From positions 1-32,394 of the forward strand of contig JACPEW010000008.1 in the NCBI GenBank assembly GCA_016183305.1: a stretch of DNA of 32,394 bases, in the 5' to 3' direction. The position numbers and the translations under genes are program-made. Source of the DNA: Candidatus Daviesbacteria bacterium. GTDB lineage: Bacteria > Patescibacteriota > Microgenomatia > Daviesbacterales > UBA10151. Below the pieces are notes generated by a model. It made no database searches. It was not told the origin of the DNA and saw only the letters and a program-made list of their open reading frames with translations. Numbering within the stretch: position 1 is the stretch's first letter; each line of letters opens with the position of its first letter. Shown here one piece after another: positions 1-32,394 of the stretch.

Positions 1-97
1 ATGAAGATCCTGTTTTGGTTGTTCTAACCCTCACTCCTAAATTGTACAGCTTAGTATGTACACACAGAAGGTCAATTGGATGATTGGATTGTTGTAA

Positions 98-1132
98 CAA
101 GTAATTGATTTTTTAAGAGGAAAATTTAGCAGAAGCCAGGAAGAAAATATTCCAGAAGTAACTTGCACTACTTCTGGTTCTACCAAACATGCTTTTATTA
201 AAAAGAAAGCTAAAAAAGTTAAGGTTACTGCCACCCGCAAAAAACCAACTGTTCAATCAAAAACTACTGTTATCAGGAAAAGATCTTACAAACAAAGCAA
301 GGTTTCTAAAACTACAATTTATAAAGATCTTAGTCTTAGTCCAACTGCTAAAATAGAATTTACTGTTGATCCAAGTATTGATAGTGCCCCAAGCTTAACT
401 TTTTATCCTGATTCCGCGAAACCTGAAACTTTAACAGTTGATCCTACCAGCGAAACTCAGGGTGGATTTGCCTTAGACCGAACTACTCCAACTACTGCAA
501 TCCAAATATCCGGCAATAAAAATGCTGATGTAATTTATTCTGATCCTGTAATTATTACTTTAACTGGCAGTGACTTAGAATCAGGAATTTTAACAACTGA
601 ATACAGCTTGGATAATGGTCAAACAGTTCAAACCTATACTGAACCTTTTACTATTTCTGAGTCTGGTAAAACTACAATCCAGATTAAATCTATAGATAAA
701 TTAGGCAATGAGGAAATCCCTCAAACTATTATTATAGAAATTGCTGCTCAAGCTACCCCAACACCTACACCTGCTACCTCTTCCGCTTCCACTAGCGGAT
801 CAGGTTCATCCGGATCTACCCCGGGGGAGTCAAAGCCCACCCCCGAGGTGGATTATGTTTCTGTCGTTACGGGTCCTACCCAGATTGCTTCGCTAACCGC
901 CCGCAATGATAATGGAGATATATTAGGAATTACTTTTGAGCCTGCTCAACACATTGCTGATCAAATCAGCATTAGCAACATATTGACCAAAGAAAAAGAT
1001 CTTGAAATAATTAAAAAACAAGTTAATCAAACATCTGAAATTTTAGGCAGATTATTAATGGTTTCAGGAGGGATAGCTACTCTTGCTTCTGTTGGTTTAC
1101 TTGCTACGTTTCTCAAGCCAATTCCAAAATAA
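98..1132 (+). CDS. Surface/secreted protein fragment with Ig-like/chitobiase-C-terminal-like repeat, Pro/Thr/Ser linker and C-terminal transmembrane anchor; N-terminus missing or disrupted
   Basis: The frame of ORF 608..1132 is open back to a TAA at 95-97, with coding-like codons but no in-frame ATG before 608. It carries a PTPTPATSSASTSGSGSSGSTPGES linker and a terminal hydrophobic segment ILGRLLMVSGGIATLASVGLLATFL. Confidence 0.6.
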   Translation, partial: QVIDFLRGKFSRSQEENIPEVTCTTSGSTKHAFIKKKAKKVKVTATRKKPTVQSKTTVIRKRSYKQSKVSKTTIYKDLSLSPTAKIEFTVDPSIDSAPSLTFYPDSAKPETLTVDPTSETQGGFALDRTTPTTAIQISGNKNADVIYSDPVIITLTGSDLESGILTTEYSLDNGQTVQTYTEPFTISESGKTTIQIKSIDKLGNEEIPQTIIIEIAAQATPTPTPATSSASTSGSGSSGSTPGESKPTPEVDYVSVVTGPTQIASLTARNDNGDILGITFEPAQHIADQISISNILTKEKDLEIIKKQVNQTSEILGRLLMVSGGIATLASVGLLATFLKPIPK

Positions 1133-1372
1133 ATGGATCACCCAAAACCATAATATTATGTTGACTAAAGATACCAAGAAAAATTTTGTATTATCGTTGG
1201 TTGAAATACATAAAGCAATTGGATAACCAGTGATTTCACATGAACTGCCAAAAGAGAAAAAACCAAGGGTTTGATCTTGCTGTATGAGTAATTGTACTAT
1301 CCCACTTATTAACCACACCACTATACTTAATCCCAAAGTAATGAAAAATCTTTTCCAGCTAAATCCCCACAT
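1097..1372 (-). CDS. Small membrane protein, hypothetical
   Basis: ORF with two or more hydrophobic segments (FFITLGLSIVVWLISGIVQLLI, FFLVSLVNIILWFWVIHLFW); convergent overlap with the surface-protein gene end. Confidence 0.5.
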   Translation of the reverse strand: MWGFSWKRFFITLGLSIVVWLISGIVQLLIQQDQTLGFFSFGSSCEITGYPIALCISTNDNTKFFLVSLVNIILWFWVIHLFWNWLEKRSK

Positions 1373-1489
1373 GTTTTTAGCATACTCTTTCCTGAAAACT
1401 TTTTCATCTTTCTATTTATCGCCTCATAGTAAATAATTATGGTTACTGAAACCATAAGTCCAGCTGTAGTAGGCAATTTAGATAGGTTT

Positions 1490-2940
1490 CCTGAGTTTCC
1501 CACTTTCTCCACATAAGGTTGTATCTGAGGCTAATTTAAGGTAAAAATGTAGTGTGAAACCGCACTACCAGAGAATCAGGAAGGTTAAAACTCATTCAGG
1601 TAGCACTGCTATCCAGGTAGGATCCTACAAAGGCAAAAACTTTATCTTAAAAAAGCACATTGGTTCAAGCAAAGATACAGAGAAGATTCAAGAGTTGGTT
1701 TTGTTGGCGGAGGAATATATCCGTTCTCACTCACCGCAACTTGCCCTGAACTTTAATCCTCAGTCAGAGGAAGTACTCTTTAAACGGGGAGTTAAAGTAC
1801 AAAAGACATATTTGCAGACTGCCTATGATTACCTGGATTCTATCTATGGGGCTTTGGGACTAAAACATTTGCGTAGTCCTGTTTTAAAACACTTTGCCAT
1901 GATACGGGTACTGGAACCGGCTTCCAAGATCAAATCGATTGCTCTTTTGGATAAGTACTTTGGTATCCACTATTCTAAAACAACAGCCTTTAGGGAACTT
2001 ACTAAATTGATTGCATTAAAAGAGGATGTCATTAAAACAGCTATTGCATATGCTCAAGAAAATCTGCATTTTGATTTCTCTTTAGTCTTTTATGATGTGA
2101 CTACTCTCTACTATGAAACTTTTAAAGAAGATGAATTTAGAATCCATGGATTTTCTAAAGATAACAAAATCAATCAACCCCAGATTCTCATTGGGTTAGT
2201 AGTTAACCGTGATGGTTTTCCCATCTACTATGATATTTTCAAGGGTAATACTTTTGAAGGAAAAACTATTATTCCTGTAATTTTAGGGCTTAAGGAAAAA
2301 TATCATATTGATAAATTTACTGTCATTGCTGATGCAGGTATGTTAAGCCAGGGGAATCTAGCTGAACTCAATGAGTTAGGCGTAGGTTTTGTAGTTGGTA
2401 GCAGAACAGGACAACTAACTTTAAAGCAGGTCCAATATATTACTGGTAGCCTAAACAGGGTAAACCATAAAATTATCAGGGTTGGTGAGACTATCTATGA
2501 ATACTCGGTTAAAAGAGCAGCCAAGGACAAAGCTGATAATGACAAAAAGAAGTTCAGGTTGAATGAAGTTCTGGTAGAAAAGCATCGAAGCCTGGAAGGA
2601 ATTAAAGGCTACAGAACAAATATTACCCGGTTACCGGAAAAACTCCTGGTTGGTAGATATCATGATCTTTGGAAGTTGAACAAGCCTTCCGAATTGCCAA
2701 ATCAGATTTAGAAGCAAGACCCATTTACCACCGCAAGAGGGAATCAATTGAATACCATCTTTTAATTGTCTTCGTAGCTTTATGCATGGGCAAAATTATT
2801 GAACTGATACAAGGTAGAACACTGCAAAGAGTAGTTGATGAGCTAAAAGATAAATGGACAGTGACACTCCATGATGAAATCTCAGGTAATTCCCTGGAAG
2901 TTATACTGGAACATAAACCGCACTAATTGGGAAACTCAGG
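1490..2940. mobile_element. IS1634-like (IS4 superfamily) insertion sequence with 13-bp perfect terminal inverted repeats
   Basis: Left end CCTGAGTTTCCCA (1490-1502) and right end TGGGAAACTCAGG (2928-2940) are exact reverse complements flanking transposase ORFs. No clear target duplication seen. Confidence 0.85.
1554..2926 (+). pseudogene. IS1634/IS4-like DDE transposase, split in two overlapping frames (1554..2711 and 2669..2926)
   Basis: N-terminal RKVKTHSGSTAIQVGSYKGK and FYDVTTLYYE typical of the family. The C-terminal YHDLW / EVEQAFRIAKSDL signature (Y-x2-L-x3-E-x6-K) is split by a one-base frame change near 2670. Confidence 0.8.
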
Positions 2941-3060
2941 ACGAGTTGCTTGATTTGGCTTAAAACGATTAACTAAACTGGCTGGGAATCTCTTAACAAC
3001 ACCTTGCCATACTCCGCTTTGCCCGTATTCCGGAGAATAATTATTACTTCCATCAGCCAT
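2941..3060 (-). pseudogene. N-terminal part of a small membrane protein gene interrupted by the IS (rest at 1327-1488)
   Basis: Minus-strand frame from ATG at 3060 reads MADGSNNYSPEYGQSGVWQGVVKRFPASLVNRFKPNQATR exactly to the IS border; the other IS flank reads NLSKLPTTAGLMVSVTIIIYYEAINRKMKKF. Confidence 0.5.
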
Positions 3061-3087
3061 AAATTCATTATAACATTTGCTTTATAC

Positions 3088-4002
3088 TCAACTTCCTAAC
3101 TTATTAAAACTATAGTCTAATAATTCTCTTGCTTCATCCCGTCTATTTTCTGTTCCCAGCAAAACTCCTATAACCTCATGGTTATCTTTTCTGGCTAAGG
3201 TGATTAAAGTTAAACCTGCCTCTGGAGTATAACCAGTTTTAAACCCAATTACCCCAGGATAAGTAGTTAGTAAGTTAATTCCTGAATACATATCATAATC
3301 CTGATGATTTTCTGTAATAGGTAAATAAATATGTTCTGTCTTAGAAATATCTACTACCTCTGGATAGTGTTTAATTAAGTACCTCGTTAAAATTGCTAAA
3401 TCATAAACTGTGGAATATGAATTATTAGTATCTTCATCCAGCCCTGTGGAGTTAGCAAAATAACTGTCTTTCATGCCTAATTGCTGGGCTTTTATGTTCA
3501 TAAGTTTTATAAATTCCTCCCTGTCTCCTATTGTCCCTTCTGCTAAAACTTCCGCTGCATCATTAGCTGAAACTAAAAAAATACCACTTAATAATTCTTT
3601 TAAAGTTAGTTTTTCCCCAGCTATAAGCAACATTTTGTCCGGTTCCATACCAGCTGCCCGCTCAGACACAACATATGTGTCATCCATGTTTTTATGTTCC
3701 AAAGCTACCAACACAGTCATAACTTTTACCAAAGAGGCTATTGGCAAACGCCCATTAATATTTTTTGAATAAAGAGTCTTACCATCCTTAGTATCAATAA
3801 ACAAAGCAGCTTTAGCAGTAATTTTAGGAGCATTCAACTTACTATCTAAAACTTGAGGCAGCCACAGGTTAATCCCTAAAACATTTTCTTGTTTTATTAA
3901 AGGAGAAATTAAAGGAATTAATGCCTGAGTTGCCTTTATATAAATCGACAAAAATAGAAGTAAAATAATTAAGGAGAAACCTCCGGCTGCAAACCTTTTC
4001 AT
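3088..4002 (-). CDS. D-alanyl-D-alanine carboxypeptidase, peptidase S11 family
   Basis: SxxK (SLVK), SxN (SAN) and KTG (GFKTGYT) motifs; N-terminal hydrophobic segment. Confidence 0.92.
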   Translation of the reverse strand: MKRFAAGGFSLIILLLFLSIYIKATQALIPLISPLIKQENVLGINLWLPQVLDSKLNAPKITAKAALFIDTKDGKTLYSKNINGRLPIASLVKVMTVLVALEHKNMDDTYVVSERAAGMEPDKMLLIAGEKLTLKELLSGIFLVSANDAAEVLAEGTIGDREEFIKLMNIKAQQLGMKDSYFANSTGLDEDTNNSYSTVYDLAILTRYLIKHYPEVVDISKTEHIYLPITENHQDYDMYSGINLLTTYPGVIGFKTGYTPEAGLTLITLARKDNHEVIGVLLGTENRRDEARELLDYSFNKLGS

Positions 4003-4121
4003 AAGAATTATTTATCATAACAAATATTTTCTATTAAAAGAGGGAATTTTTCCCTATTGACGTCTATACCAAGCTTACCACACAATATAATTAAGCTTAA
4101 AACGGAAAGCTAATTTTTCCT

Positions 4122-4844
4122 ATGCTGCACCGCCTACTGCCTCTACTGCTAATAATTGGTTTAATCACTTTTGTAACAGTTAATTTCCGCCTGGTTCAAA
4201 GAGAAATTGTGTACAAACTAGGCATTTCAGGAGACCTTACTACTTCTTGCTGTACAGTTGATCAAGTCTTGAAAGCTGATGGCAAGTTTGATGAGAATGC
4301 TAGTATTGCTATATTTAATAGCCAGGTTATTGATTATCCAAAAACCTCTTTAGCTTATGCTTACTCACAATCACTGGCTCAAAGCTCAAATAATGACCAA
4401 GCAGTTTTAGGTACAACTAATGAAGCAGGAGAGGAAAAATGGATTGAAGTATCTTTGGGTGAACAAAGACTCAGGGCTTGGGAAGGCAATAAATTATATA
4501 TGGAGTTTCCTATCTCCTCAGGACTATGGGCAGCTACTCCTAAAGGAACTTTTAATATCTGGCATAAAACCAGAAGCCAAACTATGTCAGGCGGTTCCCA
4601 AACCTTAGGAACTTACTATAACTTACCGAATGTTCCTCACAATATGTTTTTCTATAAAGGCTATGCTATTCATGGAGCATATTGGCATAATAATTTTGGC
4701 CATCCAATGAGCCATGGTTGTGTGAACTCCCCCCTGGCTTCAGTTGCCCAGCTTTTTGAATGGGCAGGTCCAGTAGTTCCATCAGGCCAAAATGTTGCCC
4801 ATGCCAGCCCAGATAATCCTGGGACTAAAGTAGTAGTGCGTTAA
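4122..4844 (+). CDS. L,D-transpeptidase (YkuD domain)
   Basis: HGAYWHNNFGHPMSHGCVNSP catalytic motif; N-terminal TM segment. Confidence 0.92.
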   Translation: MLHRLLPLLLIIGLITFVTVNFRLVQREIVYKLGISGDLTTSCCTVDQVLKADGKFDENASIAIFNSQVIDYPKTSLAYAYSQSLAQSSNNDQAVLGTTNEAGEEKWIEVSLGEQRLRAWEGNKLYMEFPISSGLWAATPKGTFNIWHKTRSQTMSGGSQTLGTYYNLPNVPHNMFFYKGYAIHGAYWHNNFGHPMSHGCVNSPLASVAQLFEWAGPVVPSGQNVAHASPDNPGTKVVVR

Positions 4845-4890
4845 CCCTAGAGTATATTGACAACTAATTAGTTAATGCTAAAATAATCCT

Positions 4891-5202
4891 ATGGCAATGG
4901 GAGAAAGATTAGCAAAAATTACTGGACTAATTAGAGATGCTTTTTCTTTGAAGCCAATAACCCCAAAACTAACACTTTATCCACATACTACTATTGTTAG
5001 GGCTCTCCAACGGTACGGGGACACAGATATCGGATTCTTGGCACACAAGTTGGGTACTGTTCCTGGTAGCAGAAGATTCCAGGACCACCTAAGCAATCTA
5101 GAACAAGATGGAGTTTTGTGGCATACAGATAACACAGTTGGCCTCGTTAGTCAAACAGCCAGTCCTCGTATTCTTCTCTCTAGATTATTATCTCGTCGCT
5201 AA
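4891..5202 (+). CDS. Hypothetical protein
   Basis: Complete 103-aa ORF in an otherwise unoccupied interval; no family recognised. Confidence 0.5.
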   Translation: MAMGERLAKITGLIRDAFSLKPITPKLTLYPHTTIVRALQRYGDTDIGFLAHKLGTVPGSRRFQDHLSNLEQDGVLWHTDNTVGLVSQTASPRILLSRLLSRR

Positions 5203-5239
5203 TTTTGCTAGGATATTAGATGCTCTATATAAATAGGCA

Positions 5240-6217
5240 TCATATTTCTTTAGCTGTAATTTCAGGGTGTTCTTTTAACCTTTCCTGCATCTTATTATAA
5301 GTTAACAAACCTGCTTGAGGGCCAACTTTTTCTACCACTGAGGCTCCGCTGGCTGCCCCCCATTTCATGGCTTCTGCTAGATTAACACCACGGAAAAGAG
5401 CTGCCAAAACCCCTGTGGCATAAGCATCTCCAGCTCCTGTCATTTCTACTAAGTTGGCTGGAAATATTCCTATATGGTAACAATCCTCCCCATCAAATCC
5501 ATAAGAACCATCTTTGCCATTTGTAATTATCACCATTTTGGGGCCTAAGTTACCCAACGATAATAGTAATTTTTTAATAGAAATTGCTTCTCCTGCAGTA
5601 TAACCTAAAATATGTTTTGCTTCCTCAACATTTACTATAAAGAGTTCTGTTAAAGATAATAATCTGGGGTGTTTTTTTACCCCTGTTTTGATTTGAAAAG
5701 TCCCAGGATTATAAAGCAACCTGGCTGAAGAAAGCTCCAGGTAATTTATCAACTGATTGACTATATTAGACTCAACAAAAGTTGGCGCAAGCGAGGTAAA
5801 ATATACCCATTTTGCTCTATCTAAGTCTGGTAAGCTGTATTTCCAGGGTTGATGATGGATTAAAATTGTTCTCTCGCCTTTAAAATCTAGAACAATATGG
5901 TGGTTTGTCGGCAAATTTTCATTAAACATTACATAGCGGGTATCAACACCTTCTTCTTTTAATTTACTTTTGATTTTATCACCCCTGTCATCACTGCCTA
6001 TATTGACATAAATAGCAGTTTTTAGTTTTAATCTGGAGGCTCCAACTGCATTATTGGCTGCATTGCCGGCAACTAAACTGACTGAATCTCCAACAGGAAT
6101 TTTGCTGCCATATTTTAAGCAAAGCATTACCTCGCCTTTTTTAGACTCTAAAGATGCCTCAGTTAAAGGCACAAAAGTATCTATCACAGAATCTCCAATG
6201 GAAATAAGGTCAAACAT
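5240..6217 (-). CDS. PfkB-family carbohydrate/nucleoside kinase
   Basis: SLVAGNAANNAVGASRL near the N-terminus and the PfkB signature VEMTGAGDAYATGVLAAL. Confidence 0.9.
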   Translation of the reverse strand: MFDLISIGDSVIDTFVPLTEASLESKKGEVMLCLKYGSKIPVGDSVSLVAGNAANNAVGASRLKLKTAIYVNIGSDDRGDKIKSKLKEEGVDTRYVMFNENLPTNHHIVLDFKGERTILIHHQPWKYSLPDLDRAKWVYFTSLAPTFVESNIVNQLINYLELSSARLLYNPGTFQIKTGVKKHPRLLSLTELFIVNVEEAKHILGYTAGEAISIKKLLLSLGNLGPKMVIITNGKDGSYGFDGEDCYHIGIFPANLVEMTGAGDAYATGVLAALFRGVNLAEAMKWGAASGASVVEKVGPQAGLLTYNKMQERLKEHPEITAKEI

Positions 6218-6221
6218 AAAA

Positions 6222-6253
6222 ATAGGGTATAGGGTATAGGGTATAGGGTATAG
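6222..6253. repeat. Short tandem repeat (ATAGGGT) x ~4.6
   Basis: ATAGGGTATAGGGTATAGGGTATAGGGTATAG read directly. Confidence 0.95.
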
Positions 6254-6262
6254 CTAAAAAAA

Positions 6263-6475
6263 TCAACAGGGTTCGGCAGTGTAACCTGTTTGTTTAATTG
6301 TATCGATAATTTTTTGGTCACTAAGTTTATTTAAATCATACTCTACTTCCGTTTCTTCTTTAGCATAACTGGTTTGGACCTTTTCTATGCCTTCTAAGTC
6401 CTCCAAATCCATATCTATACTCATTGCGCAAGAAGAACAATGCATGCCAGTAATCTTAAATTTCTTTTTAATCAT
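6263..6475 (-). CDS. copZ: Heavy-metal-associated (HMA) domain copper chaperone, CopZ-like
   Basis: KFKITGMHCSSCAMSID HMA motif; start MIKKKF at 6475 preferred over the ORF-track start at 6529. Confidence 0.85.
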   Translation of the reverse strand: MIKKKFKITGMHCSSCAMSIDMDLEDLEGIEKVQTSYAKEETEVEYDLNKLSDQKIIDTIKQTGYTAEPC

Positions 6476-6486
6476 AGATTGCTTGC

Positions 6487-7521
6487 CTAGACTGCCTCCA
6501 TTATCAAATAAAACATCCCCATTGAACAAGTACCCACTATTTTACCTTTTTGAGTAGGGGTAAATTCTACTATTTCTGTGGTATTTGGAGCTAAATTTTT
6601 GCTTACTCCTAAAGAAGGAATCCTAAATTGGGAGGCGCAACCTAAAACATCACCTGTGGTTAAATTTAATTTGACTGGAACACCAGCTTTAACTTTAACA
6701 AAGCCTGGCCTGTAACCATTAGGCAAGACCTGAACATCTATTTGCTGCGCACCATTTACTAACCCAAGACCAGTCTGTTGCTCAGATTCTCCTGCGCTAA
6801 AATCTACTTGAATTGGAATATTATCTGCAATTGACTGTAAATTAACAGGAGAACCTGCCAATACTAATGCTCCATTTAAAGAAGTAATACCTAAATATAG
6901 AACAAAAACAGCAGCAACTTTTAAAAACTTTGTTCTAAAAGTATCACCCAAAAGAGTAGTCAGAAAACCTAATCCAAAAAATAGCGGGGAAGTACCTAAA
7001 ACAAATACTCCTAAAATAGCAGCGCCTAAAAAAGGGCTGCCTGAAGATATTGCCAAGGCTTCCATTGCCAGCGTAGTTCCACAAGGAATAAATATAGTCA
7101 TTGCTCCTAAAAAAGCCGGGGCAAATAGGTCTTTGCTCTTTGATTGATTTCTAACTAATTTAGTTAAAAATCTGGGTGGTTGGATAATAGCATACCTAAA
7201 AATTCTGTGAACATTTAATAAATTCAAAGCCACCACAATCATATATAAAGCAGCAGCTATTTGCATCACAATCCTGGCATTATCTGATAAGGCTAAAGCT
7301 GAACCAAAAGCTCCTAGAATAAAGCCTAAAGTAATATAGGCAATAAATTTCGTGGTTAAAAAGGCTAGTGTTGGCCAGATATTGTGTTTATGGTTTACTC
7401 CTGCTCTAATATCCTCTTCTTCCCTGGCAGCAATAGTAGAAGCCAATAAGCCTCCTTGCATTGCCATGCAAGTTACTCCGCCAACTGTTAAACCAGTAAG
7501 AAAAATTAGCCAAAGGTCCAT
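6487..7521 (-). CDS. Sulfite exporter TauE/SafE (DsbD-like) membrane protein fused to a C-terminal cupredoxin-like domain
   Basis: Multiple TM segments with PCGTTLAMEALAISSGSP, then VQVLPNGYRPGFVKVKAGVPVKLNL...GCASQFRIPSLGVSKNL...VGTCSMGM, a cupredoxin-like Cys/Met pattern. Confidence 0.82.
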   Translation of the reverse strand: MDLWLIFLTGLTVGGVTCMAMQGGLLASTIAAREEEDIRAGVNHKHNIWPTLAFLTTKFIAYITLGFILGAFGSALALSDNARIVMQIAAALYMIVVALNLLNVHRIFRYAIIQPPRFLTKLVRNQSKSKDLFAPAFLGAMTIFIPCGTTLAMEALAISSGSPFLGAAILGVFVLGTSPLFFGLGFLTTLLGDTFRTKFLKVAAVFVLYLGITSLNGALVLAGSPVNLQSIADNIPIQVDFSAGESEQQTGLGLVNGAQQIDVQVLPNGYRPGFVKVKAGVPVKLNLTTGDVLGCASQFRIPSLGVSKNLAPNTTEIVEFTPTQKGKIVGTCSMGMFYLIMEAV

Positions 7522-7536
7522 AAGATAACTATTGTA

Positions 7537-9762
7537 TTAAATTTTCATCCTTTTCAGAAGCAGTGAATTACCCACTACTGATATTGAAGAAAGTGCCATT
7601 GCTGCTGAGGCAAATATGGGATTAAGCAATATTTGAAAAAATGGATACAAAATACCCATTGCAACCGGGATTAAAATGACATTATAACCAAATGCCCAAA
7701 ATAGGTTTAGTTTTATGGTTCTCATTGTTTTTTTGGATAAATTAATAGCTTGGGCAACTGAACGTAAATCTTTACTGATTAAAGTAATCCCTCCTGCCTC
7801 GATTGCCACATCAGTGCCTGTACCCATGGCAATACCAACATCAGCTTGTGCTAAAGCTGGAGCATCATTTATCCCATCTCCTGCAAAAGCCACTTTTTTA
7901 CCCTCATCCTGTAATTTTCTAACCTCCCTTTCTTTTTCATCTGGCAATATTTCTGCTAAAACTTTTTTTATACCAACCTGCCTGGCAATGGCTGAGGCTG
8001 TTTTCTGGTTATCTCCGGTAATCATCAATACCTCAATCCCCATTCTTTGTAAGCTTTTTACGGCTTCTTTGGCGCTATCTTTGATAGTATCAGCAACAGC
8101 AATTAAACCAATAAAATCAGATCCTTCGCTCCGCTCAGGATGACGGGGGACACCAAGCATCATCACAGTTTTACCCTCTTCTTCTAACTTACTTATTACT
8201 TCTTCATTAATTTTTATTTTCTCTCTTTGCATAAGCTTCCTATTGCCTAAAACTACTTTTTTACCATCTATTAGACCTTCTACTCCGTATCCAGCTATAG
8301 CTTTAAACTTTCCTACCTGCAAAAACTTTACTTTTTCCTCTTCTGCTTTTTTAACAATTGCCTCTGCTAAAGAATGTTCCGAACCTTTTTCCAAAGATCC
8401 AGCCAAGGCGAGAACAGTTTTTAGGTTGTAGGTTGTAGGTTGTAGGGGAATAACGTCAGTAACAACTGGTTTGCCATGAGTTAAAGTGCCTGTTTTATCA
8501 AAAATTATAGTATTGATTTTGTGGGCAGTTTCTAAACTGGCAGCATCTTTTATTAAAATCCCATGTTCTGCCCCAAGTCCTGTTCCTACCATAATAGCGG
8601 TAGGTGTAGCCAAACCCATGGCGCAGGGACAAGCAATAATTAATACAGCTACCATATTAAGCATCGCAAATAAAAATGCTGGAGTAGGACCAAAAACATA
8701 CCAGACTACAAAGGTTAAAATAGCCAGCATTATAACTACAGGCACAAAATATGAGGAAATTAAATCAGCTAGCCTCTGAATCGGAGCTTTACTGGCTTGA
8801 GCTTCCTCAACCAGTTTTATTATCTGAGAAAGCATAGTGTCTTTCCCTACCTTAGCAGCTTTGAAGACAAAAGTTCCACTTCTATTGAAGGTTGCGCCAA
8901 TTATATTATCACCTTTAGTTTTATCAACCGGGATACTTTCTCCTGTAACCATAGACTCATCAATAGAAGATTCTCCTTTCTCAATGACCCCATCAACTGG
9001 GATTTTTTCACCTGGTCTGACCCTAATCCTCATTCCCACTGCTACTTCTGAAATAGGAATATCTATCTCTTTTCCATCTTTTAAAACCCTAGCTGTTTTT
9101 GCCTGCAAACCAATTAATCTTCTGATTGCCTCAGATGTACCTGCTTTTGCCCTGGCTTCAAAAAAACGCCCCAAGAGAATTAAACCAATAATAATAGTAG
9201 AAACATCAAAATAAGGCATCGGTTCAACACCTATTTTTTCTACTACTTGAGGGAAAACAGTAACAAAGGCCGAGTAGGAAAAAGCTACTGTAGTCCCTAG
9301 AGCAACCAGTGTATCCATATTAGCGGTTCTATTTCTTAAAGCAGGAAGAGTCGCTCTATAAAATTCCAATCCTACCCAAAACTGAACTGGAATAGCCAGT
9401 ATCAATTGGATCCAGGAAGACAATCCTAAAAATCCTCCAATTACAATAATTCCTCCTAAAATTAAACTAATGATTACCTTATTTCTTAGGGCATGAAGTT
9501 CTTTTTGTTTTTCTGCTTTTTGCTTATCTTCATCTTCTGCTTTTTGTTCTAGTTCTGCTTTATAACCTACACTCGCTACAGCTGAAGCCAAATCCTGATC
9601 AGTTACTTGACTGGGATCATAGGATACACTGCCTTTTTCCAGAGCTAAATTAACAGCAGCATTTGATACCCCAGGTAACTTTGAGAGCGATTTCTCAATC
9701 ACCCTGACGCAAGAAGCACAATGCATTCCTTTGATAGGAAATGTTTTCTTTATCTCAGTCAT
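7537..9762 (-). CDS. copA: Copper-translocating P-type ATPase
   Basis: GMHCASC HMA domain, [13 protein letters not shown] transmembrane [12 protein letters not shown] phosphorylation motif, [28 protein letters not shown] start at 9762. Confidence 0.95.
8119..8153. repeat. Interspersed-type palindromic repeat inserted in frame in copA (encodes [10 protein letters not shown])
   Basis: atccttcgctccgctcaggatgacggggg inside the copA frame, giving [15 protein letters not shown] where family members have a short direct link. Confidence 0.7.
8422..8446. repeat. Tandem heptamer (TAGGTTG) x ~3.6 inside copA
   Basis: taggttgtaggttgtaggttgtagg read directly; encodes QPTTYNLK on the minus strand. Confidence 0.85.
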
Positions 9763-10118
9763 TTGACTATTATCTTTCCGTGATACATATTCATACCACA
9801 AGCATAACCATACTCTCCTGCTTTCTCAGGAGTAATCTCTACAGAAACTGTTTGGTTTAAGGGCAGCTGTTTTTTGATCCTAAAGTCTGGTAATACCACC
9901 TCAGATAAACAATCTGTGGGATCAGTTCTTTTAAAATTTATCCTGGTAGTTTTCCCCTGAGGGACAGAAATAATTTCTGGTGAGTATCCCCCTGAAACAA
10001 TAATATCAACCTCACCACGGGCTTGCACTACTCCATCTTTTTTCATCAGGAAAAACCAATAAGTAAACATTATTCCTAATAAGCCAACAACAGCTACGAT
10101 AATTTTATCTATTTCCAT
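9759..10118 (-). CDS. Membrane-anchored cupredoxin-domain protein
   Basis: N-terminal [45 protein letters not shown]...[16 protein letters not shown]. Confidence 0.85.
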
Positions 10119-10145
10119 ATTTAAACTCCTTTTTAACTATACAGC

Positions 10146-10409
10146 TTACCTTGCCCAGCGATTATACAAAGCTATGGTGATATAAGTTGTAACCCATGTC
10201 ACAACCGACAAACTAATAATTCCCCATAACAATAACGCTAAATCTGGACTAAACGGAGCCTTGACTGATTCAAGGCTGATTGTATGCATCCAGGATTTAC
10301 TAATACTAAAAATTAAGTCAGGCGCAAAATAAGATAATCCTGCACACACTAGATAGAAAACTGCCATTACAGCTGTAGCAGCATGAGCAAAAGCTTTAGC
10401 ATTTAACAT
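10146..10409 (-). CDS. Small 2-TM membrane protein, DUF5676-like
   Basis: MLNAKAFAHAATAVMAVFYLVCAGLSYFAPDLIFSISKSWMH...; family call from memory. Confidence 0.65.
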   Translation of the reverse strand: MLNAKAFAHAATAVMAVFYLVCAGLSYFAPDLIFSISKSWMHTISLESVKAPFSPDLALLLWGIISLSVVTWVTTYITIALYNRWAR

Positions 10410-10421
10410 ATCATCACCCCC

Positions 10422-10559
10422 TTATTTTCTGTTTATTTGTTTCCAGAGCCAAGCCCCTACCAAAATTAGGTCCACTAAGACTACCAACCACAGGATTAGA
10501 CTCCAAACTCCAAATCCATAGCCCATCATTCCTCCATAATTTCCCCAATTACCCATCAT
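10422..10559 (-). CDS. Small Met/Gly/Trp-rich single-TM protein (45 aa), missed in the ORF track
   Basis: Manual translation: MMGNWGNYGGMMGYGFGVWSLILWLVVLVDLILVGAWLWKQINRK, collinear with operon; AGGAGG upstream. Confidence 0.7.
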   Translation of the reverse strand: MMGNWGNYGGMMGYGFGVWSLILWLVVLVDLILVGAWLWKQINRK

Positions 10560-10584
10560 GATTTATCACCTCCTAAATAATATT

Positions 10585-11427
10585 TTACACTTTCTTGGCT
10601 ATCCAATAAATAAAACCAATTAGCAAACCTACAAATACCACATTTAAAATTAAATTATTCCCTACTGCTGCATTCACATTAGTTAAAGCTCCGGTAATTG
10701 TTTTAGTAAATACATCCATATTTTCAATAGAAAGTTTGCCTGTCATTGTTAAACCTAAGGCCAGTAATCCAGTAATTAAAAATACAATTGAGGCTATTAA
10801 ATTACTTAAGCTAATCACATAAATTTTGCCAAAAAGATCTATAGTGCTTAGAGGCTTTTTTAAGATAGTTAGTTTAGGCATTTTATCTGAGAGAAAAACT
10901 GAAATTAGAAGCAAAGGAATCACCATTCCTAATACATACATTCCACCTACTAAAAGAGCTCCAAAAAAACTAGGGGAGAGAAGGGTCAAAGTCATAATGC
11001 CAATTAAAACAGGCGCGCAACAAGCGCTTGTAATACCTGAAACTATACCCAGGGTAAAAATTGATACTACATCTGTTTTTCCGCTGTTACTAAATCTATT
11101 TAAATTAGGCATTGGTAATTTAATGCCCAAAAATGTCGTGGCCGCTACTGCCAACATCACTAAACCACCAATAATATAGATAATATTATGATAATGGAAC
11201 AGCAGTTTTGATACAAAAGCAACTCCTAATACTGCAGGCATCAGCACTACAAAAATTCCTGCTCCAAAAACTAAAGTCATCAAAATCACTTTTTCTTTTT
11301 CCTTAAAAACACTGCCTAAATAAGCTGGCAGTAAAAAAGTAATACAACAAGGAGCAAATAAAGCTACTATTCCTGCAACAAATGCAGCTATTAAAGATGT
11401 CTGAAACAAGACATTTTCCATTCCCAT
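10585..11427 (-). CDS. ccdA: CcdA/DsbD-family cytochrome c biogenesis transmembrane protein
   Basis: VALFAPCCITFLLPAYLGSVF and SGITSACCAPVLIGIM Cys-containing TM motifs. Confidence 0.85.
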   Translation of the reverse strand: MGMENVLFQTSLIAAFVAGIVALFAPCCITFLLPAYLGSVFKEKEKVILMTLVFGAGIFVVLMPAVLGVAFVSKLLFHYHNIIYIIGGLVMLAVAATTFLGIKLPMPNLNRFSNSGKTDVVSIFTLGIVSGITSACCAPVLIGIMTLTLLSPSFFGALLVGGMYVLGMVIPLLLISVFLSDKMPKLTILKKPLSTIDLFGKIYVISLSNLIASIVFLITGLLALGLTMTGKLSIENMDVFTKTITGALTNVNAAVGNNLILNVVFVGLLIGFIYWIAKKV

Positions 11428-12363
11428 TTATACTCCACAACCCCCTCCTTGACTCTGTAAGCCAGGCACGCTTTGAACTGCTTGTTTAATCCTTGCAGCG
11501 CCTTGAACTGAAGAATAATCTCTACCCAAAGCCACTTTTGGATCAACATTTTTCCACTTAACATTAGTCTTATCAAAATATGCAGCCATTTCTATATAAT
11601 TTTGTGGGAACCAGAAAGAATTAAATGCCAAAAGATCTTTATAGATTTGGTCTTCAGGCAAACCATTAAAAACTGCCCACTGGATATAACCTAAAGCAGC
11701 CATACCATGATTACAGTCAGGGAAACTAGTGGCATTGCCACAACAAGGCCTGAATACATTATCAGCAATTTTTTTCACTAAGTCTTGTTGAAAAGAATTC
11801 AGAGGGATTAGTTCCTGAGAAGAATAAATCTCCATTACTGGTTTTGCCCCTATTGTCCAGCCTCCAGTTGAGGCAAAATTTTCTGTAGGAGTACCTCCTG
11901 TTTTCATTGGACCCTCATCCAAAACTTTGCTTTTGTTAACCAGACCCAAAGCCCAAAAGAAATTAACCACAAAATGGGAATTCTTCTCGCTGATAGTAAT
12001 ATAGTCTTCAGAGCTTCCTTCCAGATATTTCATATTGTCTTTTCCGTCAGCATCTGAGACTACACTAGCTTCAAACTTTGCCTTATCAATTACTCCAGCT
12101 TCTACTAACTTTTGTCCTAAATCCTTCCATTTCAAAGAAGTTTTATAACCATTTTGTGGTAAAACCTGCTGTTTTAAAATCTGGATTAGTTCTTCCGGGT
12201 TTTTAGTGGTCTTAGCCAAAGCTTGAATATTTCTATTAAGTTCTTGTCTCATTAAATAGTATTGGGCAATCCCCATAGCTAAAGTAGAATTTAGAACAAT
12301 TAAAAGTACCATCCATAAAGGTACAGCTTTTAATAAAATATTTTTAAATTTTGACTTTTGCAT
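11428..12363 (-). CDS. Hypothetical membrane-anchored Cys-rich protein in copper operon
   Basis: N-terminal TM; FRPCCGNATSFPDCNHGMAALGYIQWAVFNG block; C-terminal GGGCGV. Confidence 0.75.
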   Translation of the reverse strand: MQKSKFKNILLKAVPLWMVLLIVLNSTLAMGIAQYYLMRQELNRNIQALAKTTKNPEELIQILKQQVLPQNGYKTSLKWKDLGQKLVEAGVIDKAKFEASVVSDADGKDNMKYLEGSSEDYITISEKNSHFVVNFFWALGLVNKSKVLDEGPMKTGGTPTENFASTGGWTIGAKPVMEIYSSQELIPLNSFQQDLVKKIADNVFRPCCGNATSFPDCNHGMAALGYIQWAVFNGLPEDQIYKDLLAFNSFWFPQNYIEMAAYFDKTNVKWKNVDPKVALGRDYSSVQGAARIKQAVQSVPGLQSQGGGCGV

Positions 12364-12855
12364 TTATTTTACGACCACTCCTTTCAAAGAAAATTCTATA
12401 TTGGGATTTTGGGCATCATTTGTTTGTACAGATATTAACCGTTCCATCGGTCCTACCCCTGTTGGTCCATGGAAAGTGGGATCAAAAATAACTGTCAGTT
12501 GAGCTTCTTTGTTTGGTGGCACTTCACCTACCCAGGATGAGGTAGCATGCATGCTAAAATAAGGACTGGTTTTACCATCTATTGCAACTTGAGCTTTAGT
12601 ACAAGTACAGGAGGTTTTAACTCCTGTTAACTTCAAAGTATTTGTGCCTGTATTTTTGATGGTAAAAGTTTTAACAGCATTGCCTCCGCTATAAGGAATA
12701 TTACCCCAATCAAAAGTTTTTTGATCTACCTCTGCTTTAGCATTTTGCGAGGCAGTAATTTGATTAGGGACACTAGCGCTTAAGACAAAAATTCCACCGC
12801 CCAATATAAGTAAGGTTAAAACAATAAATCCAATAATTAGCTTTTTATCATTCAT
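12364..12855 (-). CDS. DUF1573 domain-containing protein
   Basis: FDWGNIPYSGGNAVKTFTIKNTGTNTLKLTGVKTSCTCTKA... Confidence 0.88.
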   Translation of the reverse strand: MNDKKLIIGFIVLTLLILGGGIFVLSASVPNQITASQNAKAEVDQKTFDWGNIPYSGGNAVKTFTIKNTGTNTLKLTGVKTSCTCTKAQVAIDGKTSPYFSMHATSSWVGEVPPNKEAQLTVIFDPTFHGPTGVGPMERLISVQTNDAQNPNIEFSLKGVVVK

Positions 12856-12856
12856 G

Positions 12857-13129
12857 CTAAGCGCCTTTTTTTACAACATTCATTATTTCTTGAATTGAAG
12901 TATCTATTTCACCTTTGTTAATATGATCAACCACACAAGTTTTTAAGTGATGCTCTAACAACACATGATTTGTTTCTTCTAAAGCTCTTTGAACAGCTTG
13001 GGATTGATGCATTACGTCAATGCAATACTCGTGAGTTTCAACCATTTGGATAACTTTTTGTAAATGCCCCTGAGCAATTTTTAACCGGTGCAATATCGCT
13101 TCCTGAGTATCTTTTGGTCTATATGCCAT
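12857..13129 (-). CDS. csoR: CsoR/FrmR-family copper-sensing transcriptional repressor
   Basis: LKIAQGHLQKVIQMVETHEYCIDVMHQ ... LLEHHLKTCV; Cys-His-Cys ligand pattern of Cu(I) CsoR. Confidence 0.9.
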   Translation of the reverse strand: MAYRPKDTQEAILHRLKIAQGHLQKVIQMVETHEYCIDVMHQSQAVQRALEETNHVLLEHHLKTCVVDHINKGEIDTSIQEIMNVVKKGA

Positions 13130-13133
13130 AGTC

Positions 13134-13145
13134 CCCCTATAGGGG
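13134..13145. promoter_or_regulatory. Putative CsoR operator, CCCCTATAGGGG
   Basis: Perfect 12-bp palindrome between the -10 and the csoR start codon. Confidence 0.7.
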
Positions 13146-13147
13146 AT

Positions 13148-13177
13148 ATATTAATTTAAAAGGAGAGCAATTGTCAA
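13148..13177 (-). promoter_or_regulatory. Sigma70-type promoter of the csoR-cop operon
   Basis: Minus strand TTGACA (13172-13177), 18-bp spacer, TAATAT (13148-13153). Confidence 0.65.
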
Positions 13178-13191
13178 GAAAATCCAGGAAT

Positions 13192-13980
13192 TTAAGATAA
13201 AAGCACTCCGCCATCAACTACAATTTGGGCACCTGTCATATATGAAGACAGCTCTGAAGCTAAAAATAAAGCTGCCTTGCCAATATCATCTGGCTGACCC
13301 ATTGTCTGCATAGGGATTTTAGCAATAAACTTTTCCAAAATATCAGCTCTCAAAGGCTTTCCTTGTGTTACACCTGGAGTCTCAATTGCTCCTGGAGCTA
13401 TAGCATTTACCCAAATTTTATGAGGAGCAAGTTCTAAAGCTACATTTTTGCTAAATCCCCATACTCCATGTTTTGAGGCATCATAGTGAGCTAGTCCTAC
13501 AGATGAAGGATGCAGTGCATCGATGGAGGTAACATTAATAATTTTTCCTCCCCTGTTTTGTTTAATCATCTGCTCTGAGGCATATTTTGTACAAAGAAAA
13601 ACTCCTTTTAAGTTCACAGCGATTACTTTATCAAAATCTGCTGCGGTCATTTGTTCAACTAAGCTAGCAGGATAAATTCCAGCATTATTGACTAGAATAT
13701 CAATTCCCCCAAAAACCTTAACTGTTTCCTCCGCCATTTTTTTAACATCTTTTTCCTGGGAAACATCAACTTTAACAAACTTTACTTTCCAACCTTTATC
13801 AGATAAATCTTTTGCTGATTGCAAAGCTTCTTGCTCCTTAAAATCAGCAATCATCACTGATGCTCCAGCTTCAGCTAATCTATAAACTATTCCTAATCCA
13901 ATTCCTTGAGCTCCTCCAGTTACAATCACTGTTTTTCCAGATAAATCTATTAAGCTGCTTATTGGCACAATGTTTTTCAT
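13192..13980 (-). CDS. SDR-family oxidoreductase
   Basis: TGGAQGIG, NNAG, YDASKHG motifs and C-terminal YMTGAQIVVDGG. Confidence 0.92.
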   Translation of the reverse strand: MKNIVPISSLIDLSGKTVIVTGGAQGIGLGIVYRLAEAGASVMIADFKEQEALQSAKDLSDKGWKVKFVKVDVSQEKDVKKMAEETVKVFGGIDILVNNAGIYPASLVEQMTAADFDKVIAVNLKGVFLCTKYASEQMIKQNRGGKIINVTSIDALHPSSVGLAHYDASKHGVWGFSKNVALELAPHKIWVNAIAPGAIETPGVTQGKPLRADILEKFIAKIPMQTMGQPDDIGKAALFLASELSSYMTGAQIVVDGGVLLS

Positions 13981-14624
13981 TTTTTTAGTTCATTTGCCAC
14001 TACAGTATTTAACTCACTAAAGCTTTGTAAATTAAGTTTGCGGCCATTTAAGAAAAATGTTGGTGTGGCATTTACACCTAAACGCCTGCTTTCAGCTTCA
14101 TCCTCATCAACCCTTGATTTAACAACTGGATCTTCTAAATCTTGATTTAACTTATCCTGATCTAGACTTAATTCTTTAGCCAAATTGAGGAAAAACGCAG
14201 CTGCTTCTTTTTCAGGCAAAATGGTCCACTGGCTTTGAGTTTCAAATAATTTATCATGCATTTCCCAAAATTTACCCTGTTTGGCTGCTGCTTCTGCAAA
14301 AATAGCTACCTGCCTTGAATGAGTATGCTGTGGAAGAGGAAAATGGCGGTAAATAAGTTGCACTTTATTTGGATAATCAGATTTTACTTTTTTAACAAAA
14401 GGCTCTGCAGCTGCGCAGGCAGGGCATTCAAGGTCAGAAAATTCTACTAATTTTACTTTTGCGCTATCGCTGCCAATTTTTTGGCCTTTGCTATAGTCAA
14501 TTTGATAAACAGTTTCTTCGTTTGTCCCAGATAATCCTTGCTTAGAAAGCAGAAAAATTCCGCCAAATAAAAGAACTAGGGTAATAATTAAGATTATTCC
14601 TAAAACTTTAGTTTCCGTCTTCAT
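13977..14624 (-). CDS. DsbA-family thiol-disulfide oxidoreductase, membrane-anchored
   Basis: VKLVEFSDLECPACAAAEP (CPAC active site), GVNATPTFFLNG. Confidence 0.92.
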   Translation of the reverse strand: MKTETKVLGIILIITLVLLFGGIFLLSKQGLSGTNEETVYQIDYSKGQKIGSDSAKVKLVEFSDLECPACAAAEPFVKKVKSDYPNKVQLIYRHFPLPQHTHSRQVAIFAEAAAKQGKFWEMHDKLFETQSQWTILPEKEAAAFFLNLAKELSLDQDKLNQDLEDPVVKSRVDEDEAESRRLGVNATPTFFLNGRKLNLQSFSELNTVVANELKK

Positions 14625-15045
14625 TAGTACATTTAAAAGCTAAAATGATTGATAATAAAAGCGCCAGCGATATTATAAATGACAAGATACACCAAAAGCA
14701 AAAGGCCCCAATAACAAAGGCTTCCAGATAGGTTAAATAAACACCAAAACCAACACCTGAAGTTGCGCCCAAAAGTTGTAATTTTCGGATTAATTTTGTA
14801 GGCAACTGGTGTGTATGAATAACTGATAAAATTGCCATTCCTACATAAAAAGCAACACCTAGAATAGGAATCGAGATGCCTAAAAATTGAGAATAAGGGC
14901 TAGACCGGACAATATCGCATCCTCCCCCTACCGGACAATATACTGGCCCATTAATGCTATATTCATATAGTAAAAACCCAGATACTAAAAGTCCTAGCAG
15001 GCTTAAAATAAAAACCAATCTGTTTGATAAAGTCTGTGTAATCAT
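14608..15045 (-). CDS. Vitamin K epoxide reductase (VKOR) family protein
   Basis: Four TMs, CDIVRSSPYSQFLGISIPILGVAFY and FCFWCILSF (CxxC). Confidence 0.9.
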   Translation of the reverse strand: MITQTLSNRLVFILSLLGLLVSGFLLYEYSINGPVYCPVGGGCDIVRSSPYSQFLGISIPILGVAFYVGMAILSVIHTHQLPTKLIRKLQLLGATSGVGFGVYLTYLEAFVIGAFCFWCILSFIISLALLLSIILAFKCTNEDGN

Positions 15046-15048
15046 ATT

Positions 15049-15201
15049 TTAACGGCTATTTTGCCAACAAATCACCTTATTAATAATTAACTTTATAAAA
15101 GCCAACATTAGTTGAATTACAGGAAACACAACAAAAGAGATTAAAGCTACCAAACCTGTAATTAATTCTGATAGAACTTGTCCGCAAAACGAGCAATTCA
15201 T
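15049..15201 (-). CDS. Small CxxC plus TM protein (50 aa), missed in the ORF track
   Basis: Manual translation: MNCSFCGQVLSELITGLVALISFVVFPVIQLMLAFIKLIINKVICWQNSR. Confidence 0.6.
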   Translation of the reverse strand: MNCSFCGQVLSELITGLVALISFVVFPVIQLMLAFIKLIINKVICWQNSR

Positions 15202-15204
15202 GGA

Positions 15205-15837
15205 TTATAGGCTAAAGTCGCTTTCTGTCTGCATATCATGATTATGTTCTCCTCTTTCCAGTTCTTCCTCAAAGGTTTTAATAGCATCCAAAACTTCTTC
15301 TGGAGAATTAACAATTTTATACACTTTTAGTTCTTGAGGTCTGAGTAGCATGTTTTCTTTAAAAGCATTAATGATATTTTCCCAGTATTTACCGTATAAT
15401 ATTAAAGGCTTGTGATGTCCAAAGTATAATTTAGCCAAACCCCAAGCCATCCCAAATTCAGAAATAGTGCCGGAACCACCATTAAAAATTACATATACTT
15501 GACCAGTACTCATTAAAGCTAAAGTTCTTTCTACATAATTGGTAGTTTTTATTTCTTCATCAAATAAATTTTTTGGGTCTCTACCTTCAAAGTTAGGAAT
15601 ATCCTCTGAGTATAAAGTTACCCCGATTACCTTGCCTCCACCTTCTTTGGCGCCAATTGTTGCAGCTCTCATTACCCCAGGACCTCCTCCGTCTACCACG
15701 ATATAACCTGCTTCAGCCAGCTCTTTACTGACGCTTCTGACAGTTTTAAACAGCCCGTCATTTTCTGAGGCATCGGCAAATCCAAAAACAGCTACATATT
15801 GAATTGTTTTAGCTTTTTTTTCTTTAAGACCCATCAA
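15205..15837 (-). CDS. LOG family protein (lysine-decarboxylase-like Rossmann)
   Basis: VVDGGGPGVMRAATIGAKEGGGKVIGV and FNGGSGTISEFGMAW (variant of PGGxGTxxE). Confidence 0.85.
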   Translation of the reverse strand: MMGLKEKKAKTIQYVAVFGFADASENDGLFKTVRSVSKELAEAGYIVVDGGGPGVMRAATIGAKEGGGKVIGVTLYSEDIPNFEGRDPKNLFDEEIKTTNYVERTLALMSTGQVYVIFNGGSGTISEFGMAWGLAKLYFGHHKPLILYGKYWENIINAFKENMLLRPQELKVYKIVNSPEEVLDAIKTFEEELERGEHNHDMQTESDFSL

Positions 15838-16465
15838 CTGCCTCCCATAGCTTCTCTAAATTATCATCTATCTCCCCTTTTAACAAGAAGGAGCCTACAA
15901 TTACATAATCCACGCCTGCATCAACCAGTTTTTTAATATTTGTATCCCGCACTGCGCCGTCAACTGCTGCCTTAATTGGCCATTGTTTCGATTTTAATTC
16001 TTTTAGTTTATCTACTACCCCTTCAATAAACGGCTGACCTTGAAAGCCAGGCACAACACCCATTAGCATTACAATATCAGTTTTAGATATAAAAGGCTCT
16101 AACTTTTCTAAAGGAGTTTCATGCTTTAGTACCAATCCTGTTTCTAATCCTTGAGCTTTAGCATAGCTTAAACATTCATCTTGATTATCTTCAGATTCTA
16201 GATGAAACAGTACCCGCTTAAAATCAGCCTTCACTAACTCATCTATCCACTCTTTAGGATTTTGAACCATTAAATGGGCTTCCTTTTTTAAAGTAAATTT
16301 ATATTTAGACGTCACTGATGGTCTAATCCCTTCATTGGGAACAAATTTATTATCCATGAAGTCAATATGTACCCATTCAAATAATCCTGTTTTTTCCAGC
16401 CTAGAAAAATCATTATTATATCCTCTATCAGTAGTAGGAAGCACTGCCGGGATAATTTGTACCAT
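15824..16465 (-). CDS. rpe: Ribulose-phosphate 3-epimerase
   Basis: WVHIDFMDNKFVPN, MLMGVVPGFQGQPFI, AAVDGAVRDTNI. Confidence 0.88.
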   Translation of the reverse strand: MVQIIPAVLPTTDRGYNNDFSRLEKTGLFEWVHIDFMDNKFVPNEGIRPSVTSKYKFTLKKEAHLMVQNPKEWIDELVKADFKRVLFHLESEDNQDECLSYAKAQGLETGLVLKHETPLEKLEPFISKTDIVMLMGVVPGFQGQPFIEGVVDKLKELKSKQWPIKAAVDGAVRDTNIKKLVDAGVDYVIVGSFLLKGEIDDNLEKLWEAVDGS

Positions 16466-16914
16466 TATCTTGTTTCTATTTGTTTAATTTTATCAATTCT
16501 TCTAATATGCCTCTCATCCTCTGAAAATTTTGTTTCTAAAAATAGTTTTACTGCCTTGGTGGCTTCTTCAACGCTTAAAAATCTTGCGCCTAAGGATAAA
16601 ATATTGGAATTGTTGTGCTGGCGGGTTAAACTAGGCATTTCTTCTGCGCTTCCATAATATACAGCTGCTCTGACATTAGGAAATTTGTTGGCAACAATTG
16701 CTTCTCCTTGACCTGAACCTCCTAAAATTATTGCTCTACTGTTAGGATCCTCCGAGATTGCCTGCGCAGCCTGGGAAATAAAATCTGGATAATCATCTTC
16801 TTTATCGTATTCAAAAGCCCCACAGTCTTTTACCTCATACCCTTCATTTGTTAGGAATTCTTTAATTTTTTCTTTTAACTCAAATCCTGCATGATCAGCA
16901 GACAGATACACCAT
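16465..16914 (-). CDS. rpiB: Ribose-5-phosphate isomerase B / sugar-phosphate isomerase
   Basis: SADHAGFELKEKIK, DYPDFISQAAQAI, GGSGQGEAIVANKFPNVRAAV, RQHNNSNILSLGAR. Confidence 0.92.
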   Translation of the reverse strand: MVYLSADHAGFELKEKIKEFLTNEGYEVKDCGAFEYDKEDDYPDFISQAAQAISEDPNSRAIILGGSGQGEAIVANKFPNVRAAVYYGSAEEMPSLTRQHNNSNILSLGARFLSVEEATKAVKLFLETKFSEDERHIRRIDKIKQIETR

Positions 16915-17008
16915 ACTCTCATTGTATCATGATCCAGTTTGTACTACTTGACCAGACTGGAGAATATCTGATATAAAAATCATGGTTATCGAAAGATAGC
17001 TTTTCAAG

Positions 17009-17034
17009 AAAACTCGCCTCGTGCGAGTTTTTTT
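17009..17034 (+). terminator. Intrinsic-terminator-like hairpin without an annotated upstream + strand gene
   Basis: AAAACTCGC-CTCGT-GCGAGTTTT followed by T run. Confidence 0.7.
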
Positions 17035-17035
17035 G

Positions 17036-17044
17036 TGCTATAAT
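17036..17044 (+). promoter_or_regulatory. Extended -10 promoter of rib operon (TGC TATAAT)
   Basis: TGCTATAAT, 7 nt before the 5' end of the riboswitch P1 helix. Confidence 0.65.
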
Positions 17045-17050
17045 AACGCT

Positions 17051-17166
17051 GTTCTTTCGGGGATTTGCGAAAGTCAAAATCGGTAGTAAACTCTACGAGG
17101 GTCGAACCTTCGACCCATGAGCCAGTGAAACTCTGGCAGCGACCGTACAGTCGGGATGAAAGAAAG
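17051..17166 (+). promoter_or_regulatory. FMN riboswitch (RFN element)
   Basis: P1 TTCTTTC/GAAAGAA (17052-17058/17158-17164), internal CGGTAGTAAA ... CCATGAGCC ... GCGACCGTACAGTCGGGATG signatures, directly upstream of ribE. Confidence 0.88.
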
Positions 17167-17169
17167 AAT

Positions 17170-17745
17170 ATGTTTACAGGAATAATTACTAGTCTAGGCC
17201 ATGTGGCCAAAAAAACAGATAAAAACCTAACAATTTTAGCTGATCGTCTTTTTTTGTTACAAATTCAAAAAGGCAGCAGCATCTCTGTAAATGGTACCTG
17301 TTTAACGGTTGCTCAAACTGGCAAACAGTCCTTCACGGTAGACTTCATGCCGGAGACCAGTAACAAAACCAATATCCAAAACCTAAAAATAAATAGCCTG
17401 GTAAATTTGGAGCTGCCTGCAACAGCTGCTTCATTTTTATCTGGCCATCTGGTCCAAGGCCATGTAGATAGTACAGCAACATTAATAAGTCTCACCAAGC
17501 AGGAAAATAGCAGCCTGTTAAAATTCTCCATCCCTGCTGATTTAGCTAAATATATTGTAGAAAAAGGATCAATTGCTGTTAATGGCATTTCTTTAACCGT
17601 TATTAAGGTAGGAAAAAATTATTTTACAGTTGGTATTATTCCTTATACCTGGAATAACACTATGCTTAAAACTATCAAGCCGGAAGATTTAGTTAATATT
17701 GAGGTTGATATTTTGACCAAATACGTAGAAAGATTATTAAAATGA
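17170..17745 (+). CDS. ribE: Riboflavin synthase alpha chain
   Basis: MFTGIITSLG start, SVNGTCLTV, HLVQGHVD, VNGISLTV repeats. ORF-track start 17065 lies in the riboswitch. Confidence 0.93.
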   Translation: MFTGIITSLGHVAKKTDKNLTILADRLFLLQIQKGSSISVNGTCLTVAQTGKQSFTVDFMPETSNKTNIQNLKINSLVNLELPATAASFLSGHLVQGHVDSTATLISLTKQENSSLLKFSIPADLAKYIVEKGSIAVNGISLTVIKVGKNYFTVGIIPYTWNNTMLKTIKPEDLVNIEVDILTKYVERLLK

Positions 17746-18185
17746 CAAACATAAACAATATTAAAATTGCTATAGTCAGCAGTAACTTCCGCAAAGATGT
17801 CTCAGAAAACTTGGAGAAAAACTGCCTGGCAACTCTAAAAAAACAGGGTTTAAAAGATAATTGTATAGATATCTTTAGGGTTCCGGGAGCGCTTGAAATA
17901 CCTCTTGTTGTAAAAAAACTGGCCAAGAAAAAAATTTACAGCGCCATCATTACTTTTGGAGCCATAGTAAAGGGGGATACTTATCATTTTGAACAAATAA
18001 GCAACGAATGCGCTAAAGGCTGTATGGAAGTTTCCCTGCAGTATGAAATACCGGTTATTTTTGAAGTATTATCAGTCTATAAATTAAAAGATGCTTTAGA
18101 CAGGGCAACCAGAAGTAAAGAAAACAAAGGAGTAGAAGCAGCTTTAACAGCTTTAGAAATGACTAAAACTGTTCCTAAATTATGA
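17742..18185 (+). CDS. ribH: 6,7-dimethyl-8-ribityllumazine synthase
   Basis: FRVPGALEIPLVVKKL, ITFGAIVKGDTYHFEQISNECAKG. Confidence 0.93.
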   Translation: MTNINNIKIAIVSSNFRKDVSENLEKNCLATLKKQGLKDNCIDIFRVPGALEIPLVVKKLAKKKIYSAIITFGAIVKGDTYHFEQISNECAKGCMEVSLQYEIPVIFEVLSVYKLKDALDRATRSKENKGVEAALTALEMTKTVPKL

Positions 18186-19408
18186 ACAAAGCTCATATCG
18201 CCATACCAGAAGCAATAGAAGAAATCAAAAAAGGTAAAATGTTGATCTTGCTTGACCAGAAAAGAGAAAAAGAAGCAGATCTATATATTCCTACTGATAA
18301 ATTGACTCCTCAAATGGTCAATACCATGATTAAGCTTGGGGGCGGATTAATTTGCGCTGCTATTACTCAAAAACAGGCTCATAAACTAGCCCTTCCTTTA
18401 ATGGTGGAACCTTTAGACAATGATGAAAAAACCGGGGTAAATTTTACCATATCAGTGGATGCTGAAAAAAACACTACAACCGGGGTTTCAGTCAATGACC
18501 GGTTTAAAACTATCAAGGCTCTTTCTAATCCTAAATCAAACCCTAGCGCCTTGCTTAGGCCTGGACATATTTTTGGTTTAATTGCCCAAAACGGAGGAGT
18601 CTTAGAAAGAGCTGGACATACTGAATCAGCAGTTGATTTAGCAAGACTTGCCAACTTAAATCCTGCCGGGGTACTTTGTGAAATTCTATCTGATAATGGC
18701 CAAACAGCCGGATTGCCTGATTTGATCAAGCTGTCTAAGAAGTTGAAAGTTAAGATAGTCTTGATAGAAGAATTGGTTAAATACTTAAAAGCTAATCCTT
18801 TGCCAAAGCCCGGTGAATCTTCTTGTGTTATTAAAACTGCCCAATCTAATTTACCTACAAAGTATGGACTTTTTAAAATAATTATTTATAAATCCTTAAA
18901 TGACAACCGCGAACATGCTGTTTTAACTTTGGGAAAACCAACAAAACCGGTTTTAATAAGAATTCATTCTCAATGTTTAACTGGAGACACCTTTTCATCT
19001 TTGCGCTGTGATTGTGGGGAACAACTTAAAAAAAGCATGGAGTTAATCAATAAAAAAGGCAGCGGAACAATCCTTTATTTAAATCAGGAAGGCCGAGGTA
19101 TTGGGTTAACTAATAAAATCAAGGCTTATGCCCTACAGAATCAAGGCTACGATACTGTAGAAGCCAATGAGGCATTAGGATTTCCCTCTGATGCCAGATC
19201 TTATAAAGAAGCTGCTGATATTTTAAAAAATCTAGGAGCAACTGAAATCAATCTGTTAACTAATAATCCTGATAAAAAAGACCAGTTAGCCAAATTTGGT
19301 ATTCTTGTTTTAAAAAGAACTGCTTTAGAGATTAAACCTAACAAAGTTGACTTAAACTACCTAAAAATTAAAAAAAGAAAAATGCGCCATCAGTTAAAAC
19401 TAGTATAA
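18182..19408 (+). CDS. ribBA: Bifunctional DHBP synthase / GTP cyclohydrolase II
   Basis: LLRPGHIFGL...RAGHTESAVDLARLA and HSQCLTGDTFSSLRCDCGEQL, GRGIGLTNKIKAYALQ. Confidence 0.93.
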   Translation: MNKAHIAIPEAIEEIKKGKMLILLDQKREKEADLYIPTDKLTPQMVNTMIKLGGGLICAAITQKQAHKLALPLMVEPLDNDEKTGVNFTISVDAEKNTTTGVSVNDRFKTIKALSNPKSNPSALLRPGHIFGLIAQNGGVLERAGHTESAVDLARLANLNPAGVLCEILSDNGQTAGLPDLIKLSKKLKVKIVLIEELVKYLKANPLPKPGESSCVIKTAQSNLPTKYGLFKIIIYKSLNDNREHAVLTLGKPTKPVLIRIHSQCLTGDTFSSLRCDCGEQLKKSMELINKKGSGTILYLNQEGRGIGLTNKIKAYALQNQGYDTVEANEALGFPSDARSYKEAADILKNLGATEINLLTNNPDKKDQLAKFGILVLKRTALEIKPNKVDLNYLKIKKRKMRHQLKLV

Positions 19409-19414
19409 ATCTAT

Positions 19415-20485
19415 ATGCCTTCAGATCAATCTTTCCTGAGTCTTTGTTTAAGGCTTGCCAGAAAAGGCTTAGGTTGGACTAATCCTAACCCGTTAGCCGG
19501 AGCAGTTCTAGTTAGAAATAACCGCATTATTGGCCGGGGCTTTCATCACCAAGTTGGTAAAGCTCATGCAGAAATTGAAGCTTTAGCTGTTTCAGAAGAC
19601 CCAAAAGGAGCCACGCTATATGTTAATTTAGAACCTTGTTCCAGCTTCGGTAAAACCCCTCCTTGCGTAGATACTATTATTGAAAAAAAGATCAAGAAAG
19701 TAGTATTTTCTACTTTAGACCCCAATCCTAAAAATTACGGAAAAGGTCTAGCTAAATTACAACAAGCCGGTATAGAAACTTCAGTGGGAATACTAGAAAC
19801 AGAAGCCAGACGATTAAATGAAGCTTTTTTCATCTTTCATGAAAAAAACAGGCCTTTTATAGTTTTAAAATTTGCTGCATCTTTGGATGGTAAAATAGCC
19901 ACTTATACTGGTGATTCCAGGTGGATTACCAATGAAAAAGCCAGACTTTATGCCAGAAATTTGCGGGGACAATACCAGGCAATATTAGCCGGTATAAACA
20001 CTATCCTTGCTGATAATCCAAATTTGGGTACAAGGATTAAAGGTAAAAAAGATCCTATTAGAATTATTCTGGATGCAGAATTAAAAATTCCTCTGAATGC
20101 TCAAGTGTTACGGGATAACAATGTTATTATCGCAACGACCACTAAAGCCAATAAAAGTAAACAAGCGCAGCTAGAAAAAAAGGGTGTAACAGTTTGGCTA
20201 TTTGATCAGATCACTATCAACAAAATATTATCTAAGTTAAAAGAAGAAACGATCATTAGTATTTTAGTAGAGGGTGGCGGACAAACCTTAGGAGAATTTG
20301 TTGATGCTAAAATAATCGATAAAGTTTATGCTTTTCATGCTCCCCTAATAATTGGCGGAGAAAAAGCTATCAGTATTGGCAGACAGGGAGCTTCAACTAT
20401 TAAACAAGCTTTGCATTTACAAAACGTTATCTTTAAAAGGTTTGAAGATAATCTTCTAACAATTGGCTACATACAAAAAGTCTAA
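19415..20485 (+). CDS. ribD: Bifunctional diaminohydroxyphosphoribosylaminopyrimidine deaminase / uracil reductase
   Basis: HAEIEAL, LEPCSSFGKTPPC, KFAASLDGKIATYTGDSRWIT, LVEGGGQTLGEF. Confidence 0.93.
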   Translation: MPSDQSFLSLCLRLARKGLGWTNPNPLAGAVLVRNNRIIGRGFHHQVGKAHAEIEALAVSEDPKGATLYVNLEPCSSFGKTPPCVDTIIEKKIKKVVFSTLDPNPKNYGKGLAKLQQAGIETSVGILETEARRLNEAFFIFHEKNRPFIVLKFAASLDGKIATYTGDSRWITNEKARLYARNLRGQYQAILAGINTILADNPNLGTRIKGKKDPIRIILDAELKIPLNAQVLRDNNVIIATTTKANKSKQAQLEKKGVTVWLFDQITINKILSKLKEETIISILVEGGGQTLGEFVDAKIIDKVYAFHAPLIIGGEKAISIGRQGASTIKQALHLQNVIFKRFEDNLLTIGYIQKV

Positions 20486-20496
20486 TAAAGACTTTT
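20476..20496 (+). terminator. Hairpin overlapping the ribD stop (weak terminator-like)
   Basis: AAAAGTCT-AATAA-AGACTTTT. Confidence 0.45.
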
Positions 20497-20660
20497 CTAG
20501 AGACCGGACATCCATACCGCCTGAAATATAAGAAAAATGCCAGATAACCAATGTTCCTTTTGCGTATTCTAGTTTAACAGGCAAAAAAGGCAGTATTTAA
20601 TCATCTAATTTTCCTAAATAAATTGCTACATGAAATTATTTAGTATTTCCCAAAGATTTT

Positions 20661-20733
20661 GTCATCCCGAGCGGTTAGTCCCGACTTTGTCGAGGACACT
20701 CGATATAATCGGTGCGAGAGATCTTACGGGATG
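20661..20733. repeat. Palindromic intergenic repeat with internal hairpins (MITE/REP-like)
   Basis: Outer arms CATCCCG (663-669)/CGGGATG (727-733); inner GTCCcGACtttGTCgaGGAC and CTCG...CGAG. Confidence 0.6.
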
Positions 20734-20748
20734 GTATACTAGACTTAA

Positions 20749-21501
20749 ATGGAAACTCTATTTCTGCTTCCCTTATTATTATTCTTTTTCTATTCCATCA
20801 AACAGGTCAATCAATATGAGCGTGGTGTTAAGTTTAGATTTGGTAAATATGTAGGACTGATGGAGCCCGGCTGGAGGCTTGTCTTACCTGTTATAGAATC
20901 CTGGACTAGGATAGACATACGGGTCAAGGCTGTTGATGTGCCTGATCAGGAAGCCATCACCCGTGATAATGTTTCCGCCAAGGTTAATGCTGTGATTTAT
21001 TACCGTATTAGTTTAGCCAACAAGGCAGTGATTGAAGTGGAAGATTTTTTCTATGCTGTATCCCAACTGGCACAAACCACCATGCGGAATGTAGTGGGTG
21101 AGACTTCCCTTGACGACCTTTTATCCAAAAGAAACGAGGTGGCAGATAAAATACAAAAGATTATAGATAAAGCAACAGACCCCTGGGGAATAAAAGTGGA
21201 GTCTGTAGAATTAAAAGATATAATACTTCCGGATGAAATGAAAAGGGTCATTGCAAGGCAGGCAGAGGCGGAAAGGGAAAGAAGGGCGATCATTATCCGG
21301 GCAGAAGGAGAAAAAGCTGCAGCGGAAAACATTGCTTTAGCAGCAGGAAAACTGGCTAAAACTACAGGTGGTTTACATGTCAGGACCCTGCAAACTTTAA
21401 GCGAGCTCTCTGCAGATAAGAATAATACTATTGTGTTTGTCACTCCCCTGGAAATACTCCGGGCCTTCGAGGGTTTTGTCAAAAGAGCATCTAAAAAATA
21501 A
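20749..21501 (+). CDS. SPFH/band 7 (slipin) membrane protein
   Basis: VNQYERGVKFRFGKYVGLMEPGWRLVLPVIE, DNVSAKVNAVIYYRI, RQAEAERERRAIIIRAEGEK. Confidence 0.92.
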   Translation: METLFLLPLLLFFFYSIKQVNQYERGVKFRFGKYVGLMEPGWRLVLPVIESWTRIDIRVKAVDVPDQEAITRDNVSAKVNAVIYYRISLANKAVIEVEDFFYAVSQLAQTTMRNVVGETSLDDLLSKRNEVADKIQKIIDKATDPWGIKVESVELKDIILPDEMKRVIARQAEAERERRAIIIRAEGEKAAAENIALAAGKLAKTTGGLHVRTLQTLSELSADKNNTIVFVTPLEILRAFEGFVKRASKK

Positions 21502-21540
21502 TCGTTGACAGAAATTTTAATGTTTGGTAGTGTATTAACA

Positions 21541-22101
21541 ATGTCAAATCTTGCTGATGATTTAAGGAATGCTCTTTCATCTGTAGTTTCTGGCGCAGGT
21601 GATGTTGCCTCAACTGTTCAAAATGTAGCAAAGGAAAATGTTATCAAGCTTCTTCAGGGAGCCGGTGATGTGGCTAATACAGGACTTCAAACTGTTGATG
21701 ATGTGGTAGGTGAAGGTTTGGAAACTATCTCCCAAACAGGAGCTTCCTTAACTGATGGGGTTACAAGTTTGGTAAGGGGTGTAGTTGATGGGGCAAAAGA
21801 TACCGGAGTAAATGCCACAGAAGCAGCAGGAGAAGCAGCCTCACAGGCTGTTAAAACTGCTTCCAAAGTTGGTGGGGATGTAGGAGAAGTGGCGATATCT
21901 TCCGTCCAGGGAGTAATCCAAGCAGCAGGTGATATTGGTGAAGATTCAGGAAAACTTGCCAAAAGCGCAGTAATGGGTACTTTAAAAGCAGCTGATGAAA
22001 TTGGATCAGAAGCAGGTGGAATTGTCAGAAAAGCACTTCTTAATGCTGCTGCATTACCTCATGATATTATTGATGCGCTCCTCACAGGTAAAACAGAGTA
22101 A
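21541..22101 (+). CDS. Low-complexity Ala/Gly/Val helical-repeat protein (LEA/apolipoprotein-like), hypothetical
   Basis: Repeated GAGDVAxT / GEAASQAVKTASKVGGDVGEVA segments; in-frame ATG at 21541. Confidence 0.65.
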   Translation: MSNLADDLRNALSSVVSGAGDVASTVQNVAKENVIKLLQGAGDVANTGLQTVDDVVGEGLETISQTGASLTDGVTSLVRGVVDGAKDTGVNATEAAGEAASQAVKTASKVGGDVGEVAISSVQGVIQAAGDIGEDSGKLAKSAVMGTLKAADEIGSEAGGIVRKALLNAAALPHDIIDALLTGKTE

Positions 22102-22156
22102 TTTCAACACTTTCCTATTGACAAATATCATAAACTAAACTAAATTAAAAATAGCT

Positions 22157-22321
22157 CTATGGCGCAAGCTGTAGGGTTAGAGGAATTCTAGCAATAGAAT
22201 CTCTTGGGATTAGACCTCAGCAATGATATCCGGGTTTTGAGGGTGTGAATGCTGAGGGCAGGGTTACATGCCTGCCCGTCTTGGCTGAGCATACCGGTTT
22301 CGAACCTTTCAATCGCTATAG
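22157..22321 (+). ncRNA. Candidate structured RNA of unassigned class
   Basis: Closing helix CTATGGCG/CGCTATAG (22157-22164/22314-22321), hairpin with GCAA tetraloop (22179-22204), GGGCAGG/CCTGCCC hairpin (22256-22277), CCTCAGC/GCTGAGG helix; no ORF. Confidence 0.55.
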
Positions 22322-22436
22322 TCTCTTGTCCTATATTGTCTCACACCAAGCCTAAATGAGACAAATGAGACACTATAAAAAGATCCATCCATCTCAAAAC
22401 TAAATCCTATAGTACTCAACCTTATAGGGAAAACTT

Positions 22437-23063
22437 TTATACTTTTTCTAAACTCTCTTTTAGAGCCTTGGCTAAAAGACTTTCCAGTTTTGAAGGATCA
22501 TGGTCATCTGCTGCTTTCATGGCTTTGATATAACGTTGTCTATCTTGTCCTGTTTCAGCTTTAATTTCTAAAGCAGGTAATCCATAGTTTAAAACCAAAA
22601 GGTTAGTAAGCAGTCTGGCAATTCTGCCGTTATAATCCTTGAATGGATGAATCCAGACAAACTGATGCTGAAACCATGCCAGAAGCGATATTACCTCGGC
22701 TAGAAACTGTTCTTCATCCTTTATTGAGGGAATATGTTTAAGCCTTTCTTCTAAGTCATCACACAGATTTTTCACTAAAACAGCAATCTTACTGTAATGC
22801 GGTGGTTCATAATCTCCTACTGTTACATCAACTGTTCTAAATTTACCTGTCCAATCAGGAAATATAAAGCCAAACCCAACTTTATGAATATCTTGGATAA
22901 GCTCAGGAGTAATCTTAATTTTTTTCTCACTCAGTTTGATAATGTACTGGAGTGCTTTCTTTATACCTTCAGCTTCAAGAGGAATAATCTTTGAGCGGGG
23001 AAGAATACCAAAAGCAGTCTCTTTAAAACTAGTTGAACCCTTTGGTTTAGTTGTTTTGGCCAC
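22437..23063 (-). CDS. Fic/DOC-family protein (putative AMPylating toxin)
   Basis: HPFKDYNGRIARLL Fic motif; GTG start. Confidence 0.88.
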   Translation of the reverse strand: MAKTTKPKGSTSFKETAFGILPRSKIIPLEAEGIKKALQYIIKLSEKKIKITPELIQDIHKVGFGFIFPDWTGKFRTVDVTVGDYEPPHYSKIAVLVKNLCDDLEERLKHIPSIKDEEQFLAEVISLLAWFQHQFVWIHPFKDYNGRIARLLTNLLVLNYGLPALEIKAETGQDRQRYIKAMKAADDHDPSKLESLLAKALKESLEKV

Positions 23064-23103
23064 AGTAATTTAGGGCAAGATTATTGCGCAGAAAGAGCTT
23101 TGC

Positions 23104-23292
23104 TCATTTAAAAAGAGCTTGTGCTTCTTTTCTAGTAATTTGCTCGCCTTCAAGACGCATGGTGCGGTAGACAACTTCAGGAAGAAGATTTTTTACATTT
23201 GGTTTTTTACCCATGTTTAAATAGCGTTTCTTAAAACTTCTAAACGCTTGGATAAGACCTTTGTTTTTATCTACTAATTGAATACTAGTCAT
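23104..23292 (-). CDS. Small Fic antitoxin-like protein with inhibitory-helix motif
   Basis: VYRTMRLEGEQITRKEAQALFK contains (S/T)xxxE(G/N) (TMRLEG); located immediately upstream of fic. Confidence 0.75.
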   Translation of the reverse strand: MTSIQLVDKNKGLIQAFRSFKKRYLNMGKKPNVKNLLPEVVYRTMRLEGEQITRKEAQALFK

Positions 23293-23308
23293 GTGCTTAT
23301 TATAGCAC
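23293..23308. promoter_or_regulatory. Inverted repeat GTGCT-N6-AGCAC overlapping minus-strand TATAAT of the Fic module
   Basis: gtgcttattatagcac directly upstream of the antitoxin ATG (23292). Confidence 0.6.
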
Positions 23309-23353
23309 TTTTACTATTTCTGGTATGGCTTAGTGTATAATCGAGCCTAACAT

Positions 23354-25486
23354 ATGGTTGATACTAAACAAATTCAGCTTTTTATGTCTGTATTTCGCGG
23401 TAGAACTGATGTCTATGCAAGACATTGGGAGAAAAATGGTAAAAGTGGCTACTCTCCGGCATATGAATTTAATTGGGGCGAGTTTATGGCTCATAAAGCC
23501 AGGGGCGGAAATTTAAGTAACTTTCCCAATAAGAAAACATTGCTTTTAACATTAGAAGTACTAAAATCTCATCTTGAAGGAATTCAGGCAATTGGTATTT
23601 ATCCTCTTTTGGAAGATAATACCTCATATTTTATTGCAGCTGATTTTGATAAAGAAAACTGGCAGGCAGAAAGTACTAATTTAATCAAAGTCTGCAAGCA
23701 ATTTGGGATTCCGGCATATCTTGAAAGATCCCGCTCAGGATCAGGCGCACATGTCTGGATCTTCTTTGAAGAAAAATATTCTGCCACGAAATCCAGAAGC
23801 TTAATGCTGGAACTAATCAGGAAGGCTTTAAATCTTTCTGAGTTTGAAAAGGAAGTTAGTTTTGACAGATTATTTCCTAACCAGGATTACCATACAAATG
23901 TAGGTTTTGGTAATTTAATTGCACTTCCTTTGCAGGGTATTCATCTTCCGCTGGGCAATACTGCATTTTTAAATCCCGAAACTTTAGAAATTATTTCCGA
24001 TCAATGGAAGTATTTAAATACTATTCAGAAATTATCCGAACATCAACTTGATAATCTTTATGCTACTCTGGTAAACGGAATTAATTCAAACCCGATAGAT
24101 GAAAAATCTAATTCAAGTAGTTTAACAATTATAGTAAATAACCATATTAAACTCCCAAAAAGTCATCTTACACCTATTTTAGTGCAATACTTACGAGAAA
24201 ATTTAAACTTTTTTAATACTGAATATCTGATCAAAAAGCGAATTGGGATTAGCACTTACCAAACTGAAAAATATTTTAAACTTATCACAGAAGAAGACGA
24301 GCATATTTATATCCCCAGAGGATTTCTTGATAATCTATTAATTTTTTGCAAGGAAAAACAAATATCTTACAAAATCTTAGATCAGAGAAAACTTAAACCT
24401 GCAACTGCTTTTAAATCAAAAATTAAACTCTACGATTATCAGAAGCGAGCTGTAGATGAAATCAAAGATAAAGATTTTGGTGTTATTGTAGCTCCTTCAG
24501 GTTCCGGAAAAACTGTTATTGGACTTAAGTTAGTCGCTGAAAAATCTCAACCAGCTCTTATTTTAGTCCACAGAGAGCAATTGCTAAATCAATGGATCGA
24601 AAGAATTGAATCTTTCTTAGGTATTTCTAAAACTGAGATCGGTCAAATCTCAGGCAGAAAGAAGAAGTTAGGGAAACAAATTACTGTAGCAATGATGCAA
24701 AGTCTTATTAAAATGGCAACTATTGATGATCTTACTAATCAGTTCGGCACTATCATTATTGATGAATGTCACCATATTCCGGCCAAAACATTCCGGGAAC
24801 TAATTGTTAAATTTAATCCCTATTATTTGTATGGCCTGACCGCCACTCCTAAACGTAAATATAACGATGAGAAGCTTATTTATTTTTATATCGGCGATAT
24901 CATTGCTGAGATTGATCCTAATAAGGAAAAGTCTACGGCTACACGAGCTATTACCTTACATATTAAGCAAACTGACCTTTCAGTCCCTTTTGACTATAAA
25001 ATTGATGAGTTTGAAACATTATCAAAAATTCTTACTTTTGACAGTAGCAGAAATAATATGATTGCAGAAGATATCTTAAACCAGGTTAAGGAGGGCAGAA
25101 AAGTTTTGGTTTTAACTGAAAGAAGGGAGCATGTTGAGACGTTAAACTTATATCTACAAAGCCAATGTGAAGTCATTACTCTAACTGGGGAAGATTCAAT
25201 TTCAAAACGCAAAGTAAAAACTGAACAGATTAAACTCGGACATTTTCAAGTACTTGTTGCCACCGGGCAACTTTTTGGGGAAGGCATGGACTTACCATTA
25301 TTGGACTCTTTATTTATAGTCTACCCTTTCTCTTTTGAGGGAAAATTGATCCAGTATATCGGCCGGATTCAAAGATCGGCAAACCAACAAATGATTTTTG
25401 ATTATCATGATAAAAATATTGATTATTTTGATAAACTTTTTAAGAAACGCCGCAGCTTTTACCGAAAGCGCGGATGGATATCCTGA
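23354..25486 (+). CDS. TOTE-type archaeo-eukaryotic primase fused to SF2 (DEAD/DEAH-like) helicase
   Basis: Primase motifs AADFDKE and RSRSGSGAHVWIFFE; Walker A APSGSGKT, DECHH, TATPKRK, IQYIGRIQRS. Confidence 0.88.
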   Translation: MVDTKQIQLFMSVFRGRTDVYARHWEKNGKSGYSPAYEFNWGEFMAHKARGGNLSNFPNKKTLLLTLEVLKSHLEGIQAIGIYPLLEDNTSYFIAADFDKENWQAESTNLIKVCKQFGIPAYLERSRSGSGAHVWIFFEEKYSATKSRSLMLELIRKALNLSEFEKEVSFDRLFPNQDYHTNVGFGNLIALPLQGIHLPLGNTAFLNPETLEIISDQWKYLNTIQKLSEHQLDNLYATLVNGINSNPIDEKSNSSSLTIIVNNHIKLPKSHLTPILVQYLRENLNFFNTEYLIKKRIGISTYQTEKYFKLITEEDEHIYIPRGFLDNLLIFCKEKQISYKILDQRKLKPATAFKSKIKLYDYQKRAVDEIKDKDFGVIVAPSGSGKTVIGLKLVAEKSQPALILVHREQLLNQWIERIESFLGISKTEIGQISGRKKKLGKQITVAMMQSLIKMATIDDLTNQFGTIIIDECHHIPAKTFRELIVKFNPYYLYGLTATPKRKYNDEKLIYFYIGDIIAEIDPNKEKSTATRAITLHIKQTDLSVPFDYKIDEFETLSKILTFDSSRNNMIAEDILNQVKEGRKVLVLTERREHVETLNLYLQSQCEVITLTGEDSISKRKVKTEQIKLGHFQVLVATGQLFGEGMDLPLLDSLFIVYPFSFEGKLIQYIGRIQRSANQQMIFDYHDKNIDYFDKLFKKRRSFYRKRGWIS

Positions 25487-25487
25487 T

Positions 25488-25907
25488 ATGTTATATGCTT
25501 TTGCATTAACAAATAGTTTAGGTAAATTGTTGTATAAGCTAAAAGCACCTGATCACTGCTACCTTGTCTGGAGTAACAACATTGATCATTATCTTGACAT
25601 TTTACTCCATGATCAACCTGAATTTATTTTAGGTATGGGGGTATATTCAGGAGTAGATCAGGAAACAATCGGAATTGAAACAGTTACAACTAATAATTTA
25701 CCAATTAATTATTTTCTTAAACCAGATGGCAGTAATGTAAAATTGGCATCCGGGTTAGGTAATTCATTGTGTAATCTCATTAGTTGGAAAATTATGAAAC
25801 TTATAAATAAAAATTTACTTAACTCAAAATATACCTTTTTACATATCCCCAAACAGTTTCCATCTTATAAAGCAGTTTCTCTTATTGAACAAATACTCAA
25901 GGGGTAA
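25488..25907 (+). CDS. Peptidase C15 (pyroglutamyl peptidase)-like protein
   Basis: IGIETVTTN (Glu), SGLGNSLCNLISWKI (Cys) and YTFLHIP (His) align in order with the C15 catalytic triad; start at 25488 immediately after the helicase. Confidence 0.65.
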   Translation: MLYAFALTNSLGKLLYKLKAPDHCYLVWSNNIDHYLDILLHDQPEFILGMGVYSGVDQETIGIETVTTNNLPINYFLKPDGSNVKLASGLGNSLCNLISWKIMKLINKNLLNSKYTFLHIPKQFPSYKAVSLIEQILKG

Positions 25908-25970
25908 TATCCTACACCTGGGTAGCTTCCCAAATGTTATACTCTGATCCAACTTCTGCCAAACGGGCAA

Positions 25971-26504
25971 ATGGCATCCTACTCCAAACGAAGAATTACA
26001 TATAATAAAGTAAGGCTATCCCTTTTCCTCCGTTCCTACGGTGCACATACTATCCTTAACCGATTCAAAAACAAACCCAATTACAGGATTATCAGCCGAC
26101 TGGGCAATGTTTTGAATTTAGATATGCACTTACTTAACAGGTTTTTCAGCTCCGGTACCTACCCAAGAGGATTACCTAACTTAAACCGTTTAACAAAGTA
26201 TATCGTTCCAAAAGAAAAAATGTTAGTTTATTTAGAAATAGAGCAGGAGATCATAAACATAGCCTTAGAAAAACAAGATAAGGAAAAAACATCCCTTGAG
26301 GATTACGACAAAGCCCTAATGGAACCGGCCATAGAAAGAGTTGCAGGAAATCACCTAAAAAGTGTTGAGGATGATAAAGTTTTTGATGCTCAACTGGAGG
26401 AGTTACAAAGAAAATATCAAAACTGGTACTACGCTACGGCCTACAAATATAAACTGCCTACATCCCGCATCATCCCGTTTATTTTAAGGCTTATCCAAGA
26501 TTAA
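25971..26504 (+). CDS. Hypothetical protein
   Basis: Complete 177-aa ORF, charged and helical; no family recognised. Confidence 0.6.
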   Translation: MASYSKRRITYNKVRLSLFLRSYGAHTILNRFKNKPNYRIISRLGNVLNLDMHLLNRFFSSGTYPRGLPNLNRLTKYIVPKEKMLVYLEIEQEIINIALEKQDKEKTSLEDYDKALMEPAIERVAGNHLKSVEDDKVFDAQLEELQRKYQNWYYATAYKYKLPTSRIIPFILRLIQD

Positions 26505-27151
26505 CTTAATTTATTTCTTACCGAAGGAAAAAGAATTTCCAATAATGACCTTTTTTCTCTTTTTACATTAAAACTTCCATACCACCCTCTATTTCGGGGA
26601 GGCTCATTATAGTAAGAACACTCCATCATATTCCTGCTTGCTATATATTCATGCTTAGCTGCTCCATAATGTCCATGCATTGTTGGCGAAGCGTTATTTT
26701 GTGGTTCATTTCTGTAGATATAATGTAGAACCTTTCTCCCATCAGCTTCTTTATAAAAATCTGAAACTATACTGAAAGACCAAGATCTACTAAAATAGCA
26801 ATAAACTTTTATACTGGAAAATGTTTGGATTACTTCAACTCTTACTTCATATGGGGTACGATTGTTATCATAAGATGATCTAAGCTTACCTACCCACGTT
26901 CCATTCAGATTAGGCACATCTACTATTTGAAACATTCCCGCAGGAAAGAACTGCCATAAAGAATAGTTGAAAAGTTGAAATAAAAAAGAGTACATGCCAA
27001 GAACACCAAGCGAATCAATTAGGAATATCCACGGATAAGATATATGTTCCTGTAAGAAAACGTTAATCAGATACGCAAAAGCCACACTAATAATAGGTAA
27101 TATAATTAGAAAAATCAGCTGATGACTGAGTTTTGAAAGCTGCGCTCCCAT
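26501..27151 (-). CDS. cap15: Cap15-like CBASS effector (two TM plus beta-barrel)
   Basis: Two N-terminal hydrophobic helices then VPNLNGTWVGKLRSSYDNNRTPYEVRVEVIQTFSSIKVYCYFSRSWSFS, characteristic of Cap15; adjacent to CD-NTase. Confidence 0.8.
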   Translation of the reverse strand: MGAQLSKLSHQLIFLIILPIISVAFAYLINVFLQEHISYPWIFLIDSLGVLGMYSFLFQLFNYSLWQFFPAGMFQIVDVPNLNGTWVGKLRSSYDNNRTPYEVRVEVIQTFSSIKVYCYFSRSWSFSIVSDFYKEADGRKVLHYIYRNEPQNNASPTMHGHYGAAKHEYIASRNMMECSYYNEPPRNRGWYGSFNVKREKRSLLEILFPSVRNKLS

Positions 27152-27152
27152 A

Positions 27153-28028
27153 TCAAACTTCTAGAAAGTTCCACACCTTTCCCATAAACGTTTGTGCATG
27201 TATTGGAGTATACACAACATTTCCTTTAAAAAGCCATTCAAGCTCGTGAATTTTTTTGTAGTTATTGTACGGATCCTTTTCCAATTTCATATCATGCCAA
27301 ACTTTTCCAGTAACTGACTTTAATATTTCCACATAAGTACCTTGAAAATGTGGACTTGATACATTCCATACCAAAGATTCTATAAAATGAGATGGGGCAT
27401 CTTCATCTTTTAGCTTTTCTGAATCCACAAGTGCTTGCATAATATTCTTATATATTCTGACTGTATCTTTAAATTTACCGTCCGTTTCTGTATTCTTATC
27501 TTCTCCATTTTTATGGTGCTGTACAGGAAAATTAACTACCTCCTCACCAGAGTCCATAAAAAAATGTATCCCTACGGCATCAAAAGCATAAGGATCTGTG
27601 TATCTTTGGTGGGTAAAACATACAACCACATCAGCGTTAACCCTATTTTCATTTTTCAGCACCCTAATGCACTTTGGATGCCATTTAACTTCTTTATCAG
27701 AAAATTCATCCAAAAGGACCTTGTATACATCTAACTTAAACTGTGAAAATGTATAATCATGTTTTATTGTTACCCTATGATATTCGGCAATTTGCTCTGC
27801 CGACATATCAAAAAAACCTGGATAATAAGCAGGGGTATACTCAACAACAATATCAACATCACTTTCAGATTTAGTATTTGTTTTATTTTTGTATGACCCT
27901 TGTAGGTATACTGTTATATTTCCACCAAATTTTTTTATAAGAGCCTTTTCAATTCTTTCTCTAGTAGCAATATACTTCACTGCGCTAGGAGGAGTTGCCC
28001 AAATTTTAAGTTGATCTTCTGTAATCAT
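27153..28028 (-). CDS. CD-NTase (cGAS/DncV-like nucleotidyltransferase) of CBASS
   Basis: GSYKNKTNTKSESDVDIVVEY (GS...DxD) and a third acidic in VNADVVVCF. Confidence 0.88.
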   Translation of the reverse strand: MITEDQLKIWATPPSAVKYIATRERIEKALIKKFGGNITVYLQGSYKNKTNTKSESDVDIVVEYTPAYYPGFFDMSAEQIAEYHRVTIKHDYTFSQFKLDVYKVLLDEFSDKEVKWHPKCIRVLKNENRVNADVVVCFTHQRYTDPYAFDAVGIHFFMDSGEEVVNFPVQHHKNGEDKNTETDGKFKDTVRIYKNIMQALVDSEKLKDEDAPSHFIESLVWNVSSPHFQGTYVEILKSVTGKVWHDMKLEKDPYNNYKKIHELEWLFKGNVVYTPIHAQTFMGKVWNFLEV

Positions 28029-28036
28029 AATGTTTT

Positions 28037-28267
28037 TTATCCTTTAGGTAGAATTGCTACGCCTATATTTGCTAAAAGCGGATTTGCTATACGCCACAGG
28101 ATGTATTCTATGTGTGTCTTATCACTTTTTTGTCTGTTGCAACCAAAACAGATCCAGCGAATATTATTAGGGGTATCTGACCCTCCTCGGGAGAGTGGAG
28201 TTATATGATCTTTCTCAAAAAAGAGAAAAAGTCCGGACCAATTGCAATAGATACAAGTTATATTCAT
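28037..28267 (-). CDS. HNH endonuclease
   Basis: CIYC ... KDHITPLSRGGSDTPNNIRWICFGCNRQKSDKT. Confidence 0.88.
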   Translation of the reverse strand: MNITCIYCNWSGLFLFFEKDHITPLSRGGSDTPNNIRWICFGCNRQKSDKTHIEYILWRIANPLLANIGVAILPKG

Positions 28268-28319
28268 ATCTTTTTGTCACCTTGTAACTCAGACAGAAGT
28301 TTGGTAACATATACATAAT

Positions 28320-28337
28320 TAGGTAGTTTATAACCTA
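28320..28337. promoter_or_regulatory. Inverted repeat TAGGT-N8-ACCTA between the CBASS operon and lexA-like gene
   Basis: TAGGTAGTTTATAACCTA in the divergent intergenic region. Confidence 0.45.
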
Positions 28338-28380
28338 CAAAAATAAGATATATTAAATACAAAAATTTGTCAATAACTAA

Positions 28381-29007
28381 ATGAGGCACCCTACACCAAA
28401 ACAGCAGGCAATTATAGATTTTATTAAGAATTATTTCCGTCAAAAAGCAATATCTCCTACATTCAGAGAGATCGCTGATAATTTTGGTGTCTCTGTAGGA
28501 ACAATCCAAGACCAATTAAATTCACTAAATAGGTTAGGCATGCTAACTTGGATTCCCGGTAAAACAAGGTCAATCAAGTTAGCATCTGAGTATAGAGTCC
28601 ATACAACTCAACCTGTTCCGCTTTTGGGTGTAATTTCCGCAGGAGAAGGTATTACTGTATTTGAAGAATCGGATCCAGAAATTATAGATGTACCATCCAC
28701 AATGTTAAATGCAAGATTTGGCTATTATTGCTTAAAGGTATCTGGTTTCAGCATGAACCAAGACGGCATTCTTGATGGTGATATTATTGTTGTCAAGCAG
28801 CAAGCAACAGCGCAAGACGGAGACACTGTCATTGCAATAATTAATGACGGTTTAGAAGAAAGGGCTACTTTAAAGAGATTTTATCACCGAGGAAATCAGA
28901 TTGAACTGCGTCCGCGTAATCAGGAATATCAATCTCGTTTTCTAAATCCTGAAGAAGTTACTGTGCGTGGTAAATTCTGTGGACTATTACGTAGAAGTGA
29001 TGTCTAA
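28381..29007 (+). CDS. lexA: LexA-like S24 repressor
   Basis: PTPKQQAIIDFIKNYFRQKAISPTFREIADNFGVSVGTIQDQL HTH; SAG cleavage site (ISAGEGI), SGFSM nucleophile, ATLKRF lysine. Confidence 0.9.
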   Translation: MRHPTPKQQAIIDFIKNYFRQKAISPTFREIADNFGVSVGTIQDQLNSLNRLGMLTWIPGKTRSIKLASEYRVHTTQPVPLLGVISAGEGITVFEESDPEIIDVPSTMLNARFGYYCLKVSGFSMNQDGILDGDIIVVKQQATAQDGDTVIAIINDGLEERATLKRFYHRGNQIELRPRNQEYQSRFLNPEEVTVRGKFCGLLRRSDV

Positions 29008-29022
29008 TAAACGTTCTTTATC

Positions 29023-29697
29023 TTATAGCAGACTTAATGTCACTTTAGTATATTTACAATAGATACAACCATCGGAACATTTAGGAGCTGAACGTTTGCT
29101 TAGAATTTTCTTTGCCTCATAGATTTTATCTTCCACCCAACCATCATCACCATCATAGGGTTGGACTTTAATATCAAAACTTAAATTACCTTTGGCAAAT
29201 CCATTGTCTTTATTTACTCTGCAATAAACAAAATACCCTATATTGAGTACCTTAAATCCCATCTGCCGCAGTATCCACTGGTATATCTCCATTTGGTGTT
29301 TGTAACTCTCATAAAGTTCGCCTTCTTTGGCTCCAGAAGCCTTATAATCGACCACAATCAGATTACCTTTAGAATCTACCCAAATGTCATCTACTGCCCC
29401 AAAAACTAGAAAATCTGTTTCTTTATGATGATATTGAATTCCAGTAAAAGTATTCCTCCATTTATCAATGTCCTCATGCATAAATGGGATAGCATCTATA
29501 TTTTCTCGGGTAATTAAGTAGTGGGCAGTACCATTTTTACGATGTTCATCAAACTCCTTTTTTAAAAGAAAATCTACAGCATTATTTATGGTGTAAGGAG
29601 CTCCAAAAGGCCGGGCAATACCTTTTCCGGCATAAAACCAAAAGCATCGAGGGCATTCAAATAATAATTCTAATTTTGATCTTGATAGTTTAATCAT
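29023..29697 (-). CDS. PD-(D/E)XK nuclease, Cas4/RecB-like with putative Fe-S cysteines
   Basis: SKLELLFECPRCFWF, GAVDDIWVDSKGNLIVVDYKAS, C-terminal KCSDGCIYCKY. Confidence 0.85.
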   Translation of the reverse strand: MIKLSRSKLELLFECPRCFWFYAGKGIARPFGAPYTINNAVDFLLKKEFDEHRKNGTAHYLITRENIDAIPFMHEDIDKWRNTFTGIQYHHKETDFLVFGAVDDIWVDSKGNLIVVDYKASGAKEGELYESYKHQMEIYQWILRQMGFKVLNIGYFVYCRVNKDNGFAKGNLSFDIKVQPYDGDDGWVEDKIYEAKKILSKRSAPKCSDGCIYCKYTKVTLSLL

Positions 29698-29788
29698 TTG
29701 AGGCAGGCTATTCTAATCTAGCTTAAACCTGATCTTCTTGTCCAGTATTCAAATATAGTCAGAATTTCTTAATCCAGAATTCAGGCTT

Positions 29789-30196
29789 CTATAGTAATTT
29801 TAATTTATCTAATTTTTTTAATCGGCTACGGATAGCACCCGGTTCCCTTTGTAAAATAGAAGATATTTCTTTAATTGTTTTATTATGTGCCCATAACTCC
29901 TTTAGGGAATCTTCTTCATCTTTAGCCCAAAGCTCATAGGCCTTAGGATATTTAGAGCGCAATTGTTTAATATCGTAGGATTCCAAATCACCCTTCTTTG
30001 CAGTTCTGACTGCTTTTCTAAAACCCTTACGAAATGCTTGAAAATACTCTTCAAAAATCATTATTTGTCCCTCTCTTACATTATTTTTTAACTCTTTTAT
30101 AACAAGATATTTTGCACCTTCAACAGAAGTCTTAATATCAAAACAATAGGTGCGACTTCCGGAGATAATTTTAATAGAAGATAATTTATCAATCAT
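29789..30196 (-). CDS. Hypothetical DNA-binding protein with C-terminal Myb/HTH-like domain
   Basis: WAKDEEDSLKELWAHNKTIKEISSILQREPGAIRSRLKKL. Confidence 0.65.
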   Translation of the reverse strand: MIDKLSSIKIISGSRTYCFDIKTSVEGAKYLVIKELKNNVREGQIMIFEEYFQAFRKGFRKAVRTAKKGDLESYDIKQLRSKYPKAYELWAKDEEDSLKELWAHNKTIKEISSILQREPGAIRSRLKKLDKLKLL

Positions 30197-30226
30197 CAGT
30201 AATTTTTAGGGTACGGGCATGACTTT

Positions 30227-30376
30227 TTATTTTACACCCTCCCATCGTGTGCGCCAGATCTCTTTCTGTTCTTTTGTTTGAACCGGACAATTTTTATCTT
30301 TGCAGTTACTACCTAGACACTTTGCATAATTCGAATTATCACAAAGACATTTCTTAACCGCTGTTTTTTGATCCAT
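30227..30376 (-). CDS. Small Cys-rich protein (49 aa), missed in the ORF track
   Basis: Manual translation: MDQKTAVKKCLCDNSNYAKCLGSNCKDKNCPVQTKEQKEIWRTRWEGVK. Confidence 0.6.
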   Translation of the reverse strand: MDQKTAVKKCLCDNSNYAKCLGSNCKDKNCPVQTKEQKEIWRTRWEGVK

Positions 30377-30378
30377 AA

Positions 30379-30867
30379 TTATCTTAATTTATCCTTTTTA
30401 ATCTTCTTATGCAATCTAAGAAGATCGTCACGATGAATCATAACGCTCCTGCTAAAAGTTTTTGTTTGAATATTATTTTCTGAAATATCCTTTAATAACT
30501 TAGATTTTGTAATTCCAAGAATATCCAAAGCTTCTTTAAGTGTAATATGTTTTAGTTTTTCTTCCTTTTTTCCTTTTCTGGTAAGACCTGCCATCTTTTT
30601 ATATTCCGCATAACTCATTTCCTTACCTTCAAAATTTACTTTTATCTTTTTACTTCTACCCACAAAATAATCATCCGGGATTTTCCTAATTTCCTCATCC
30701 TCAACAGAAAATCTCCTTCTGGAATTGGAAAATTGAACAATAATCTCATCATTATAAAATCCTCCAATATGTCCTAAACCAAAATTTTGGGAATAAACTG
30801 CATCTCCTATATATAAACCTTCAAAACTTTCATAAAGAGGAGAATTTTCTAAATCAAATTCAGGCAT
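30379..30867 (-). CDS. Hypothetical protein with Tudor/CarD-like N-terminus and excisionase-like C-terminal HTH
   Basis: GDAVYSQNFGLGHIGGFYNDEIIVQFSNSRRRFS and ITLKEALDILGITKSKLLKDISENNIQTKTFSRSVMIHRDDLLRL. Confidence 0.6.
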   Translation of the reverse strand: MPEFDLENSPLYESFEGLYIGDAVYSQNFGLGHIGGFYNDEIIVQFSNSRRRFSVEDEEIRKIPDDYFVGRSKKIKVNFEGKEMSYAEYKKMAGLTRKGKKEEKLKHITLKEALDILGITKSKLLKDISENNIQTKTFSRSVMIHRDDLLRLHKKIKKDKLR

Positions 30868-30950
30868 ACTATCTTATATTAAACATGTCGGACAGGCGGT
30901 ACATTAATCCGAAACTAACTACTACTATTTATCCCTGAATCGGAAAACAT

Positions 30951-31667
30951 TTACCGCGTTTTGAGATCATGTTTATATACTAAGATAAAAGTTTTTAGAA
31001 CTACATCATACTGAATTCTCAAATATTCATGGTATGCAAAACAACGATTAAAGACCGCAAATCCTAATAAAAATAAGAAGATTTCCCACCTCTGTAAGAA
31101 TAGAGACACTATCATCAATATAAGAGTACCGTAGTAGATATTAGCCCAAAATGCAATTCTGCCCATATAAAAATCAACTTGTTTGTCTTTATGTTCTGCC
31201 ACTAGGTAATTATGCATTAAGTAGAAGAGCCTTTCGTCACTATCTTTTTCGTCAAAAATTTTCTTTCCAGAAACCTTTAAACCTTTAAGAATTGCTCGAG
31301 CTACTGCATAACTTGTCTTATCCTCTTTAACTTTGTCCCATGTAATATTGTTTAAGTTTCTAATAATAAAGCGCTTATGTATTTTCATACTGAGTATATT
31401 CAAGAAGATCGCTATTTTATTTAAACAATCAGAGGAATTGTTCGTTTTTAATGGATATTTTCTATCAATTTTTGTTATTACTTGAAAACTAAAACCTACT
31501 AAAAGAGCAAGTGACAGGAAGATAAACACAGAGAATACCCAATTTTTTTGGAGAAGAGGATAAAAAAGATCAGGAGGATACCCAACTATAAGAACAAAAA
31601 CAATAATAAAAAGGCTGCCTGGAATTATGTTATAAAAAAATTGGGTTATAGAACCAGAAGTATCCAT
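30951..31667 (-). CDS. Multi-TM membrane protein, hypothetical
   Basis: At least four hydrophobic segments surrounding a soluble central region. Confidence 0.65.
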   Translation of the reverse strand: MDTSGSITQFFYNIIPGSLFIIVFVLIVGYPPDLFYPLLQKNWVFSVFIFLSLALLVGFSFQVITKIDRKYPLKTNNSSDCLNKIAIFLNILSMKIHKRFIIRNLNNITWDKVKEDKTSYAVARAILKGLKVSGKKIFDEKDSDERLFYLMHNYLVAEHKDKQVDFYMGRIAFWANIYYGTLILMIVSLFLQRWEIFLFLLGFAVFNRCFAYHEYLRIQYDVVLKTFILVYKHDLKTR

Positions 31668-31669
31668 TT

Positions 31670-32137
31670 TTAATTTCTGCCTTTCACAATAGCAATTTCC
31701 TTTAACCGCACACTAATTGCATCTTTAATAGTGGAAAGTTCGTCTGCGTCATCTTCGCTGAGGTTTTCTAAAAACTTATCGAAATTATCGAATATAATAT
31801 CCCGTAAATTATCACTGATATAACTCTCTGCATCCTGAGGTAATTCCTTCCATTCTTGCGATCCATAATCCCAATAAATTACATCGAAAGAGTAGCTATA
31901 AGGCTTTCCTAGTTTACTTAACATCGCTTTCACGGTACTTGCCGTGAGTCCTGAAGCAAAAAATAAACTCTTTAAAAATTCTAATTCTTCAATCTCTAAC
32001 CCCTCATATTCTTCTTTGCCTACTGGATCAAAAGATAATAAGTTTTCTTTAAATAATATATTTGCTTGATGAAGATTACATCCACTTTCAGCTAATTTGT
32101 GTTTAAATAAGCCTGTCTGTCTATTTGGTTTTATCAT
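31670..32137 (-). CDS. Hypothetical protein
   Basis: Start MIKPNRQTG at 32137, 4 nt after the methyltransferase stop, preferred to ORF-track start 32173. Confidence 0.6.
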   Translation of the reverse strand: MIKPNRQTGLFKHKLAESGCNLHQANILFKENLLSFDPVGKEEYEGLEIEELEFLKSLFFASGLTASTVKAMLSKLGKPYSYSFDVIYWDYGSQEWKELPQDAESYISDNLRDIIFDNFDKFLENLSEDDADELSTIKDAISVRLKEIAIVKGRN

Positions 32138-32141
32138 AAAA

Positions 32142-32258
32142 TTATTTTTTATTTGAATTTTCCACAATTGCAATTTCTTCCGGCGTGAGGCCGTAGAGTT
32201 TATAAACTAACTGGTCTATCTGATCCTCATAACCTTTAACTTTTGCTTGCTTCTGACA
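32142..32258 (-). pseudogene. 3' remnant of restriction-modification DNA methyltransferase, truncated by insertion element
   Basis: Minus translation QKQAKVKGYEDQIDQLVYKLYGLTPEEIAIVENSNKK*, matching the common C-terminal end of these methyltransferases. Confidence 0.65.
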
Positions 32259-32394
32259 GGTACCCCTTAAACTAAGACAAGATTCTCTGACTTTTGTTAA
32301 AATCCGGGAGAGTTTAGAAAGGAGTATCCATGCAAAGAAAAATTATTCCAGCTGAGATTAAAGCTGAAATTTTAGCCAAGGCAAAATCAGGTGA
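32254..32394 (+). mobile_element. 5' end of a second insertion element, with transposase start at 32330
   Basis: TGACAGGTACCCCTTAAACTAAGACA-like end, RBS AGGAG, then MQRKIIPAEIKAEILAKAKSG running off the window. Confidence 0.5.

Follow-up and report, generated by a model that had tools for sequence, protein, structure and literature searches.

A truncated, predicted small RNA gene joined to the probable attachment arms of serine-recombinase islands in Candidatus Daviesbacteria

The window, by which we mean the whole stretch of 32,394 nucleotides of Candidatus Daviesbacteria contig JACPEW010000008.1 analysed here, carries at 22157-22321 a segment that an initial annotation took for one structured RNA of about 165 nt. 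We conclude, with a probability of roughly 0.87, that this segment is the junction of a promoter and truncated new small RNA (sRNA; 22118-22225) with the attachment arms of a serine-recombinase island (22226-22382, minus strand). Two modules lie end to end in it, the 5' part of the sRNA and a DNA recombination-site junction (Table 1). When 22100-22440 is used as a query against relatives, the matches begin and stop at fixed points. Query positions 8-126 (window 22107-22225), or parts of them, match seven relatives at 72-100% identity, while positions 129-188 and 185-283 recur in relatives without the left part. The left and right halves were found in no relative in the arrangement seen in the window, and each recurs alone. 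Because the matches stop and start in this way, the 165 nt are best described as pieces leading separate lives. The reading developed below draws on the sequences of the arms, their co-location with a recombinase gene, the exchange of partners at the junction, ends specific to each anchor and an empty site in relatives.

Table 1. Features assigned in and around the segment (window coordinates)
Feature	Position	Strand	Remarks
198-aa ORF	21505-22101	+	no Pfam/NCBIfam family
sRNA promoter	22118-22146	+	-35 TTGACA 22118-22123, 17-nt spacer, -10-like TAAATT 22141-22146
sRNA, 5' ~78 nt of ~93 nt	22148-22225	+	covariance model R1 and alignments
sRNA hairpin 1	22152-22179	+	GCAA
sRNA hairpin 2	22180-22205	+	GCAA
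sRNA hairpin 3 (terminator)	22206-22225	+	5' arm and loop only
Breakpoint	22225-22226		~58 bp (terminator 3' arm, U-tract, spacer) missing relative to G026
P' arm	22226-22283	-	CAAGACGGGCAGGCATGTAACCCTGCCC...CACCCTCAAAACCCGGATAT, with GGGCAGG/CCTGCCC dyad; near-identical arm in G003, G000
Recombination core	22284-22289	-	CTCAGC on minus (GCTGAG on +)
A half-site	22284-22321	-	consensus TATAANGATNGAAAGGTTCTAGACCNGNATGCTCAGC from 72 aligned copies
Tail, GTCTCA direct and inverted repeats	22322-22382	-	TATAGTGTCTCATTTGTCTCATTTAGGC..GTGAGACAATA; profile E 3e-23 here
Outer tail, degenerate remainder	22383-22440	-	usual form TATATCAAACTACATCA..TTTGAGACACCC; aligned upstream flanks
Fic/Doc-family gene	22437-23063	-	Pfam Fic; convergent with sRNA; last gene before A arm of right-hand island

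Read on the minus strand, the junction has the order tail, A half-site, P'. The near-identical P' arms of G003 and of G000, the window's own genome, lie directly 3' of tRNA-Gln and next to a recombinase gene. The A half-site resembles the T-arm and acceptor 3' half of a tRNA. Across its 72 copies conservation runs at 1.5-2.0 bits up to CTCAGC and drops below 0.4 bits right after it. In front of P', a tRNA-Gln end (..CGCA|GC) and an A arm (..CTCA|GC) are interchangeable, and the switch from one to the other falls exactly at the core. A and P' occur both apart and joined at this same core, with A|P' junctions recurring in G010, G037, G157, G269 and others. The P' dyad (22256-22277), which suggests a symmetric protein-binding site, differs on both sides between the window and a copy on contig C19 of G000 (L084, just after 8131), where it reads GGGCACC/GGTGCCC. 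A combined P'/A/tail query matches 66 of the 286 Microgenomatia genomes, most of them at the tail. The exact tail core is present in 39 named Patescibacteria stretches, on contigs from Levy-, Davies-, Shapiro-, Gottesman-, Woese-, Curtiss-, Beckwith- and Roizmanbacteria, in agreement with a host of the class Microgenomatia.

The associated enzyme is illustrated by G003. There the gene next to the tRNA-Gln|P' end codes for a protein of 453 aa with the domains Resolvase, Recombinase and zinc ribbon, and the 3' end of this gene faces the tRNA. One island end carries, at L072:278-1639, a protein with the domains Resolvase, Recombinase and Zn_ribbon_recom; these enzymes are large serine recombinases of about 450 aa. 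In the case of G000, the recombinase gene is frameshifted and stands beside tRNA-Gln(CTG) on a contig other than that of the window. Close homologues are found in 30 of the 286 Microgenomatia genomes, and the P'/A/tail query matches 24 of these 30, versus the 66 of 286 overall (Fisher p 2.5e-12). At 20 of the 30 close-homologue loci the recombinase gene is 3' of, and faces, tRNA-Gln, -Ser or -Glu/Lys; a tRNA 3' of the gene was not found at the other 10, and in the vicinity of ten recombinase genes ARAGORN detected no tmRNA. For the homologues at L184 and L186-L191, neither a tRNA nor a tmRNA was found in the ~0.7-5.5 kb 3' of the gene, and their anchors may be of another kind or decayed. As candidates for attC-type integron sites, the right-hand pieces of the segment were dropped, the adjacent enzyme being a serine recombinase.

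The terminal bases of the A arm fit the anchor, with CAGC for Gln, CCGC for Ser and TCAC for Glu/Lys. Of 16 pairs on the same contig, 15 have an A end that matches the class of the anchor, and the remaining end, CGGC, is a Gln-type variant. The recombinase tree is divided in the same terms: users of Gln are grouped (100/99), as are users of Glu/Lys (100/99), and both groups extend across different host families. G157 possesses Gln-type and Glu-type sites together, each near its own tRNA.

Relatives also provide the site in empty and filled form. G266 and G166 have tRNA-Glu(CTC) between a core gene of 784 aa and two further genes, of 153 and 487 aa in this order, whereas in G218 about 14.6 kb lie between tRNA-Glu and an A arm, flanked by those same genes. 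The insert carries P' and the recombinase at its tRNA end and the A arm at its far end, and so has two defined ends, tRNA|P' and A, with an empty site in relatives. In other members of the same family, the tRNA of this neighbourhood is inverted. Most carriers have one A arm, located 10-20 kb from the recombinase; G269 and G279 have several each, and both G149 (tRNA-Gln) and G157 (tRNA-Glu) contain short units that have no recombinase. Locus L073 (G035:C9:114100-134000) has eight A arms, all oriented alike, over ~16 kb; between them lie likely cargo and also core genes (Obg, BipA/TypA), and these core genes do not fit simple mobile cargo. In L088 (G037:C14:180000-190000), A|P' is 3.5 kb from tRNA-Gln(CTG) in the opposite orientation, possibly as the result of an inversion.

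Such arrays raise the question of integron-like cassettes: A sites would be captured in succession at tRNA-Gln, and a serine recombinase would take the place of the tyrosine integrase. The up to eight same-orientation arms of G035, the several arms of G269 and G279 and the short recombinase-less units of G149 and G157 are all in keeping with this explanation. Nevertheless, the single, distant A arm of most carriers looks like that of an ordinary island, core genes lie within the G035 array, no circular cassettes were seen, and tandem accretion of islands accounts for the same data. We consider cassettes somewhat unlikely.

For islands carried by a serine recombinase, the reading we prefer, the enzyme would join the A|P' site of the island to a tRNA 3' end, so that tRNA|P' comes to lie by the recombinase gene and A|flank at the opposite end of the island. 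In this reading the recombinase would catalyse the reaction at these arms, the islands would pass through circular intermediates, although no circular form was seen, and the tail would have some role. A new island can presumably also take an A arm as its target, given the likeness of this arm to the T-arm and 3' end of a tRNA, and islands would then pile up. In the window, the A arm would belong to a right-hand island that carries the Fic, TOTE-like primase-helicase and CBASS genes, and P' to a left-hand unit of sRNA, 198-aa ORF and Band_7 gene. With A belonging to the right and P' to the left, the two units would abut, as in tandem accretion. The right-hand genes form a defence-type cluster (22437-29697) of Fic, a TOTE-type primase-helicase, CBASS genes (an oligonucleotide cyclase and a Cap15/2TM effector) and a Cas4-like nuclease. 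On the left, a Band_7/SPFH gene is followed by the 198-aa ORF (20749-22101). In G149 the same set of sRNA, 198-aa ORF and Band_7 gene comes directly after tRNA-Gln|P', and in G026 a Band_7 gene is beside the sRNA. Elsewhere in the window (17049-20485), an FMN riboswitch (Rfam RF00050, 87.9 bits) lies ahead of riboflavin-biosynthesis genes, namely a DHBP synthase/GTP cyclohydrolase II fusion and a RibD-type gene.

The left module, 22148-22225, is the 5' part of a member of a new family of predicted sRNA genes, which stand alone. In relatives, intact copies measure ~93 nt, have a TTGACA/TATAAT promoter and fold into three hairpins, the last of which forms, with a T-tract, an intrinsic terminator. 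The hairpin caps are nearly always GNRA, mostly GCAA, and the molecule is almost fully double-stranded. Covariance model R1 matches 26 of the 286 Microgenomatia genomes, an upper-side count at that threshold, as some weak matches within the class (L229, L230) look spurious. An alignment of 27 matches has two-sided changes at 34 of 35 pairs, a count inflated by the fitting of these rows to the model. Paired cells make up 94.5% of that alignment and 46-57% when the partners are slid, and none of 500 shuffles reaches as high. Nine intact copies, aligned by sequence and not by model, give the three-hairpin consensus with 7 compensatory pairs. Two further checks are independent of the model fit. 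By folding alone, 21 of 23 homologues form three GNRA-capped hairpins. Outside the covariance model, a TTGACA-like box precedes the modelled RNA by 29-32 nt in every one of the 23 aligned homologues, with 0-3 mismatches in total; the promoter takes the form TTGACA-N16-18-TATAAT-like, and boxes with 0-2 mismatches are present in 22 of the 23, versus 1.6% of random positions in the same loci.

No fixed neighbour gene of the sRNA was found. Because its neighbours vary from genome to genome, we regard the sRNA as a gene standing alone, with its own promoter and intrinsic terminator, the latter absent from the window copy. The initial annotation had already taken the RNA to be stand-alone and unassigned; both descriptions hold for the sRNA part. 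Rfam 15, at gathering and relaxed thresholds, has no match at the segment in the window or at the sRNA of 13 loci with intact or divergent copies, and the window contains no tRNA or tmRNA. In the wider phylum, most of the weak matches outside Microgenomatia lack the promoter or the set of three GNRA loops; these matches are probably terminators picked up by chance. A description of the sRNA was not found in the openly licensed literature, an absence that is weak evidence. The likeliest action of the sRNA, which we put forward tentatively, would be to bind a protein that recognises capped hairpins. We favour this over base-pairing with mRNA because almost all of the molecule is paired, its loops repeat and it has almost no conserved single-stranded seed. 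An sRNA that sequesters a protein, together with a serine-recombinase cassette system that uses an arm imitating tRNA to assemble integron-like arrays from tRNA 3' ends, is a combined scenario that we would call unlikely.

The window copy of the sRNA is cut short. Matches to the left part in relatives always end at CAGCAATG, followed by GGGTCTTTT or a close variant, and where the window stops they run on into GGGTCTTTTTCTTTT. In homologues from other genera and families, a terminator closes the gene at the point at which the window breaks off. The window and G026 are identical over 119 nt, and both resume at ATATCCG[GA]GTTTTGAGGGT past the gap. The 3' arm of the terminator has apparently been lost by a deletion of ~58 bp, and because of this loss the window copy is probably broken or read through. 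The loss is known from one draft genome, in which an assembly error is possible. The entire junction of truncated sRNA and A|P' might likewise be a misassembly, given a draft of 28 contigs that is 85% complete and a deletion seen in this genome alone. This is improbable, as the A|P' junctions arise independently in the other genomes named above and G026 resumes at the same ATATCCG motif.

These results bear directly on the single 165-nt RNA, closed by one helix and switching between two alternative helices, that the initial annotation described. Each motif is present at its place: CTATGGCG at 22157 and CGCTATAG at 22314, CTCAGC at 22216, GCTGAG at 22251 and 22284, GCAA at 22164, 22191 and 22220, and GGGCAGG at 22256 with CCTGCCC at 22271. 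The segment does precede a convergent gene, lying between the plus-strand ORF and Fic. A modest folding excess over shuffles exists on the plus strand (z -2.2; minus strand, -1.7), and with the terminator gone the segment could be transcribed by read-through. The covariation found in relatives clearly makes the left part a structured RNA, one that has no Rfam match, but the right part is not conserved with it and is, on the minus strand, a sharply bounded DNA junction. The 8-bp closing helix is absent from the minimum-energy fold, in which CTATGGCG lies in a local GCAA hairpin, and would pair unrelated modules. Since the halves recur separately, the whole fold was found in this window only, and helix and switch are coincidental: CTCAGC at 22216 is the 5' arm of the lost terminator, left without its partner, and GCTGAG at 22284 is the recombination core. 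The strong GGGCAGG/CCTGCCC pairing corresponds to the dyad of the P' arm. The single RNA is largely refuted, and we rate it as very improbable. Hardly credible, too, is the suggestion that tail and A are themselves a conserved RNA (a tRNA-mimicking transcript or riboregulator) and no recombination site; A does resemble part of a tRNA and the P' dyad does change on both sides, but conservation ends past CTCAGC, real tRNA 3' ends exchange in front of P' and the ends are anchor-specific, and the arms are linked to a recombinase gene and to insertion at empty sites.

Patescibacteria have tiny genomes, and their gene gain is poorly known. For gene gain across Microgenomatia, the junction described here would point to a site, an enzyme and an anchor that can be recognised, and islands of this class could be searched for by their signature; in the window, the cargo includes defence genes. 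We found no description of a serine recombinase in Microgenomates, or of such arrays or islands, in openly licensed papers, again an absence that is weak evidence. To our knowledge, few sRNAs have been described from the phylum. The present family is a well-supported addition, and it brings the testable idea that repeated GCAA loops are protein-binding sites. Protein-binding sRNAs of the CsrB/RsmY type also stand alone, repeat one and the same hairpin loop and have a terminator, although their loops are GGA and those of the present sRNA GNRA (GCAA).

Among mobile elements, SCC/SCCmec (CcrA/B/C) has the large serine recombinase family in common with these islands, and CcrB gives the best NCBIfam matches (7.9e-25, 4e-34). 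At 87.5 and 118.2 bits, against a cut-off of 900 bits for NCBIfam CcrB, the enzymes are nevertheless not Ccr proteins. SCC forms composite tandem elements, as here, in a different host and with a different target and arms. Integrons resemble the arrays in having same-orientation recombination sites after genes and in growing at an anchor, but they employ a tyrosine recombinase (IntI), whereas the enzyme at the anchor here is a serine recombinase and the anchor a tRNA gene. The closest described system is that of the ssrA-specific islands (DsiB) of Dehalococcoides, in which a CcrB-like serine recombinase is encoded on the reverse strand next to attL, the islands lie on the 3' side of the RNA gene in tandem and recombinase-less units, and accretion has been proposed (PMC3146451). 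The CcrB-like enzyme encoded on the reverse strand, the 3' side of an RNA gene and the tandem and recombinase-less units are shared with the islands in Microgenomatia. The Dehalococcoides islands use ssrA and a 20-bp direct repeat, whereas the anchors found here are genes for tRNA-Gln, -Ser, -Glu and -Lys, not ssrA, with identity limited to a short core of a few bases. Unlike that of the Dehalococcoides islands, the distal arm here bears a conserved tail of GTCTCA repeats.
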